This document shows positions 1-64,000 of a stretch of 64,000 nucleotides of DNA, piece by piece. The translations under genes and the position numbers were made by a program. Location: assembly GCF_900100335.1 (NCBI RefSeq), contig NZ_FNFE01000003.1, forward strand, positions 1 through 64,000. Direction: 5' to 3'. Source of the DNA: Natronorubrum texcoconense. Lineage in GTDB: Archaea > Halobacteriota > Halobacteria > Halobacteriales > Natrialbaceae. Position 1 is the first letter of the stretch, and each line of letters opens with the position of its first letter. A model generated the notes under the pieces. The model was not told the origin of the DNA and made no database searches. It saw only the letters and a program-made list of their open reading frames with translations.

Positions 1-134
1 CCCGAGGTTGTTCTGATCCATAGGGTAGTTTGGCCACGTGTTACTGAGCTATCTGCTACGAGTCTAAACTCGTACAACTAGCATGGCTAAATCGGACTCC
101 AATAGCAATGACCTCCGGCAGGATCAACCGGAAT
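1..134 (-). rRNA. rrs: 16S ribosomal RNA, 5' end (partial)
   Basis: Read on the minus strand from 134, the sequence begins with the universal archaeal 16S start (ATTCCGGTTGATCCTGCC) and continues through the expected first helices, including GGTCATTGCTATTGGAG. Only about 134 nt lie in the window; the rest of the gene, and presumably the 23S and 5S genes, lie beyond the left edge. It is transcribed leftwards from the promoter region at 135-760. Confidence 0.97.
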
Positions 135-142
135 GCTATATA

Positions 143-164
143 CTCCCGACCCAATGGTCGGGAG
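143..164 (-). other. Hairpin in the 16S rRNA leader
   Basis: A perfect 9-bp stem (CTCCCGACC with GGTCGGGAG) with a 4-nt loop ends nine bases before the mature 16S 5' end. It lies in the primary transcript and may take part in folding or processing of the 16S leader. The usual bulge-helix-bulge processing stem cannot be checked because the other side of 16S is outside the window. Confidence 0.5.
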
Positions 165-596
165 GGTTCATTTGGCGGTGAATGTAAATTCTTGTACACA
201 CTCACACATAAATGGGTCCACGTTCGATGACCCCAGACCGCGACCGGTCGAGCGTCACCGAACTACCAAGGCTAACATCAGATCCCTTCTGTACGGCGGA
301 CCGCAGGGGAAGGATCCTCATTTCCTTCGGATCTATTCGTAGGCCATCTGGGGTACATAACCCCTTCGGACTACGAGTGATCCGAGACGACGAGACGAAT
401 CCAACGTCCCGTCGAACACATACTATCCGAATTCCCTCGTACACTTAAGGGCATCGGATCGAAACCACCGCCGGAAACCGCATCCGGCGGAGGTTTTTGC
501 GTATCACACAGTAGGTGTCCTGAGTATATAAGGACATCGTACTGTTGCGCCGGTTCATCGGCGTCAATCGCGTTCGATTCGAATACCCCGTACGGA

Positions 597-621
597 AGCC
601 TATCAGTTCGACTGATAGGCT
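597..621. repeat. Inverted repeat between rRNA promoters
   Basis: A perfect 10-bp inverted repeat (AGCCTATCAG with CTGATAGGCT) with a 5-nt centre lies between the two upstream rRNA promoters. It could be a protein-binding site or an RNA hairpin in transcripts from the most distal promoter. Function unknown. Confidence 0.5.
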
Positions 622-812
622 CCGACGAGAGACGGATAGTGTACCTACCTCCGTGCCGGGAAACGGCCGGAGGGAACGCGGCGAGATGCGCCACGTCGTT
701 CGCATTATATTCGAAGCCCGGGTTCGTACATAAGGGCGTCGTCTCGAGTGCTGTTTGTCCCACGTTACTCCGTCTCTCGATTCACCCGAGCCTGGCGATT
801 CGGCTCAACCGA

Positions 813-1439
813 CTATCGCCGTTCCGAGGCCCGATCCGACGACCTACCGATGCCGGCGAGACCGAAGAGCAGTCGCTTGCAGCCGACCAGCAGTTCTCGA
901 AGGACGGGTGCTCCGTCGTAGAGCCAGAGGAGGAACGCGAAGCCGGCCATCCCGACCTGTATCCAGAGATAGGTCGACAGATCTCCCGCGAGGAGTTCGC
1001 TCGAATAGCGATTGAACAGTAGGAAAAACTGATCGACGAACCCGTGTTCGTGTCCCCCCTCGCTGACCGTCTCGACGGGCCAGAGCATGATTTCCGGCTG
1101 GTAGACACCCTCTCGAACGTAGGCGTCGAGTACGTCGGACGGCAAGTGAAGCAGGTAGCCGAGGCCGAACGCGATGCCGGTGCGCGGTCGGCCCGCCGAG
1201 CGAGCGACGAGTCCGACGAGGATCGAGAGCGGAACCGCGAAGAAAATCGAGTGACCGAGCGCGTATCCGGCGTCAAAGACGCCGTACTCCCACGCCAGCG
1301 GCTTGTCGATGATGTCCGGCAGGACGGACGCAAACACGACAGTAAGCGCCTCGAGTCCACCGGGCGAGTCCCGATAGATTACGTGACAAAACAGCGAGTA
1401 GACGAGATAGCCCATGATCGCGTGTTCCCATGGCCACAT
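813..1439 (-). CDS. Membrane-bound metal-dependent hydrolase-like protein (YdjM/DUF457 type)
   Basis: This 208-residue membrane protein begins MWPWEHAIMGYLVYS, with a histidine near the start. A further DIID stretch and a GH pair (residues ~49-70) fit the conserved metal-liganding His/Asp pattern of the YdjM-like family, as does HLPSD at ~100. Several hydrophobic segments predict an integral membrane protein. An upstream in-frame extension to 1577 is possible, but its residues look non-coding, so I chose the ATG at 1439. The substrate is not known for this family. It runs towards the rRNA operon. Confidence 0.75.
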   Translation of the reverse strand: MWPWEHAIMGYLVYSLFCHVIYRDSPGGLEALTVVFASVLPDIIDKPLAWEYGVFDAGYALGHSIFFAVPLSILVGLVARSAGRPRTGIAFGLGYLLHLPSDVLDAYVREGVYQPEIMLWPVETVSEGGHEHGFVDQFFLLFNRYSSELLAGDLSTYLWIQVGMAGFAFLLWLYDGAPVLRELLVGCKRLLFGLAGIGRSSDRASERR

Positions 1440-1735
1440 ACACCGGACGTGCGGTGGGCGGTGGATAGTTATGCAGCGCTTGTCGCCGATCCTGCTGCGT
1501 GATAGCCCGAGACGAAGACCGGTTGCGTACACCAGACGCGGAGTCCAGTTCGCGAACGGTTCGGACAGCGGTAACACACACCGCAGTAAAACGAAAACGG
1601 TTCGACGTGGTAGCAGTCGGTTACCCCTCGTCGCCGTCGTCGCAATACGGATATTACGTTCGGTTGAATCCGAACGGGCCGTTTTGAACGAGGCGCGACC
1701 GACACGATTTAGCGGCGAGCGTCGAATATGCGGGT
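1440..1735. other. Intergenic region with divergent promoters
   Basis: No convincing gene is seen. It separates the leftward hydrolase gene from the rightward small membrane-protein gene. A TATA-like CGATTTAGCGG at 1706-1716 sits about 25 bp before the ATG at 1736, which suggests a nearly leaderless transcript. Confidence 0.5.
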
Positions 1736-1957
1736 ATGGATCGAGAAGGGTTCGTCAAACTCTCAGTCATCGGGATCGGGCTCGTGGTGTTGAGCTTCTT
1801 CGTTCGCGGGTTCAGTCAGCTCGCCCTCGGTCGAGACGTTGCAGAGATGTTGCAAGCACCCTTTGCGGTCGCCGGCTTCTGTATCGTCGTCTACCTATTC
1901 ATCAGGGCGACGCTCGACTTCGTGGGTATCTGGGAAGTCGAGAGCAGCGAGGCGTAA
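1736..1957 (+). CDS. Small membrane protein, two predicted TM segments
   Basis: A 73-residue protein with two hydrophobic stretches (about residues 8-26 and 40-58) joined by a short polar loop, ending in an acidic tail. No motif gives a function. The start is supported by a TATA-like element about 25 bp upstream, and the high third-position GC matches neighbouring real genes. It precedes hisD by about 70 bp; any functional link is unknown. Confidence 0.6.
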   Translation: MDREGFVKLSVIGIGLVVLSFFVRGFSQLALGRDVAEMLQAPFAVAGFCIVVYLFIRATLDFVGIWEVESSEA

Positions 1958-2028
1958 CGCCGGAGACCGGTAGCCATCTCGAGACACGGAAGGAAACCGT
2001 TTTTCGCACACCGAACGAACGCGAGGGT

Positions 2029-3321
2029 ATGACAGTACCCGTGCGGCCACTCCCCGACCTCGGACCGGCCGACCGCGCTGCCTTTTTCGATCGGGACGCC
2101 GGCATCGAGGCGGTCAGCGGAGACGTAGCCGAGATCGTCGACCGCGTTCGCGAGGAGGGAGACGTCGCCGTCCGCGAGTTCACGAGCGAGTTCGACGGCG
2201 TCGAACTCGGGAATATCGACATCACGGACACGTGCGAGCGCGCGTACGACGACCTCAAGGACGACCTCCGTGATGCGATCGAAACGGCCGCGACGAACGT
2301 CAGGGAGTTTCACGAGGCACAACGCCCCGAGGACTGGCGCGACGAGTTCGGTCCCGGGCGGGAGCTCGGCCGCCGATTCCGTCCCATCGATCGCGTCGGC
2401 GTCTACGTCCCCGGTGGGTCAGCGGCCTACCCCTCGAGTGCGATCATGGGCATCGTCCCGGCGGTCGTCGCGGGCGTCGATCACGTCTCGGTCGTGACGC
2501 CGCCGGCCGACGAGATGAACCCGGCCACGCTGGGAGCGATCCACGCTGCGGGTGCCGACGCGGTCTACAGCGTCGGTGGCGCGCAGGCGATCGCCGGACT
2601 CGCCTACGGAACCGAGACGATCACGCGCGTCCAGAAGATCGTCGGTCCCGGAAACAAGTGGGTCACGGCGGCGAAGGCCGCCGTGCGAGGAGACGTCGAA
2701 ATCGACTTCCTCGCGGGGCCGAGCGAGGTCGTCGTCGTCGCCGACGAGACCGCAGAGCCGGAACTCGTCGCGACGGAACTCGTCGCGCAGGCCGAACACG
2801 ATCCGAACGCGTCGGTCGTCGCCGTCACGGCGGACGAAGGCACTGCCGAGGCAATCGCCACGGCCGTCGACGAACAGGCCGGCGCGCGCGAGCGCGAAGA
2901 TGTGATTCGTGATGCACTCGAGAACGATGCGAGCGGCGTGCTTCTGGCACGATCGATGAGCGAGGCGATCCTCTTCACCGAGGAGTACGCACCCGAGCAC
3001 CTCGTAATCGTCGCCGAGGACGACGAGTCGCTCCTCGAGCGGATCGACAGCGCGGGCAGTGTCTTCCTGGGACCGAACACGCCGGTCGCGGCGGGCGATT
3101 ACGCCAGCGGGACGAACCACGTGCTCCCGACCAACGGCGGCGCGCGCGTCACCGGTGGGCTCTCGGTTGAAACCTTCCTGCGATCGACGACGGTTCAGCG
3201 ACTCTCCGGCGAGGGATTGGCGGACATCGGCGAGACGGTCACGACGCTCGCGGACGCCGAGGGACTCGAGGCCCACGCCGCGAGCGTCCGCCGGCGACTC
3301 GAGAAACTGGACGATACGTAG
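2029..3321 (+). CDS. hisD: Histidinol dehydrogenase
   Basis: The protein (430 aa, normal family length) catalyses the last two steps of histidine synthesis, oxidising histidinol to histidine with NAD+ and Zn2+ in the cytoplasm. Family blocks are clear: VGPGNKWVTAAK near residue 205, LAGPSEVVVVAD near 228, AEHDPNAS near 255, and the catalytic EHLVIVAED near 324. The open frame runs further upstream, but family length and the N-terminal sequence favour the ATG at 2029. No other his genes are adjacent, which is usual in haloarchaea, where the pathway is scattered. Confidence 0.96.
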   Translation: MTVPVRPLPDLGPADRAAFFDRDAGIEAVSGDVAEIVDRVREEGDVAVREFTSEFDGVELGNIDITDTCERAYDDLKDDLRDAIETAATNVREFHEAQRPEDWRDEFGPGRELGRRFRPIDRVGVYVPGGSAAYPSSAIMGIVPAVVAGVDHVSVVTPPADEMNPATLGAIHAAGADAVYSVGGAQAIAGLAYGTETITRVQKIVGPGNKWVTAAKAAVRGDVEIDFLAGPSEVVVVADETAEPELVATELVAQAEHDPNASVVAVTADEGTAEAIATAVDEQAGAREREDVIRDALENDASGVLLARSMSEAILFTEEYAPEHLVIVAEDDESLLERIDSAGSVFLGPNTPVAAGDYASGTNHVLPTNGGARVTGGLSVETFLRSTTVQRLSGEGLADIGETVTTLADAEGLEAHAASVRRRLEKLDDT

Positions 3322-3401
3322 TGCAGACCCATCGTGAGAGCGGATACTCACGGAATCTACAACCTAGTTTTACGGTACTCGGCGTAGAAGGAACCGTAGT
3401 A

Positions 3402-3644
3402 ATGCCACGGCGTGAGCCCGAGAGTGAGCCAGTGGTCGACCCCACCGATAGGCGCATCCTCGAGCGAAACTACGATTACGCACAAAAGAACGTGCGACTG
3501 CTCTCGATGTGGTACGAGTGCGAGCCAAAGCGGATGCTCAAACTGCTCGCGGAGTACGATATCGAACTGTCACGAAACGACAAGCGACAGTTCGGGACGT
3601 ACTATCAGTCGGTACAGCGGCACGCGAACGCGTACGGTGAGTAA
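3402..3644 (+). CDS. Conserved small haloarchaeal protein of unknown function
   Basis: An 80-residue, charged, probably cytoplasmic protein with regular codon use. The central part (DRRILERNYDYAQKNVRLL) looks like amphipathic helices. I recognise no domain. The ATG at 3402 fits a TATA-like TAGTTTTACGG near 3364-3374. It lies between hisD and a HesB/IscA gene, all on the same strand but with separate-looking promoters. Confidence 0.6.
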   Translation: MPRREPESEPVVDPTDRRILERNYDYAQKNVRLLSMWYECEPKRMLKLLAEYDIELSRNDKRQFGTYYQSVQRHANAYGE

Positions 3645-3751
3645 CGGCGTAACGAACGCCGTTCGATGGGTCGTGGGAGGGGTATGTTCGGTGAGTCACT
3701 GAGGTGACCGATGGCGTCACAGTTAACACCGTTGCGACAGAAGGGATACGC

Positions 3752-4126
3752 ATGAGCACGGACAGCATGGATGGTGGCGACGCGGAGACGCGCCCGCAGA
3801 TCGAAGTAACCGAAGAGGCGGCCGAACAGGCGCTCGACTTGCTCGATAGCGAAGGACTCGACGCGACCGAAGCGGGGCTTCGGCTCTTCGTCCAGCAGGG
3901 TGGCTGTGCGGGACTCTCCTACGGCATGCGCTTCGACGATTCACCGGACGGTGACGATACGATCTACAACCACCACGATCTGCGCGTTTTCGTCGACCCG
4001 GCCAGCCTGAAGTACATCGAAGGCAGCATCCTCGACTTCGAGAGCGGACTGCAGGCGGAAGGGTTCCACGTGGAGAACCCGAACGTCGTCAGCGAGTGTG
4101 GCTGTGGCGAATCGTTCCGAACGTAA
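3752..4126 (+). CDS. HesB/IscA family iron-sulfur cluster assembly protein
   Basis: The protein (124 aa) belongs to the A-type carrier family that holds and transfers Fe-S clusters or iron to target proteins. The three conserved cysteines are present: one in QGGCAGLSYG (around residue 51) and two in the C-terminal CGCG motif (near 118-120). The N-terminal 20 residues are acidic and likely flexible. An upstream start at 3704 is possible, but the ATG at 3752 gives the usual family length. Confidence 0.9.
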   Translation: MSTDSMDGGDAETRPQIEVTEEAAEQALDLLDSEGLDATEAGLRLFVQQGGCAGLSYGMRFDDSPDGDDTIYNHHDLRVFVDPASLKYIEGSILDFESGLQAEGFHVENPNVVSECGCGESFRT

Positions 4127-4311
4127 CGTCGGTTCTCGTCACCGTTCGCCGTCCATCGATTCTTTTGCAGACAATCTGGCACAGTGTTGCGTCCCGCTCG
4201 AAAAACGGTGAACGTCTCCGAGGCGAGTGGAATCGTCTCGAGGAAGTCGAGCGCCTGCTCGAATCGAATCAGAACCGAGTTCTCGACTCGAGCAGTGAGC
4301 CGAAACGGGAC

Positions 4312-4512
4312 TCAGTCTTCGAGCCGGAACGCGACGGTGACTTCCGCCTGATACTCCCGGTCGTCGGCGCTCGCGACCTCCACCCCCAGCTCGTCGACTT
4401 CGATCCAGTGGACGTTCTCGAGGGTCGACTCGGCGCGGTCGATCGCGTCGTCGGCCGCGGCGTCGAAACTCTCCGTACTCGTTCCGATCAGGGTGATCTT
4501 CTTGAAGACCAT
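4312..4512 (-). CDS. Dodecin (flavin-binding small protein)
   Basis: A 66-residue protein with the dodecin pattern: [12 protein letters not shown] at the N-terminus, a single helix rich in Asp/Glu/Ala, [11 protein letters not shown] with the conserved tryptophan (residue ~36) that stacks on the flavin, and a final beta-strand [12 protein letters not shown]. Archaeal dodecins are dodecameric and store or buffer riboflavin and related flavins. The open frame extends upstream, but only the part from the ATG at 4512 is dodecin-like. Confidence 0.92.
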
Positions 4513-4732
4513 TGCCCGTAGGGGTACGCTCCGTATCCCCTTCAATGTATGGCTAGTGATACCAATTCGCACTGTTTTTGATACGAGCAACGGCGGAACG
4601 ATCGGTTGGTGCCGACCCGCGGATCGAGAGGAGGCCGATCGAATCCGCCCGCGTCGACGGAAGCTGTCGGCTGCCGAGGAGTTACGTGCCGATGCGTGAA
4701 CGTTTTTGAGGGTTCCGGTCCCACACTCCTCT

Positions 4733-5932
4733 ATGTCAAACGCAGACGGTTCGATCGACGTGTCGGAGATCGGTGAACTGACGCCGCCGGATCGGACGCT
4801 AATGGGACCCGGACCGAGCGACGTCAACCCTCGAGTGCTGCGGGCGATGTCCACGCCGCTCGTGGGCCACCTCGACCCGTCGTTCGTCGAGATCATGAAC
4901 GAGGTCCAGGAGTTGCTGCGCTATACGTTCCGGACCGACAACCAGTGGACGATTCCCGTCTCGGGAACCGGCTCCGCCGCCATGGAAGCCGCGATCGGCA
5001 ACGTCGTCGAGCCGGGCGACACCATGCTCGTCCCGACGAACGGCTACTTCGGCGGCCGAATGGCCTCGATGGCGCGCCGAGCCGGCGGCGAGGTCGTCGA
5101 GGTCGACGCCCCGTGGGGCGAACCGCTCGAGCCGGCCGACGTCTCCGATGCCCTCGCAGAACACGATCCGGACGTCTTCGGCTTCGTCCACGCCGAGACG
5201 AGTACGGGCGTACTCCAGCCCGACGTTCCCGAACTCACGGCGGCGGCCCACGACCACGACGCGCTCGTCATCGCCGACACCGTGACCTCGATCGGCGGGG
5301 TCGAGTTGCGCGTCGACGAGTGGGACATCGACGTCGCCTACGCGGGCCCCCAGAAGTGTCTCTCCTGCCCGCCGGGAGCCAGCCCGCTGACGCTCTCGGA
5401 CACCGCGATGGAGAAAGTCCTCTCGCGGGAAGAAGAGCCCCGCTCGTGGTATCTCGACCTCTCCCTGCTCGAGGGCTACTGGGGCGACGATCGATCCTAC
5501 CACCACACCGCGCCGATCACGAACGTCTACGCGATTCGCGAGGCGCTGCGACTGGTCGCCGAGGAGGGCATCGAAGCCCGCTGGGACCGCCACGAACGAC
5601 TCGCCGGCGCGCTGAAAGCCGGGATGGAGGGGATGGGCCTCGAGATGAACGCCCCCGACGAGTACTGGCTGCCGAGCCTCAACGCCGTCCGCGTCCCCGA
5701 CGGGATCGACGACGGCGAGGTCTGTGCCGAACTGCTCGAGCGCTACGATCTCGAGGTCGCGAGCGGCCTGGGCGATCTGGACGGCGAGATCTTCCGGATC
5801 GGCTGTATGGGCTACTCGGCCCGTCCGGAGAACGTCATCTACGTGGTGACGGCGCTGGGTGACGTGCTCGAATCGATGGGTGCGGACGTCGATCCCGGTG
5901 CCGGCGTGTCGGCGACTCGAGACGCACTATAA
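4733..5932 (+). CDS. Class V PLP aminotransferase (alanine-glyoxylate/serine-pyruvate type)
   Basis: A 399-residue pyridoxal-phosphate enzyme of the alanine-glyoxylate/serine-glyoxylate aminotransferase group. Landmarks are the N-terminal [30 protein letters not shown] around residue 82, [11 protein letters not shown] near 180 with the PLP-contacting aspartate, and [13 protein letters not shown] near 203, whose lysine should form the Schiff base. A TATA-like CGTTTTTGAG lies about 28 bp before the ATG at 4733. The exact substrate pair cannot be read from sequence. Confidence 0.9.
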
Positions 5933-5954
5933 AAACTGGAACGGAACGCTTTTT
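5931..5954. terminator. Compact bidirectional terminator between convergent genes
   Basis: A run of five A (5931-5935, five U on the minus transcript) and a run of five T (5950-5954) lie between the convergent aminotransferase and the gene ending at 5961. Short U-runs terminate transcription in archaea; use here is inferred from position. Confidence 0.5.
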
Positions 5955-5960
5955 CGCTCG

Positions 5961-6281
5961 TTACGCCGAAATTCGTGGTCCTGGCGGGGCTCGTTCAACC
6001 TGATAGTCGTCCCCGTCGACGACGATGATGGCCCACTCGTAGTCCGGATCCACGCTGTTGAGCTTGTTCTCGATTTCGTCGGCGTCCTCCGGCTGGGCGA
6101 CGAAACAGTGGAACTGTCCCGATTGGGACGGAAGCTCTCCTGTCTCGAGGACGGTGTTTACCTGCACGGCCTTCCACTCGCGTTCGGCGCGGAACGTCGG
6201 GCCGTTGCCTTCGACGGTGTACCCAAGCTCTGCGAAGATCGACCTGGCCTGCTCGACGAGTCGCATGTTAACAGGACCCAT
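5961..6281 (-). CDS. Small conserved haloarchaeal protein (DUF7116-like)
   Basis: A 106-residue soluble protein with a helix-strand pattern at the start (MRLVEQARSIFAELGYTVEG) and FRAEREWKAVQV, which I associate with a haloarchaeal family of unknown function, probably DUF7116. Two ATGs are possible, 6281 and 6266; I give the longer. It converges with the aminotransferase gene. No catalytic motif is visible. Confidence 0.7.
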   Translation of the reverse strand: MGPVNMRLVEQARSIFAELGYTVEGNGPTFRAEREWKAVQVNTVLETGELPSQSGQFHCFVAQPEDADEIENKLNSVDPDYEWAIIVVDGDDYQVERAPPGPRISA

Positions 6282-6539
6282 TCATAGCTACCTACAACGG
6301 CATCCATGATAAATGTTGGTGCGTCACAAGAAGTTGCCCGTTCTTCCCAACTAACTGGACGTATTCCGCGACGAGACGAAACGATCGATCAGTGGATCAG
6401 CAGATTAGTGGACGGAAACAGGCTGTTACTAGCGATACACACTGGTTTGCCGGCGCGAGTGAGAACGCAGCAAAATGCCCGAAACGCAGGGTGAACTGGT
6501 GGATCTCGGTGCGGGCGCCGCGGTCGGTATCCGGCGCCG

Positions 6540-6779
6540 CTATTCGTGGGCGGCGTCCCACTCGGTCGGCTTGCGGAAGTTCCCACACTGGTTGCACTTG
6601 ATGCGCCCCATCGAGTCCATCGCGTTGTCGAAGCTCTCGCAGTTCGAACAGAACCAGCCGTACCGACTTTCGGCGTCTCGAGACTCGTATGCCACGAGAA
6701 ACGGACCCTTCGAGCCCCGGTCGCCGTCCGTCTCCGAAACGTAGACGGTCGCGCCGTCGTCGGTGGACAGTGTTTGCAT
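6540..6779 (-). CDS. DUF5816-like zinc-ribbon protein
   Basis: A 79-residue protein with two CxxC motifs (WFCSNCESF near residue 43 and IKCNQCGNF near 60) that should bind one zinc ion, followed by the conserved end KPTEWDAAHE. This pattern matches the haloarchaeal DUF5816 family, whose function is unknown. A TATA-like TTTATTACG lies about 27 bp upstream on the minus strand (6803-6811), so the message is probably leaderless. Confidence 0.8.
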   Translation of the reverse strand: MQTLSTDDGATVYVSETDGDRGSKGPFLVAYESRDAESRYGWFCSNCESFDNAMDSMGRIKCNQCGNFRKPTEWDAAHE

Positions 6780-6987
6780 GCACGCGTGTACCCGCGCACG
6801 TAATAAATGATTGTCTGTCCCGCCGTGGACGGTCTATCCCGCCGCAACGTCCGCAAACCGACTGCGCCGCCGCAGCGGCCGCGAAAGCAGTCCGAGCGAC
6901 CGATCGCAATCGAAATGTGGTATGTGTTCACAGTGGTGACTGTCCTAACTGAAAGGTTTACCCGGCAGGGAATCGTTCGTTCGACTA

Positions 6988-7398
6988 ATGTCGTTGGTCG
7001 TGGTTCCCGTTCGGTATCCGTTGTCGAAGCACTCTCGTCGAACGCTCGAGCGCGCGATCGAGGTCGCGCGCGAGCGTGACGCGCCGTTGACGGTCCTGCA
7101 CGTCGATCTGTACCAGAACGGGAAGAAAGTGACGCGAATCGACCTGAAAACCGCCGTGGAGAACGTGTTCGGCCGACTCGAGAACGTTCGATACGTCGTC
7201 CGAACCGGCTTTCTCGTCGAGGAGAGCATTCTCGACGAGGTCGCGGCGGAGGGCGCCGACGCCGTCGTCATCGGCAGCCAGCAAGCGAGCCGACTGCGCC
7301 GGATCTTCCGGCGGTTCACCGACAATCCGAATATCGATCAGTATCTCCGGACCCATCTCGACTGCGAAGTCATCACGGTCGAGAGCGCGACTGCCTGA
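6988..7398 (+). CDS. Universal stress protein (UspA) family protein
   Basis: A 136-residue single-domain protein with the Usp fold: an N-terminal strand with valine/proline (LVVVPVRYPLS), a long helix, and DAVVIGSQQASRLRRIFRRF in place of the classic ATP-binding G-rich stretch. The G-2X-G-9X-G(S/T) motif is not intact, so ATP binding is doubtful. It is convergent with a second Usp gene ending 17 bp away. Confidence 0.82.
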   Translation: MSLVVVPVRYPLSKHSRRTLERAIEVARERDAPLTVLHVDLYQNGKKVTRIDLKTAVENVFGRLENVRYVVRTGFLVEESILDEVAAEGADAVVIGSQQASRLRRIFRRFTDNPNIDQYLRTHLDCEVITVESATA

Positions 7399-7415
7399 CC
7401 GCGAGGTCGGGTCAC

Positions 7416-7859
7416 TTACGACGTTCTCCCGGCGTCCCGCACCACGAACACCGGGATCGAGGCGTTGTCGACCACCCGCTCCGAGACGCTGCCGAGCGAG
7501 GTGACTTTCTCCCGAGCGCTCTTCCCACGGGTTCCGATCACGATCAGATCGATCCCGCGCTCGTCGGCGTACTCGAGGATCGTCTTCGACGGCGTCCCCT
7601 TTCTGACGTCGGCTTCAGTCTCGAGACCGCGATCCGACGCCTGCTCCGTGACGGTGGCGACGGCGTCTTGACCCTCTTCCTCGAGCGATCGCTCGAGGTC
7701 GGGACCGGTCTCGTCGGTGGCCGCGGCGGTGATCCGGCTGTCGACGACGTACAGGCCGTGGACCGTCGCGTCGTTGTCCGCCGCGATGGGTAATCCGTGA
7801 GCCAGCGTCTCGTCGATCGTCTCGCTCCCGTCCGTCGGAATGAGGATATCGTCGTACAT
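7416..7859 (-). CDS. Universal stress protein (UspA) family, ATP-binding type
   Basis: A 147-residue Usp with canonical features: MYDDILIPTDGSE at the N-terminus and DLIVIGTRGKSAREK followed by LGSVSERVV near residues 113-135, fitting the ATP-binding G-2X-G-9X-G(S) pattern. Such proteins are soluble dimers induced by stress. It is encoded tail to tail with another Usp, which lacks the intact ATP motif. Confidence 0.92.
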   Translation of the reverse strand: MYDDILIPTDGSETIDETLAHGLPIAADNDATVHGLYVVDSRITAAATDETGPDLERSLEEEGQDAVATVTEQASDRGLETEADVRKGTPSKTILEYADERGIDLIVIGTRGKSAREKVTSLGSVSERVVDNASIPVFVVRDAGRTS

Positions 7860-8002
7860 CTGTTCCTGTCGTTGGACTTCGCGAGGAGTTCAGATAAAGG
7901 GTCCCCACGATCTCGAGTAGTGGGAGGACGGGGCACGGAACCGCCGTCGAGCGACGAGGAAACGCGATCGAACCTCAGGAAACGGCGAGCACCACACGAC
8001 CG

Positions 8003-8995
8003 TTACTGGTCGATCTCGTCTCCGCCGTCGGGCTCGGCCGCTTCCTCGGGCGACTCCGCCGAGTCGGCGGCCGACTCCAGCCAGTCGGTGTCGGGTCCGT
8101 CGACGGCCAGACGGCCGACACCGCTGTGTTCGTCGAAGACGTGGTGTCGGTGTGGGTACGCGAACTCGACGTCCATGTCGGCGAATCGCTTGTAGAGCGC
8201 CGCTTGCACGTCCGACTGGGCGACGCTCTGTTTGTAGGGGTGTTGAACCCAGAACCGCAGTTCGAGTGCGACGCCGTCGTCGCCGTACGCTTCGATCGTA
8301 CAGAGCGGTGCCGCCCCGTACCGCGCGCTGCCGATCCGAATGTCCGGCCCGCCCGAGATGACGGTGTCGACGGAGCGAGCGGCTCGTTCGGCCTGTCGTC
8401 GTGCGGCCTCGAGATCGCTGTCGTACGTGATCTCGAACGCGACGGAGATCCGCGTTCGTTCGTCCTCCGCGGAGTAGTTGATCACATCGCGTTCGTGGAT
8501 TTCGGAGTTCGGAATGACGATGAACGTGTTCTGGAGGGTGAATATCTTGGTGTAGCGAATCGTGATGTCCTCGACGAACCCCTTGTGACCCTCGTCGGTG
8601 ACCTCGATCATGTCGCCGATTTCGTATGGTCGATCGGCAAGGACGAAGAACCCGTTGACCAGGCTCCCCACGAGCGGCGCGAGGACGACCGCGATCACGG
8701 CCGAGATGACGGTCACGGAGAGGAGAATCTGCGTGTCGCCGACCCCGAGGATGCCGGCAGCGATGATCGCTGCGACGAGCAGGACGGATATTCTGACACC
8801 GCGCAGGACGGTCCGAGTGACGCTGGGTCGCTCGATCCGACGGGCGATGGTCCGCCCCGCGACGCGGACGACGAGTTTCGAGAGGTACCAGCCGACGACC
8901 AATACGAACGCCGCGAGGACGAACTGAACGACGAGATCGGGAGGTTCGTACGGGAGGATGCGCTGGACCTCCTCGGTCGCCGTACTCTCGTTCAT
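8003..8995 (-). CDS. Small-conductance mechanosensitive channel (MscS family)
   Basis: A 330-residue membrane channel that opens under membrane tension to release solutes on hypo-osmotic shock. TM helices lie at about residues 20-42, 62-84 and 88-110; the third holds the Gly/Ala-rich pore helix. The MscS beta-domain signature follows (FVLADRPYEIGDMIEV, then FIVIPNSEI near 155). The C-terminal 50 residues are acidic and disordered. I chose the ATG at 8995; upstream in-frame starts at 9013 and 9058 are possible. Confidence 0.93.
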   Translation of the reverse strand: MNESTATEEVQRILPYEPPDLVVQFVLAAFVLVVGWYLSKLVVRVAGRTIARRIERPSVTRTVLRGVRISVLLVAAIIAAGILGVGDTQILLSVTVISAVIAVVLAPLVGSLVNGFFVLADRPYEIGDMIEVTDEGHKGFVEDITIRYTKIFTLQNTFIVIPNSEIHERDVINYSAEDERTRISVAFEITYDSDLEAARRQAERAARSVDTVISGGPDIRIGSARYGAAPLCTIEAYGDDGVALELRFWVQHPYKQSVAQSDVQAALYKRFADMDVEFAYPHRHHVFDEHSGVGRLAVDGPDTDWLESAADSAESPEEAAEPDGGDEIDQ

Positions 8996-9119
8996 CTGCA
9001 GTCCCCCGCGCATGGCAACACACTCAGTCGCGGAGTGGTTAAGGGTTCTGACCTTCACACACGTCGTGAGAGACGGTAGCTCGCCGCAGCTAAAACAACC
9101 CGATTTCGAAAATAGGTGC

Positions 9120-9145
9120 TACTCAGAGTATAATAAATCATTTAG
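9120..9145 (+). promoter_or_regulatory. trmB promoter with palindromic operator candidate
   Basis: The 11-bp palindrome TACTCAGAGTA (9120-9130) sits just upstream of an A/T-rich TATA-like region (9130-9145) before the trmB ATG at 9169. Halobacterium TrmB is known to bind TACT-N7/8-GAGTA; the half-sites match here but the spacing is shorter. Autoregulation is an inference. Confidence 0.4.
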
Positions 9146-9168
9146 TCGTCGGCAGCATACGGACAACT

Positions 9169-10236
9169 ATGGCACCAGACGAACTTCGCTCGACCGTCGA
9201 GCAGGTCGGCGACCGGTTCAATCTCGGCGAGTACGAGATCGACGCCTACCTGACCGTCTTAGAGCAGGGACAGCTCACGGCCAGCGAGATCGCCGATCGA
9301 ACCGACATTCCACAGCCCCGCGTCTACGACACCGTCCGTAGTTTGAGCGACCGCGGGCTAGTCGAACTGCGCGAGTCGCGCCCGATGAAGGTCGTCGCGA
9401 TCGATCCCGACGAGGCCTTCGAGAACGTCCAAAACTCCTTGGCGGAGATGATCGACGAACTCGAGGCCCGCTACACGGCCCCCGCTCGCGACACGGAGGC
9501 CGTCTCCCTCGTGAAATCGCGGTCGACGATCCTGCGCTATCTCGAGGAGGTTATCGCCGACGCCGACTACGAACTCTCCCTCTCGCTGACGCCGGACCTG
9601 CTGACGCGGTTCGAGGACGACCTGAAGGGGGCCGTCGAGGAGGGCGTCAGCGTCGATCTGATCGTCACGCCGGGGCGGGAGGCGCCCGATCCCGACGAGT
9701 TCGACTACCTCGAGGTCGCGACGACGGCTCGAGCACGACGCGGGATCACCACCCCTGTCGTCGCCGTCGCGGACGGCAACTATTCGATGTACGCGACCCA
9801 GGACGCGCTGCGCGACGACCAGGACCGCTACGGCGTCATCTTCAACCGCTCGGCGCTCGGCTTCCTGGTCTCGGGCTTCTTCGGCACCGTCCTCTGGACG
9901 ACGGCCGAACGGACCCTCGGCGAGGACGGGACCGCGCGACACTACCCCCGCAAGTACGCCTCGATCCGACGCTGCGTCAAGGACGTCATCGACGAGGGCG
10001 GCGAGTTCTACGCGACGATCGAGGGTCGAGACGTCGAAGTCGGCGGCCCGCGCGTCGTCCGCGGACGGATCCTCGACGTCTCCTTCGAGGTCAGCGAGGA
10101 GGTCGCGGCGCTCACGCTCGAGACCGAGTCGGGCGAGGAGGTCACCGTCGGCGGGCGCGTCGCCGCCTTAGAGGACGTCGAGGCCCACGAGATCCACATC
10201 GGCCGCAACGAACCGCCGGCGATCGATGACGAGTGA
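9169..10236 (+). CDS. trmB: TrmB family sugar-responsive transcriptional regulator
   Basis: A 355-residue DNA-binding regulator. Residues ~15-75 form a winged helix typical of TrmB ([20 protein letters not shown], then [12 protein letters not shown]). The middle part carries a phospholipase-D-like ligand domain ([17 protein letters not shown]) and the C-terminal TrmB effector domain follows (about 245-350). Known haloarchaeal TrmB proteins repress or activate sugar uptake and central carbon genes according to bound sugar. It lies directly before an ABC sugar-transport cluster, so that cluster is the likely target. Confidence 0.93.
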
Positions 10237-10853
10237 TCGCTCGCGGTCGATCGTGCCAATGCCGACCGCGATGGCCGCGGTCGAAAGAGCTGTCAGTCAG
10301 GTGCTAGTAACGGCGAGATAGCAGCGTTCCAGGAGGTGCTGGCGGTGGCCAATCTGCGAATACTGAGTTCTCGGGGATACGGGTGAGGGTGACCGAGCCG
10401 AGTAGCGACAGCCAACGCGGTCGTCACGGCCGGTCAGTCGACCGAACGGTATCGGGAGTGACCCGCCTTCCACCGGCGTTCGGCAGTCGTCGACCCGCTC
10501 GACGCCAGTTTGCGGTCGTCCGGCGACGGAAGCCGACGTGTTGGGACCTTCAGCCGTCGATCACCGTACAGCGATTCTCCGTCCGTCGGTCACCGTCGTC
10601 CGATGGCTCTCCACTCATCGGCGGGCGACGTCACGCGAGGTGGAGTTCGACTGTTCGACAGTCCTCGCCGGCCGTCGCACACCAATGGCCGATTGGGAAC
10701 CCGTCGACGCCGACGGCCCGTCGATCCGAAAATCGTGATTTTTCAGTGTCAGTAACAAGGGCGTCGTAACCGAAACGAGATCCCGACACTCACGCTTTAT
10801 TACACCATTTATTGCCAATATATAAGTCCGATAACGTGGACGGATCACTGGTC
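10237..10853. other. Intergenic region between trmB and the transporter genes
   Basis: About 600 bp with no gene I can support. Rightward open frames here have Arg/Ser-rich, non-family-like translations and poor codon bias. The last 45 bp hold the transporter promoter. Such a long regulatory gap is unusual and might hold regulator sites or an unrecognised RNA. Confidence 0.5.
10812..10830 (+). promoter_or_regulatory. Promoter of the sugar ABC transporter operon
   Basis: A strong TATA element (AATATATAAG, 10817-10826) is centred about 30 bp before the ATG at 10854. This spacing predicts a leaderless message and supports 10854 rather than the earlier in-frame start at 10812, which would lie upstream of transcription start. 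Confidence 0.7.
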
Positions 10854-12326
10854 ATGGGACGCGATACCGCCGGTCGATCAGATCGTTCCCGCCTGAGACG
10901 TCGGTCGTTTCTGAAGGCCGCGTCAGCGACGAGTGCGACCGGGGCGGTCGCCATCGCCGGCTGCCTCGGTGGGGCTCGCGAACCGGGGACCGTGGTGATG
11001 ACCGCCGCCACGGACGTGGAGGAGATCATGTACAGTGACGGAGACGAACCCTCGGTCCAGCAGGCGCTCTGGGACGCCGGGTTGGACGAGGACATTCACG
11101 TCGAGATCCAGACGGTCGTCAGCGACTCCGACCAGCGGATGCAAGGGGCCCAGTCCGCGCTGCAGGCGGGTCGTGCCCCGCCCGACATCCACATGATGGA
11201 CAGCGGCTGGACGATTCCGTTCATCCTTCGGGAACAGACGACCAATCTGGACGAACAGCTCTCGGACGACGTCATAGAACGGGTCGAGAACGAGTACCTC
11301 CAGGCCATCGTCGAGACGGCCAGACACCCGGAGACGGACGAACTACACGCGCTCCCGATGTTCCCGGACCTCGGATTTATGCTGTATCGACAGGACCTCA
11401 TCGAGGACGCCGGCCACGATACCGACGACTGGGCCGACGAACCGCCCTCGTGGGAGGAGTTCTCGACGGCCGTCAGCGACGCGATGGCCGAAGGCGACGT
11501 CGACTACGGCTTTACGACGCAGGCGGACGCCTACGAGGGACTGTCCTGTTGTTCGTTCAACGAGGTGATGACCTCCTGGGGCGGCGCGTACTTCGGCGGG
11601 GCCGACAACCTGTTCGTCGCCGGCGACCGGCCGATCACCGTCGACGACGACCACGTGGTGGACGCGATTCGGATGATGCGGACGTTCATCGACGAGGACG
11701 ATCCGAACGCCCTCGAGGAGTACGACGAAATCTGCCCGTCCGCGATCGTCCAGTGGTCCGAACAGGAGTCGCTCGGACCCTTCCAGGGCGGCAACGCGGT
11801 CGCCCACCGGAACTGGACGTTCGCGATGGCCGAGACCGGCTCCGAGGAGGCGTTCGGCGAGGACCTCGGCGTGACGACGATGCCGTACGCGGTCTCGGAC
11901 GACGACGCCGAGTTCGACGGTGTCGGCGGAACGACCTCTGCACTCGGCGGCTGGAACCTCGTGCTGAGTCCGTACACGGATCGCCGCGAGGAAGCCGTGC
12001 AGGTCCTCGAGGCGTTCACCGACGAGGAGGTGATGCTGACGATCCTGGAACTCGCCGGCTTCCTGCCGCCGATCACCGAACTGGTGACGGCGGCCGACGA
12101 GGACGAGATCGGACCGATGGCACGGTACACGGACCAGATCGAACGGGCCAGCGAGACCGCGATCCCGCGTCCGGTCACCGACGTCTGGCCCGAGCAGTCG
12201 GCACTGATCTATCAGGAAGTGAACGCGGCGTTCCGCGGCGCGAAAGCGCCCGACGAGGCGATGGGTGACCTCGCGGACCGTCTCGAGGGCAGCGAACGGG
12301 AGGTGGCAGCACAAAATGGCGACTGA
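10854..12326 (+). CDS. ABC transporter sugar-binding lipoprotein (family 1 type)
   Basis: A 490-residue exported substrate-binding protein. The N-terminus has a twin-arginine signal (RRRSFLKAAS, residues ~17-26) and a lipobox (AIAGC, lipid-modified cysteine near residue 42), so it should be exported folded by Tat and anchored to the outer face of the membrane. The body resembles maltose/trehalose-type binding proteins (IHMMDSGWTIPF, HRNWTFAMAE). Two permease genes and an ATPase gene follow without gaps. The sugar bound is not identifiable by eye. Confidence 0.92.
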   Translation: MGRDTAGRSDRSRLRRRSFLKAASATSATGAVAIAGCLGGAREPGTVVMTAATDVEEIMYSDGDEPSVQQALWDAGLDEDIHVEIQTVVSDSDQRMQGAQSALQAGRAPPDIHMMDSGWTIPFILREQTTNLDEQLSDDVIERVENEYLQAIVETARHPETDELHALPMFPDLGFMLYRQDLIEDAGHDTDDWADEPPSWEEFSTAVSDAMAEGDVDYGFTTQADAYEGLSCCSFNEVMTSWGGAYFGGADNLFVAGDRPITVDDDHVVDAIRMMRTFIDEDDPNALEEYDEICPSAIVQWSEQESLGPFQGGNAVAHRNWTFAMAETGSEEAFGEDLGVTTMPYAVSDDDAEFDGVGGTTSALGGWNLVLSPYTDRREEAVQVLEAFTDEEVMLTILELAGFLPPITELVTAADEDEIGPMARYTDQIERASETAIPRPVTDVWPEQSALIYQEVNAAFRGAKAPDEAMGDLADRLEGSEREVAAQNGD

Positions 12327-13347
12327 CACCGACGCCATCACCGGCGGCGAGACTCCGACCGACAGGGATCGGTCCGGGAACGCCGTTATCAACTGGATGG
12401 AGAACCTGAGCGAGGCGGCCTACGCCTACCTGCTGTTGATCCCAGCGTTCGCCCTCCTGACGTTGATCGCGTTCTACCCGCTCATCTCGACGTTCATCAC
12501 GTCGCTGCGCGAGGATCAGACGCGAGGGGCTGAGCCGCTCGGCGGCTTCGTCGGCATCGACAACTACGTCGACATCCTCACCGGGAACGCGCGACTCGCG
12601 AGGCAGTTCCTCGACGTGACGGTGTCGGGGTCGTTCCCGTTTCTCGAGATGGGGACGCCGTTCCTCCAGCAGGCGCTGTTCGTCACGATCGCCTTTGCGG
12701 TCATCAGCGTCCTCTTCGAGACCATCATCGGCTTCGGGCAGGCCTACGTCTTAGATCAGGAGTTCCGCGGTCGGCGCTGGGTTCGGGTCGCGATCATCCT
12801 GCCCTGGGCCGTGCCCATCGTCATCCAGGGGATGATCTTCTTCCTGATGTTCCAGCCCGAGGTCGGCTTCGGCAGCGACCTCATGCAGTGGCTCGGAATC
12901 TTCGGGGCGAACCCGCTCGCCGACAGTCAGGACGCGTTCATCATCATCCTGGTCGCCGACATCTGGAAGTCCTCGGCGTTCATGGCGCTGTTGATCCTGG
13001 CCGGTCTGCAGAGCGTCGACCGAAGCCTGTACGACGTCGCCCGGGTCGCCGGGGCGTCGCCGTGGCAGCGGTTCAAGATGATCACGCTCCCGCTCGTGAT
13101 GCCGGCCCTGCTGGTCGCGATGTTGTTCCGGACGATGGACGCGATGCGCGTCTACGGCCTGATCGAATCGACCGCCGGCTGTACCACCGTGCCGTCGCTA
13201 ACCTGTCTCGTCGTCGAGGCGATGTTCGGCGGGACCCGCATCTACGCGACCGCGGCCGCCGTCGCGTTCGCGACCGCGCTGGTCATCGGCCTCATCATCT
13301 CGCTGTACGTGGTGTTCTTCCGCGACACCGAGGGGGGACTGTACTAA
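12316..13347 (+). CDS. Sugar ABC transporter permease (MalF/UgpA type)
   Basis: A 343-residue inner-membrane permease of the binding-protein-dependent type with about six TM helices. The EAA loop that contacts the ATPase is visible as YDVARVAGASPWQRFKMITLP (residues ~238-258). The start overlaps the end of the binding-protein gene by 11 bp, indicating translational coupling. Its N-terminal 30 residues are polar and cytoplasmic. It pairs with the next permease. Confidence 0.94.
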   Translation: MATDTDAITGGETPTDRDRSGNAVINWMENLSEAAYAYLLLIPAFALLTLIAFYPLISTFITSLREDQTRGAEPLGGFVGIDNYVDILTGNARLARQFLDVTVSGSFPFLEMGTPFLQQALFVTIAFAVISVLFETIIGFGQAYVLDQEFRGRRWVRVAIILPWAVPIVIQGMIFFLMFQPEVGFGSDLMQWLGIFGANPLADSQDAFIIILVADIWKSSAFMALLILAGLQSVDRSLYDVARVAGASPWQRFKMITLPLVMPALLVAMLFRTMDAMRVYGLIESTAGCTTVPSLTCLVVEAMFGGTRIYATAAAVAFATALVIGLIISLYVVFFRDTEGGLY

Positions 13348-14432
13348 TGACGGACACTCGAGATAGCCCACAGTCGGACGACAGTAACGGACGGGAGGAT
13401 CGAACGACAGCAACCGATTCGCGGGCCGAGCGGTTCCGGTCCTCGTCGGGACTCCGCGCCGACGGCGGTCGCGAGACGACTGAAAGCGACCGAGCGGCCA
13501 TCTTCGAGGGGAGTCAGGACGCGGAACTCGATCGCGGCCCGTTCCAGCAGTGGGCCGCGAACTCGATCGAGAACCCCGAGCGCGTCTACAGGGGGATGTT
13601 CTACGTCGCGGCGATCTTCTTCCTCTTTACGACGCTGTTCCCGTTCTACTGGCTGCTCATGGTCGCACTGACGCCGGAAGGTCAGTTACAGGACATCATC
13701 TTCACGCCGAACGGGTTCAACCCCGGCGCCTTCATCGAGGTGTTCCAGGTGATCCCGTTCCACTGGTACGTCTTCAACAGCTTCGTCATCGCGACGGCCT
13801 CGACGATCCTCGTCCTGGTCGTCGGGAGCCTCGCGGGCTACGCCTTCGGACGACTCGAGTTCCCGGGCAAGACGCCCCTGCTACTGCTCGTGTTGGTGAT
13901 TTCCTTCTTCCCGCCAGCCGCATTCTTCATCCCGCTGAACGACCTGTTCAACACCAGCTTCTTCATGCTCGAGCCGATCACCGGCGACGGCACACTCTAC
14001 AACACGCCGGGAGCGATGGTGTTGCCGCTGTCGGCCATCTTCATGCCGCTGGCGATCTTCATCCTGACGACGTTCTACGCCCAGATCCCCGACGGGTTAG
14101 AGGACGCGGCCCGCGTCGAGGGGACGACCCGTCTCGGGGCGCTGTTCCGGGTTATCATCCCGCTGTCGGCACCCGGCGTCGCGACCGCGGGCGTGTTGAC
14201 CTTCATCGCGGTCTACAACGAGTTCTTCTTCTCGTTCCTGATGACCGACGGCCAGCCCCAGAACTGGGCCCCGATCCTCGAGGGCATTCTCGCCTACCAG
14301 GGCCAGTACGAAGTGATGTACAATCTGATGGCGGCCGCGAGTATCATCGGGGTCATCCCCGTCGCGATTCTCGTGGTCGTCGCCCAAGAAAAGATCGTCA
14401 GCGGACTCACCGCAGGAGCACTCAAGGAATAA
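13347..14432 (+). CDS. Sugar ABC transporter permease (MalG/UgpE type)
   Basis: A 361-residue partner permease. The start shares one base with the preceding stop (TAATG), so the genes are tightly coupled. An unusually long polar N-terminal tail of about 80 residues precedes the first TM helix (YVAAIFFLFTTLFPFYWLL). The EAA loop reads GLEDAARVEGTTRLGALFRVI near residue 250. Six TM helices are predicted. The tail is longer than in most MalG proteins and may be a haloarchaeal addition. Confidence 0.94.
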   Translation: MTDTRDSPQSDDSNGREDRTTATDSRAERFRSSSGLRADGGRETTESDRAAIFEGSQDAELDRGPFQQWAANSIENPERVYRGMFYVAAIFFLFTTLFPFYWLLMVALTPEGQLQDIIFTPNGFNPGAFIEVFQVIPFHWYVFNSFVIATASTILVLVVGSLAGYAFGRLEFPGKTPLLLLVLVISFFPPAAFFIPLNDLFNTSFFMLEPITGDGTLYNTPGAMVLPLSAIFMPLAIFILTTFYAQIPDGLEDAARVEGTTRLGALFRVIIPLSAPGVATAGVLTFIAVYNEFFFSFLMTDGQPQNWAPILEGILAYQGQYEVMYNLMAAASIIGVIPVAILVVVAQEKIVSGLTAGALKE

Positions 14433-14434
14433 CA

Positions 14435-15622
14435 ATGGCACGAGTACGACTCGAAAACATCACGAAACGGTACGGAGAGGAAACGGCAGTCGACGGGATC
14501 AGCCTCGAGGTCGAAGACGGCGAGTTCGTCACCTTCGTCGGGCCCTCGGGCTGTGGCAAGTCGACCACGATGGAGACGGTCGCGGGGTTGACCCAGCCCA
14601 GTGAGGGCGACGTCTACATCGGCGACGACAAGGTCACCAAACTCGCCCCGAAAGATCGCGGGGTCGCGATGGTCTTCCAGAACATCGCGCTGTTCCCGCA
14701 CATGGACGTCTACGAGAACATCTCCTTCGGGCTCCGACTCCGAAAGTACGACGACGAGGAGGTCCGGCGTCGCGTCGAGCAGGCCGCCGACATCGTCCAG
14801 CTCGAGGGGATGTTAGACCGAATGCCCGCGGAGATGTCCGGCGGCCAGCAACAGCGCGTCGGGATCGCCCGCGCGATCGTTCGGAACCCGGACGTGTTCC
14901 TGATGGACGAGCCACTCGCCAATCTGGACGCGAAGCTCAGAGTGCACATGCGAACGGAGCTCCAGCGGCTCCACCGGGAGCTCAACGCGACGATCATCTA
15001 CGTCACCCACGACCAGGCCGAGGCGATGACGATGTCGAACCGGATCGCCGTCCTCAACGACGGCAAACTCCAGCAGATCGCCCCGCCGCTGGTCTGTTAC
15101 AACGAGCCGACGAACCTGTTCGTCGCGGGCTTCATCGGCTCGCCCTCGATGAACTTCGCGGAGGGAGAACTCGACGAAAACGGCGTCCAGACGCCGAACT
15201 TCCACATCGAACTGGATCCCGCAACCGTGCCGAACGCGTCGGTCGGCGACGCGGTCACCCTCGGCGTACGGCCCGAGGACGTCCACCTCTCGGCGTACGC
15301 CGACTCGCTGAACCAGCCGACGGCACCGATCGACGCCCGAAGCGACGTCCTCGAGCCGATGGGTGACGAGGTGTTCGTCTATCTGCTGCTCGCGGAGGAC
15401 GCGGAGCGAACGATGGACGAAGACCCAGCGTCGTCGTCCGGCCAGTTGTTGATGAGCGTCACGCCAGATACCGATATCGAGGCGGAACAGGACGTCGACG
15501 TCGTCCTCGATCGATCGAAGATCCACCTCTTCGACACGGAGACCGGCGACGCGCTCACACACGACATCACCGATCAGTCCGAACGGGAGCCGGGAACGAC
15601 CGCGACGGAGGCGGACAGCTAA
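14435..15622 (+). CDS. Sugar ABC transporter ATPase (MalK/UgpC type)
   Basis: A 395-residue ATP-binding subunit. Walker A is GPSGCGKST (residues ~36-44), the Q-loop is VFQNIALFPHMDVYENISFG, the signature is MSGGQQQRV (near 132), Walker B is VFLMDEPLANLD, and the switch is THDQAEAMT. A C-terminal TOBE domain (about 235-380) is typical of carbohydrate importers and may be regulatory. It begins 2 bp after the permease stop, completing the operon. Confidence 0.95.
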   Translation: MARVRLENITKRYGEETAVDGISLEVEDGEFVTFVGPSGCGKSTTMETVAGLTQPSEGDVYIGDDKVTKLAPKDRGVAMVFQNIALFPHMDVYENISFGLRLRKYDDEEVRRRVEQAADIVQLEGMLDRMPAEMSGGQQQRVGIARAIVRNPDVFLMDEPLANLDAKLRVHMRTELQRLHRELNATIIYVTHDQAEAMTMSNRIAVLNDGKLQQIAPPLVCYNEPTNLFVAGFIGSPSMNFAEGELDENGVQTPNFHIELDPATVPNASVGDAVTLGVRPEDVHLSAYADSLNQPTAPIDARSDVLEPMGDEVFVYLLLAEDAERTMDEDPASSSGQLLMSVTPDTDIEAEQDVDVVLDRSKIHLFDTETGDALTHDITDQSEREPGTTATEADS

Positions 15623-15786
15623 TTTCCGTCGTTACGCTCTCTCGAGTGCACAATCTCTTCGAACCGACCGACTCGCACTGAGCGGCGTTTGGCGACGGAA
15701 CAAAGGGGACCCAGCCCCCAATTCGATATAGCGGCATTACCTGTATCAGTACGAGAACAGACGACGACTGTGGTGACCGGACTCAA

Positions 15787-16854
15787 ATGAAACCGAATCG
15801 AAACGACATCAGAACGGGTATCGTCGGGTTGGGAAACATCGGCCAGTACCACGCGGAGCGACTCGTCGACCACGGCGTCTCGCTCGTGGGGGGGATGGAC
15901 GTCGCCGCCGAGGCGCGGTCGCGATTCGCTCGCCGGTACGACGTCGACGTCTACGAGGACCATCACGAACTGTACGACACCATCGACGCCGTGATCATCA
16001 CGACGCCGAACAAGTACCACGAGGAGTACGCCGTCGACGCCTTCGACCGCGACCTCCACGTCCTCCTCGAGAAACCGCTCGCTCACTCCTTCGAAAGCGC
16101 GACGCGGATCGCCGACGCCGCGAACGACTCCGGGGGCCACTGCATGGTCGGCTTCAACAACCGGTTCGCCAACACGGTCCAGATCGTTCGCAACCGGATC
16201 GAGCAGGGCGATCTGGGCGAGGTCACCCACATCGAGGCGAACTACGTCCGGCGCCGCGGGATTCCGGGCCGAGGCTCCTGGTTCACTCGGCGACAGATCG
16301 CCGGCGGCGGCGCACTCATCGATCTGGGCGTCCACGCGATCGACCTCGCCCTCTTCTTGCTCGACTACCCCGACGTAAACGAGGTAAACGGCGTCGCCCG
16401 TGGAGAGTTCGGCTCGGACGAAGCGTACGCCTACCTCGAGATGTGGGGCGAGGACGCCGGTCCGGCGGGGTTCGACGTCGACGACTCCGCCAGCGCGTTC
16501 ATGCGGTGTAAGGAGGATCGAACGGTCTCGCTCGAGGTCGCGTGGGCGACAAATCGCCCGCCGACCCACGAGTTCGTCGTTCGCGGCACGAAGTCGGCTG
16601 CGCGGTTCGATCTCCTCGAGGGCGATCTCACGTTTCACTCCGCGAGCAACGTCGGGCCCGATCACCTCGAAGACACCTCGGTCGAGACGCGCGAGATCGA
16701 CACCCACTCGCGAGAACAGGAGGTCTTTTTCGAACGCATCGAGCGCGACGATCCGGACGACCGGAGCGTCGAGCAAGCCCTCGCCGTCCAGCAGATTATC
16801 GACGCGATCTATCGCTCGAGCGACGAGGGACACACGATTACCGTCGGCGAGTAA
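15787..16854 (+). CDS. Gfo/Idh/MocA family NAD(P)-dependent sugar dehydrogenase
   Basis: A 355-residue oxidoreductase with an N-terminal Rossmann fold (TGIVGLGNIGQYHAERL, residues ~9-25), the family EKPLAHS motif near 97 with the active-site lysine, and a C-terminal domain with GGALIDLGVHAIDLALFLL near 175-195, carrying the conserved Asp/His. These enzymes oxidise sugars, polyols or inositols. The placement after a sugar importer on the same strand suggests it acts on the imported compound. Substrate not known. Confidence 0.92.
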   Translation: MKPNRNDIRTGIVGLGNIGQYHAERLVDHGVSLVGGMDVAAEARSRFARRYDVDVYEDHHELYDTIDAVIITTPNKYHEEYAVDAFDRDLHVLLEKPLAHSFESATRIADAANDSGGHCMVGFNNRFANTVQIVRNRIEQGDLGEVTHIEANYVRRRGIPGRGSWFTRRQIAGGGALIDLGVHAIDLALFLLDYPDVNEVNGVARGEFGSDEAYAYLEMWGEDAGPAGFDVDDSASAFMRCKEDRTVSLEVAWATNRPPTHEFVVRGTKSAARFDLLEGDLTFHSASNVGPDHLEDTSVETREIDTHSREQEVFFERIERDDPDDRSVEQALAVQQIIDAIYRSSDEGHTITVGE

Positions 16855-16893
16855 CGCACCCTCTTCTCGGACGTGTTCGACCGATTCGAGCGG

Positions 16894-16922
16894 TACTCAC
16901 TTGCAAGTACACGCTTTTCGCC
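16894..16922 (+). promoter_or_regulatory. Palindrome and TATA-like box upstream of the small beta-rich gene
   Basis: TACT (16894) and AGTA (16906) frame an 8-bp spacer, and within it ACTTGCAAGT (16899-16908) is a perfect 10-bp palindrome. A TATA-like GCTTTTCGCC follows at 16913-16922, about 27 bp before the ATG at 16944. The TACT/AGTA halves resemble known haloarchaeal TrmB sites, so co-regulation with the sugar cluster is possible but unproven. Confidence 0.4.
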
Positions 16923-16943
16923 GTTCCCGTGGTAGTGGCCGAC

Positions 16944-17261
16944 ATGAGAGTCAAACGGCCGCTCGTTCTCGAGATCAGCCGTCATGAGGTTTCGGTCGGG
17001 CGACCGATCACCGTTCGCGTCCGCGACAGCGGGAATCGGCCGATCGAAGGGGCAGTCATCGAAGCGGGCTCGAAACGCGAACGAACCGACGCTCGGGGCC
17101 GGTGTGAGATTACGTTCCACTCGCCCGGCTTCTGGAAGCTGGTCGCAAGGAAGTCCCCGACCGAGCGCGTCTCCTACGAGCCGGCAGCGTCGCTCGTGCG
17201 AGCGATGCCGCGTTCGTCGACGGGCCAACGGCCACGACGGTCCGGTCCCCCGCTGCTGTAG
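16944..17261 (+). CDS. Small protein with carboxypeptidase-regulatory-like (Ig-like) fold
   Basis: A 105-residue protein without a signal peptide. Residues ~5-70 show alternating beta-strands (LVLEISRHEVSVGRPITVRV, then GAVIEAG and FHSPGFWKLVA) like the carboxypeptidase regulatory-like or macroglobulin-type domain. Similar small haloarchaeal proteins are uncharacterised. It sits between the dehydrogenase and the isomerase of the sugar cluster with its own apparent promoter. The C-terminal 30 residues are basic and look disordered. Confidence 0.6.
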   Translation: MRVKRPLVLEISRHEVSVGRPITVRVRDSGNRPIEGAVIEAGSKRERTDARGRCEITFHSPGFWKLVARKSPTERVSYEPAASLVRAMPRSSTGQRPRRSGPPLL

Positions 17262-17370
17262 CCCGACGGCGACTGACGCAGAAGCTGAACCGAGCCGCGT
17301 CGAGAGGCCGTCGCCCGCACACGTTCGCCGGCCCTCGTTTTATTTCACCGCCCGTTGACTGTCGGTCCGT

Positions 17371-18339
17371 ATGGATATCGGCGTCCACACGCCACCGTTG
17401 GCCGACGAATCGCTCGAGGGAGCGCTCTCGTATCTCTCCGAAATCGGCGTCGACGCGATCGAACCCGGCGTCGGCGGTCACCCCGGGCAGGACCATCTGC
17501 CGAGAGCGGAGCACCTCGACGACGACAGTGCCCAACAGGAGGTCAGGAACCTGCTCGAGGAGTACGACATGCGAATCAGCGCGCTCGCGATCCACAACAA
17601 CCCGTTACACCCGGACGAGGAGCGGGCTAAGGAGGCCGATACCGAACTCCGCGAGGCGATCGAGTTAGCCGATCAGCTCGACGTCGGCGTCGTCACCTGT
17701 TTCTCCGGACTGCCCGCCGGCGGTCCCGACGACGAGGTCCCGAACTGGATCACGGCGCCCTGGCCGCCCGAACACGCCGACGCTCACGAGTACCAGTGGG
17801 AGCAGGCTATCGACTACTGGACGGAAATAGCCGACCACGCCGACGACCACGGCGTCGATATCGCCATCGAGATGCACCCGAACATGCTGGTCTACGAACC
17901 CCACGGAATGGCCCGGCTGCGCGAGGAAACTGGCGATCGGATCGGCGCGAACTTCGATCCCTCCCACCTCTACTGGCAGGGGATCACGATCACCGACGCG
18001 ATCCGGTATCTCGGCGAGCGCGACGCGATTCATCACTTTCACGCCAAAGATACGAAGATTTACGAGGAACAGGCCCGCGAAAAGGGCGTCCTCGACACCA
18101 CGGCGTACGACGACGAGCCGAATCGGTCGTGGCTCTTTCGGTCAGTTGGGTACGGCCACGGCGAATCACACTGGAAAGACATCGTCTCGACGCTGCGGAT
18201 GGTCGGCTACGACGGCGCGCTCAGCATCGAGCACGAGGACTCGCTGACGAGTTCGCGCGAGGGGCTCGAGAAAGCCGTCGATCTCCTCGAGCGGGCGGTG
18301 TTCCGGGAACAGCCCGGCGAGGCCTACTGGGCGGAGTGA
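17371..18339 (+). CDS. Sugar phosphate isomerase/epimerase (xylose isomerase-like TIM barrel)
   Basis: A 322-residue AP-endonuclease-2/xylose-isomerase-like TIM barrel. Metal-ligand positions are visible: IEMHPNMLV (Glu, ~168), FDPSHLYWQG (Asp/His, ~196), HFHAKDTK (His/Asp, ~226) and the final LSIEHEDS (Glu, ~286). Relatives isomerise or dehydrate keto-sugars and inositol derivatives. A TATA-like GTTTTATTTC lies about 30 bp upstream. With the Gfo/Idh enzyme it makes a plausible two-step catabolic route for the imported sugar. Confidence 0.9.
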   Translation: MDIGVHTPPLADESLEGALSYLSEIGVDAIEPGVGGHPGQDHLPRAEHLDDDSAQQEVRNLLEEYDMRISALAIHNNPLHPDEERAKEADTELREAIELADQLDVGVVTCFSGLPAGGPDDEVPNWITAPWPPEHADAHEYQWEQAIDYWTEIADHADDHGVDIAIEMHPNMLVYEPHGMARLREETGDRIGANFDPSHLYWQGITITDAIRYLGERDAIHHFHAKDTKIYEEQAREKGVLDTTAYDDEPNRSWLFRSVGYGHGESHWKDIVSTLRMVGYDGALSIEHEDSLTSSREGLEKAVDLLERAVFREQPGEAYWAE

Positions 18340-18353
18340 GCGAGACGGGAGCG

Positions 18354-18677
18354 TTACTCCTCGAGCGACCGGTCGATCGAGAAATCCGTCTCGCCGGTGG
18401 CCGATCGCTCGGAAACGTCGACGCGCCCGTCGCTGTGAACGACGACCTCGTACCCCTCGTACTCGAAACTAACGCGCGCGTCGGGACAGATCGCCGACGG
18501 CGTCCGAAACAGCCTGTCTAGCGCCGCGGGGTCGACGACAGTGTACAGCGGCTCGTACGCCGGCGGCTCGACGTCGGTCACGTCCACTCCTTCGCGGGCG
18601 GCGATCGCTTCGATGACGGCCTGGGTCGGCACCGACTCGCGCTCCGGCGGCGACGGCGGATCGGATGCGGAGGACAT
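18354..18677 (-). CDS. HalOD1 output-domain protein
   Basis: A 107-residue protein whose central part matches the haloarchaeal output domain 1 pattern: VIEAIAAREGVDVTDVEPP, then YTVVDPAALDRLF, VSFEYEGYEVVVHSDGRVDV. HalOD1 proteins are numerous in haloarchaea and suspected to be signalling outputs, with no proven activity. The ATG at 18677 was chosen because upstream codons are atypical. It converges on the sugar isomerase gene. Confidence 0.85.
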   Translation of the reverse strand: MSSASDPPSPPERESVPTQAVIEAIAAREGVDVTDVEPPAYEPLYTVVDPAALDRLFRTPSAICPDARVSFEYEGYEVVVHSDGRVDVSERSATGETDFSIDRSLEE

Positions 18678-18803
18678 ACCCGTAGCATCCTCGCTCGAGC
18701 GGATAAGGCTAGTGTCGAACGTAGCCACGTGAAAAAGGCGTCCGGTAGCCACCGTACCGACGGATTACGGGCGTATCTGTATTCGATGCGTCATCCGATG
18801 GGA

Positions 18804-20252
18804 TCACTCAGCGCTCGTCTCGCGCGCTCGTTCGAACGCCTCGATAGCCTCCTCCCGACGATCGGCGTGGTCGACGATCGGTGCCGGGTACGCCGGCGCA
18901 ACGCGTTCGCGATCGGCCGGCTCGAGGTCCTGCCAGCCGTGAATCTCGTCGGCGCTCGCGTCGGCGAGTTCGGGAACGTACTCCCGGATGTACTCGGCGT
19001 CCGGATCGTACTCGCGTCCTTGCGTCGTGGGGTTGAACACCCGGAAGTACGGCTGCGCGTCGGTACCGGTCGACGCCGCCCACTGCCAGCCGCCCACGTC
19101 GTTCGCCGTGTCGTGATCGACCAGCGTTCGGCGGAACCAGTCGTACCCCTCTCGCCAGTCGATCAGCAGGTCCTTCGTCAGAAAGGCGGCGACGAGCATC
19201 CGGACGCGGTTGTGCATCCACCCCTCCGCCAGCAGTTGGCGCATCCCCGCGTCGACGATGGGGAACCCCGTTTCGCCGGCTTTCCAGGCCGCGAGTTCGT
19301 CCGGATCGTTTCGCCACGGGATCTCGTTCTCGTAGCCGCTGAAATTTTCGGTGACGGTTTCGGGGTTGAACGCGAGGACGTGCGCGTAGAACTCCCGCCA
19401 GGCGAGTTGGCGCTGAAACGCCGTCACGTTCGCTCGCTGGTCGTCCGTCTCCGCGCGTTCTCGAGCCCGTTCCGTCGCCGCGTACACCTCCCGAATTCCG
19501 ATCGTCCCCCACTTCAGGTGTACGGAGAGCCGCGAGGTGGCGTCTGCGGCGGGGACGTCTCGCTCGTCCTCGTACCGATAGATATCGTCCGCACAGAACG
19601 ACTCGAGTCGATCGCGTGCTGCGTCCTGCGTCACCGTCGGGAGTTGGAGCGTCGGCTCCTGATCCGAGTTCGTCGTCGACCCGGCGTTCGGTTTCTCGAA
19701 GCCGAGTTCCGTCAGCGAGGGTAACGGCTCGCCCGAGACGGTCGCCAGATCGTTCGCAGTCGGTGGGGCTACCGGATCGCGTTTCTCCCGGTCGCGCCAC
19801 TTCTTCCAGAAGTACGAAAACACGGAGTAGTGGTCGCCCTCGTTCGGCGTGATCGATCCCGGTTCGTGATGGATCGCGTCGTGGACGGTCTCACAGCTAA
19901 CGCCATCGTCCTCGAGCGCCGCCGTGGTCGCTCGGTCGCGATCGGCCGCGAGGCCGCTGTACCCCTCGCACCAGACGACCGTCTCGGCCTCGTGTTCGGC
20001 TGCGAGCCGCGGAATCGCGTCGCTCGATTCACCCCGAGCGACGAGCAGATCGGCGTCTCGCTCGCGGTACCACGCTCGGAGCCCTTCGAGCGCCTCGAGC
20101 AGACACGCGACCCTGATCGACGAGGCGTGTTCGAGGACGGTCGGGTCGAAGACGAAGACGGGAACGACCGGTCCGTCGTCGACGGTGACGGCGCGGGCGA
20201 GTCCGCGGTTGTCGACTCCGCGAAGATCGCGACGGTGCCAGTAAACGGCCAT
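18804..20252 (-). CDS. phr: Deoxyribodipyrimidine photolyase (cryptochrome/photolyase family)
   Basis: A 482-residue light-driven DNA repair enzyme. The N-terminal alpha/beta photolyase domain starts MAVYWHRRDLRGVDN (residues 1-15). The FAD-binding C-terminal domain has WREFYAHVLAF, GFPIVDAGMRQLLAEGWMHNR, TKDLLIDWREG and NDVGGWQWAASTGTDAQPYFRVFNP, all typical of class I CPD photolyases. It should split UV-induced pyrimidine dimers, a common defence in sun-exposed haloarchaea. The start at 20252 gives the family-standard N-terminus. Confidence 0.96.
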   Translation of the reverse strand: MAVYWHRRDLRGVDNRGLARAVTVDDGPVVPVFVFDPTVLEHASSIRVACLLEALEGLRAWYRERDADLLVARGESSDAIPRLAAEHEAETVVWCEGYSGLAADRDRATTAALEDDGVSCETVHDAIHHEPGSITPNEGDHYSVFSYFWKKWRDREKRDPVAPPTANDLATVSGEPLPSLTELGFEKPNAGSTTNSDQEPTLQLPTVTQDAARDRLESFCADDIYRYEDERDVPAADATSRLSVHLKWGTIGIREVYAATERARERAETDDQRANVTAFQRQLAWREFYAHVLAFNPETVTENFSGYENEIPWRNDPDELAAWKAGETGFPIVDAGMRQLLAEGWMHNRVRMLVAAFLTKDLLIDWREGYDWFRRTLVDHDTANDVGGWQWAASTGTDAQPYFRVFNPTTQGREYDPDAEYIREYVPELADASADEIHGWQDLEPADRERVAPAYPAPIVDHADRREEAIEAFERARETSAE

Positions 20253-20361
20253 ACCGTACTCGGGACAGCGAGCATCGAAAGTATCCGGATTGCGGCGACC
20301 CGGGACTGCCGTCGCTCGCGTCGATCGAGGCCAACGTGGCCGCAGAATCACTGCCAGCCGG

Positions 20362-21234
20362 CTACTCCTTGTCGGTGTTAGGCGACTCGAATCGCGCCCC
20401 GAAGAACCGGCGGGCCGATGCGACGATCCCGTCGATCGTGTAATTGACGCCGATGTAGACGCTGACGAGTGCGAGCAGGGTTCCGGCGACCACGTCGGCG
20501 AACCAGTGAATGCCCAGATACATCGTCGAGAGCGAGACGCTGATGGCGAGGAACCCGGAGACCGGCACCCACACCGGATACTTTTCTCGGGTCACCCACG
20601 CCAGGAAGAAGACGGTCATCGCGAGGGACGTGTGCAGCGACGGGAAGACGTTCGTGTTCTGGTTGATCTCGTTGGTCAGCGTCCGGGACTGTGGAAACGC
20701 CTCGTACAGCAGCCCCTCGAACAGCAGCGGATCGACGTTTCGCGGCCCGAACGCAATAAAGAGGGTATAGAAGAGGAGTCCGATCGCGTAGTTCGCGGTG
20801 AACGCGAGCACCAGCATCGACAGCTCCTCCATCTCGTCGAGCGCGAAGTACGCGACAAACGGGAACAGCAGCAAGAACGCGTAGCCGTAGATGTAGATAA
20901 AGACGAAAAACGACGTCAGAACGTCGGTCTGGAACGACTGGAGGACGACGACCGGATCCGTCCCGAACAGCGCCCGGTCGAACTCGAACAGGTACGACGT
21001 GATGTTGTTTCGAAGCACGTTTCGCTCGAGTCGCTGCACGACGTCCTGTGTCGACCACCGCAAGAGGAGCACGACGGCGAGCGCCGCAAACGACAGGAGA
21101 CAGGTCTCGAGTCGCCATCGAAACTCCCGCAGCGCGGTGACCGCGTTTCGCGGTCCGACGATGACGAGCGTCGCGGTGACGAGCATCGTCACTACGACCA
21201 GTGTGAGCTCGAGCAAGACGTCGATGAGAGCCAT
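20362..21234 (-). CDS. PAP2-family membrane phosphatase/phosphotransferase
   Basis: A 290-residue membrane protein with about six TM helices. The PAP2 active-site elements are present: PSLHTSLAM (motif 2, residues ~198-206) and YLGIHWFADVVAG (motif 3, ~238-250), each with the catalytic His. Motif 1 is degenerate, as in the inositol-phosphorylceramide-synthase-like subgroup (AUR1-like). The reaction could be lipid phosphatase or lipid head-group transfer. It lies 109 bp upstream of photolyase on the same strand; no functional link is apparent. Confidence 0.87.
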   Translation of the reverse strand: MALIDVLLELTLVVVTMLVTATLVIVGPRNAVTALREFRWRLETCLLSFAALAVVLLLRWSTQDVVQRLERNVLRNNITSYLFEFDRALFGTDPVVVLQSFQTDVLTSFFVFIYIYGYAFLLLFPFVAYFALDEMEELSMLVLAFTANYAIGLLFYTLFIAFGPRNVDPLLFEGLLYEAFPQSRTLTNEINQNTNVFPSLHTSLAMTVFFLAWVTREKYPVWVPVSGFLAISVSLSTMYLGIHWFADVVAGTLLALVSVYIGVNYTIDGIVASARRFFGARFESPNTDKE

Positions 21235-21463
21235 TCAGTATACTTATAGAGAGTATTGGCCCCGAGCCATTAACTCTTTCACAGTTATCCACACACCGTT
21301 CGAATGTCGAAAATATCGACTTCAGTACGGCGGTTCTGTCGACGTTCCACGCGGTGTCACCGGTACTGAGTGGAGAGCCTACAGCCGTTGACCTACCGCT
21401 GCGATCCGAGGATCGACGGTCCGATCGCTACGGTGTGGTGGAGATCGTTATCGGCTGGGCGAG

Positions 21464-23221
21464 TCACTTGAGCAGTTGACCGCCGTCGTAGTTGTAGCCG
21501 ATGTCCTGAAACAGCGGCTGGCTCTGTGACGTGTCGACCGATCCGTCCGTGCCGGGAAACGACAGAATGTCGGGATCGGGATCGGCGAACTCGTCGTCGT
21601 CGTACTCCCATGCGTCGTCATGGATACCGACGAGTGACGGCGTTCCCTTCGCTTGCGTCGCGAACCCCTCGAAGATCTCGGAGACGACATGTTGGCGGTC
21701 GATCAATCTCGCACAGACGCGTCGAAAGTTCGGGTTGCCGAGTTCGGCGTGCTGGCTGTTGAAGCCGACCATGTAGAACGCATCGGTCGTCTCCATCGTT
21801 GTCGAGACATCGGATGCATCCCTGATCTCTTCGACGCTCCCCGGCGGGATCTCACTCGCCGTCACGTCGATATCGCCGTCGATGAGCAAGTCCCGCATCG
21901 CACCCGAGTTCGGCGCGACCTGAAACCGAATCCCTTCGAATCGTGAGAACCCCTCGAGCACCGACGGCCTGTCCGACGTCCCGCGGAGGGCGTGGGCGTC
22001 GAACGGCTCGAGGACGACCTCTTCGTCCGTCGAAGCGTCCGCAAACGCGAACAGTCCGGAGCCGACCGGGTTCTCGTTGTCGTCGGTGACCGCCACCGTC
22101 TGCCGGTCGGTGAGCAGTTCCGACCGCTCGGCCCAGATGTGCTCGGGAAAGAGCGGAATCGTCAGGGCTCGCGCGGCGACCGCCCGCGTCGTGTTGACGA
22201 AGTAGAGTTCGATCGTCCGCGAGTCGACGACATCGGTCGATTCGACGAGGGTTTGCTGTCCACGGAACCGCGGTGCAGGAATCCCGCCCTCGACCTCACC
22301 CAGGGACGTGTCCTCGATGAGCTCGAACGTAAACGCCACGTCGTCGGCGTCGATCGGTTCGCCGTCGTGCCACTCGAGTCCCTCTCGGAGGGTAATACGT
22401 GCTCGAAGTCCGCCCCCTTCGTCCCACTCGGCGCTCTCGGCCAACCAGGGGACGTACGATCCGTCGATTCGCCGTGCCAGCGGATCGTACAGCAGATCCA
22501 AGAGCCCCTCGATTCGGTTCCGATCGACGGCCAGCGGGTTCAGCCGCTCGGTGAGCCCTTCGCCGAACACGCCAACCTCTAGCGGTCCGTCCCGCGGTCC
22601 GTTGGCCGCGTGAGCGCAGAGTTCGACGTATCCTAACGCATCCCGCGGCGGGGACGGGACCTCGAAGCTCTCGCGGGCCCCGGTTATTCGGTACGGATGT
22701 GCAACGGCCGTAAACGGCACCGACTGCAGCAGGTGGTCGAGCAGTTCGACGAGTTCTGCGGGCCGGTCGTCCTCGGTCGCTTCCCGCTGGGTTTCGAGGT
22801 GGTTGTCAGCCGCCAACTCGGTGAACCGAAAGGGGTTTTGCCACCCTTGTTCCCCGACGAATCGCGAGTGCAACAGTCCGTACAGGTCATCCGGATCGTC
22901 GTACCCGGGGTGTCTGGCAACGAATACGTCGTACTCTCCCTCGAGCAGGACATCCCGATACAGTTCGGCTTTGGCGACGGGTTCGTGAGACGCGTCGATA
23001 CCTGCGTCGCTGTAGTTCTCCCGGAGCCTGCTCGCGATCGTCGCAGCGATCGGATCGTCGTCCGCCGGCACGGCTTTGATCGACATCGAAATCTGGTCGG
23101 GACCGGGGGTTTCCGCCTGCGACCAGAGTCGATCGAAACAGCCAGCGAGAGAACTCACGGCGGCGACACCACCGCCTGCGAGGAGTCCCCGTCGGGTCGT
23201 CGACGGAGCGACGTCTTCCAT
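21464..23221 (-). CDS. ABC transporter substrate-binding protein, family 5 (oligopeptide type), orphan
   Basis: A 585-residue exported protein with a twin-arginine signal (TRRGLLAGGG, residues ~9-18) and lipobox (LAGC near 28), so it is probably a membrane-anchored lipoprotein. The SBP_bac_5 fold is supported by LREGLEWHDGEPIDADDVAFTFE around residue 290 (given here only as a landmark), PLFPEHIW and VGFNSQHAELGNPNFRR. No permease or ATPase gene is adjacent, so its transporter must be elsewhere or it senses rather than imports. The longer open frame to 23464 lacks a signal peptide. Confidence 0.88.
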   Translation of the reverse strand: MEDVAPSTTRRGLLAGGGVAAVSSLAGCFDRLWSQAETPGPDQISMSIKAVPADDDPIAATIASRLRENYSDAGIDASHEPVAKAELYRDVLLEGEYDVFVARHPGYDDPDDLYGLLHSRFVGEQGWQNPFRFTELAADNHLETQREATEDDRPAELVELLDHLLQSVPFTAVAHPYRITGARESFEVPSPPRDALGYVELCAHAANGPRDGPLEVGVFGEGLTERLNPLAVDRNRIEGLLDLLYDPLARRIDGSYVPWLAESAEWDEGGGLRARITLREGLEWHDGEPIDADDVAFTFELIEDTSLGEVEGGIPAPRFRGQQTLVESTDVVDSRTIELYFVNTTRAVAARALTIPLFPEHIWAERSELLTDRQTVAVTDDNENPVGSGLFAFADASTDEEVVLEPFDAHALRGTSDRPSVLEGFSRFEGIRFQVAPNSGAMRDLLIDGDIDVTASEIPPGSVEEIRDASDVSTTMETTDAFYMVGFNSQHAELGNPNFRRVCARLIDRQHVVSEIFEGFATQAKGTPSLVGIHDDAWEYDDDEFADPDPDILSFPGTDGSVDTSQSQPLFQDIGYNYDGGQLLK

Positions 23222-23684
23222 ACGCCCCGGGCTACGCCACCACAGCGTATAGGACTTACTCTCGAAACGACATCTTGACGAACGGCTGTCTCGATCGGAC
23301 GGATCAACCGACTGCGACCCGAGGGAAGACGTAGGATCGATCAGCGAGTACCAGAAACCGGACGCGTCGGCCCTGAGCCGAGTCGGCCACCTGATCGGAC
23401 GTTTGCCGGCGGGGTTCGGTGGATTCCGTCCCGCGGACGGCGTATCGTGACTGTTGACGGCCACTCACCGGGTAACCGGAAAAAGTACCAAACAAACACC
23501 GGCAGAGGTGTACGTGACCAAGATAGTAACGAGATCCTGATTGTCTTTTATTCCCGTGTATGCCGACCATAACAATCAGGTGTCGTGGTATCGAACCGCA
23601 CGTGGCTTCCGTTCCCACATCGCGGTCGACTGGTCTGGCTGGATCGATCGGTCGCGTCTCGAGGAACGGCCACGAGAGACAGCT
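23222..23684. other. Divergent promoter region between binding-protein gene and cetZ
   Basis: About 460 bp with no supported gene. It contains the inverted repeat described at 23536-23580 and a TATA-like TTTTATTCCC at 23546-23555. If that box drives cetZ, the transcript has a leader of about 100 nt, unusual beside the mostly leaderless genes here. Confidence 0.5.
23536..23580 (+). promoter_or_regulatory. Inverted repeat flanking a TATA box upstream of cetZ
   Basis: CCTGATTGT (23536-23544) and its reverse complement ACAATCAGG (23572-23580) form a perfect 9-bp inverted repeat with a 27-bp gap. The gap holds a TATA-like TTTTATTCCC, and the right half would overlap the predicted start site near 23578. 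This is a classic layout for a repressor operator, though no regulator is known. Confidence 0.45.
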
Positions 23685-24851
23685 ATGAAACTCGCACTCA
23701 TCGGATTCGGTCAGGCAGGCGGGAAAGTAGTCGACCACTTTCTGGCGTACGACGACGCGATCGACGGCGGCTTCGTCGAGAGCGGACTCGCGGTCAACAC
23801 CGCGACGACGGACCTGCAAGGTCTCGAGCACGTCCCCCAGAGTCACCGCGTCTGCATCGGGCAGGCGCGCGTCAACGGCCACGGCGTCGGTGCGGACAAC
23901 GAACTCGGTGCCGAGGTCGCGGAGACGGATATCGACGAGATTCAGCACGCGATCGATCGGATTCCGAACCACGAGGTCGACGCGTTCCTCGTCGTCGCCG
24001 GCATGGGCGGCGGCACCGGTTCCGGAGGCGCACCGGTCCTCGCGAAACACCTCAAGCGAATCTACACGCAGCCCGTTTACGGGCTCGGCGTCCTGCCGGC
24101 GACGGACGAGGGCGGCATCTACACGCTCAACGCCGCCCGCTCGTTCCGGACGTTCGTCCGCGAGGTCGACAACCTGCTCGTCTTCGACAACGAGGTCTGG
24201 CGCAGCGCCGGCGAGTCCGTCGAGGGCGGTTACGACCGGATCAACCGCGAGATCGTCGAACGGTTCGGCCTGTTGTTCGCCGCCGGCGAGGTCGGCCACG
24301 GCGACCACGTCGCCGAAAGCGTCGTCGACTCTTCCGAGATCATCAACACGCTCTCGGGCGGCGGCATTTCGACGATCGGCTACGCGACCGAGACCGTCGA
24401 AACGGACGGCAGCGGCCTCCTCTCGTCGTTCACCGGGAGCGACGACGGCTTCGACGACGGTAGCGCAACCAATCGACTGACCAGTCTCGTCCGCAAGGCG
24501 ACGTTGGGGCGACTCACCCTCTCGTGTGACGTCAGCAGCGCGGATCGCGGCCTGGTCGTCGCGACCGGACCGCCCCGGAAATTAAACCGCAAGGGCGTCG
24601 AACGCGGCCGGCAGTGGCTCGAGGACGAAACGGGGAGCATGGAGATCCGCGGCGGCGACTACCCGATTACCGGCGGCAACGAGGTTGGTGCGATCGTTCT
24701 CCTCTCAGGTGTGACGGACGTCCCCCGTATCGATCAGCTCCAGCAGGTCGGAATCGAAGCCAAGGAGACGACCGAGGAGGTCCGGGCCAGCGCCGAAGAC
24801 GAGTTCGCGTCGCTCGTCGACACGGGCGGCGAACTCGACGCGCTCTTTTGA
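23685..24851 (+). CDS. cetZ: CetZ family tubulin-like protein
   Basis: A 388-residue GTP-binding cytoskeletal protein of the archaeal CetZ group, which controls cell shape in haloarchaea and is distinct from division FtsZ. It begins MKLALIGFGQAGGKVVDHFL; the tubulin signature GGGTGSGG is at residues 108-115, with VGADNELGAE (~68-77) and LNAARSFRTFVREVDNLL typical of CetZ. The carboxy end is short and acidic (GGELDALF). Which CetZ paralogue it is cannot be told without a tree. An upstream frame extension is rejected because family members start at MKLA. Confidence 0.95.
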   Translation: MKLALIGFGQAGGKVVDHFLAYDDAIDGGFVESGLAVNTATTDLQGLEHVPQSHRVCIGQARVNGHGVGADNELGAEVAETDIDEIQHAIDRIPNHEVDAFLVVAGMGGGTGSGGAPVLAKHLKRIYTQPVYGLGVLPATDEGGIYTLNAARSFRTFVREVDNLLVFDNEVWRSAGESVEGGYDRINREIVERFGLLFAAGEVGHGDHVAESVVDSSEIINTLSGGGISTIGYATETVETDGSGLLSSFTGSDDGFDDGSATNRLTSLVRKATLGRLTLSCDVSSADRGLVVATGPPRKLNRKGVERGRQWLEDETGSMEIRGGDYPITGGNEVGAIVLLSGVTDVPRIDQLQQVGIEAKETTEEVRASAEDEFASLVDTGGELDALF

Positions 24852-24881
24852 ACCGACCGCAATTCGCGTTCGTCGATTTCC

Positions 24882-25322
24882 TCAGTTCTCGGACGTCGGT
24901 GGGCGAACGATCCGATCGACGGCATCGCGGAACTGCGGGCTCTCTCGGTACCAGAGCCAGCAGCCGACGCCGGCGAGGATGATCGAGTTGGCGACGACCC
25001 CGACGACCGACGCCAGATAGGCCGCGGCACCGTCGCCGGAGGCCGCGAACACGTTCGCCGGGTTGTCGTGGACGAGAAAGAAGTAGCAGACGAACCAGGC
25101 GTTGGGGACCAGCGTCGCGACGAGCACGGGTGCTCCGTAGACGTAGTTCTTGAGCCAGATCAGGGCAAACGCGAGGAGCGGGCCGAGCAGGCCGACGACG
25201 AGCAGAAACGCGGGCTGCCCTTCCGTAAACGTCGCCCCCACCGTCGACTGAGCTACGGCGAACAGTCCCAGTACGGTGAAGTACGCCACAACGGGCACCG
25301 TCACGATGAGTCGAATATCCAC
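24882..25322 (-). CDS. Membrane protein with four predicted TM helices
   Basis: A 146-residue integral membrane protein starting at a GTG (25322). Four hydrophobic segments lie near residues 5-24, 38-57, 66-84 and 103-124, with a charged C-terminus. A TATA-like ATTAAGACG lies about 27 bp upstream on the minus strand. No motif identifies a function. It converges on cetZ with 30 bp between the stops. Confidence 0.7.
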   Translation of the reverse strand: MDIRLIVTVPVVAYFTVLGLFAVAQSTVGATFTEGQPAFLLVVGLLGPLLAFALIWLKNYVYGAPVLVATLVPNAWFVCYFFLVHDNPANVFAASGDGAAAYLASVVGVVANSIILAGVGCWLWYRESPQFRDAVDRIVRPPTSEN

Positions 25323-25829
25323 GTACTACGGTGGCCACCTGTTCGTCTTAATCGTTATTACCATCCAACAGACATATATGCGATGGGCTATCATCGTTCC
25401 GTCAGCCGAGACGACCACCGAGCGGGGTCCTCACGGGGTACCGAAGCGGTCGAATGCTACGAGGGAGTGTCCGTCGGGTTAGCGACACTGTGGCGACTCG
25501 GCGTCGACCTGTTGGGTGATGCCGAGGGAATCCAGGCCGCGTTCGGTAGCGGTGAGGCGGCCGCCCGCTGTCGGCACCTCGAGCGGAACGAGATCGTCGG
25601 CCAAATCGGAACTGATCCGAGCAGTTATCAGTCCGTCAGACACTGCTATCGGAACTGAAACGAGACGTTGTATCTCGATAGCTGCCGATCCAATACCACG
25701 GACGGCACGCCGTAATCGCCTCATTACGACGGTCTTACTCGGTAGCGTCGACAGAGCATAATTATCAAATTTAACGTCATTCATGGTATGGAGAGTATAA
25801 CGAAACCCAATATGAGCGACTGATTGGAT
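25323..25829. other. Intergenic region, mostly without supported genes
   Basis: About 500 bp, AT-richer near 25740-25830, with promoters for the flanking genes. It also overlaps a possible gene remnant on the minus strand (25479-25700). No repeat or RNA was recognised. Confidence 0.4.
25479..25700 (-). pseudogene. Possible remnant of a winged-helix-like gene
   Basis: The last 40 codons of this minus-strand frame have haloarchaeal codon bias and a sensible translation (SDLADDLVPLEVPTAGGRL, then TATERGLDSLGI), like the C-terminal half of a winged helix. Upstream codons lose the bias and no helix-turn-helix precedes it. It may be a truncated regulator or chance. The left boundary is arbitrary. 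Confidence 0.3.
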
Positions 25830-26024
25830 ATGCGAAGTGAGAGACACTCGAACCGGGCATCGACATCGTCACGAATGCGGCGCGCACTCGAGTCGGTCCT
25901 CCTCCGGAGCGAGGGGCGAACGGTCATCGAGGAGTGCCGGCGGTGCGGAACGACGCTCGAGACCGGCGGCCCGAGCTGTCCGGCCTGTGGCCGCGACGAT
26001 ATCGTGAAGTATCACCTCGAGTGA
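25830..26024 (+). CDS. Small zinc-ribbon protein
   Basis: A 64-residue protein with two CxxC pairs (ECRRCGTTLE near residue 34 and CPACGRDD near 49) that should bind zinc, ending in IVKYHLE. The N-terminal 30 residues are basic with a short helix (MRRALESVLLRSEG); an internal ATG at 25875 is an alternative start. A TATA-like GTATAACG near 25795 supports 25830. Such small zinc-finger proteins are abundant in haloarchaea and mostly uncharacterised. Confidence 0.65.
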   Translation: MRSERHSNRASTSSRMRRALESVLLRSEGRTVIEECRRCGTTLETGGPSCPACGRDDIVKYHLE

Positions 26025-26091
26025 CGTCGCGTCCCTCATCGCCTCGAACGGCGTCGTATCCGACCCGCGGCGCCGTCGATCGAGCGGTTCG

Positions 26092-26790
26092 TCACTCGAG
26101 CGGGAGTACACTGGTCTCGATCGCGTCCCGTCGACCGTCCAGCACCGTAACGCGCTCGTCCCGACGGGACTCGAGCCAGTAGAGCAATCGTTCGGCCCAC
26201 TCGAGCTTTCGGGCTTTCGCCGGATCGACGGTGGGATCGTCGAGGTCCCAGCCGACGAAGACGAGGCGAGACGCGCCAAGGTGGTCGGCGAGGAAGGCTG
26301 CCCGATCGCCGTCGGTGAACCCGCCGAAATTTTCGACGGAACTCCGGGGTGCCGCCTGCGTCGTGGGAAGTACGAACTCGTCGCTGCAGTCGGGAACGAT
26401 GTCACGAACCGCCGGAACGTTGTCGCCGTGTGCGTGGACTGCAACCGGAACCCCCGAGTCGGTCAGTCGACGGACGGTGTCGGGATTCTTGTCGAGGTCG
26501 GTCACCATGCAGTCGACGTCGATTCCGCGGCTGGCGAGCGTGTCGACCGCCGTCGAGGCTGCGAAGACGACGTCGGCGTTGCGTGCTCGCTCGAGCGACG
26601 CCTCGTCCTCGAGTGAGGGCCCGGCGCCGGCGACCGCGACCGTCGCGTCGCGAGCGGCAGAAAGTCGCTCGAGGTCGAATCCGTCGGTCAGCGAGGCCAA
26701 CACGTCGCGCGCTCGTTCGTCGCCGGTACGATCGTACCCGAAATCGGCCAGGATCGCCTCGTACACTGGCTCCCACTCGTCGAACTCCAT
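26092..26790 (-). CDS. mptE: 6-hydroxymethylpterin diphosphokinase MptE-like protein
   Basis: A 232-residue archaeal-type pterin kinase, which transfers diphosphate from ATP to 6-hydroxymethyl-dihydropterin in (methano)pterin or folate synthesis. The DUF115-type core is visible: VAVAGAGPSLEDEASLERA (~50-68), VFAASTAVDTL (~75), VTDLDKNPD (~95) and FGGFTDGDRAAFLADHLGA (~155-173). It lies downstream of folP on the same strand, and FolP uses its product, which supports the assignment. Confidence 0.9.
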   Translation of the reverse strand: MEFDEWEPVYEAILADFGYDRTGDERARDVLASLTDGFDLERLSAARDATVAVAGAGPSLEDEASLERARNADVVFAASTAVDTLASRGIDVDCMVTDLDKNPDTVRRLTDSGVPVAVHAHGDNVPAVRDIVPDCSDEFVLPTTQAAPRSSVENFGGFTDGDRAAFLADHLGASRLVFVGWDLDDPTVDPAKARKLEWAERLLYWLESRRDERVTVLDGRRDAIETSVLPLE

Positions 26791-26894
26791 ACTCGAGATG
26801 CGGTGGGGAGTCGTATCTGTATTCGGGATTCGCTCGAGCGACCGCTGTCGCGTACGAAGGCGCTGGAAAACTCACGGCTACTGCGCTCGAGTTG

Positions 26895-27011
26895 TCACTC
26901 GTCGTCGAAGTTCCACAATAATTCCGTGTTGTGGGCCGGGGGTCGCCTCCAAAGTACCCCTACCCGGGAGGCCGCCCGGCGTCCAGTACCCCTTTTCGAA
27001 GCCTCCGGCAT
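26895..27011 (-). CDS. Candidate 38-residue small protein between folP and mptE
   Basis: A start codon 10 nt after the folP stop opens a 38-codon frame that ends about 100 bp before mptE. The product has a basic N-terminal half (MPEASKRGTGRRAASRVGV) and a distinct acidic end (LLWNFDDE). Codon use is less GC-biased than in the neighbours. The same DNA has a repeated GGGGTACT element (two copies about 35 bp apart), so an RNA leader of mptE is the main alternative. Expression is not shown. Confidence 0.4.
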   Translation of the reverse strand: MPEASKRGTGRRAASRVGVLWRRPPAHNTELLWNFDDE

Positions 27012-27021
27012 AAGCTTTCTC

Positions 27022-28215
27022 TTACCTCAGCATCGCCGCTAGCGAGCCGGCTAGAGCGCTCAGGTCGCCGTTTTCGTCGCGTAGACGGTCTGATACGTCT
27101 GAAATTGCGGTCGTCGATCCCAGAACCAGCAATCGATCATTGTCAACACCGTACACATCGGCGTTGGACTCGGCGGCGAGCGACGTGAATCGAACGTGAT
27201 CGTCGGCACCGAGTCCGGTGATCTCGATGGCCAGTGCCGACCAGTCGTCGGCGACCGTCGATTCGATATCGCGCTCCGCCAGGTGGGCCCGAAGATCGCG
27301 ACTCGAGTGGACGTCCAGCCGAGAGACCGACAGCTCACCGCGGCTGTCTCTCGAGCGTTCGGTGAACGCGTTTCCGATCAGCGCCGCGTCGCGCGTTTCG
27401 GCGACGTCGTGGGTCCGGATCACGTGTGCGCCGCGTTCGACGGCCAGCGACGTCGCCGCGAGACTAACCGGCAGTCGGTCCTCGGTCTCGCGTCCCGCGA
27501 GTTCGCCGAGGAAATTTTTCCGATTGATCGAGACCAACACGGGCCGTCCGAGTGCTCGGAACTCGCGCAGTCGGCGGAACGTCTCCCGATCGTCCTCGAG
27601 CGTCTGGGCCTCGCTCCAGCCGCCGAACGCCGGGTCGACGATCGTCTTCTCCGTCAGCCCGTTCTGTTTCAGGGACTCGTACACCTGATCGACGTAGTCG
27701 GCGTTTGTCGTCCACTCGGGCGACTTTCGGGCCGCCCAGTCGGTCTCCTCGACCGCACCCGGGCGCTCGAGATCCGGCGGACTCGCCATCTTCGCGACGG
27801 CGACGTCGTACTCCTCGCAGACGACGGGCATCTCGGGATCGGCGAAGCCCGCGATGTCGTTGACCATATCGAACCCCCGGGAAAGTGCCTCGTCAGCTAC
27901 CTCCGCGTACCGAGTTTCGATCGAATAAATCGCGTCCCCGGAGACGCTCTCGATCGTCTCGCACGCGACGTGGAGTCGCTCGAGTTCCTCCTCGGCCGAG
28001 AGGACGTCGAACCGCTTGTTCGCCGACTCGAGACCGATGTCGACGATGTCGGCCCCCTGATCGATGAGTTCCTCGTCGACGTATCGAGCGGCGTCGCCGG
28101 GGTCGTCGAAGACGCTCGGATCGTACGGGGACTCCTCGCTGACGTTCAACACGCCCATAATCCGGGGCGGGTAGTCGTCACCGATCCCCAGCCCCGCCGC
28201 GTCGACACTGTTCAT
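27022..28215 (-). CDS. folP: Dihydropteroate synthase
   Basis: A 397-residue enzyme that joins hydroxymethyl-dihydropterin diphosphate to p-aminobenzoate. N-terminal signature PRIMGVLNVSEESPYDPS (residues ~17-34), then DIVDIGLESANKRFD (~65), and VLVSINRKNFLGELAG (~215) with the conserved Lys/Asn. The C-terminal 110 residues extend beyond bacterial DHPS and form a haloarchaeal extra domain. The start at 28215 gives a normal N-terminus. The next genes downstream are the candidate small gene and mptE. Confidence 0.94.
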   Translation of the reverse strand: MNSVDAAGLGIGDDYPPRIMGVLNVSEESPYDPSVFDDPGDAARYVDEELIDQGADIVDIGLESANKRFDVLSAEEELERLHVACETIESVSGDAIYSIETRYAEVADEALSRGFDMVNDIAGFADPEMPVVCEEYDVAVAKMASPPDLERPGAVEETDWAARKSPEWTTNADYVDQVYESLKQNGLTEKTIVDPAFGGWSEAQTLEDDRETFRRLREFRALGRPVLVSINRKNFLGELAGRETEDRLPVSLAATSLAVERGAHVIRTHDVAETRDAALIGNAFTERSRDSRGELSVSRLDVHSSRDLRAHLAERDIESTVADDWSALAIEITGLGADDHVRFTSLAAESNADVYGVDNDRLLVLGSTTAISDVSDRLRDENGDLSALAGSLAAMLR

Positions 28216-28283
28216 ACGCGGACTGAGGAGTGAAGCCTGATAGGTACCGCGATTGCGGAACCCGTCCACATCGACGCTCGGTG

Positions 28284-29504
28284 CTACTGTCGGTACGTTT
28301 TCGAACGACCGTAGATCGATTTCGCCTGATCACCGACCCGACTCACTCCGGTCTCGTCGCCGTCGAAGGCGCCGGTTCGAATCCACCGCGTCCCGTCGAC
28401 CGACGCGATCGTTTCGTCGGTCAGCGCCGGTCGGGCGACGTACTCGTCCATCGTCGTCGGACCGCTAACCGACAGTTCGCCGTCGAACTGGTCCTCGAGC
28501 ACCCGCGTCTCGATCCCCGGCAACACCTCACTGACCGTGTCAGAGTCGTCTGCATCAGCGTCGATCAGGTGTGTCAGCCCCGTTTCCGGACATCCCCGGT
28601 ATCGGACTGCCGTCCCCATCCGGTCGTCGACGGCCTCACCCGGTCGCGTCAGCGATGCTCCCGTCGTCTCGAGAACGGCGACGGAGTCGTCGACATCGGC
28701 CTCGAGTTCGCGAAGTGTCTCGTACTGTCGAGGCGAGCAGAACGCTCGATCTGCATCGTCGGTGGCCAGCAACGAGCGAGCCGTTTCGGGATCCCGATCC
28801 GTGTGCGGGTGGTACTGTCCGCCCTCGAGTATCGCGGCGTTCGCACCGTACATGAGTTCGATCGGGTTCGACAGCGGGAGCAGTCCGAGATGACGAGGTG
28901 TAGCGTCTTCCTCGACGATCGATCCGCCGAGGTCGGCAGCGGCGGTCAGCGCCGAGTGACTGTAGGCCACGCCGAGTGGCTCACCGCCGTCGTATCCGAC
29001 GTAGGCGATCAGCCCGCTATCGTCGTCCGACTGACGGACGACGTCGATGCCGGTTCGTGACCCCGCGCTGTTCATCCCGTCGTTGTCGAGAAACGACGGA
29101 AGGTCGATTCCCATTCGAGCGTCGATATCGACCGTGATCGCGACGCGTACCGTCTCGACTCGGTTCAGAATACCCAGAAACGGCGTTTCGTCGGTGACGT
29201 ACGCGTTCGCCTCCGTTTCCCGCAGGACGGTGGTAATATCGGGACTGCCGTACTCGGTCGGTATCGTCACCGGAACACAACCGTTTCTGAGCGTCCCGTA
29301 GAACGCGACGAGGAGCGCTCGAGGATTCGAGAGACGAATCGCGACGGCGTCGCCGGCAGCGATATCGCGGTCCTGGAGACCACCGGCGAACGCATCGGTC
29401 TGCGACCAGAGCTTCGAAAACGTCGTCGGATCGCTACCGGAGATGGCCACTGACGATTGGTTTTTCATCACCGTGTCCTGTAGCTGGCTCGTAATATTTG
29501 ACAT
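28284..29504 (-). CDS. AMP-dependent synthetase/ligase-like protein, probably degenerate
   Basis: A 406-residue protein resembling the N-terminal domain of acyl-CoA synthetases (FSKLWSQTDAFAGGL, VAIRLSNPRALLVAFYGTL). The P-loop-like motif A3 (normally YTSGTTGxPKGV) reads YVGYDGGEPLGVAYSH, losing the Ser/Thr residues, and the C-terminal lid with the catalytic lysine is short or absent. It is therefore likely inactive or re-purposed. It lies directly downstream of orc1/cdc6 on the same strand; a role in replication is not implied by sequence. Confidence 0.75.
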   Translation of the reverse strand: MSNITSQLQDTVMKNQSSVAISGSDPTTFSKLWSQTDAFAGGLQDRDIAAGDAVAIRLSNPRALLVAFYGTLRNGCVPVTIPTEYGSPDITTVLRETEANAYVTDETPFLGILNRVETVRVAITVDIDARMGIDLPSFLDNDGMNSAGSRTGIDVVRQSDDDSGLIAYVGYDGGEPLGVAYSHSALTAAADLGGSIVEEDATPRHLGLLPLSNPIELMYGANAAILEGGQYHPHTDRDPETARSLLATDDADRAFCSPRQYETLRELEADVDDSVAVLETTGASLTRPGEAVDDRMGTAVRYRGCPETGLTHLIDADADDSDTVSEVLPGIETRVLEDQFDGELSVSGPTTMDEYVARPALTDETIASVDGTRWIRTGAFDGDETGVSRVGDQAKSIYGRSKTYRQ

Positions 29505-29740
29505 AGTATCCGAAGATAGTCAACGAGTGTTAACTGTTCTCCCGCTATCGTATAAGAGTATGATTCACAAGTTGATGTGTGAATATGTCCTAGAATATCC
29601 GAGATGGATCGATCGTGCGCCACATTCGTCGTTGAAACGACCGAAGTCGCGATCCGGCTCTCGGTGTCGGAGCGACTGAAAACGGGTTCCGGACTTCGAT
29701 ATCGAAGCGACGAGCTGTTTCCTCGAGCGTCCGTAGTCAA
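29505..29740. other. Intergenic region between orc1 and the ligase-like gene
   Basis: No gene seen. It holds an inverted repeat TTCACA / TGTGAA (29574-29593) in AT-rich DNA and the probable promoter of the ligase-like gene. Confidence 0.4.
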
Positions 29741-30979
29741 CTACTCCTCCTGGTCGTCCGCTTCGAGGACGGCCAGCCGCGAATCTCGCAGGAGTACCTT
29801 CCTGACGATCGAGGGGTTCTCGAGCAGTCGGTGTTTGGCGTGGGCACCGCGTCCGCGTCCGCGCCCCTCGCGTTCGGACTGGATCACGTTGAGGAAGTTC
29901 TGCTCCTGGAGGATCTCCTGGACCCGACGTTCCGAGAGCACGTCGAAGTCGAGCTGGCGAGCGATCGACTTGTACTGGTTGTAGATGATCTTCGTCGGGA
30001 ACTCCTTCTCCGAACTGTTCTCGGTGAGCAGCGTCAGCGAGTAAAGAATTGCCTTGGCTTGCTGTGGCGAGCCCTCGATCAGTTCGTTGAATCGGTCGGC
30101 TTCGGTCTTCTCCTTGGCGTCGCGCACGTGATCCGCGGTGACGCGCGTCGCGTCCTGTTTCTTCGCGATGCGACCGGCGTTCCGGAGGATGTCGATCGCC
30201 TTGCGCGCGTCGCCGTGTTCCTGTGCCGCGAGTGCAGCCGTGAGGGGAATCACGTCGTCGGAGAGTACCCCGTCGTGGAACGCGTCGCGCCGTTTCTCGA
30301 GGATCTCGACGAGCTGGTTGGCGTCGTACGGCGAGAAGACGAGTTCGTCCCGCGAGAGGCTCGATTTCACCCGCTCGGAGAGGTGATCCGGGAAGTCGAT
30401 CTTGTTCGAGATGCCGATGATGCCGATGCTCGAGTCCGAGATACGCCGGTTCTCGCCCGCCCGCGAGAGTTTGCGGAGCACTTCGTCGTCCTCGAGCATG
30501 TCGATCTCGTCCAAGATGACGATGGTTACGTCGGTACAGTGATCGACGGCCTGCCAGAGGCGCTTGTAGTAGTCGCCGGTGCCGAGACCGCGGTCGGGGA
30601 CGCTCACGCCGCTCTCGTCGGGCTCGTTGACGAGTTGGGCGATCGTCTTGATGATCGACGCCTCGGTGTTCTGCTCGCCGCAGTCGATGAACGCGTACTT
30701 GACGGTGGTGTCGTCGCGCTGGGCCTCCGAGATGACCCGCTGAGTCACCGACCGCGAGATGAGTGATTTGCCGGTTCCGGTCTTGCCGAAGATGAACAGG
30801 TGATTGGGTTCGCTCCCGAAGATAGCCGGGTTCAGGGCGTCCGCAACCCGCTGCATCTGCTCGTCCCGGCCGACGATCCGGTCCGGCCCGGGAAGGTGCG
30901 TGATCTCGAGCAACCGCTCGTCGGCAAAGACCGGATCGTCGTACCGAAAGAGGGGATCACGATCGTCGTTGGCGGACAT
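29741..30979 (-). CDS. Orc1/Cdc6 replication initiator
   Basis: A 412-residue AAA+ initiator that binds origin recognition boxes and loads the MCM helicase. Walker A GKTGTGKS (residues 65-72), Walker B VILDEIDML (~155), sensor-type IGISNKIDF (~190), and the arginine-rich lid with HGDARKAIDILRNAGRIA (~255). The C-terminal winged helix (about 315-400) includes RRVQEILQEQNFLNVI. The ATG at 30979 was preferred over upstream in-frame codons. Origin-like repeats fill the non-coding region just upstream. Confidence 0.96.
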   Translation of the reverse strand: MSANDDRDPLFRYDDPVFADERLLEITHLPGPDRIVGRDEQMQRVADALNPAIFGSEPNHLFIFGKTGTGKSLISRSVTQRVISEAQRDDTTVKYAFIDCGEQNTEASIIKTIAQLVNEPDESGVSVPDRGLGTGDYYKRLWQAVDHCTDVTIVILDEIDMLEDDEVLRKLSRAGENRRISDSSIGIIGISNKIDFPDHLSERVKSSLSRDELVFSPYDANQLVEILEKRRDAFHDGVLSDDVIPLTAALAAQEHGDARKAIDILRNAGRIAKKQDATRVTADHVRDAKEKTEADRFNELIEGSPQQAKAILYSLTLLTENSSEKEFPTKIIYNQYKSIARQLDFDVLSERRVQEILQEQNFLNVIQSEREGRGRGRGAHAKHRLLENPSIVRKVLLRDSRLAVLEADDQEE

Positions 30980-31028
30980 TGCAATACCCGGACTCTTCCG
31001 ACTGGATTGAAATAAAGCTATGGACTTC

Positions 31029-31043
31029 GCTCGCGGATGTAAA
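31029..31043. repeat. Degenerate origin-box core in the orc1 promoter
   Basis: CGCTCGCGGATGTAAA matches the repeat core but lacks the neighbouring C-tract. It is directly upstream of the orc1 TATA-like box (GCTTTATTTCAA, minus strand near 31010-31021), a position suitable for autoregulation by the initiator. Confidence 0.5.
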
Positions 31044-31110
31044 TACGACGACTCAGGGACCCGAAAGCGGATATACGGGCGTGTAGTGAGAACCGTCTGC
31101 TTTGCCGGCA

Positions 31111-31123
31111 TCGCGTATCTAAC
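31111..31123. repeat. Degenerate origin-box core
   Basis: TCGCGTATCTAAC differs at one position from the core in the full copies and has no C-tract. It is in the same orientation as the copy at 31154-31181. Confidence 0.4.
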
Positions 31124-31153
31124 CCACGCGCGATGAGGATCCGGGAATGCGAA

Positions 31154-31181
31154 ACACCCCCACCCCCCTCGCGTATGTAAC
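31154..31181. repeat. Origin recognition box-like repeat, direct
   Basis: ACACCCCC, a further C-run, then TCGCGTATGTAAC (31169-31181). The C-run beside the core resembles the G-string of haloarchaeal origin boxes. Confidence 0.65.
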
Positions 31182-31471
31182 GTGCCGACGGGAGGAAGCC
31201 ACCGAGCGCGCGGTCGTTCAACGATTCGAGAGTAGCGCTAGCTGTCAGTCAACGATCCGCAAGCGGCGCTGCCATCGTTCGATTCGGCCGCGGCCTTGCT
31301 CGAGAACACCCCTCCGATCACGTATTGGGGCATCTTGAGATTACGGACGATCGACGCAGTCAGATGTGCGGACGAACGAACGCAGTCGAAAAACGTCCGT
31401 TCTCCCACAGCAAAAGCCGACGGTTCGAAGCGATATCGAAGCGTCTGACGCCGAGATGACCAGTTATCGGG

Positions 31472-31497
31472 ACACACACCCCCGTCGCGTATGTAAC
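31472..31497. repeat. Origin recognition box-like repeat, direct
   Basis: ACACACACCCCC followed by TCGCGTATGTAAC (31485-31497), the same core as the copy at 31154. It flanks the left side of the AT-rich stretch. Confidence 0.65.
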
Positions 31498-31517
31498 GCC
31501 GAATGGGTGGGTGGGGG

Positions 31518-31570
31518 TCGAGCTAATCACTCGATTTGGTCTTTTTTAGCACCAACTCGCCCTGTTTTTA
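31518..31570. other. AT-rich stretch, possible unwinding element
   Basis: This stretch includes a run of six T and TTGGTC/TTTTTAC steps, AT-richer than its surroundings, and lies between oppositely oriented origin boxes. This is where a duplex-unwinding element is expected. No melting calculation was made. Confidence 0.45.
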
Positions 31571-31591
31571 CATCCGCGGAGAAGGTGTGTC
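31568..31591. repeat. Origin recognition box-like repeat, inverted
   Basis: The reverse complement reads GACACACC-TTCT-CCGCGGATGTAA, matching the consensus on the opposite strand. It flanks the right side of the AT-rich stretch. Confidence 0.6.
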
Positions 31592-31621
31592 ACAATACAG
31601 ACCCCCCACACGTGGACGGGC

Positions 31622-31645
31622 TTACAAACGCGAAGGGGGTGTGTC
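31622..31645. repeat. Origin recognition box-like repeat, inverted
   Basis: The reverse complement reads GACACACCCCC then TTCGCGTTTGTAA, an almost full match to the consensus, 30 bp beyond the previous inverted copy. Confidence 0.65.
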
Positions 31646-31813
31646 CCTCCTCCCATTATATGGGTTTCGTCTCGAGAGAAACAGCGAAACGGCGGCTACA
31701 GCAACTCTCGACACGAACTGGGAGATTATTCGGCGGAATCCGTCACTCCACACTCCACTCGTGACCGAGAAAGTCTTCCACGCAGCATGCTTTCTACAGT
31801 TTCCACACTACCC

Positions 31814-31835
31814 CTAGACTAGTTGTCTAGTCTAG
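31814..31835. repeat. CTAG-rich palindrome beside the origin
   Basis: A perfect 9-bp inverted repeat (CTAGACTAG with CTAGTCTAG, 4-nt centre) contains four CTAG tetramers, with a fifth at 31838-31841. CTAG is strongly avoided elsewhere in this GC-rich window, so the cluster is unlikely to be chance. Confidence 0.7.
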
Positions 31836-32188
31836 AACTAGCACAGAGTAGAGAAGTGAGTAAAAGCGGTCGATAACCGTTGTTTCTCCTGGACCGTTCT
31901 GTTTCGTCGCCTCTCGCTCGTTCGCCCGCCATCCCGCTCGTCCGACTCTCGCGTTGCCCGTCTTTCTCGAGTTCGTCTCTCGACTTTCCCAATCGACCGA
32001 CTGAACCGCGATTCGCTCTACGTTCGGCAGACTCGCGACTTCGCCGCATCGATTCTCGGATGTCGATACTCGAGAGCTTCCCTGAACTCAGCCGGAACCG
32101 GGCAGACTGTGGAACTGAATGATCCGAACTGCCGAACGCGGAACCGAAAGGATAACCCGTCTCTCGAGTCGATATCCGCCGACAGCGT

Positions 32189-32956
32189 ATGAGCGAGGAG
32201 TCGTCCGAACCCAACAGTGTTAGTCGCCGCACGCCACCAGCAGTCGCCGTCGTCGATGCCCAGACGCCGGGGAACGTCGGCACCATCGCTCGAGCGATGA
32301 AGAACTTCGGCTTCGAGGATCTCCTGCTGGTCGATCCGCCCGAACTCGATCCCGATGGCGAGGCCTACGGGTACGCGGGCCACGCTCGCGAGGACATCCT
32401 CCCGAACGCGACCGAAATCACGTTCGATCACCTCGTCGAGAACTACCACACGGTCGGCTGTACCGCAGTGACCAACGAGGACGATCACAGCCACGTTCGG
32501 TTCCCGTTCTCCACGCCCGCCGAACTCACCGATCGGCTGGCGACCGTCGAAGCGCAGACAGCGCTCGTCTTCGGCCGCGAACGCGTCGGACTGACCAACG
32601 AGGAACTCGCCCGGATCGACGAAATCTGCTCGATTCCGGCCAGCGCGGAGTACCCCGTCCTCAACCTCGGGCAGGCCGCGACGATCACGCTCTACGAACT
32701 CCGGTCGCTCACGCTCTCCGACGCGGAGACGCAGCTCCCCGATCTCGAGCGATCCCGGGCCGCCGAGCCGACCATCGATCGCGTCTACGACCAGTGGGCG
32801 GCGCTCCTCGAGGAGCTCAACCACCCCGAAGAGAAGCGCGAGAAGACGATGCGAATGCTTCGACGCGTCTACGGACGGGCGGATCTAACCGAGGGTGAGG
32901 CCAACACGCTCCTCGGACTGCTCCGTCGAGCGACGGAGCGACCGGAACGACAGTAA
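32189..32956 (+). CDS. trmJ: SPOUT RNA methyltransferase, TrmJ type
   Basis: A 255-residue methyltransferase of the TrmH/TrmJ group that adds a 2'-O-methyl group to tRNA nucleotide 32 using S-adenosylmethionine. SPOUT motifs: DAQTPGNVGTIARAMKNFG (motif 1, residues ~24-42), LVFGRERVGLTNEEL (motif 2, ~129-143) and YPVLNLGQAATITLYEL (motif 3, ~158-174). The C-terminal 80 residues form the helical extension seen in TrmJ. It faces away from the origin region. Confidence 0.92.
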   Translation: MSEESSEPNSVSRRTPPAVAVVDAQTPGNVGTIARAMKNFGFEDLLLVDPPELDPDGEAYGYAGHAREDILPNATEITFDHLVENYHTVGCTAVTNEDDHSHVRFPFSTPAELTDRLATVEAQTALVFGRERVGLTNEELARIDEICSIPASAEYPVLNLGQAATITLYELRSLTLSDAETQLPDLERSRAAEPTIDRVYDQWAALLEELNHPEEKREKTMRMLRRVYGRADLTEGEANTLLGLLRRATERPERQ

Positions 32957-33111
32957 CGGCCGCGACGACAGCAGCGGCTGAAACGATAGCAACGGCCGGA
33001 ATGCCAGGAACTGAAGAGCAACCGGAGGCTGTAGGTTCACCGACGAATACGTACGAGAAAAACGGCTCTCGGCCACCACGATCATATACTCACAGTGGAC
33101 AGCACTACAGA

Positions 33112-34146
33112 ATGGCTAAGCTCACCCGACGACGGACACTGTCTCTCGCCGGTGCGGGAATGGCAGCGCTCGCAGGCTGTTCGGAATCGTCAGACGACGG
33201 TGGAACCGACGATGGGAACGACGGCAGCGACGGGATGGAAGAGACGATCGAACTGGACGGCGATCTTCCGTCGTACGCCTCGATACTCTCCGAACGTGAC
33301 CGGCCGACCTACTTTTACGGTGCGATCGATGTCGAGACGATGTCGACGATCATCGACGACGAGGGTGCCGAAGCGGGCGACGAGCCTGCGGATCCGTTAA
33401 TTGGGAACCCCATCGTCGTCGCGCTGTTGTGTTCGTTCGGCCTCTCACAGCTCGCCAACTCCCGTGCAGCGGCCGCCTACAGCGCCAATGACGAGACCTC
33501 CAGCGGAGAAGGCGAACTCGTCTTCGCCGACGGCGTCTACACGCTGGTCGGCGAGTACGACCTCGACGGTCTCGCAATCGACCTCGAGGACGAAGGATAC
33601 CGTCGCGAAACTGCCGAGGAGTCGTACGCGGTCTACACCGACGTGGAGACCGGCGAAGCGATCGGGATCACCGACGAGGTGTACGCCTTCTCCTATCCGA
33701 ATCCCGACGACGACGAGTTCGACGCGGTCGCAGCCGTCGAACGGACGGTCGAGACCGCAAGCGGTAATCGATCGCCGAAACACGCGACCGACGACGAGTT
33801 CGAGGCGCTCCTTCGCGCCGGCAAATCGACCGGAATCACGCTCGGATTGTATACCGCAGACGACGAGTTCGCCGCCGATGCACTCGCGGACGACCAGCCG
33901 GAAGACGACGCCGAGGCGCTCGAGTTCGAGTTCGGCGCGTTCGGAGGTGCGTTCGGCGTCCACCAACAGCTGTCGGTCGCCGGCAGTGACGCCAGCACCG
34001 GTGCCGTCGTTATGCACACCGATGACGACCAGGTCGACGTCGACCGACTCGAGTCGTCGCTCGGCACCGACGCCGACTCGCTCGAGGTGACTCGAGACGG
34101 AACAACGGTGTCGCTCGAGGCCGAATATGGCGGTGACTTGGCCTGA
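33112..34146 (+). CDS. Tat-exported lipoprotein of unknown function
   Basis: A 344-residue exported protein with a twin-arginine signal (RRRTLSLAGAG) and lipobox ending at cysteine 23 (ALAGC), then an Asp/Gly/Ser-rich linker (residues 24-50). The body alternates short strands and acidic helices without a known motif. Similar haloarchaeal lipoproteins are common and uncharacterised. It lies 155 bp after trmJ with its own promoter likely near 33085. Confidence 0.75.
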   Translation: MAKLTRRRTLSLAGAGMAALAGCSESSDDGGTDDGNDGSDGMEETIELDGDLPSYASILSERDRPTYFYGAIDVETMSTIIDDEGAEAGDEPADPLIGNPIVVALLCSFGLSQLANSRAAAAYSANDETSSGEGELVFADGVYTLVGEYDLDGLAIDLEDEGYRRETAEESYAVYTDVETGEAIGITDEVYAFSYPNPDDDEFDAVAAVERTVETASGNRSPKHATDDEFEALLRAGKSTGITLGLYTADDEFAADALADDQPEDDAEALEFEFGAFGGAFGVHQQLSVAGSDASTGAVVMHTDDDQVDVDRLESSLGTDADSLEVTRDGTTVSLEAEYGGDLA

Positions 34147-34310
34147 TCGAACGAACTGACCGACACGTCATCCGAGCCGAACCCGAAGATTCGACGTAGC
34201 ATGCGGGCGAGAATCGATCGCTGATTGCTGGGGCGAACACGAATCGCGAACCGGTTTTTCAGCAGGGAACTGTCGTACTGTTCCTGAGAAGGCTAACGCG
34301 GCTGAGACGA

Positions 34311-34985
34311 TTACTCCGTGTTCAGTGGCGCGACCTCGCGCTCGACCGATCGAGAATCTGCAGCCCGCGAGACGAACTGACCCGTCTCGGAGACGGTACC
34401 GGTCCAGTCGCAGTCGGGACACGCGAACAGTCCCTGGCCGTCGATCAGCGATTCGCCGCAGTCGGGGCAATCGCTCGCGTCGGTAGTCGTCGCGGTCCAC
34501 GACGAATCGTGCTCCTGAGTACCACCCAGCGGCGTCGGAAGTTCGCCCGTCCGAAGCGAGGCGATCACCTCGTCCGTCGTGAGCGTCTCCTCGGTTTCCT
34601 CGTCGGTGTGGGGGAAGACGCCGACCAGTTCGTCGTCCGCGTAGAGTTCGAGACAGAGCAGCGGCGTTACGAGGAGATCAGTCGTCTCACCGGTCACCTG
34701 TGACGTCGTGGTGCGCTCCTGGAACGGCGGTCGAATGCTCACACCCCGATCGGCAGCCCACGTCTCGAATCGCTCGAAGCTCTCGAGGGCCTCTTGATAG
34801 GGGCTGGTGTCCGTCAGTGCGATCTCTTTCGGCCAGCTACGGAGCAACAGATCGTCGATCGTCCCCTCGGAGTCACAGGCCTGGAGGGTTTCGATCTGTC
34901 TGTCGACCGGCTCAAGCAACAGCGGTGCGCGCACGTGGCAGACGGCCGTCACGTCGGTCGACGTCGTGGTTGTGGGTGCTGTCAT
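34311..34985 (-). CDS. Haloarchaeal protein with C-terminal zinc ribbon
   Basis: A 224-residue soluble protein. The N-terminal 150 residues form a conserved haloarchaeal domain (CHVRAPLLLEPVDRQIETL, then LLLRSWPKEIAL and LLVTPLLCLELYADDELVG) whose function I do not know. A zinc ribbon with two CPDC motifs (residues ~171-190) ends the protein. The combination suggests nucleic-acid or partner binding. I chose the ATG at 34985 because upstream residues look random. Confidence 0.75.
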   Translation of the reverse strand: MTAPTTTTSTDVTAVCHVRAPLLLEPVDRQIETLQACDSEGTIDDLLLRSWPKEIALTDTSPYQEALESFERFETWAADRGVSIRPPFQERTTTSQVTGETTDLLVTPLLCLELYADDELVGVFPHTDEETEETLTTDEVIASLRTGELPTPLGGTQEHDSSWTATTTDASDCPDCGESLIDGQGLFACPDCDWTGTVSETGQFVSRAADSRSVEREVAPLNTE

Positions 34986-35133
34986 TGAATCATGTATTCG
35001 GGCCACGGTCTCCGATATAAATGTTTTTGGCAAGTCATATCGTGGCACGCGACGGCGACGGGGAGCAGCAGTCGGTCGGCGTCGAACCGGCGAGAATCGA
35101 GGTCCATCGCTACTCGGTTCCGATTCGACGTTG

Positions 35134-36219
35134 TTACTCCGTTCCGTTTCGACGGGAGCCCTCGTTGCCGTCGCTCGTTCTCGCATCGACACAATCGGTC
35201 CCGCCATCAGTTCTCACCTCGGTGCGGTCGGTTCCGCCGTCCGTTCTCGCGGTGGACCGGCGGTCCAACGATAGCGTCGGCGCACCTCGTCCCTCGAGTC
35301 GCGACCGGAGCAGCGCGCGGAACGCCGCTCGCTTGATGACGACGAAGCCGGCGAGGATCGTCAACAGCCCGACGACGGTGAGCGAGTCGACCACCGAGCC
35401 GAGGACGATCCAACTCACGCCGATCGCGACCGCCGGCTCGGCGTAGCCGACGAGGTTCACCTGAATCGCCCCGCTGCGGTCGAGCAGTTCGAAGTAGAGC
35501 AGGAACGCGAAGACGCCGGAGACGAGCGTCAAGTAGAGATACGACGCCAGCGCCGTCGTGGTCAGCTGGATCGCAGCCATCGACTCGCCCCGCAGGAACG
35601 CCCAGCCGAGCAACACGCCGGAGCCGAGCAGCATCGACCAGGCCTGAAGCGTCTCGAGCGGCAGGTTCGATTCGATCGGACGGACGAGCACGCTGCCGAG
35701 CGCGAACGCGACGGCGGAGGCGAAGACCAGCATCGCGCCGAACACCATATTGCCGCCGAGCGCCGCCGAAGAGGGCTGGACGACGAGCACGACGCCGACC
35801 AGACCGAGGACGAAGCCGACGACGCCGAGGAGGTTGAGCCGTTCGCTCGGGAGCAACACGCCGGCGAACGCGACGGTCAGGATCGGCGCCGTGCTGACGA
35901 TCGTCGCCGCGACCGCGCCGGAGACGTACAGCTCTCCGAGGTACAACAGGCCGTGATAGAGCGCGAAGACGAAGACGCCAGCGACGCCGATCACGAGCCA
36001 TTCCGACAGCCCAGACGGTCGAATTCGGTCGGTCACGACGGCCGCGTATCCGAGAACGATCGCGCCGGCCAGCGCGTATCGGAGTCCGGCGAACAGGAGC
36101 GGCGGCACGTACTCGAGACCGATCTCGATCGCGACGAACGAGCTTCCCCAGCAGAGTGCAAGCATCGAAAAGAGAACCAGTTCACGGTACTCAGATCGAA
36201 GAGGCACGAGTGCAGTCAT
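35134..36219 (-). CDS. EamA/DMT-superfamily transporter with variable repeat tail
   Basis: A 361-residue membrane transporter with ten predicted TM helices in two EamA repeats (ALCWGSSFVAIEIGLEYVPP at the start, second repeat from about residue 155). Such proteins export amino acids or metabolites. The last ~50 residues are polar and carry two exact RTDGGTD units, an expansion beyond the usual family end. It is divergent from an Lrp/AsnC regulator gene 124 bp away, which may control it. Confidence 0.9.
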   Translation of the reverse strand: MTALVPLRSEYRELVLFSMLALCWGSSFVAIEIGLEYVPPLLFAGLRYALAGAIVLGYAAVVTDRIRPSGLSEWLVIGVAGVFVFALYHGLLYLGELYVSGAVAATIVSTAPILTVAFAGVLLPSERLNLLGVVGFVLGLVGVVLVVQPSSAALGGNMVFGAMLVFASAVAFALGSVLVRPIESNLPLETLQAWSMLLGSGVLLGWAFLRGESMAAIQLTTTALASYLYLTLVSGVFAFLLYFELLDRSGAIQVNLVGYAEPAVAIGVSWIVLGSVVDSLTVVGLLTILAGFVVIKRAAFRALLRSRLEGRGAPTLSLDRRSTARTDGGTDRTEVRTDGGTDCVDARTSDGNEGSRRNGTE

Positions 36220-36342
36220 TTTCAGTTCGAAACGGATAGTCCTATTTAGACTCTTCTACAAAAGATGACGAACGGACGAACGCAAAACCACACATATGGA
36301 TCTAATCCGAATTGGCCACTATACTGAACAGTAATCTTGTAG
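36220..36342. promoter_or_regulatory. Divergent promoter region, EamA transporter and Lrp regulator
   Basis: An AT-rich 123-bp stretch between divergent genes. A TATA-like CTATACTG (36319-36326) precedes the regulator start at 36343. Lrp-family proteins often regulate the divergent transporter gene from such regions. Confidence 0.5.
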
Positions 36343-36882
36343 ATGGCTTCAAGTACATCAGACGAAGGATATATTCCAGGCGCGGCCGACCGGTCGTGCA
36401 TGGACGAACGCGACGTGCGACTCCTCAAGGCGATCTCCGAACTCGAGACCGGAAGTCCGGAACGGCTTCACGAAGCGACCGGCATTCCCGTCTCGACGAT
36501 TCACTACCGACTGAGCAACCTGCGGGAGGAAGGGATCATCACGAACGATCGCTACGAGGTCGATCTCGAGGAACTCGGGCTCGGCGTGACCGTCCTCGTC
36601 GAAGTCCACGCGGATTACCAGGGCTCCTACGAGACGTTTTCCGACCGCCTACTGACCGTCGAGGGCGTCACGAACGTCTACTTCACGATGGGGAAGACCG
36701 ACTTCATCGTCATCGCGCGACTGAGCAGCAGCGAGATGGTCGAGCGCCTGATCGCCGAGTTCGAGCAACTCGAGGGCGTCGACCGGACCGACTCGACGTT
36801 CGTCATCTCGGCGGTCGAAGAGCGCGACGCGCTCCAGAGCTACAGCCTCGAGACGCTGCTCGAAGAACTGGCCGACGGCTAG
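36343..36882 (+). CDS. Lrp/AsnC family transcriptional regulator
   Basis: A 179-residue regulator. The N-terminal winged helix (residues ~20-75: MDERDVRLLKAISEL, STIHYRLSNLREEGII) binds DNA, and the C-terminal RAM domain (80-160: VTVLVEVHADYQG, VYFTMGKTDFIVIARL) normally binds amino acids and drives oligomerisation. An alternative ATG at 36400 would remove 19 polar residues. The divergent exporter gene is the most likely target. Confidence 0.9.
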   Translation: MASSTSDEGYIPGAADRSCMDERDVRLLKAISELETGSPERLHEATGIPVSTIHYRLSNLREEGIITNDRYEVDLEELGLGVTVLVEVHADYQGSYETFSDRLLTVEGVTNVYFTMGKTDFIVIARLSSSEMVERLIAEFEQLEGVDRTDSTFVISAVEERDALQSYSLETLLEELADG

Positions 36883-37008
36883 TTGACGGGGGCGATCTCG
36901 AGACGAAGACAGTCGGAACCGGGCTGAATACGGGAACCCGCGAACGAAAATTGAGAGGGGAGAGAGCCGAACCGAACGAGCTGAAGAGTCCGATCGAAAC
37001 GAGTCGAG

Positions 37009-38877
37009 TCAGGATCGCTTCTGGATCTCCTCACGCAGTAACTCGCTCACGAGATCGCCGTCCGCCTTCCCGCGCAGCGCGCCCATACACTCGCCCATCA
37101 GCCCGGAGAACGCCTGCATCCCCTCCTCCTCGACCTGTGCTTCGTTTCGCTCGACGACTTCGGCGATCGCTTCGCGGACCGCTTCGTCGTCGGCCCCGCC
37201 GAGGTCTTCCGCGTCGGCCGCCTCCGCTGCGGTTCGATCGGGATCTTCGGCCAACGCCGTGAGGAGGTCCCCGACACCCTCGTTTGGCAGGTCGCCATCG
37301 TCGACCATCCCCAGAACGTCTCGGAGATGCGTCTCAGTGAGCACCTCGACAGCCACATCATCACGGCGGAGTTCGGTCAGCGTCGACTCGAGCGTCGATG
37401 CCGCAAGCGTCGGGTCGATGCCCTCTGCAACGAGTTCTTCGAACAGGGGCATCCGTCGGCCGTAGGCGACCTGCTCCGCCAGCCCGGCGCTGAGGTCGTA
37501 CTCGTCTTGATACCGCTCGACCTTCTCCGTCAGCAGCTCCGGCTCCGGCACCTCGCTCGGATCGGGTTCGACGGGCGGCACGTCCGTCTCGGGGTACATC
37601 CGCGCCGCACCGGGCAGCGGCCGCAGGTAGCGCGTCGTCCCGTCGTCGTTCGCTCCGCGAGTCTCTTCGGGGACGCCCTCGAGTGCGACGCCGGCGCGCT
37701 CGGCGACGGCCTCGATCGAGCCCTCGGCGACGTCGGTGTCGGCGGCGACGATCGCGACGGCGTCCTCGGATCCAGCCCCAACCGCTTCTCGCAGGTCCGC
37801 AACCTCGTCTTCGGTGACCCCGTAGGCCGGAAGCTCGTCCGTGTGGAAGATCCCGCCCGCGCCGTGGCGTTTCGCGTAGTCAGAGAACTCGGTACCGAGC
37901 CGGCGGTCCGGCGCGACCTCGCGACCGACGATGCCGTCGAAGCCGTACAGCGGGACGGCCATCACGGAGCCGCCGGAACCGAGCGCCCCGCCGATGACGC
38001 CGCTGTCCGTCCCCTCGAAGACCTCGGTCACGTCCTGCGTCTCGCCGATCGACGCCTCGCGCTCCGCGAGTTCCTCGCGAATCTCGACGAGTTTGGCCTG
38101 CCGAGCGACCTCGTTGCGCACGATGTCGTCGATGTCGTCGAGGCTCTGGACGCCCTTGATCTCGACGCGAGCGCCGTCCGCGATGGAGACGTTGACGTCC
38201 TGGCGGATCGTTCCGAGTCCGCGCTTGACCTTCCCCGTCGAGCGAAGGAGCATCCCGATCCGTTCGGCGGCTTCGAGCGCCTGCTCGGGGCTCGAGATAT
38301 CCGGCTTCGTGCCGATCTCGACCAGCGGAATGCCGAGCCGATCCAGACTGTATCGAACCCCGTCGTCGGTCTCTGCGACGCGCTGGGCGCTTTCCTCCTC
38401 GAGCAGGAGGTCCTCGATCCCCACCGCGCCGTCGTCGGTCTCGATCTCGCCTTCGGTCGCGATCAGCGTCGAGCGCTGGAAGCCCGACGTGTTCGAGCCG
38501 TCGACGACGAGCTTTCGCATGACGTTGGCCTGATCGACCGGCTTCATATCCATCAGCTGGGCGATCTCGAGGACCGTCTCGAGCGCCTCCTCGTCCAACT
38601 CGTGTGGCGGCTCGTCGTCCTCCTCGACCAGACAGGTCGAGTCGTACGCGAGGTACTCGAACTCCCGATCAACCTTGCTCTCCTCGAGTGCGGCCTGGTC
38701 GATCTCGCCGAGTTCGCTGCGCGTGGGGTGTAGATAGCGCGTGAACGTCCGCGTCGACTCCTCGGGTTCGCGAAGCTCGGTCGGACACTGGCAGAACAGC
38801 TTCGTCGCCGTGTCGAGTTGCTGGTGGATCTCCAGCCCGGCGACGAGTCCGAGCTCGTCGTAATCGTACTCGCTCAT
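37009..38877 (-). CDS. gatE: Glutamyl-tRNA(Gln) amidotransferase subunit E
   Basis: A 622-residue archaeal-specific subunit that, with GatD, converts Glu-tRNA(Gln) to Gln-tRNA(Gln). Landmarks: GLVAGLEIHQQLDTATKLFC (N-terminal GatB/E core), YSLDRLGIPLVEIGT and TIRQDVNVSI (~215-235), the inserted GAD domain near 270-390, and the C-terminal YqeY-like tail (QAFSGLMGECMGALRGKADG). A TATA-like GGTTTTTTACC lies ~28 bp before the ATG at 38877 on the minus strand, giving a leaderless start. gatD is not in the window. Confidence 0.96.
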   Translation of the reverse strand: MSEYDYDELGLVAGLEIHQQLDTATKLFCQCPTELREPEESTRTFTRYLHPTRSELGEIDQAALEESKVDREFEYLAYDSTCLVEEDDEPPHELDEEALETVLEIAQLMDMKPVDQANVMRKLVVDGSNTSGFQRSTLIATEGEIETDDGAVGIEDLLLEEESAQRVAETDDGVRYSLDRLGIPLVEIGTKPDISSPEQALEAAERIGMLLRSTGKVKRGLGTIRQDVNVSIADGARVEIKGVQSLDDIDDIVRNEVARQAKLVEIREELAEREASIGETQDVTEVFEGTDSGVIGGALGSGGSVMAVPLYGFDGIVGREVAPDRRLGTEFSDYAKRHGAGGIFHTDELPAYGVTEDEVADLREAVGAGSEDAVAIVAADTDVAEGSIEAVAERAGVALEGVPEETRGANDDGTTRYLRPLPGAARMYPETDVPPVEPDPSEVPEPELLTEKVERYQDEYDLSAGLAEQVAYGRRMPLFEELVAEGIDPTLAASTLESTLTELRRDDVAVEVLTETHLRDVLGMVDDGDLPNEGVGDLLTALAEDPDRTAAEAADAEDLGGADDEAVREAIAEVVERNEAQVEEEGMQAFSGLMGECMGALRGKADGDLVSELLREEIQKRS

Positions 38878-39356
38878 TGGCGGGCACTCGGAGGCGGAGG
38901 GGTAAAAAACCGTCCAGTTGCGGTCGGACCGGCGATGCGTTCGCTCCGCCACGCTGGAACTGTCTCAGTCACATTGCTGTCGCATCCGTTATCGTTGATT
39001 CGGCTGTTCAGACCGGCGGCTGTCATCGTTAGCTCGGCGGTTCCCGAGCGGACAGCAATCGCTCGAAGGTATTAGAGAGACGGGGTAGGTCAGTCAACGT
39101 GAGTACACGTGGAAACCACGCGTAGTCGAAAGGTGGCTGCCTGACCGTGCCGCCTACCGGGTTTCTCTCCTCTCGCCATAAAACACCTCCGGTAATCAGG
39201 TGCGCCACCTATCCAGTGTGACGACGGATCGCGTCACAATCGACCGCGTTCGCACCGACCGCCGCCCGTCGCCCGTTTCTACCGTTGCCCGTCCGTTTCT
39301 GTCACTGGTGCACAAGCAAGCACAACGGCTACACGCGGTTACCGGCACGTTCTCCT
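38878..39356. other. Intergenic region holding a candidate RNA gene
   Basis: About 480 bp between divergent genes. No protein gene is supported. The promoter of gatE lies at the left end (minus strand), and a structured RNA candidate lies at 39078-39160. The remainder shows no recognised feature. Confidence 0.5.
39078..39160 (-). ncRNA. Candidate structured non-coding RNA
   Basis: On the minus strand a TATA-like TTTTATGGCG (39175-39184) is followed about 25 bp later by GGTAGG (39158), which pairs with CCTACC (39084-39089). Inside, GGTCAG pairs with CTGACC, and a hairpin ACGTG-TACT-CACGT closes one arm. The promoter-to-helix spacing matches a transcript starting at the closing stem, and gatE has its own promoter, so this looks like an independent RNA. 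The class is unknown; an H/ACA-type guide RNA is one option. Confidence 0.45.
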
Positions 39357-39503
39357 ATGGTCCGGATTTCGACGATCGTCATCGTTCTCGCGATTATCCT
39401 CGGCATCGGTCTCATCCCGATCCCCATTATTCCCGGCGTCGGCATCCTCGTCGGTATCTCGGGGATCATCCTCGGAATCATTCTTCGGCTCCTCGGCTAC
39501 TGA
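39357..39503 (+). CDS. Very small hydrophobic membrane protein
   Basis: A 48-residue protein that is almost entirely hydrophobic, forming one long or two short TM helices (IVIVLAIILGIGLIP, then GILVGISGIILGIILRL) with Gly/Pro in between. Codon use and isoleucine-rich composition suit a real membrane peptide. Function unknown. It converges with btuD, which ends 2 bp after this stop. Confidence 0.55.
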   Translation: MVRISTIVIVLAIILGIGLIPIPIIPGVGILVGISGIILGIILRLLGY

Positions 39504-39504
39504 C

Positions 39505-40941
39505 TCAGTCGCCCGAGGACTCGGCCGAAACACCCGTACTCGAGTCGCCGTCCGACGACGACCCGGTCTCCGAAGAGCCGGAATCGGATCGCGAGTACGC
39601 CGATTGCGATCCGTTCTCGAGCGCGTCGTCAACCGACTCGAGAATCGTCTCCGGCGTCGCCTCGATCATCCGGCTGCGGTCGTAGTTCGGCAGTACGTCG
39701 CTGTCCTCTTCAGACTGATCGCCGTCCGCTTCCGTCACGAACACGACCGAGTCGGCGACCGAGTCGACCGTCTCGACGAGTTGCCGCGACCCGACACCGC
39801 CGGATTTGACCACGCTCTCGATGACCACCGTCAGATCGCTCTCCCGAATGCGGTCCTCGAACGCTGTCAGGTCGGTCGGCGAGAGCGACTCGAACGGCGG
39901 TATCTCGAGTCGCTCGAGATCGAGCGATCGAGCCGTTTCGGCCGCCGTATCGCCGGCCGTAACGGGACCGACGGAAAGATCGAGTTCCGCGGTCGCCGTC
40001 TCGAGGCGAGCGAGTACACTCGAGGCGAGCGATCCAGTTCCGAGGACGTGAACCCGGACGGCGCTCCCGTCGCCCGAATCTCGGCTGTCGGATCCGTCGA
40101 CTTTCGGGAGCGCCGTCACGGTCTCCGTTCCCGTGATCGGGTTCGTCGTAACCGTCGCCGTCGCGTCGAAGACGTCCGATAGCGACGCTCCGGTGAGGAC
40201 GTTAGCCGGCGTGCCACTCCGGAAGAGTTGGCCGTCGGCGAGCATCACGAGCCGGTCACAGTACCGCGCCGCCAGATCGAGGTCGTGGATCGCCGCACAG
40301 ACGGCCCGTCCCTCCTCGACTAACTCCCGAACCAACTGGAGCGTCTCGATCTGGTGGTTCACGTCGAGACTCCCGGTCGGTTCGTCGAGCAGCATGGCCG
40401 GCGTCTCCTGGGCGATCGCGCGCGCGAGCACCACGCGCTGGCGCTGGCCGCCACTCACTTCGTCGATCGGTCGGTCCGCGAGATCGACTGTTCGCGTCCG
40501 CTCGAGGGCCTGCTCGACGGCCTCTCGGTCCTCGAGCGTCGGGGACGAAAAGCGCGAGCGGTGGGGATGTCGCCCCATCTCGACGACGTCCCGAATGGGG
40601 AACGAAAACGATAGCGTCGTATCCTGTGGGACGACCGAGACCAGCCGACTCGAGGCCTTCGCGGACGCCCGATGAACGTCGGTGTCGCCGATCGTCACCG
40701 TTCCCGAATCCGGCTCGAGCGCGCCGCTGATCGCCCGGAGCAGCGTCGTCTTCCCCGCGCCGTTCGGTCCGACGAAGCCGACGAACTCGCCGGACTCGAT
40801 CGTCAGCGAGACGTCCTCGAGCACCGAGAGATCGCCGAAGGACAGCGAGACGTCTTCGACGGTGATCGCCGCTCGCTCGGGCGCCGGGTTGTACTCGCTC
40901 GTGACATCGTCACCGTCGGCTCCGGCCCGGAATCGGCTCAT
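39505..40941 (-). CDS. btuD: Cobalamin (B12) import ATPase BtuD with C-terminal extra domain
   Basis: A 478-residue protein. The first ~265 residues are a FecE/BtuD-type ATPase: Walker [10 protein letters not shown] (58-66), signature VSGGQRQRV (~162-170), Walker [10 protein letters not shown] (~182-190), and the H-switch AIHDLDLA. Residues ~290-415 add a Rossmann-like domain ([19 protein letters not shown]) absent from bacterial BtuD but seen in haloarchaeal ones; its role is unknown. The tail is Ser-rich. The gene overlaps btuC by four bases. Confidence 0.9.
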
Positions 40942-42068
40942 ACCGAATGCACCTCCCGGCGAGTGAGCAGGAACAGGAAAAAGGGCGCGCCGAGTGCGGC
41001 CGTGATGATGCCGACCGGAACGATGGGCGTCGAGACCTCGAGACCGAAGGGAAACGAGAGCGTTCCGAGGCGGGCAATCGTATCGGTCGCGACGAGAAAC
41101 GAGGCGCCCGCAAGCGCGCTGGTCGGCAGAAGGATTCGGTGGTCGGGGCCGACGAGCAGTCGCATGATATGGGGAACGACGAGACCGACGAAGCCGATGA
41201 CGCCTGCGACGGCGACGCCCGCGGCGGTGACGATGCTCGCGAGCGCGAGCAGGAGGAGTTTGGTCCGCTCGACGTCGACTCCGAGGTGGTGGGCGTCCTC
41301 CTCGCCCAGCAACAGGACGTTCATTTCGCGCGTGTAGGTGAGCAGGACGGCCACGCCGACGAGGGTCACCGGCAGCGCGAACCGGACGTCGCTCCAGGTG
41401 CTGTTGGCGAGGTGCCCCATCATCCAGATGACGGCCTGTCGGAGGTCGTCACCGCTGTGGACGAGCATGTAGGAGATCATCGCGCCGAGGAACGCCTGGA
41501 TGGCGACGCCGGCCAGCAGCAACGTGGCGACGGGCGTTCGCCCGCCCTCCGTCGCGATCGCGTAGACGAGAAACGCGGTCCCGAGCGCGCCGACGAACGC
41601 CGAGAGGTGGAGGCCGCCGAACGGAATCAGGGCCGGAAACGCAATCGCCGCGACGGCGCCTGCTGCCGCGCCCGAGGAGACGCCGATGATCGACGGATCC
41701 GCGAGCGGGTTCCGAAAGAACCCCTGCATGACCGTCCCCGCGGCCGCGAGAGAGAAGCCGACCGTCGCTGCGAGCGCGATTCGGGGCAGACGGATGTTCT
41801 CGACGATGTACTGGTGGCCCCCCGGCACGTCGAACGCGAAAACCGAGGTGTACGCGAACCCGGGGACGGGGACGGTGATGCCGACCCACGGAACGGTGGT
41901 TTCGCTCAGTACGACACTCGAGGGAATCACGACGGCGTTCAGCGTGGCCATCGCGACCGTTAGCGGATCGATCCTGACCGAGCCGAGGGCGGCGCTCCCC
42001 ACGACGACGGCGACGAGCAGGGCCGAGAGCCCCACCGACCACGCGGCGGTTCGGACCGATCGCTCCAT
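40938..42068 (-). CDS. btuC: Cobalamin ABC transporter permease BtuC
   Basis: A 376-residue FecCD/BtuC-type permease with about ten TM helices. Family motifs include [33 protein letters not shown] (residues ~95-125, cited by landmarks RLPRI and [10 protein letters not shown]), [10 protein letters not shown], and the ATPase-contact loop [19 protein letters not shown] (~288-306). It partners BtuD, whose start overlaps its stop, and the divergent BtuF binding protein. Confidence 0.94.
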
Positions 42069-42093
42069 ACATCACAATCTCGATTGGAGTAGG

Positions 42094-42103
42094 CAAATAT
42101 TTG
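42094..42103. promoter_or_regulatory. Palindromic TATA box serving divergent btu genes
   Basis: CAAATATTTG is a perfect palindrome centred 30 bp from the btuC ATG (42068) and 31 bp from the btuF ATG (42130). A single TATA element therefore sits at the right distance for leaderless transcripts in both directions. No second TATA-like element is seen in the 61-bp gap. Confidence 0.6.
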
Positions 42104-42129
42104 TTGAAGTAGCGGGTGACGTACGGACG

Positions 42130-43260
42130 ATGCGACAACAACTGACCGTTCTCGTGGCCGTTGTACTCGCGATTTCTGTCGTCGCCCCTATCGCGGGTGC
42201 GACCGGCGCGACGACGGGAGCCGCGGTACAGGATTCGGAGACACAGTGTGAGTACCCCCTCACGATCACCGACGCGTCCGGCGAGGAGGTCACCATCGAC
42301 GACGAACCCGAGTCGATCGTGACGCTCTATCCGGGTGACGCACAGCTCGCCTACTCCATCGGCGCCGAAGACAAGGTCGTCGGCATGCCGGTCGGCCAGT
42401 ACACCGACTCGCTCGACGCCGGCGACCGAACCGATATCAGCGAAGACGACGGCGTGACACCGAACGCCGAAGAGATCGTCGCGCTCGACCCCGACGTCGT
42501 GCTGGCCGCAAATATCGCACTCAGCCAAGAGGACCTCCTCGAAACGCTCGAGGACGCCGACATTACGGTCGTCGTGCTTGACACGGCGAATTCGATCGAC
42601 GACGTCCACGACAACGTCCGCACCACCGGCGAAGTGACCGGCGAGTGCGAGAGCGCCGAGGAGACGATCGAGTGGATGGACGACCGACTCGAGGTCTTCG
42701 CGGACGCACTCGAGGACGAGGAGGCGCCGCTCGCGTACTACGACAGCGGCGACGACGGCGCGACCTTCGGTGCGGAGACCTTCCAGCACGACGTGCTGAC
42801 GGCGGGCGGACTCGACAATCTGGCCGCCGAAGTCGGTGAGGAGGGCTGGGTGATGATGAGTCCGGAGACCGTCGTCGACGAGGATCCGGAGTGGGTCGTC
42901 TACCCCGACCGTGAGGACGCCCCACCGTCCGCGGACAGTCTGGAAGAGACGACCGCCTTCCAGGAGGATAACATCCACGCGGTCGACGATAACGCAGTAA
43001 GTCAGCCCGCTCCGGACATCGTCTACGTGGTCGAATCGCTCGTCGAGACCGTCCACCCCGACGTGTACGACGAGATCGAGTCCGACCTCGCGGCCGTCGA
43101 CGAAGCGCACGGAGTCGGTGACGACGCAAACGGCGAGGACGACGACGCGGACGACGCGGACGCGAGCGACGACGGCGATGACACGATCCCCGGCTTCGGG
43201 ATCCCCGTTGCGGTCGCCGCAGTGCTCGCCGTCGCCGGCTTCCTCCTGCGCCGTCGATAA
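42130..43260 (+). CDS. btuF: Cobalamin-binding protein BtuF with PGF-CTERM anchor
   Basis: A 376-residue exported binding protein. A Sec signal peptide spans residues ~1-25. The periplasmic-binding-protein-2 body includes ESIVTLYPGDAQLAYSIGAEDKVVGMP (~58-85, cited by SIVTLYPG and KVVGMP) and ALDPDVVLAAN. After an Asp-rich linker the end reads IPGFGIPVAVAAVLAVAGF then RRR, a PGF-CTERM signal: archaeosortase A should cut it and attach lipid, holding the protein on the cell surface. It is divergent from btuCD. Confidence 0.93.
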   Translation: MRQQLTVLVAVVLAISVVAPIAGATGATTGAAVQDSETQCEYPLTITDASGEEVTIDDEPESIVTLYPGDAQLAYSIGAEDKVVGMPVGQYTDSLDAGDRTDISEDDGVTPNAEEIVALDPDVVLAANIALSQEDLLETLEDADITVVVLDTANSIDDVHDNVRTTGEVTGECESAEETIEWMDDRLEVFADALEDEEAPLAYYDSGDDGATFGAETFQHDVLTAGGLDNLAAEVGEEGWVMMSPETVVDEDPEWVVYPDREDAPPSADSLEETTAFQEDNIHAVDDNAVSQPAPDIVYVVESLVETVHPDVYDEIESDLAAVDEAHGVGDDANGEDDDADDADASDDGDDTIPGFGIPVAVAAVLAVAGFLLRRR

Positions 43261-43320
43261 CCCTCTCGCTGCCGTCTCGTTTTGAAAAGTGTTTACTCGT
43301 CGGCTGTTCGAGACGAACGT

Positions 43321-43602
43321 ATGGTCGAGAACGTCATCTGGCCCGCCTATCTCGATGCGGGCCTCTCACGAACCGAGGGCCGGCGCGTGTCCCAGGATCT
43401 CGCAGTCGAAGAGCCGACGGTCGACGAAATCGCCAAGTCCGTCCAGCAGATCGGGTACGACGCCACGATCGAGCGGGACAAGGCCTACTCCCGGGAGCAC
43501 TGGGCCGACCGGGGTCGGGTCGTCGTCAGGGGGGCCGACGACTCGACGAAGAACGACCTCGTCCAGGCCGTGGCGGCGTACGTCGCCGCGATGCGAGACT
43601 AA
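43321..43602 (+). CDS. srp19: Signal recognition particle 19 kDa subunit
   Basis: A 93-residue RNA-binding protein that folds archaeal SRP RNA so that SRP54 can bind. The N-terminus [19 protein letters not shown] matches the SRP19 RNA-binding loop, and [20 protein letters not shown] matches the C-terminal helix. The stop overlaps the start of gar1 by one base (TAATG), indicating translational coupling. The SRP RNA gene was not found in this window. Confidence 0.95.
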
Positions 43603-43859
43603 TGCGCCGGGTTGGCTCCGTCGTCCGTACCGCACAGGGTCTCGCCGTGTTGCGGACGGACGGCACCGACGGCGACGCATCCGACTCGAGCGACGCCATT
43701 CGGAACGAAATCGGCACGATGGTGCTGAACGACTCGCTCGAGACGGTCGGTCGCGTCGTCGACGTCTTCGGTCCCGTCGACCGCCCGTACATCGCGGTGA
43801 CGCCGGACAGCGGCGTTCACCTGCCGTCGCTGGTCGGTTCGACGCTCTACGCTCGATAG
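43602..43859 (+). CDS. gar1: H/ACA ribonucleoprotein subunit GAR1
   Basis: An 85-residue protein of the GAR1 beta-barrel fold that helps Cbf5 in RNA-guided pseudouridylation. The core reads MVLNDSLETVGRVVDVFGPV and RPYIAVTP, matching the archaeal GAR1 pattern (VYDxxxxxIGKVxDVFGPV). The gene is coupled to srp19 by a one-base overlap, a recurrent haloarchaeal arrangement. Confidence 0.92.
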   Translation: MRRVGSVVRTAQGLAVLRTDGTDGDASDSSDAIRNEIGTMVLNDSLETVGRVVDVFGPVDRPYIAVTPDSGVHLPSLVGSTLYAR

Positions 43860-44005
43860 GCCCGACAGGTTGTAGTTCCGGCTCGAGGCTTACCGCTCCG
43901 CCGCCTCGGTTCCGTCCTGCCCCTCTTCCGGCTCCGTACGGATCGATTCGTCCGCCTCGAGCGGAAACGAAAACACCCATAGGAGCAGGGTGTAAACGCC
44001 GCTTC

Positions 44006-45073
44006 ATGAACCATCGGACACGCGTCTACCTCGCCGTCGCGTTCACCGTGGCGCTCTTTCTCGGCGTCCAACTCGGTGCGCTGGCGCTCGTCGAGCCCTT
44101 CCAGGAGGCCGGCCATCAGGCCGTCGAAGATCCCGACGATCCGACGAACAGCGCGGTCTACTTCGGCATCATCCTCGGTGCGACCGCGCTCATGCTCGTG
44201 ACGTTCAAGTACGACGTGCAGTGGCTGATCAAGGCCCTGATCGTCGGCGTCAGCGTGATGCTCGCCTGGTTCGTCTTCGCCGAACTCGTGCCGCCGGCCG
44301 TCACCGTCGGCGGGGTCAACGCCCTCGCGGCCCTCGCCGCGCTCGTCGTCGGCGCGGCCCTCCTGTTCTACCCGGAGTGGTACGTCATCGACACCACCGG
44401 GGTCGTCATGGGGGCCGGTGCCGCCGCGCTCTTCGGGATCAGTTTCGGCCTCCTGCCGGCGATCTTGCTGCTCGCCGTCCTCGCCGTCTACGACGCCATC
44501 AGCGTCTACCGAACCGAACACATGCTCGATCTGGCCGAGGGCGTGATGGACCTCAAGATCCCCGTCGTGCTCGTCATCCCGACGAGCCTCTCCTACTCGT
44601 ATCTCGCCGCGGGCAGCACGGACGGCGTTCTCGAGGATGACGACGGCGACGGCAGCGATGGCTCGACCCGGGCAGACGGATCGAACGCCGACGCCGTCAA
44701 CGAGTCGAGCGCAGACGATGCGACCTCGAACCTCGAGGACAGCGACACCGATACCGACGAGCTATCCGAAGAAGAACAGGAACGCGACGCGCTCTTTATC
44801 GGGCTCGGCGACGCAGTCATCCCGACGATTCTCGTCGCGAGTGCCGCATACTTCCTCGACGTCGGCACGATCGACGTCCCCGGCATCGCGCTGAACGTTC
44901 CTGCCCTCGGCGCGCTGGTCGGCACCATCGCCGGCCTTCTCGTCCTCATGTACATGGTCCTCAAGGGCCGACCACACGCGGGACTCCCGCTGCTCAACGG
45001 CGGCGCGATCGGGGGCTACCTGCTCGGGGCGCTCGCGAGCGGGCTCTCGCTCGCCACAGCGTTCGGGCTGTAA
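44006..45073 (+). CDS. Presenilin-like intramembrane aspartyl protease (PSH, A22 family)
   Basis: A 355-residue nine-TM protease. The two catalytic aspartates are in AVYDAISVY (residues ~164-172) and FIGLGDAVI (~265-273), and the PAL-equivalent near the end reads GLPLLNGGA. Between them is a ~60-residue acidic cytoplasmic loop (residues ~205-262), larger than in methanogen PSH. It should cleave TM segments of membrane proteins. A run of six T follows the stop (45078-45083) as a probable terminator. Confidence 0.92.
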   Translation: MNHRTRVYLAVAFTVALFLGVQLGALALVEPFQEAGHQAVEDPDDPTNSAVYFGIILGATALMLVTFKYDVQWLIKALIVGVSVMLAWFVFAELVPPAVTVGGVNALAALAALVVGAALLFYPEWYVIDTTGVVMGAGAAALFGISFGLLPAILLLAVLAVYDAISVYRTEHMLDLAEGVMDLKIPVVLVIPTSLSYSYLAAGSTDGVLEDDDGDGSDGSTRADGSNADAVNESSADDATSNLEDSDTDTDELSEEEQERDALFIGLGDAVIPTILVASAAYFLDVGTIDVPGIALNVPALGALVGTIAGLLVLMYMVLKGRPHAGLPLLNGGAIGGYLLGALASGLSLATAFGL

Positions 45074-45077
45074 GCCG

Positions 45078-45083
45078 TTTTTT
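45078..45083 (+). terminator. T-run terminator after the PSH gene
   Basis: Six T residues begin four bases after the stop codon at 45073. Archaeal RNA polymerase stops at such U-runs without needing a hairpin. Confidence 0.55.
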
Positions 45084-45166
45084 CGCGATGATCGACTGGA
45101 ACCGGAGCAGAATCAGTCCGATAGTGAACCGACGCGCGTTGAACTGTGTGCGTTGGTCGTCTCGAG

Positions 45167-46015
45167 CTATTCGTCCTCGCCATCCTCGTCCGCATCGTCC
45201 TCGTCAGTGTCGTCCGCACCAGCATCGTCTTCATCGGCATCGTCGGCCTCGTCATCGTTTCCGTCGCTATCGTCTGTTTCAGCATCGTCTTCACCACCGT
45301 CATCTGATTCGGTATCGTGGCCGTCGGCATCGCTCTCGACGATATCAACCTCGACGTCGTCGCCGTGCTCGATGCCGGCGACCATGGTATCGACGCGTTC
45401 TCGCTCGTCGTCCAGCGGGACGTCGTCGTCGTCGGGATAGACACCGATGACCACCAGGTGATCTTCGTCGTAACTGAGCTGGGCGACGTCGACGTAGACG
45501 TCGACGCCCGTTTCGCCCTGTAGCGTCGCCGTCCCGTCGTACGTCTCGAGCGAGAGCGTCGACTCGAGCTCCTCCGCTTCGATCGCTCGCCCGCCGACGT
45601 TGCTGTCGATCTCGAGTTCGTCGTACTCCTCCTGGACGTACTCGGCGAGCTCCGCTTCGCTCATGTCGCCGACTGGGTTGAAGCTCTCTCCCGCGACGGC
45701 GACCTGTGGGGTCGAGACGAGCGCGAAGACGCCGGCATCAACCTCGGAACTGAGGCCCGCGAACGGCACGTCGATGGTCCGGACGTACTGACTGATGTAG
45801 TTCGTCGTTTCGACGTTCTCGCCGCCGAACTCCCGCTCTTCGACCCGCTCTTCGGTGCCTCGATACTCGTACCCGGCGTCGTCTGCGGCGTCCGCCGAGA
45901 CGCGGATCGGCGACGCCTCGAACGACGTGACGTCGTTGAGAATATCGCTCACACAACCCGCAGAGACGCCCGCGACACCGACCGCAGCCGCGGCAACGAA
46001 CTGTCGTCGATTCAT
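45167..46015 (-). CDS. DUF6517-like Tat lipoprotein with acidic tail
   Basis: A 282-residue exported protein with a twin-arginine start (NRRQFVAAAAVGVAGVSAGC; lipobox cysteine at 21). The middle portion (EASPIRVSADAADDAGYEYRG, then VPFAGL and FALVSTPQVAVAGESFNPVG) matches a haloarchaeal family I know as DUF6517, function unknown. The last ~70 residues are a nearly pure Asp/Glu/Gly tract encoded by near-repeated GAC/GAT triplets, prone to length change by slippage. Confidence 0.85.
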   Translation of the reverse strand: MNRRQFVAAAAVGVAGVSAGCVSDILNDVTSFEASPIRVSADAADDAGYEYRGTEERVEEREFGGENVETTNYISQYVRTIDVPFAGLSSEVDAGVFALVSTPQVAVAGESFNPVGDMSEAELAEYVQEEYDELEIDSNVGGRAIEAEELESTLSLETYDGTATLQGETGVDVYVDVAQLSYDEDHLVVIGVYPDDDDVPLDDERERVDTMVAGIEHGDDVEVDIVESDADGHDTESDDGGEDDAETDDSDGNDDEADDADEDDAGADDTDEDDADEDGEDE

Positions 46016-46178
46016 ACTAGTCGGGTCGACCTTGTTCTCGGACAAAAAGCTCGTGGTCATCGTCACGGTACGGGAGGCCCATATTTCGGGCGTTTCAGGG
46101 CCTCTACGACCGTGTTCGACGAGACGGTGAACGACGCCGTCCGATGGCGCCGCGAGGGCCGCGACGAGACGGCCCTCG

Positions 46179-47672
46179 CTACTCTCCGGACGGGAGTCGA
46201 TAGCTCGCCCCGTCGTCGGTATCCTGTACCTCGATGCCGAGCGCCTCGAGCTCGTCGCGCAACTCGTCGGCCCGGTCGTAGTTCCCGTCCGCCCGCTCCT
46301 GCTCGCGGACGTCGAGAACGAGATCGACGACGTCGCCTGCGAGGTCGGCCGTCCCCGTCGTCTCGCCGACGAAGGAGAGTCCGAGGACGGCCCCGAGTTC
46401 CTCGAGGGTGTCGACGGCTCGTCGAAGCCCGCGATAGTCGAACTCCGAACGATCCTCGAGGTGGGAGTTGACCGCCGTCGCGACGGACAGTAAGGCGGAC
46501 TGCGCTTCTCGCGTGTTGAAGTCGTCGTTCATCGCCTCGACGAACGAGTCGCGAGCGTCGTCGACGGCCGTCCGCAACGACTCGTCGTCGACTTTCGTCC
46601 GCGCAGCGGTCGAATCCACCGCCTCGACGGCCGCGTCGTAGGCGCGCTCGAGTCGGTCCCAGCGCTCCTCGGCTTCGGCGATCGTCTCGTCGGAGTAGAG
46701 CTGTTTGCTGTTGTACGATCCCGCGGTGAGGAAGGTCCGTAACACGTTCGTCCCCCACCGGTCGACGGCCTCGTCGACGGTGACGAAGTTGCCCAGACTC
46801 GAGGACATCTTCTCGTCGTCCATCTGGAACAGCTCGCAGTGGAGCCAGTAGTTCGCGAACTGCTGGTCGGTCGCGGCCTCCGATTGGGCGATCTCGTTTT
46901 CGTGGTGGGGGAAGACGAGGTCCCGGCCGCCGACGTGGAGGTCCAGCGTCTCGTCGAGGTGGGTCATACTCATCGCCGAGCACTCGATGTGCCAGCCAGG
47001 GCGGCCCTCGCCCCACGGGGACTCCCAGGTCTGTCCCTCGGGGGTGTGATCGCAGTGGTCGACACCCTCGTGCCGGTGTTCGTGGACGGCGTTTTCGTCG
47101 ACGCTTCCGGCCTTCCAAAGTGCGAAGTCCGCGGGGTGGCGCTTCTCGGTCCGCTCGTCGGGGTCGCCCTGGGACTCGATCTCGTCGAGTTTCTGGTTCG
47201 AGAGTTTGCCGTACTCGTCGAAACTGGTGACGTCGAAGTAGACCGAGCCGTTCGACTCGTAGGCGTACCCCTTCTCGATCAACGTCTCGACGAGGTCGAC
47301 GATTTCGGGGACGTGCTCGGAGACGCGGGGATAGACCTCCGCGCGGAGCAAATTGAGCGAGCGCATATCTGCGAGCGTGTGCTCGATGTAGCTCTCCGCG
47401 ACCGACGCTTCGTCTTCGCCGAGGTCGTCTTCGCCCACGCGGGCGACGATCTTCTCGTTGACGTCGGTGAAGTTCTCGACGTGACGCACGTCGTACCCGA
47501 GGAACTCGAGCCAGCGGTGCATGACGTCGACGTGGACCCACGAGCGGGCGTGGCCCAGGTGTGGCGGATCCGAAACCGTCAGGCCACAGTAGTAGAGGAG
47601 AACGTTCTCCGGATCCTGTGGCTCGAACGGCTCGCGGTCGCCCGTTAACGTGTTCGTCACGTGCAGGGTCAT
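46179..47672 (-). CDS. cysS: Cysteinyl-tRNA synthetase
   Basis: A 497-residue class I synthetase that charges tRNA(Cys). The zinc-binding cysteine/histidine ligands begin at YYCGL (~29), the HIGH-type motif is [10 protein letters not shown] (~37-46), ECSAMSM carries further ligands (~230-236), [11 protein letters not shown] (~252) is canonical, and KMSSS is at ~290. The DALR anticodon-binding domain fills the C-terminus. The ATG at 47672 was chosen over a GTG at 47681. Confidence 0.96.
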
Positions 47673-48176
47673 GACGCTCACTTCCCGCGGCCGAAAGTTA
47701 AAGCGTGTGATGGGCTTCGACAGCGACTCGGCGACGTCGGGCGCCGAACGACGCCCGCCGTTGGGGCTCTCGATCGGGGTCGCCTGTCAGCCGTCGCTGG
47801 CGGAACGACGGCGGACGGACATCGAGTAATAGACAATTATTCTGATCGGTGTTCGCGCAGATTATACGTCTCTCTCGGTAATCGAATTTTACTGTTTCGA
47901 TCAGCTCAGCGACTCCCCGTCACCCGGGCAAAACTCGAGTGAAATAGTCGAAATGGCTTGCTACGTTTATGCCGGGTTGCTCGGTACGGATTTTCGACTC
48001 CGGTGAGAATTCGGACGGCATTTCGACCGCAGCCCACAGATGCGTGACATAACACGCTGTTTCACACCGGGGACCGTCTCGAGGCGATCACGTATGAGAG
48101 GATTACCAACGGACTCCAGAGCTGACGAACGACCGGGTATCGAACTAACACCACGTTATCTCCGCCGCCCAGAGTG
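47673..48176. other. Intergenic region before the giant membrane protein gene
   Basis: About 500 bp, AT-rich at 47825-47900, with no gene I can support. It should contain the cysS promoter (left end, minus strand) and the giant gene's promoter; a TATA-like ACGTTATC lies about 27 bp before 48177. No repeat or RNA was recognised. Confidence 0.4.
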
Positions 48177-51100
48177 ATGCATCGTCGACGGTTACAAACG
48201 GCGATAGTAATTCTGTTCGTCGCGCTATTGGCCTGTACCGCGAGCGCGACAGCGGCCGCGACCGTCGTCGACTCGAACGACGAGCTACCGGACGACGGCT
48301 CAATCGGTGAGACCGATGATCTCGAGTCGGTCGCCGACAGCGACGACGGTACGTCGACCGACGCGGAGGACGGGTCGGAAGCCGAACCGAACGACGATAC
48401 GCCGTCCGATGACGGTTCCGACGATGTCGACAGCGACAACAGCGATGATGATCCCGACAGCAGCGGTGACGACACCGATAACGACGATAGTAGTGACGGT
48501 GATGAAGCCACAGAGTCGGCAGTAGTCGCTGACGATCCAGACGCCGAGACCGGTAGCGAACCGGACGGGCCTGCATCGTCAGCACCCGATGAAACGAAAC
48601 CAGCAGCGGATCCGGAGCCGGTGGACGCGGACGAAACGCACGATTCCGAGCCGAGTACGCCGGAGCGTGCTGACGCCGACTCCGATGATCGGGCGGCGGT
48701 CGACGCCGAGCCCGATGAACCTGATTCGGATCGATCCGCTGAGCCGGACGCTGTGGACGATTCTGGCGACGAGTTCGACGGCGAAGGCGAGACGCCCGAC
48801 GATACCGACGAACGAACGACGCCGGACCCTGCCGAGGCGACCCCCGCTGACGAGTCAGTCGACGACGAGACCGAGAGAGCGGATCGGGGTCCCGCCGAAG
48901 AACCGGTTGAACGAGTTTCGAAGCCGCTGACGCAGGACGCGTCCTCCGACGAATCTACCGAGACGGAACAGGCCGATCCGGACCCGACTGGCGAAACGGA
49001 TCCCGCCGATGAGACGCAGCCCGCACCGAGCGACGAAACCGAAACACCGGGCGCCGAACAGTCCGACGAGACGACCCTCGCGCACGGGGACCCCGCTCCC
49101 GACACTGACCACGAGCCGTCCGCCGTAAGTGAGGAGGAATCGTCCACCGATGACGAACCGGGAGCGGATTCATCCGGCCAGCCGGACGATATCGATGACG
49201 GCGAAGAGACAGCGGAAACTGCTGGTAACGACGGATCCGGCGTGCTACCCGATAGGGAAATCGACGGATCCAATGCGGTACTCGACAGCGAAGCAGACGA
49301 ATCAGATAGAAATATCGACGAGCATTCCCCGGCTCTCGGGAATTCGCCGGGAGTCACGAATGGCTCCGACGGAACGGACGAAGACACGACCGAAACCGGT
49401 TCTGAACCCATCGAAGACGACGGAGAGATACCCATCGTGTCCGACGCGTCCGCCGACGGCTTCGAAGAGACCGAGCCGGCGACGACGAACGGATCGGTTA
49501 TCGACGCTGACGACACCGACAATGGGTCGGAATCGACGCCCTCGAGCGAGCGACCTGAAGCGACGGATGCCGTCGGAGAGGATGATCTCCGGAGCGAGGG
49601 CGGTATCCTCGCGTCGCCGACGGACGTAACCGAGCCTGTCGATCCCACGGACCGAGACGACGCCGTAGGCGGTCCCCAGAGCGATGACTCCGTCGAAATT
49701 CCGGGCGAGAACGAGACCGAAGCAGTCGACGGTGCGGCGCGGACGACGATGGAGACGGTGCCCGCCGCCGAACCAGACATCGCCGAAATCGAAGCGATCG
49801 ACGAGACGGACGGCAGCAACGCGACTGAAGCAATCGGCTCGACTACCGATCCATCCGACCGTGAGGAGACGCCCGATCTCGGCGACTCGAGCGACGACGT
49901 TGCACCTCCGGCTATCGTGAACGATTCCGTGGGAGCGACTGCCGACACTGCTACCGAACTCGTCGACCCCGACTCGAGTGACTCTCTCACTATCGGCCCG
50001 GAGAGCCTCCCCGTCGACGAGTCCCTCGTCACTACCGACGACGGACTCGAGACCGTCGTCGAAGACGGTGCCGAAGCGGCCAGTGATGGTGTCGACGGGT
50101 CGGCTATCGATGACGGCGGCGTGTCCGTCATCAACGGAGCTACCGAGACACCCATCGGAGGTGTAACCGAAGACGGAGTCGAGGTAGCGGTCGACGATGC
50201 CGCCGAGTCGCCTCCGGAAACGACCGAGACGCCCGACTCCGACGACGTCCCCTCGGTGACCGTGCTCGACTCGTCCCGGTCGACCGTCGACGAGACCCTC
50301 GATGGACCGGTCGGGTCGCTCGAGGCGGAACCGAACTCGACCGAAACAGAATTGCCCGTGACCGAACCGCTCGACGAGTCCGACGATGTCGTGGAAGCCG
50401 TCGAGACGGTCGTCGACCCCATCGAGACGGGTTCCGACCCGGTCACGGAGACGATCGGCGAGAGGAACCTGACCGCAACGGCTGGTGACGACACCCGTAT
50501 CGGCGTGACAGCGGGGACGGGTGACGGATTGACCGTCGGAACGACAGCCGAAACGGTCGGCGATACCAGCCTCGGAATCGGCGCTGAGCCGACCGGCGAG
50601 ACGCCCCTCGACATCGATGGCACGACGGTCGGCGACACTAGCCTCGGAATCGGAACCGAGACGGCCGACGGAGTGACAGTCGACCTCTCCGGCGAAACGG
50701 TTGGTGAGACGTCGTTCGGGACCACTGCCAACGTCTCCGACGGCGTTCGCGCTGACCTCGACGCGGACGCGGTGGGTGATTCTACCGTCACCGTCGGTGC
50801 TGAAACAACCGACGGACGCTCCGTTGACGCGGCTCTCGACACGATCGGCGAGACTACGGTCGGACTCTCCGCGGGGGCGACCGACGGTCTCGATCTCCGA
50901 ACTACTGTCGCGACGGGCGACGACGGTCTCGATCTCCGAACTACTGTCGCGACGGGCGACGACGGTCTCGGACTGACTCTCGAGTCGAACGCGACAACCG
51001 GGCTCGCGGCTCCGAACTCGAGCGATCGAATCGGTCCCGGTCTCGAGTCGTCAACCTCGATCACCGCGACGGGTCTCGAACCCGTCGACGAACTCCGGAT

Positions 51101-52775
51101 AACGGCGGATAGCGCTGACGGCAGCCTCTCGACGACGGCCGACCTTCCTGTCACCGAGTCGCCGATCAGCGTCGCGACCGATCCCGGTGGTCTTCTCGAG
51201 CGTGCGATCGATCCACCGTCCGGTCACGGAGACGGGGCACTTCTCGACGCTCGAGTTGGCGACGCGTCGATCGCGGACATCCGCCTCGGAGACGAGCCGA
51301 TTGCCGATGTTCGAATCGGCGACGTAGTGGGCGTAACGATTGATCCCGCCGGTTCGTCACCCCAGCTCATCACCGTCGAAACGCCCATCGGCCAGTCGTC
51401 GGCGGGACCGACGATATCCGAACCGAGCGCTGGAGTCCCACAAATCACTGATCGAAGCGACCCGACTGCGACAGTCGAGGGAGTTGATCTCTCCGAGATG
51501 GCAGATATTCAGCCGACGACCGATGGCAGTCTGGCCGTGGTACCGAGCACCCCGTTCATCGGCGGAGACGCCCCGATCCTGACGACGACGGTTTCCGACC
51601 CCGTCGCTGGGATCGCTCCTCTCGGTCCGTCCGACGATCCGTCGCCGATCGACCCGATGGCGGGCACGGTATCGGCCGGTCCGATGGCGGACGCGGTATC
51701 GATCGGTCCGACGGCCGACTCGGCGGTCGGCTCTCCGTTCCTCGAGGCTGCTCCGTCGTCTCCCAGCCATGGGACCACCACCTCGCCCGAAGCGACAGCA
51801 CCGTCCGGTGAGTCGGCCACTGTCACCGGAAGTGGCGACGGCGCCTCTGCCTACGGGGCCACACCGAGCGAATTCATCGGGTCACCCGCGGAGCGAGACG
51901 GTGCGGCGGCCGACCGGTCGGGGGATCCCGACATCGGGACGATCGCTTCCCCGCTGTCCACCGACGACCCGGGAGCCGGTTCGGCACCGACTGACGACGG
52001 CGGCTCCGCTTTCGCACCCGCCGACGAACCGTCTGGGAGCGACATACCGTTGCCGGACGGCACTGCGACCGGTCTCGCGGGGCTGTTGCTACTCGGCGGG
52101 ATCGTGGCGGGTCGATCGTTCGCCACCGCGTCAACGGCGTTCGTCGGCACCTCTGCAACGACCGTGACGCTCCAGCTTCGGACGCTGTTCGCCGCGATCC
52201 GCCGCTGGCTTCGCCACCTGTTGTGGGCGTTCGGTCTGTTCGGCTACAGCCGGTACGACGACACCGACCCGCTCGAGCACGAGAAACGAGCGGCCCTGCA
52301 CGACACGATCGAGGCATCGCCGGGGATCAATCTCACCGAACTGAGCGAGGAGAGCGGCATCTCGCGCTCGACCGCACGCTACCACCTGCGGATCCTCGAG
52401 CACGAAAACCTCGTCGTCACGTCCAAAATCCGCGGCAAGCGCCGGTACTACCTCGTTACCGCGGAGAACCACGAACTTACGGCGTCGATTCGGGACGAAT
52501 CGACAGCCGCAGTCCTCGAGGAACTCGCCGACTGCGAACCGGCGACCGGCTCGGAGCTCGCCGACGAACTCGAGCGAGATCCGAGCACGATCACACACCA
52601 CCTGAGCCGGCTCGAGGACGCGGATCTCGTCGAACGCGAACGCGACGGCCGATCCGTCCGCAATCGACTCACGCCGGATGCCCGGGCCGCCTTGGCGATC
52701 CGAGAACGGACGCCACCGCCGGTGGCCCAGGAAGAGACCGCGGACTCCGACTCTCCGTCGAACGTCGCCGACTGA
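48177..52775 (+). CDS. Giant membrane-anchored winged-helix protein with acidic extracellular region
   Basis: A 1,532-residue protein. Residues ~1-28 form a signal peptide; ~30-1,290 are extracellular by this topology, extremely rich in Asp, Glu, Ser and Thr with almost no cysteine or lysine. Residues ~770-960 hold beta-type repeats (GETVGxTSxGxG pattern), including two exact 13-residue copies. A TM helix lies at 1299-1319, then two winged helices (about 1366-1430 and 1440-1500; SISRSTARYHLRILE-like and PSTITHHLSRLEDADLVER). The layout is that of a one-component membrane regulator. Ligand and target genes unknown. The ATG at 48177 is preferred over the GTG at 48174. Confidence 0.85.
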   Translation: MHRRRLQTAIVILFVALLACTASATAAATVVDSNDELPDDGSIGETDDLESVADSDDGTSTDAEDGSEAEPNDDTPSDDGSDDVDSDNSDDDPDSSGDDTDNDDSSDGDEATESAVVADDPDAETGSEPDGPASSAPDETKPAADPEPVDADETHDSEPSTPERADADSDDRAAVDAEPDEPDSDRSAEPDAVDDSGDEFDGEGETPDDTDERTTPDPAEATPADESVDDETERADRGPAEEPVERVSKPLTQDASSDESTETEQADPDPTGETDPADETQPAPSDETETPGAEQSDETTLAHGDPAPDTDHEPSAVSEEESSTDDEPGADSSGQPDDIDDGEETAETAGNDGSGVLPDREIDGSNAVLDSEADESDRNIDEHSPALGNSPGVTNGSDGTDEDTTETGSEPIEDDGEIPIVSDASADGFEETEPATTNGSVIDADDTDNGSESTPSSERPEATDAVGEDDLRSEGGILASPTDVTEPVDPTDRDDAVGGPQSDDSVEIPGENETEAVDGAARTTMETVPAAEPDIAEIEAIDETDGSNATEAIGSTTDPSDREETPDLGDSSDDVAPPAIVNDSVGATADTATELVDPDSSDSLTIGPESLPVDESLVTTDDGLETVVEDGAEAASDGVDGSAIDDGGVSVINGATETPIGGVTEDGVEVAVDDAAESPPETTETPDSDDVPSVTVLDSSRSTVDETLDGPVGSLEAEPNSTETELPVTEPLDESDDVVEAVETVVDPIETGSDPVTETIGERNLTATAGDDTRIGVTAGTGDGLTVGTTAETVGDTSLGIGAEPTGETPLDIDGTTVGDTSLGIGTETADGVTVDLSGETVGETSFGTTANVSDGVRADLDADAVGDSTVTVGAETTDGRSVDAALDTIGETTVGLSAGATDGLDLRTTVATGDDGLDLRTTVATGDDGLGLTLESNATTGLAAPNSSDRIGPGLESSTSITATGLEPVDELRITADSADGSLSTTADLPVTESPISVATDPGGLLERAIDPPSGHGDGALLDARVGDASIADIRLGDEPIADVRIGDVVGVTIDPAGSSPQLITVETPIGQSSAGPTISEPSAGVPQITDRSDPTATVEGVDLSEMADIQPTTDGSLAVVPSTPFIGGDAPILTTTVSDPVAGIAPLGPSDDPSPIDPMAGTVSAGPMADAVSIGPTADSAVGSPFLEAAPSSPSHGTTTSPEATAPSGESATVTGSGDGASAYGATPSEFIGSPAERDGAAADRSGDPDIGTIASPLSTDDPGAGSAPTDDGGSAFAPADEPSGSDIPLPDGTATGLAGLLLLGGIVAGRSFATASTAFVGTSATTVTLQLRTLFAAIRRWLRHLLWAFGLFGYSRYDDTDPLEHEKRAALHDTIEASPGINLTELSEESGISRSTARYHLRILEHENLVVTSKIRGKRRYYLVTAENHELTASIRDESTAAVLEELADCEPATGSELADELERDPSTITHHLSRLEDADLVERERDGRSVRNRLTPDARAALAIRERTPPPVAQEETADSDSPSNVAD
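50883..50960 (+). repeat. Exact 39-bp tandem duplication in the giant gene
   Basis: Two identical in-frame 39-bp units (50883-50921 and 50922-50960), each encoding DGLDLRTTVATGD, are followed by a partial third unit (DGLGLT). Identity at all positions points to a recent duplication or ongoing slippage within the beta-repeat region. Confidence 0.85.
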
Positions 52776-52873
52776 CGTCCGTCCCCGGCGATCGGCCGTC
52801 CCCGGCGATCGGCCGATTCTTGGACGGAGTGGTCAGAACCGCTTTTTCTATCGGTTGTCACGTCCCGAACGAG

Positions 52874-53164
52874 ATGATCCGACACGACGCGACCGTCGTA
52901 TCCATGGCCAATACTGCATTGCCGTTCAAATCGCCCCCCGAACCCGAGCTACTGGCTCGGTACCAGCGGATCCTCGACTGCCTCGACTCGCTCTCGGGAG
53001 CGGTACCGGTCGACCGACTCGCCGACGAACTGCTGGCGCTGGAGCCAGCCGCCGACGTCGAACGGATTCGAATTCGACTGCATCACAGCGACCTTCCGCG
53101 GCTCGAGGATACCGGAGTGCTCTCGTACGATCGAACTCGACGACACGTCCGGCTCCTCGAGTGA
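52874..53164 (+). CDS. Small winged-helix protein (DUF7344-like)
   Basis: A 96-residue DNA-binding-like protein. Residues ~30-95 form a winged helix (RYQRILDCLDSLSGAVPVD, then RIRIRLHHSDLPRLEDTGVL and YDRTRRHVRLLE), the pattern of haloarchaeal DUF7344 regulators. A TATA-like TTTTTCTATC lies near 52840, about 30 bp upstream; a second ATG at 52904 is possible. It follows the giant winged-helix protein on the same strand by about 100 bp, so the two may share a regulatory role. Confidence 0.75.
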   Translation: MIRHDATVVSMANTALPFKSPPEPELLARYQRILDCLDSLSGAVPVDRLADELLALEPAADVERIRIRLHHSDLPRLEDTGVLSYDRTRRHVRLLE

Positions 53165-53235
53165 AGTCCGTGCTCGGTCGACTGCGAGTCGCCCGCGACT
53201 CGCGTACGAGCGACGAACAACTACGCGACGAGCGA

Positions 53236-53727
53236 TCACTCGATGGGCACTGCCTCGAGCGCGTCCTCGACCGCTCGCAACGCGTTCGCCCCCTCGAGTC
53301 GGTCGACGATGACGACGATCGAATCGTCCCCCACGGCGGCTGCAGCAGGGGTAATCTCCTCGAGGTTCAGTCCCTGCAGGACCGCAGCGAGGGCGGCCGC
53401 GTCGACGGCCCCCATCGCGACGATCGCCGTCCGATCGCCGCCGCTGGGACCGAACGACGTCCCGCCGACGGCGATCAGTGCATCGTTCGATCCGGGGTCG
53501 ACCGAACCGATCCCGCTCTCCATCCTGACCCGTACGTCGCGAGCGTCGCGTTCGTACGCCGGCAGTTCCTCGGCGTACCGCCGCAGCGCCGTCGCGACCG
53601 CGTCGACCTCGCCGTCGATCTCGAGAAACCGGGCAGCGGCGGTGTAGTTCACGATCCCCGCTCGCAGTGCTGTGCGAAGAACAGGATGCCCGTCGGCGGC
53701 ACGGCGAGTCTCGGCTGCCAGTGACAT
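53236..53727 (-). CDS. Conserved haloarchaeal protein of unknown function (DUF7523-like)
   Basis: A 163-residue soluble protein. N-terminal helices (MSLAAETRRAADGHPVLR, ALRAGIVNYTAAARFLEI) resemble a helix-turn-helix-like fold and the rest forms alternating strands and helices (SIVVIVDRLEGANALRAVED). I place it in a haloarchaeal family, probably DUF7523, with no known activity. It is divergent from bolA, with about 110 bp between the starts. Confidence 0.7.
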   Translation of the reverse strand: MSLAAETRRAADGHPVLRTALRAGIVNYTAAARFLEIDGEVDAVATALRRYAEELPAYERDARDVRVRMESGIGSVDPGSNDALIAVGGTSFGPSGGDRTAIVAMGAVDAAALAAVLQGLNLEEITPAAAAVGDDSIVVIVDRLEGANALRAVEDALEAVPIE

Positions 53728-53836
53728 ACCACAGGGAGCGAACCACGTCACTATAAATTCGACGACGCCAGCGGGCCGATGTGGGTCGGGGAAGACGGAC
53801 CGCGGCGTTTTTGCCTCGAGCGCCCAACCCTCGAGT

Positions 53837-54091
53837 ATGGAACTGGACGATATCGAGGAGCTCATCGAATCGAACCTCGAGGACGCAGACGTCACGGTCA
53901 CGCACGCACGCGACAAGCACGACGACGATCACCTCGCGGCGACCGTGATCTCGCCGGCGTTCGACGGCGTCCCGCTGGTCCAGCAACACCAGCAGGTCTA
54001 CGACGCCCTCGGCGACCACATGACGACCGACATCCACGCCCTCGAGCTCTCGACGTACACGCCCGAGGAGTACGACGAGTACGAAGGGTGA
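53837..54091 (+). CDS. BolA family protein
   Basis: An 84-residue protein of the BolA/IbaG class. It starts MELDDIEELIESNLEDADV and carries HARDKHDDDHLAATVISPAFDG, the strand-turn with conserved His, then VPLVQQHQQVYDALGDHM, the typical BolA helix. BolA proteins work with monothiol glutaredoxins or in Fe-S and redox control. The ATG at 53837 matches the family N-terminus. Confidence 0.9.
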   Translation: MELDDIEELIESNLEDADVTVTHARDKHDDDHLAATVISPAFDGVPLVQQHQQVYDALGDHMTTDIHALELSTYTPEEYDEYEG

Positions 54092-54171
54092 ACGGGGGAT
54101 CTCGGGCGGTGAGTCACCGCTGCACTCACTGCGGTCGGAACCGCAGCTTTATCCTCCCTACCTGATAGGAT

Positions 54172-54639
54172 ATGCGTATGGAATCGCTTCACCCCCGCAT
54201 CAGGCTGCTCTGGATCGCGCAGGGAGCGATCACGGCAGTCGTCCTCGGCGTCGTCCTCGCGCTCGTCGACCAGTGGATCACGGACGTTCCCACGGTCGCC
54301 ATCGCCGGCGTCGCCGCGCTCGCACTGCTACTCGGGATCGTCTACGCCGTCCGCCTCTATCAGGTCTGGAAGTTCGAACTCCAGAACGACGCGCTCTATT
54401 TGGAGCGCGGCGTCATCACGTTCGTCGAGACCGCGGTTCCGTTCGTCCGCGTCCAGCACGTCGATACGCAGTTCGGACCGATCGAACGCGCGCTCGGCCT
54501 CTCGAGCGTCGTCGTCTACACCGCGGGTTCCCGCAATGCAGACGTCCGGATCCCGGGACTGACGCCCGATCGTGCCCGGGATCTGCAGGATACGCTTCGC
54601 GAACTCGCCGTCGAGAGCGAAGCCGACGACGCGGTCTGA
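54172..54639 (+). CDS. PH (bPH2/YdbS-like) domain membrane protein
   Basis: A 155-residue protein with two TM helices (about residues 13-33 and 42-62) and a cytoplasmic bacterial-PH-2 domain (LYLERGVITFVETAVPFVRVQHVDTQFGPIERALGLSSV, given by landmarks LYLERGVIT and RVQHVDTQFGP). Such proteins occur in pairs whose function is unknown, possibly membrane stress. The next gene starts 6 bp after its stop and encodes the larger partner. An ATG at 54178 is an alternative start. Confidence 0.88.
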   Translation: MRMESLHPRIRLLWIAQGAITAVVLGVVLALVDQWITDVPTVAIAGVAALALLLGIVYAVRLYQVWKFELQNDALYLERGVITFVETAVPFVRVQHVDTQFGPIERALGLSSVVVYTAGSRNADVRIPGLTPDRARDLQDTLRELAVESEADDAV

Positions 54640-54645
54640 CCGACC

Positions 54646-56325
54646 ATGAATCGACTTCATCCACTGAGCGCGGTCGCGTACGGCCTCCAGTACGGCTTCA
54701 TCTGGCTGTGGGTCCCGATGGTGCTCGTCCTCGTTCTCGGCGGGATCATCGATCCAATCAGTCCGACCTGGTTCCCCGTGGCCGCACCGCTCGGCTTCGC
54801 CGCCGGCGTCGCCTACGGAGTCGGCTACTACTACCGGTTCGAGTACGGCATCACGCCGGACACGTTCGACGTCGCCTCGGGCGTCTTCGCGCGCCGGTCC
54901 AGGGAGATTCCGTACGGCCGCATTCAGAACGTCGACGTTCGACAGGGCGTCTTCCAGCGGCTGTTCGGCCTTGCGACCCTCTCGATCGAAACCGCCGGCG
55001 GCGGCGCCACCGAAGCCACGTTGAACTTCGTCAGCGAGTCCGAAGCGAACCGGCTTCAGGAGCAGATTCGTCGCCGAACGGCGGACGCGAAAGACCGTCG
55101 ACGCAAGCGCGAGTCGTCGACTGCTGACGGTCGAGAATCGATCGACGAAACCGGCGAAATGGTTGGTGAGGGCGACGAGACGGAGACGTCTGAGACGGAG
55201 CGTTCCGTCGATTCGGATTCGACCGATCCGTCGTCGGATCCGACCGAGAGTCGACGGGATCGCGCGCCAGCGTACGAACAACCGCGTCGCCGAAAGCTGT
55301 TCGACCTCGAGTCGCGAGAGCTCTTGCTCTACTCGTTTACGTCGTTCCGACCGGCGGCCGCGGCGGCCGTGCTGGGACTGTTCTTCATCGCGACGGACAC
55401 GTTCCTCCAGTTGCTCGTGGCGATCGCTCAGCCGGTCGGCGGTCCCGAATCGATCGGCGAGGGGACGACCACCAACTACGGCATTCTGACGCTCGTCTCG
55501 ATGATCAACGGGATCATCATCACGTACATGCTGAGCGTCGCCTACACGTTCGCCACCTACTACGACTTCCAGCTCGGCCGCGCCGACGAGGACTTCGTCT
55601 ACGAACGGGGGCTTCTCCAGCGCTACAGCGGCTCGATCCCCGTCGAGAAGGTCCAGTCGGTGACGGTGACGGCCAACCCGCTTCAGCGGCTCATCGGCTA
55701 CGCCGGGCTCTGGGTCGAGACGGCCGGCTACGGGCCCGACAGCAACGGCGGCAGTCAGTCGGCCGTGCCGCTGGCCAAACAGGGTCGCGTCCACCGATTT
55801 ACCGAAAATCTGACCGACGTAGAGACGCCGAAATTCCGGAGTCCACCGACGATGGCTCGCCGCCGCTATCTCGCCCGGTACTCGATGATCGCCGCCGGTA
55901 TCGTCGCGATTTTCTTCGGTATCGCGCAGGTGACCGGCCTCGAGCGCTGGTACCTCGCCGCAGTCGTCTTCGCGGCGGTGCCCCCCGCGGCGCACCTGAA
56001 GTACGTCCACCTCGGCTACTACGTCGGCGAGGATCACCTCGTCATCCGCCGCGGCTTCTGGAGTCGCCGAACCACCGTGATCCCCTACTACCGAATCCAG
56101 ACGGTCTCGACGCAGCGCTCCATCTTCCAGCGCCGGCTCGGACTGGCGTCGCTGGTCGTCGACACCGCGAGTTCGCGGACGTTCTTCTGGGCGACGCCGA
56201 CGATCTACGACGTCGACCTCGAGGACGCACGCGGCGTCCAACAGGCCAGTCGCAAACGCCTGCAGTCGGCGCTCCGCGAACGCGCTCGCGACGACGATCT
56301 GGGACTGTCGGTAGACTTCACCTGA
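54646..56325 (+). CDS. Large PH-domain (YdbT-like) membrane protein
   Basis: A 559-residue membrane protein with three pairs of TM helices, each followed by a bPH2 domain (signatures SREIPYGRIQNVDVRQG near 92, SGSIPVEKVQSVTVTANPLQ near 326 and TTVIPYYRIQTVSTQRSIFQ near 477). A polar acidic linker (~150-220) joins the first and second units. It forms an operon with the smaller YdbS-like gene, the same pair as in many bacteria and archaea. Function is not established. Confidence 0.88.
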   Translation: MNRLHPLSAVAYGLQYGFIWLWVPMVLVLVLGGIIDPISPTWFPVAAPLGFAAGVAYGVGYYYRFEYGITPDTFDVASGVFARRSREIPYGRIQNVDVRQGVFQRLFGLATLSIETAGGGATEATLNFVSESEANRLQEQIRRRTADAKDRRRKRESSTADGRESIDETGEMVGEGDETETSETERSVDSDSTDPSSDPTESRRDRAPAYEQPRRRKLFDLESRELLLYSFTSFRPAAAAAVLGLFFIATDTFLQLLVAIAQPVGGPESIGEGTTTNYGILTLVSMINGIIITYMLSVAYTFATYYDFQLGRADEDFVYERGLLQRYSGSIPVEKVQSVTVTANPLQRLIGYAGLWVETAGYGPDSNGGSQSAVPLAKQGRVHRFTENLTDVETPKFRSPPTMARRRYLARYSMIAAGIVAIFFGIAQVTGLERWYLAAVVFAAVPPAAHLKYVHLGYYVGEDHLVIRRGFWSRRTTVIPYYRIQTVSTQRSIFQRRLGLASLVVDTASSRTFFWATPTIYDVDLEDARGVQQASRKRLQSALRERARDDDLGLSVDFT

Positions 56326-56399
56326 CGCGGTCTCGTTTTCCCACCCGTCGCCGGCGTCGTTTCGGTGGATTTTACCACGCTCACAGCGACGCACTCCCT

Positions 56400-57818
56400 A
56401 TGGGAGACGAAGACACGGACTACCGTATCGAGGAGGACAGTCTCGGCGAGATGCAGGTTCCCAAGGACGCCTACTGGGGCGCACAGACCCAGCGGGCCAT
56501 CCAGAACTTCCCCATTTCGGGCATCTCCTTCAGTCGACGATTCGTCCGCGCGCTCGGCGTCGTCAAGAAGGGGGCCGCACAGGCTAACCGCGACCTCGAC
56601 CTGATCGAGGACGACGTCGCCGAAGCGATCATCGAGGCCGCCGACGAGGTCATCGCCGGCGAACACGACGACCAGTTCCCGGTCGACGTCTTCCAGACCG
56701 GCTCTGGGACCTCCTCGAACATGAACGCCAACGAGGTTATCGCCAACCGCGCCGCAGAGCTCATGGGCAGCGAGATCGGCGACCGCGTCGTCCACCCCAA
56801 CGACCACGTTAACTACGGCCAGTCGTCCAACGACGTCATCCCCACCGCGATGCACGTCGCCTCCCTCGAGGCCGTCGAGAAGGACGTCATTCCGGCACTC
56901 GACACGCTCCGCGAGGCGCTCGAGCGCAAAGAGGAGGAGTTCGACGACGTCGTCAAAACCGGCCGCACGCACCTGCAGGACGCGACGCCGGTCACGCTCG
57001 GCCAAGAGTTCGGCGGCTACCGCACGCAGGTCGAGAAAGGACTTGGCCGCGTGGACAACGTCCGCGAACACCTCGCGGAACTCGCGCTGGGCGGAACCGC
57101 GACGGGGACCGGCCTCAATACGCACGAGGAGTTCCCCGGCCGCGCCGCCGAGTACATCACCAAAGAGACCGGCGTCCAGTTCCGCGAGGCCGACGACCAC
57201 TTCGAGGCCCAGGCCGCCCACGACGCGATGAGCGAGGCCCACGGCGCGCTCCGCGTGATTGCGGGCTCGCTGAACAAGATCGCCAACGACCTGCGACTGC
57301 TGGCCTCCGGTCCGCGAAACGGGCTCGGCGAGATCGAACAGCCCGAGAACCAGCCCGGCTCGTCGATCATGCCCGGCAAGATCAACCCGGTCGTCGCCGA
57401 AGCCGTTAATCAGGTTCACAAGCAGGTCGTCGGCAACGACGCCGCCGTCGCAGCGGGCGCAGCGGAGGGTCAGATCGACCTCAACCTCTACAAGCCCGTC
57501 CTCGCGCACAACTTCCTCGAGTCGGCGGAGCTCATTTCGAACTCGAGCCAGGTCTTCGCCGAGCGCTTCGTCGATCCGCTCGAGGCCAACGCGGAGTACT
57601 GCGAAGAGCGCGTCGAGCAGTCGATGGCGATGGCCACCTCGCTGAACGTCCACATCGGCTACGACAAGGCCAGCGAAGTCGCGAAAACCGCACTCAAGGA
57701 GGACAAGACGGTTCGCGAGGTCGTCCTCGAGAAGGGCTACCTCAGCGAAGCGGAAGCCGACGAGGTCCTCGACCCCCGAAAGATGACCGAGCGCGGCATT
57801 CTCGGTCAGGACGACTGA
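56400..57818 (+). CDS. fumC: Fumarate hydratase class II
   Basis: A 472-residue enzyme of the TCA cycle that interconverts fumarate and malate without an Fe-S cluster. Signatures: TGSGTSSNMNANEVIANRA (~100-118), HPNDHVNYGQSSNDVIPTA (~131-150), TGRTHLQDATPVTLGQE (~185) and GSSIMPGKINPVVAEA (~320), which contains the catalytic serine loop. The length is standard. It is transcribed away from the PH-domain genes with about 75 bp between. Confidence 0.97.
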   Translation: MGDEDTDYRIEEDSLGEMQVPKDAYWGAQTQRAIQNFPISGISFSRRFVRALGVVKKGAAQANRDLDLIEDDVAEAIIEAADEVIAGEHDDQFPVDVFQTGSGTSSNMNANEVIANRAAELMGSEIGDRVVHPNDHVNYGQSSNDVIPTAMHVASLEAVEKDVIPALDTLREALERKEEEFDDVVKTGRTHLQDATPVTLGQEFGGYRTQVEKGLGRVDNVREHLAELALGGTATGTGLNTHEEFPGRAAEYITKETGVQFREADDHFEAQAAHDAMSEAHGALRVIAGSLNKIANDLRLLASGPRNGLGEIEQPENQPGSSIMPGKINPVVAEAVNQVHKQVVGNDAAVAAGAAEGQIDLNLYKPVLAHNFLESAELISNSSQVFAERFVDPLEANAEYCEERVEQSMAMATSLNVHIGYDKASEVAKTALKEDKTVREVVLEKGYLSEAEADEVLDPRKMTERGILGQDD

Positions 57819-58099
57819 CTCGAGTCGCTACCTGAGCCGATATTTCGGGACTGATTTCCTTCGTATAATTCGAAGCTGGCACATTTCTGATACTGTGTCG
57901 TGTAACCGAGTCACACGACGTTGCTGTGCGTAGACGTGACAGGAAACGGAGTACCCGAGACTGAGTAAACAGGTCGATTGGTCGTTCTTTCTTCCCGGAC
58001 TACCTCGGGTAAATCGGCACAGTGAAGCCGAATCACGTCCGTTTCGGACGCAAGAAACAAACCCAAGCAGTTTTGATGGATGCTCGCGTCAGACGAAAT

Positions 58100-58333
58100 A
58101 TGCACACCTGTCGCAACTGCAACCAGTCCTTCCAGACGGAGCTCGCCCTCGAACTACACCGCGATACGTGCAAAAAGGGACAGCTTTTCTGCCAGGTATG
58201 TGGCGACCGGTTCCGGGAAGGCGATGCGACTCAGGACGGGTGGCACTTCGAGTGCCCGAACGAGGAGTGTGAGGGCGACGGACTGCAAGAGGACCTGTAT
58301 CGCGTCGACGACGTCCGAGCAGCGACTCACTGA
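58100..58333 (+). CDS. HVO_2901-like zinc-finger protein
   Basis: A 77-residue protein with a C2H2-like start (CRNCNQSF, then LELHRDTC) followed by CQVCGDRF and CPNEEC, so it can bind two zinc ions. It resembles the haloarchaeal HVO_2901 family, function unknown. The ATG at 58100 begins the first finger directly; a longer in-frame start at 58022 would add unrelated residues. Confidence 0.8.
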   Translation: MHTCRNCNQSFQTELALELHRDTCKKGQLFCQVCGDRFREGDATQDGWHFECPNEECEGDGLQEDLYRVDDVRAATH

Positions 58334-58430
58334 TCGAAGACGAAGGGTTCCGTTCGAGTCGGGTTTCGACCGAGCGTGGTCGTGACCACACGTGCTTCCT
58401 GCCCCACACGTTCTTGCGCTCTGAGCCCAT

Positions 58431-58928
58431 ATGCGAGATATGGCGACCGAACACTCATCTAACTCCTCGAACGAGACGACGGACTCACAGTCGTCGAACT
58501 CGAGTACCGCGTCCGTCGACCCGCGAGCACCGCGGTTCGGCCAATCGATCACGGCGACGCTGTTGCTGATTGGCGTCGTGTTTACGCAACCGGTGTTCGT
58601 CTACGCCGTGGCAGGGATTCTCGGATTCGCAGCGGTCTCGCGGTGGCGACTCGATCCCTACCACCTGTGCTGGAAGCACGTCGTGATCCCCGTGCTGGGC
58701 CGGCCGGACGAACCCGAACCCGCAGCACCGCACCGGTTCGCAAAACTGCTCGGCGCCGTCGGCGCCGGCGTTGCGTCGGTGCTTCTCGTAGTCGGATTCC
58801 CGACGGTCGGCTACGCGATCGCCGCGCTGGTCGCACTCCTCGCGGGGCTTGCGGCAACGACCGGATTCTGTCTCGGCTGCCGGATGTACAGACAGGTATC
58901 GTTCCTGCGGTCTCGAAACGTTCTCTGA
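58431..58928 (+). CDS. DUF4395-like membrane protein
   Basis: A 165-residue membrane protein with hydrophobic segments at about residues 40-66 and 107-147. DPRAPRFGQSITATLLL and the C-terminal CLGCRMYRQVSF are DUF4395 hallmarks; the CxxC-type pair suggests redox or metal binding. Related proteins are often near thioredoxin or sulfur-handling genes, but none is adjacent here. The N-terminal 25 residues are Ser/Asn-rich. The ATG at 58440 is an alternative start. Confidence 0.85.
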   Translation: MRDMATEHSSNSSNETTDSQSSNSSTASVDPRAPRFGQSITATLLLIGVVFTQPVFVYAVAGILGFAAVSRWRLDPYHLCWKHVVIPVLGRPDEPEPAAPHRFAKLLGAVGAGVASVLLVVGFPTVGYAIAALVALLAGLAATTGFCLGCRMYRQVSFLRSRNVL

Positions 58929-58962
58929 ACGTCGGTCGACTCGTTGTGCCGGCGTGCACGTG

Positions 58963-59619
58963 CTACTCGGGACTCGACGTTGCACTCTTGAGCTTTCGGA
59001 CGGCGTCAGCATCGTTCTCGGCAATTTTGCCGACGAGTTTCCGCGCTCCCGCTTCGACCTCGTCGTTCGGAACGACCCGGTTGGCGATACCCAGTTCTCG
59101 CGCTCGTTCGGGGGCGACCGGCTCGCCCGTAAGCGCGATCTCTTTTGCGACTCTGGTTCCCGCAACCGCCTCGAGGTACGGAATCGATTCCGTTGGTGCG
59201 ATACCGAACTGCACCTCCGGCAGCGCGAGTTTGGTCTCCTCCCCGAGCACGAGGAAGTCACACCGCAGGGAGAGGATGAACCCGATCCCGATGAGGGCAC
59301 CGCGGGCCGCGACAGCGGTCGGATACGGTCTCGAGACGAGGAACTCGTAGATTTCGGCGGTCAACGAACCGATCTCGTCCGCGTACGTCTCGTCGTAGGC
59401 GGGGTCGGCGACGATCTCCCGGTCCATTCCGGCACAGGTCACGTCGCCGGCACCCGTGATGACGAGTCCACCGATCTCGTCTTCGGGGAGGTCGACGAGC
59501 GCGTCTCGCACGGCGGAGAGTGACTCGAGGGTGACGGCGTTGAGCTTCTCCGGACGGTTCAGCGTGACGGTCGCAATTCCCTCGGCGAAATCGACGTCGA
59601 CGAGTGATGGCGAAGCCAT
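58963..59619 (-). CDS. Enoyl-CoA hydratase/isomerase family protein
   Basis: A 218-residue crotonase-fold protein, slightly short for the family. ATVTLNRPEKLNAVT (~16-30), GAGDVTCAGMDREIVAD (~56-72) forming the CoA oxyanion loop, AVAARGALIGIGFILSLRCDF (~104-124) and LPEVQFGIAPTESIPYL follow in the normal order. The usual catalytic glutamate positions are partly substituted (IGIGFILSLRCD), so activity may be isomerase or thioesterase-like. No beta-oxidation genes are adjacent. Confidence 0.85.
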   Translation of the reverse strand: MASPSLVDVDFAEGIATVTLNRPEKLNAVTLESLSAVRDALVDLPEDEIGGLVITGAGDVTCAGMDREIVADPAYDETYADEIGSLTAEIYEFLVSRPYPTAVAARGALIGIGFILSLRCDFLVLGEETKLALPEVQFGIAPTESIPYLEAVAGTRVAKEIALTGEPVAPERARELGIANRVVPNDEVEAGARKLVGKIAENDADAVRKLKSATSSPE

Positions 59620-59742
59620 ACTCCCCTATCTGGACGGTTGCTGTTAACTCCCCACGGAACAGCTCGGTACCGACGCGAGGCGACCCGAAACTGAGCGAGG
59701 GATACTCGCGGTGACACGGCATCGCGCGCGTGACGAACCCGG

Positions 59743-61476
59743 TTACGCGGCGATCGGGAGCTCGATCTTGAATACTGTTCCCTCCGGATCGTTGTCCTCC
59801 ATCTCGACCGATCCGCCGTACCAACTCAGAAACGTCTGTACCAGATGCAATCCCAGTCCGCTGCCGCCGCTGTGTTCGCCCTTTACGCCTCGGTCGAAGA
59901 CTTGATCCTGTAACGCCGCTGGAATTCCGGGGCCGTTGTCCGCGATTCGAACGCACGCACGACCGTCGTCGATGGCGACGGAGATGTGGACCGTCGGAAC
60001 CTCCTTGTCGTTGTGCAGTACCGCGTTTCGAAGCACGTTGCTGACCGCGGACGCGAGCGCCCTGTCCGCGGTGACCTCGACGTCCGGTGGTTCCTCGAGC
60101 GTGAACTCTGCGTGCGGAAACGCCTCGGCCGCCTTCTCGACCTCCTCTCGGAGTACCCGTTGGAGCAATATCGAGTGGGTCCAGTCCTCACCCGGCTGCT
60201 CGAGCGGTTGTGACAGCTCCGACGCGATCTCCGTGAGGTCTGCGATGTGCCTGACGGAGGTATCGATACGGTCGAGAATGGGTGCCGCGTCCGCTTCGAG
60301 CGACGACTCTTCGACCATTTCGTCGAGAATTTCGGTCCAGCCGAGCGCGACCATCGTGTCGTTCCGGATATCGTGACGGAGCATCTGGTTTAGCGTCTCG
60401 AGCTGTTCGTTGTGACGCTCCAGGAGCTGGTCGTACTGGACGCGCTTGGTAACGTCCTGGATGACCACGTGGTATCCGTACTCGACACCCCGGAGGTCAA
60501 CGAGTCGCGTCGTCGAGACGGCGTACACGTTATCGTCGATCCACAACTCCGACTCTCCCCCGTTCGCAACGATGGCGTCGACCCATTCGGCCGCTTCGGA
60601 GAGCGTTCTCAGCGGTCGTCCGGCGATCGGGCCGGTTACGTCTAAGTACTCGCGCGCAGTCCGGTTGCACTCTACGACGTGACGCTCCGTCCCGACGATT
60701 AAGACCCCGTTCGGCGTCGTCTCGAGCATCATGTCGAACGGGACAGGGACGGTGTCGAGAAATCGGTACTTGAACAGGGCCCACGCGAAGATGGAGCCGG
60801 TGAACGCGTACAGGAACGGCTCGAGTTCGTACGTCGCTCCGAAGTCGAACACGGCCGGCCCGACGTAGTAATAAAAGGGTACGAGCGTTGCGTACGGTGC
60901 GAGAGCGATCACGAGAGCCCCGATCTGACTCCGCTGTCCCATTGTGGTCCGAAGGTACGTTCGCACCAGGAGGAGCAAGCCGACCGTGATCACGGCGTCA
61001 CCGTACAGTCCGTCGATGGTGTACCACGGACCGACGTCGTAATCCATGTATGCGATACCACCCTCGTCGACCAACTGCGGGTTCTGGACGATGAGATCGG
61101 GAGCCAGCGGAGTGAACGCGAGCACGAGCGTGATCGTCGGGACGATCGCCAGGGCGACGAGCAGTTTCGGCGTTATCCAGCGGTTTCGTCCGGTGTACTC
61201 GAGGACGAACACGAGCGTCGCCGGCGGAATGAGCACCCAGCCGAGATACTGGACGCGCCACCAGAACAGGCTCGGTTCGAGAGCGACGATCGAGTACTCG
61301 ATGACGGTCGTCCCGGCGTAGAACGCACAGCCGGACATCATAATCGCAAACGGGCGTGTGGCCGGCTGATCGCGGTACCACCAGCCAGCGATCGCGAGGG
61401 CGCTACAGATCACAAACGACGCGAAGAGTACCGGCGTATGGGGCGTCCACTGGAGTGCTAGATAAGGAAGAGACAT
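59743..61476 (-). CDS. Membrane sensor histidine kinase (7TM-PAS-HisKA)
   Basis: A 577-residue kinase. Residues 1-235 hold seven hydrophobic segments of the histidine-kinase 7TM sensor type. A PAS domain (~245-345) follows, then the dimerisation helix with NQMLRHDIRND (phospho-acceptor His 368), and an ATPase domain with N-box AVSNVLRNAVLHND (~485), IADNGPGIP and GSGLGLHLV. No response regulator gene is next to it, as is frequent in haloarchaea. The signal sensed is unknown. Confidence 0.93.
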   Translation of the reverse strand: MSLPYLALQWTPHTPVLFASFVICSALAIAGWWYRDQPATRPFAIMMSGCAFYAGTTVIEYSIVALEPSLFWWRVQYLGWVLIPPATLVFVLEYTGRNRWITPKLLVALAIVPTITLVLAFTPLAPDLIVQNPQLVDEGGIAYMDYDVGPWYTIDGLYGDAVITVGLLLLVRTYLRTTMGQRSQIGALVIALAPYATLVPFYYYVGPAVFDFGATYELEPFLYAFTGSIFAWALFKYRFLDTVPVPFDMMLETTPNGVLIVGTERHVVECNRTAREYLDVTGPIAGRPLRTLSEAAEWVDAIVANGGESELWIDDNVYAVSTTRLVDLRGVEYGYHVVIQDVTKRVQYDQLLERHNEQLETLNQMLRHDIRNDTMVALGWTEILDEMVEESSLEADAAPILDRIDTSVRHIADLTEIASELSQPLEQPGEDWTHSILLQRVLREEVEKAAEAFPHAEFTLEEPPDVEVTADRALASAVSNVLRNAVLHNDKEVPTVHISVAIDDGRACVRIADNGPGIPAALQDQVFDRGVKGEHSGGSGLGLHLVQTFLSWYGGSVEMEDNDPEGTVFKIELPIAA

Positions 61477-63395
61477 ATCGGTGCTATGCTATCAAACCAC
61501 AAGGAATACTATTTAGTTTGGGTTGAAACCCCCATCTCGTCAGTAGGCCAGCTATCGTCCGCTAATCGGAGGGCCTGTAAAACGGAGGCTGTCGGTCCCC
61601 ATCGTTACTCCGGGAGTGAATCCGTTTTTCGATCCCTGTGGGTGTTCCAGTTAGGCTACCGGGGCTTGTTTCGATATAGCATTATATGGTTTATTAGACG
61701 TGTAGCTACCGTCTGGCACAAGAAGAATGAAATGGTAACATAACGCAATCGATGCCGGTATCGGCCGTCAGAGACGGACTGTATTCCAGGAACGATTGCC
61801 ACGATACAGAAGACGGTTTCTGGCAGCCGACAGCAGAACAGGTAGTGGCGATAGTACACCAGTCCGGACCACATCCGTACACGAACGGGCTGCTACCGAT
61901 ACTGTGGCTCTCTCCCTGAAGCGCACTATACCACGTCGGGACACGGTGGAAAGATCTCGTCCGGATACGTGGTACGGAACCAGAATCACGGTGGCACTAT
62001 TGCTCTTCTCGAGACCCGAGCCGAGACCGATATTGAAACGACCGACACTGGCTCACTGGTCGCACTCGCCTATCGCGTTCCCTACCTTGTTATCACACGA
62101 ACTACTGCCGTCTGCTCGCGAGGAAAGTAAATATTTCACGGAGATCGTGACGGTGTTCGGTCGACGAACTGTTTCGTTGGCCTCACAGTCGGTAGGGGAG
62201 ATCCCGTTCCAGACGGCTCGAGCCCGCGTCTGTTCGTCCGTGAACCCGTTCCCCGTCAGTAGTGGTGGACAATCGCCGAGGACGCCTCGAGGCGTTCAGA
62301 ACACCACTTCGGAAAGTCAGCGGAACGCGACCCTGCTTGATTCCGCGATGATCTCAGCGTGCTCCGCCGGTTCGACGGAGCCACCGATGAAGATGGAATT
62401 GATTCTCGAACACCACCAGAGTACGCGATCTGCCGTCTCGTATCGGTGCTGTATCGCACCAGTCACTCCTAACGTCGCTATATGGCCGCTGAGGCGATTT
62501 TATCGATCTCCGAACCTGTGGGGTGTGGAACTGCGTTTCGACGCCCTACGTAACCTCGAGAACGGGCTCAGCTGAGGCCAAGTCGCAGTCAGCCCCCGCC
62601 GATCGAAGTGAAATGGGTCGTCCCGAGCCAGGAATGTACACCACATCTACCGCGTAACGTCGTGGACCGACACCGCCGGTTCGCTACGGGTTGGAGATAC
62701 GACTCGAGTTGGCTCCGGCCGCCCGAGCATAGGCTGATCGACGCCTCCCGAGCGTCGAACCGGCTCAGTCTCGTTCGAGTGACTCTCGTGAACCGAAAGC
62801 CCTCGAGCGCCACGACCGACCGAGCGGCGGATGTGGCGGCCCCGGCCGTGACGATATCGGCCCGTCACGACGAAGTCCTTGACAAGTGGTCTCCCTGGTG
62901 TCGGTTCAGTGACGGTCTCGAAATCTCGAGTGAGATTCCGGCCCCATCAGCGGGCTGAATTGGGTCGCGATCGCTCGCCGAAATTCACCGCGAAAACACC
63001 CCACCGTTCTCGCTTGATCGAGAGACGAATCCGAGAATATTTTCTCACATCCATACTTGGAATAATGTGGTAATTTTCACGGATGTTCACGTGCATTTAT
63101 CGCTCGAAAACACACGAGCTACCATATGTATGATAGTTATTTTGGCGCGCTAATCAGGCGTCTATTCTCGAGTTTGCTCGCCCAATAGCCAACTTCAACT
63201 GCCGCAACTACATCTGATATCTCAAACTGTGGCCCCAAAATCACCCGATTTCAATCTCAAACCGTATCCTCTTTCAAGATCCAATCCGAAAAGGTGGGCC
63301 CGCATTTGGCGCAAAACTCGGCCCGCGAGAAGAGATAAAAACACTTAGCCCGAATAATGGGTAGATTGATTATCACCGCGTTTGATTGGTGCCGT
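61477..63395. other. Low-coding, probably decayed region
   Basis: Nearly 2 kb without a gene I can support. Open frames here translate to Arg/Ser-rich or interrupted peptides with weak codon bias. The part 63030-63260 is AT-richer than the flanks and includes two similar TCTCAAAC-C/T-GT motifs. Together with the integrase-type gene at its right end, it looks like the remains of a mobile or accessory segment. No insertion sequence or tRNA was recognised. Confidence 0.5.
62317..62499 (-). pseudogene. Possible gene fragment with disrupted frame
   Basis: A 60-codon open stretch on the minus strand gives a fairly protein-like product (HRYETADRVLWWCSRINSIF, then GGSVEPAEHAEIIAESSRVAF). It lacks a clear start, and related reading continues only in other frames, as expected for a frameshifted remnant. 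No family recognised. Confidence 0.3.
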
Positions 63396-63791
63396 ATGAG
63401 CGATTCGGCGGACACCGAACGAACCACCGTCAAGACCTACGTCCCGTCCTACCAGAAATCTGAATGGCAGTCTCACGCCGACGATCTGGGGATGAGTCAG
63501 GCCGAGTTCGTTCGGACGATGGTGCAGGCCGGTCGATCGGGGTTCGATGGCGACCGAGAGGAACCCCATTCTCCGGACTCAGACCCTGGGGGTAACGGCC
63601 TCGAAACACGGGTCCTCAAACTACTCGAGTCTGACACGTATTCGTGGGACGAGTTGCTGGAAGCGGTGTCGGACGACATCGAATCGCGACTCGACGAAAC
63701 GCTCGAAAATCTCCAGGCGAACAACCGGGTTCGATACAGCGGACGCCACGGCGGATACACCGCCGTCGACGGTGGTGTCGATGGCGACTGA
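63396..63791 (+). CDS. DUF5805-like protein, partner of integrase
   Basis: A 131-residue protein. The N-terminal part (TTVKTYVPSYQKSEWQSHAD, then GMSQAEFVRTMVQAGRSGF) looks like a ribbon-helix-helix DNA-binding fold, and the C-terminal part (LLESDTYSWDELLEAVSDDIESRLDETLENLQANNRV, cited by ends) like a winged helix. This matches haloarchaeal DUF5805, usually encoded immediately before a tyrosine recombinase, as here. Its stop overlaps the recombinase start by 11 bp, so the two are likely made together. Confidence 0.85.
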   Translation: MSDSADTERTTVKTYVPSYQKSEWQSHADDLGMSQAEFVRTMVQAGRSGFDGDREEPHSPDSDPGGNGLETRVLKLLESDTYSWDELLEAVSDDIESRLDETLENLQANNRVRYSGRHGGYTAVDGGVDGD

Positions 63792-64000
63792 ACGCGGAAC
63801 CGACGTCCCGGCGGACGTGACGGATCCGATCGCGTACTTCCTCGAGGACCAGCGCTATCACGGCAAGAGCGAACGGACACTCGAGGCCTACGAGCGCGTC
63901 CTTCGGCGGTTCGAGGCGTTCGTGAGCGAGCGCTTCGACGTCGATCGGGTGGGATCGGCCCAGCGACGGGAGTGTATGGCCTGGATCCACTCCCTTCGAG
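63781..64000 (+). CDS. Tyrosine recombinase/integrase (XerC/D-like), N-terminal part
   Basis: The reading frame from the ATG at 63781 runs to the window edge, so only 73 codons are visible. The core-binding (SAM-like) domain of tyrosine recombinases is evident: PIAYFLEDQRYHGKSERT, LEAYERVLRRFEAFVSER and ECMAWIHSLR. The catalytic domain lies beyond the window. It overlaps the DUF5805 gene by 11 bp. Such pairs are widespread in haloarchaeal chromosomes; mobility of this copy cannot be judged. Confidence 0.85.
   Translation, partial: MATERGTDVPADVTDPIAYFLEDQRYHGKSERTLEAYERVLRRFEAFVSERFDVDRVGSAQRRECMAWIHSLR

Follow-up and report, generated by a model that had tools for sequence, protein, structure and literature searches.

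Analysis of 64,000 nucleotides of Natronorubrum texcoconense DNA (the window) revealed a complete gene at 48177..52775 on the forward strand. Its frame is intact over 1,532 codons plus the stop codon, with no interruption along it, as expected for the single 1,532-residue open reading frame given in the initial annotation. An ATG stands at 48177, and a GTG is present in frame one codon upstream. The product, P0001, comprises in order a signal segment, an acidic ectodomain, a predicted transmembrane (TM) helix, a juxtamembrane helix and two winged helices. An antisense open reading frame at 48062-51154 (1,030 aa) was rejected as a gene, as it is a composition shadow with 29% Ser and 7% D/E.

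The P0001 gene and a small downstream gene for a DUF7344 protein (52904..53164, forward strand) stand between cysS (46179-47681, reverse strand) and a DUF7523 gene (53236-53916, reverse strand). A DUF7344 gene also lies downstream of the homologous gene at L108 and L043, two loci with large ectodomains. L043, found on a metagenome contig, carries winged-helix, DUF7344-like and DUF7523-like genes in the order seen in the window, and in genome G016 a homologous gene and a DUF7344-like gene occupy the same site as in the window. The signal peptide of the G016 homologue (L108, 5669-8206 on the reverse strand, and upstream) lies in a different frame from the remainder, and hence this copy is broken, frameshifted or mis-sequenced. 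In the nearest relative, G109, whose flanks show 91-93% DNA identity, 171 bp replaces window positions 47712-53245. Between cysS and the DUF7523 gene, G109, G105 and G101 have an empty site; G104 and G108 have an SDR-type and a patatin-like gene (named by eye) there. With the stretch missing from G109, and with no gene or unrelated genes at this position in other Natronorubrum genomes, the P0001 gene is located at a variable site. A search for operators upstream of the gene found weak inverted repeats only.

Residues 1-28 (48177..48260; MHRRR...LLACTASATAAA) have the properties of a typical signal peptide, with a KD value of 2.34 and a dG of -1.6 kcal/mol, in agreement with the N-terminal signal peptide first proposed for this protein. 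The end of the segment is of the AxA type (...ATAAA), where the cleavage site was placed by eye, and Cys20 (window 48234-48236) lies inside the hydrophobic core. Cysteine was found in the core of the signal segment in 31 of 48 long family members; among background N-terminal hydrophobic segments the figure was 11 of 83 (Fisher p 3e-9, with kinship among members ignored), and most of the Cys-bearing segments showed no lipobox by eye. The signal segment of the long members may be a retained anchor instead of a cleaved signal.

The ectodomain of P0001 is 1,264-1,265 residues long, acidic and rich in Ser and Thr, and its composition confirmed the roughly 1,260 Asp/Glu/Ser/Thr-rich residues described initially. 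Its first part, residues 32-768 (48270..50480), is of low hydrophobicity, with 24-39% D/E and at most 5% K/R per 100 residues. Taken together, residues 32-800 contain 32% D/E and 2% K/R and carry a net charge of -229; D/E falls to 17% in residues 801-1290. The second part, residues 937-1295 (50985..52061), is rich in Ser, Thr, Gly and Pro by composition and extends to the membrane. Six copies of a 24-residue repeat occur at residues 769-912 (50481..50912), with a DNA period of 72 bp and an autocorrelation of 0.43 at lag 24, 0.39 at lag 48 and negative values at lags 1 and 3. The repeat has the consensus-like sequence TVGDTSLGIGTETADGVTVDLSGE, in which hydrophobic residues alternate as in beta-strands, and the block was predicted as all strands by a single-sequence model at low confidence (block pLDDT 75 at best). 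Shorter tandem DNA repeats are present at 48422-48482, 50875-50970 and 51654-51723. The ectodomain is thus repeat-containing, as had been stated, but locally and not over its whole length.

Comparison of ectodomains between the members of the family revealed a range of 145-1,264 residues, with sequence and length varying freely. The median in the scored family set is 227 residues and the next longest ectodomain has 488, so the external region of P0001 is as unusual in size as was first remarked. Neither Pfam nor pairwise comparison detected a conserved domain or sequence among the ectodomains of the relatives, including the large ectodomain of L043; any likeness is one of composition. Homology of the P0001 ectodomain to those of its relatives was rejected: the best blastp match of residues 32-1295 had an E-value of 0.018, which is not meaningful because ten shuffled copies reached 0.057 at best.

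Apart from residues 1-28, the only predicted membrane segment of P0001 is residues 1296-1318 (52062..52130), with a KD value of 1.58 and a dG of -0.28 kcal/mol, the lowest for a second TM segment among the family members scored. The best competing segments have a dG of +4.8 in the ectodomain and +6.0 in the cytoplasmic part; a spot check of the dG parameters on bacteriorhodopsin helices gave -2.1 to +2.7. Shuffling the C-terminal tail reaches the KD value of the TM segment in 10% of cases, and AlphaFold2 gave the TM region a pLDDT below 50 with no confident helix; the case for the TM helix therefore rests on its conserved position and on the glycosylation sequons described below. The single TM helix placed initially at residues 1299-1319 was accordingly recovered as a predicted segment, but one of marginal hydrophobicity that is not confidently modelled. 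A basic amphipathic juxtamembrane helix follows at residues 1329-1355 (52161..52241; AlphaFold2, pLDDT about 80). Most long members carry a net positive charge over the 45 residues that precede the signature motif; in nearly all short members the net charge there is zero or below.

Ectodomains located outside the cell would be expected to accumulate N-glycosylation sequons, in contrast to the cytoplasmic part. N-X-S/T motifs were counted in 49 long members and compared with shuffled sequences, using the reversed motif, a shifted motif and the cytoplasmic part as controls. The ectodomains contained 299 sequons against 120 expected (2.5-fold enrichment), while the reversed and shifted motifs occurred at 0.97 and 0.72 times expectation and the cytoplasmic side had 17 sequons against 22 expected. 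The family totals are not independent counts because the members are related; the reversed-motif control uses the same sequences. P0001 itself has 11 ectodomain sequons against 4 expected (p about 0.001), and both P0001 and the family thus show the sequon excess of an N-glycosylated surface protein. Judged from these motifs, the ectodomain of P0001 is probably N-glycosylated. The orientation proposed at the outset, with the repeats outside and the DNA-binding part inside, is supported by hydropathy, by the net-positive juxtamembrane region of most long relatives and by a strong sequon enrichment that is confined to the ectodomain.

The cytoplasmic part begins with the signature YSRYDDTDPLEH at residues 1357-1368 (52245..52280), in which the Y, D, P and L columns are invariant in relatives. 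Winged helix 1 (residues 1369-1433, 52281..52475) matches PF24266 (HTH_HVO_0163_N) with 43.6 bits against a cut-off of 31, and with 38 bits in the genome search. Winged helix 2 (residues 1434-1505, 52476..52691) follows directly and is ArsR/MarR-like by Pfam and AlphaFold2. The two C-terminal winged helices of the initial annotation are well founded: both match several HTH families above cut-off, of the PF24266 and ArsR/MarR types, with Pfam hits far above it, and both were modelled at a pLDDT of about 95-98. A fold search returned generic winged-helix matches only. The relatives show little or no variation in the recognition-helix residues, with the recognition helix of the second domain conserved as in PF24266 tandem winged-helix (wHTH) proteins, and we infer that the tandem binds DNA. 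Winged helix 2 scores 69.6 with NF033788, yet it has a single cysteine (DCEPATG) and no Cys metal site; a metalloregulator of the ArsR/SmtB type with a Cys-based site was rejected for want of a Cys pair.

The C-terminal 243 residues of P0001 have one full-length match in their own genome. Homologues of this part were found in 75 of 125 Natrialbaceae genomes at an E-value of at most 1e-15, a count that takes in partial matches to shorter paralogues; 66 loci were retrieved for comparison. The search for orthologues of the same architecture yielded about 50 long haloarchaeal relatives, nearly all with signal peptide, ectodomain, TM helix, motif and tandem winged helices. Because nearly all long relatives retain this fusion, expression of the winged-helix part as a separate protein is unsupported. 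A phylum-wide search outside the halophile order found the same domain order in L131, L133 and L138, whose ectodomains are about 45 residues long; we infer these relatives to be of methanogen type from their placement and from the PF24266 control hits in Methanocaldococcus and Methanosarcina. In the tree, P0001 pairs with L013 from G016 (support 100/96) within the long-form half, and a group of 12 short forms lies away from it. Short relatives of 237-301 aa (L068, L078, L084, L088, L089, L093, L094, L100-L102 and L107) form one group; they keep a signal-like N-terminus and lack the second TM segment (dG 3.2 to 6.2). The tandem winged-helix protein of these short relatives, which belong to a sister clade, is therefore predicted to be exported, and topology cannot be uniform across the superfamily. 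P0001 is the largest intact example of the family found in this analysis; its size is extreme within a family that is widespread, apparently unstudied and not unique to the window. No study of the PF24266 tandem-wHTH family or of COG3398 was found in the literature, and HVO_0163 was found in one passing mention. The PF24266 relatives are annotated as 'helix-turn-helix domain-containing protein' or 'winged helix-turn-helix transcriptional regulator', and plasmid-borne homologues only as generic HTH proteins.

Many Natrialbaceae members (L071, L109, L113 and others) are flanked by mutS on one side and by a gas-vesicle cluster (gvpO, N, A, F, G, J) on the other, and at least 44 of 71 long Natrialbaceae members are within 12 kb of gvpA. 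In four genomes the family gene occurs without any gvp gene; mutS remains adjacent where gvp is absent. A role as dedicated gas-vesicle regulator was rejected for the P0001 gene, which is not gvp-linked. Immediately upstream of their start codons, the mutS-linked members share the block GACTGTCACGAAACGGAAAA-CGTATTACG (for example at about 4973-5202 of L071), which is probably a core promoter or operator. The linkage of many members to mutS and gas-vesicle genes indicates places to look for regulatory targets.

Overall, our analysis suggests that P0001 is probably a one-component transcription regulator that is tethered to the membrane in type I topology and bears a polyanionic stalk, long and glycosylated. 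A Sec signal would carry the N-terminus outside, where the stalk of about 1,265 residues would be flexible, strongly acidic and probably N-glycosylated and would include a short segment of beta repeats; one helix would span the membrane, and the basic juxtamembrane helix and the two winged helices would act on DNA from the inner membrane face. Changes acting on the stalk (pull, crowding, the state of the surface or S-layer, or ionic condition) would in turn affect how the winged helices dimerise or how far they reach, and sensing of surface, salt or contact by P0001 is plausible. A specific ligand pocket in P0001 is disfavoured, as the ectodomain has no conserved fold; with neither fold nor sequence detectably conserved, a stalk, brush or load-bearing polymer fits better than a ligand-binding sensor. 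Since the DNA-binding half is conserved and the stalk sequence drifts, a bulk property such as charge, length, glycans or pull is the better guess for what the stalk would sense, if it senses at all.

The same conservation of the DNA-binding half, against an ectodomain that drifts in sequence and length, makes it distinctly unlikely that P0001 is mainly a surface or structural glycoprotein, whose ectodomain would be its function and whose winged helices would regulate it or anchor it to the nucleoid, even though the ectodomain forms most of its mass, is polyanionic and sequon-rich, and hydrophobic residues in the ectodomains of other members recur on average at 4, 7, 11 and 18 residues, as in helical stalks. 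Release in the manner of Notch, in which an intramembrane protease would cut the ectodomain or TM helix and the freed tandem winged-helix part would act, is considered unlikely. The TM helices are Ala/Gly-rich and weakly hydrophobic across the family, and haloarchaea have rhomboids, CAAX-type metalloproteases and SPP/presenilin-like proteases (PMC9263693); however, no protease gene is conserved beside the family genes, no cleavage motif was identified, and the TM regulators described so far are regarded as working from the membrane (PMC10269533). Export of the entire protein, with winged helices outside binding extracellular DNA or something else, would be in keeping with the signal-bearing short relatives that lack a second TM segment; it is very improbable for P0001, as the long members have a second hydrophobic segment, in most cases a positively charged juxtamembrane region, and a sequon enrichment confined to the part before that segment.

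Beyond the membrane-tethered regulator preferred for P0001, the proteins may conceivably constitute a large archaeal family of surface receptors that are Notch-like or gated by mechanical force. In place of a folded ligand-binding domain, a polyelectrolyte stalk that is unfolded, glycosylated and free to evolve would act through one helix directly on a tandem DNA-binding unit, and the physical state of envelope or brine would be read into transcription; this generalisation is doubtful. If the present account of the family is right, haloarchaea and methanogens would have in common widespread, apparently unstudied one-chain signal-to-DNA proteins. With its sequence so weakly constrained, the extracellular half would be unlikely to act as a conventional ligand sensor, and the family would offer a clean system for studying what can be passed across a membrane by a glycosylated surface chain that lacks structure.

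Comparison with known systems places P0001 closest in sequence features to the PF24266 tandem-wHTH proteins, which likewise have PF24266 above cut-off, a second ArsR/MarR-like wHTH and a YSRYDDSDPLEH-type motif, and whose long members share the signal, ectodomain and TM helix. P0001 differs from them in its ectodomain (1,264 against a median of 227 residues in the scored set), in its 24-residue beta repeat and in adjoining cysS instead of mutS. ArnR, which the initial annotation had offered for comparison, is likewise a membrane-bound archaeal one-component regulator but a poor fit, as ArnR/ArnR1 of Sulfolobus have an N-terminal HTH, a HAMP and a sensor domain and two C-terminal TM helices (PMC6396743), so that domain order and TM number differ. 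The closest architectural parallel is provided by the DUF7345-TM-DUF7343 proteins of the same genome, where four proteins, unrelated to P0001, have both domains; they share the signal segment, ectodomain, single TM helix and C-terminal winged helix. Unlike P0001, they have a conserved ectodomain family (DUF7345), another wHTH family and open frames of 371-694 aa, and the DUF7343 and DUF7345 models gave no match to P0001 or the window locus. Transmembrane transcription regulators (TTRs), a recognised class that is widespread in archaea and mostly single-pass (PMC10269533), are the right general class for P0001, which like them combines a DNA-binding domain, here a wHTH, and a TM segment (dG -0.28, weakly modelled) in one chain. 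P0001 differs in that its DNA-binding part is C-terminal and is preceded by a signal segment and an ectodomain of great length.
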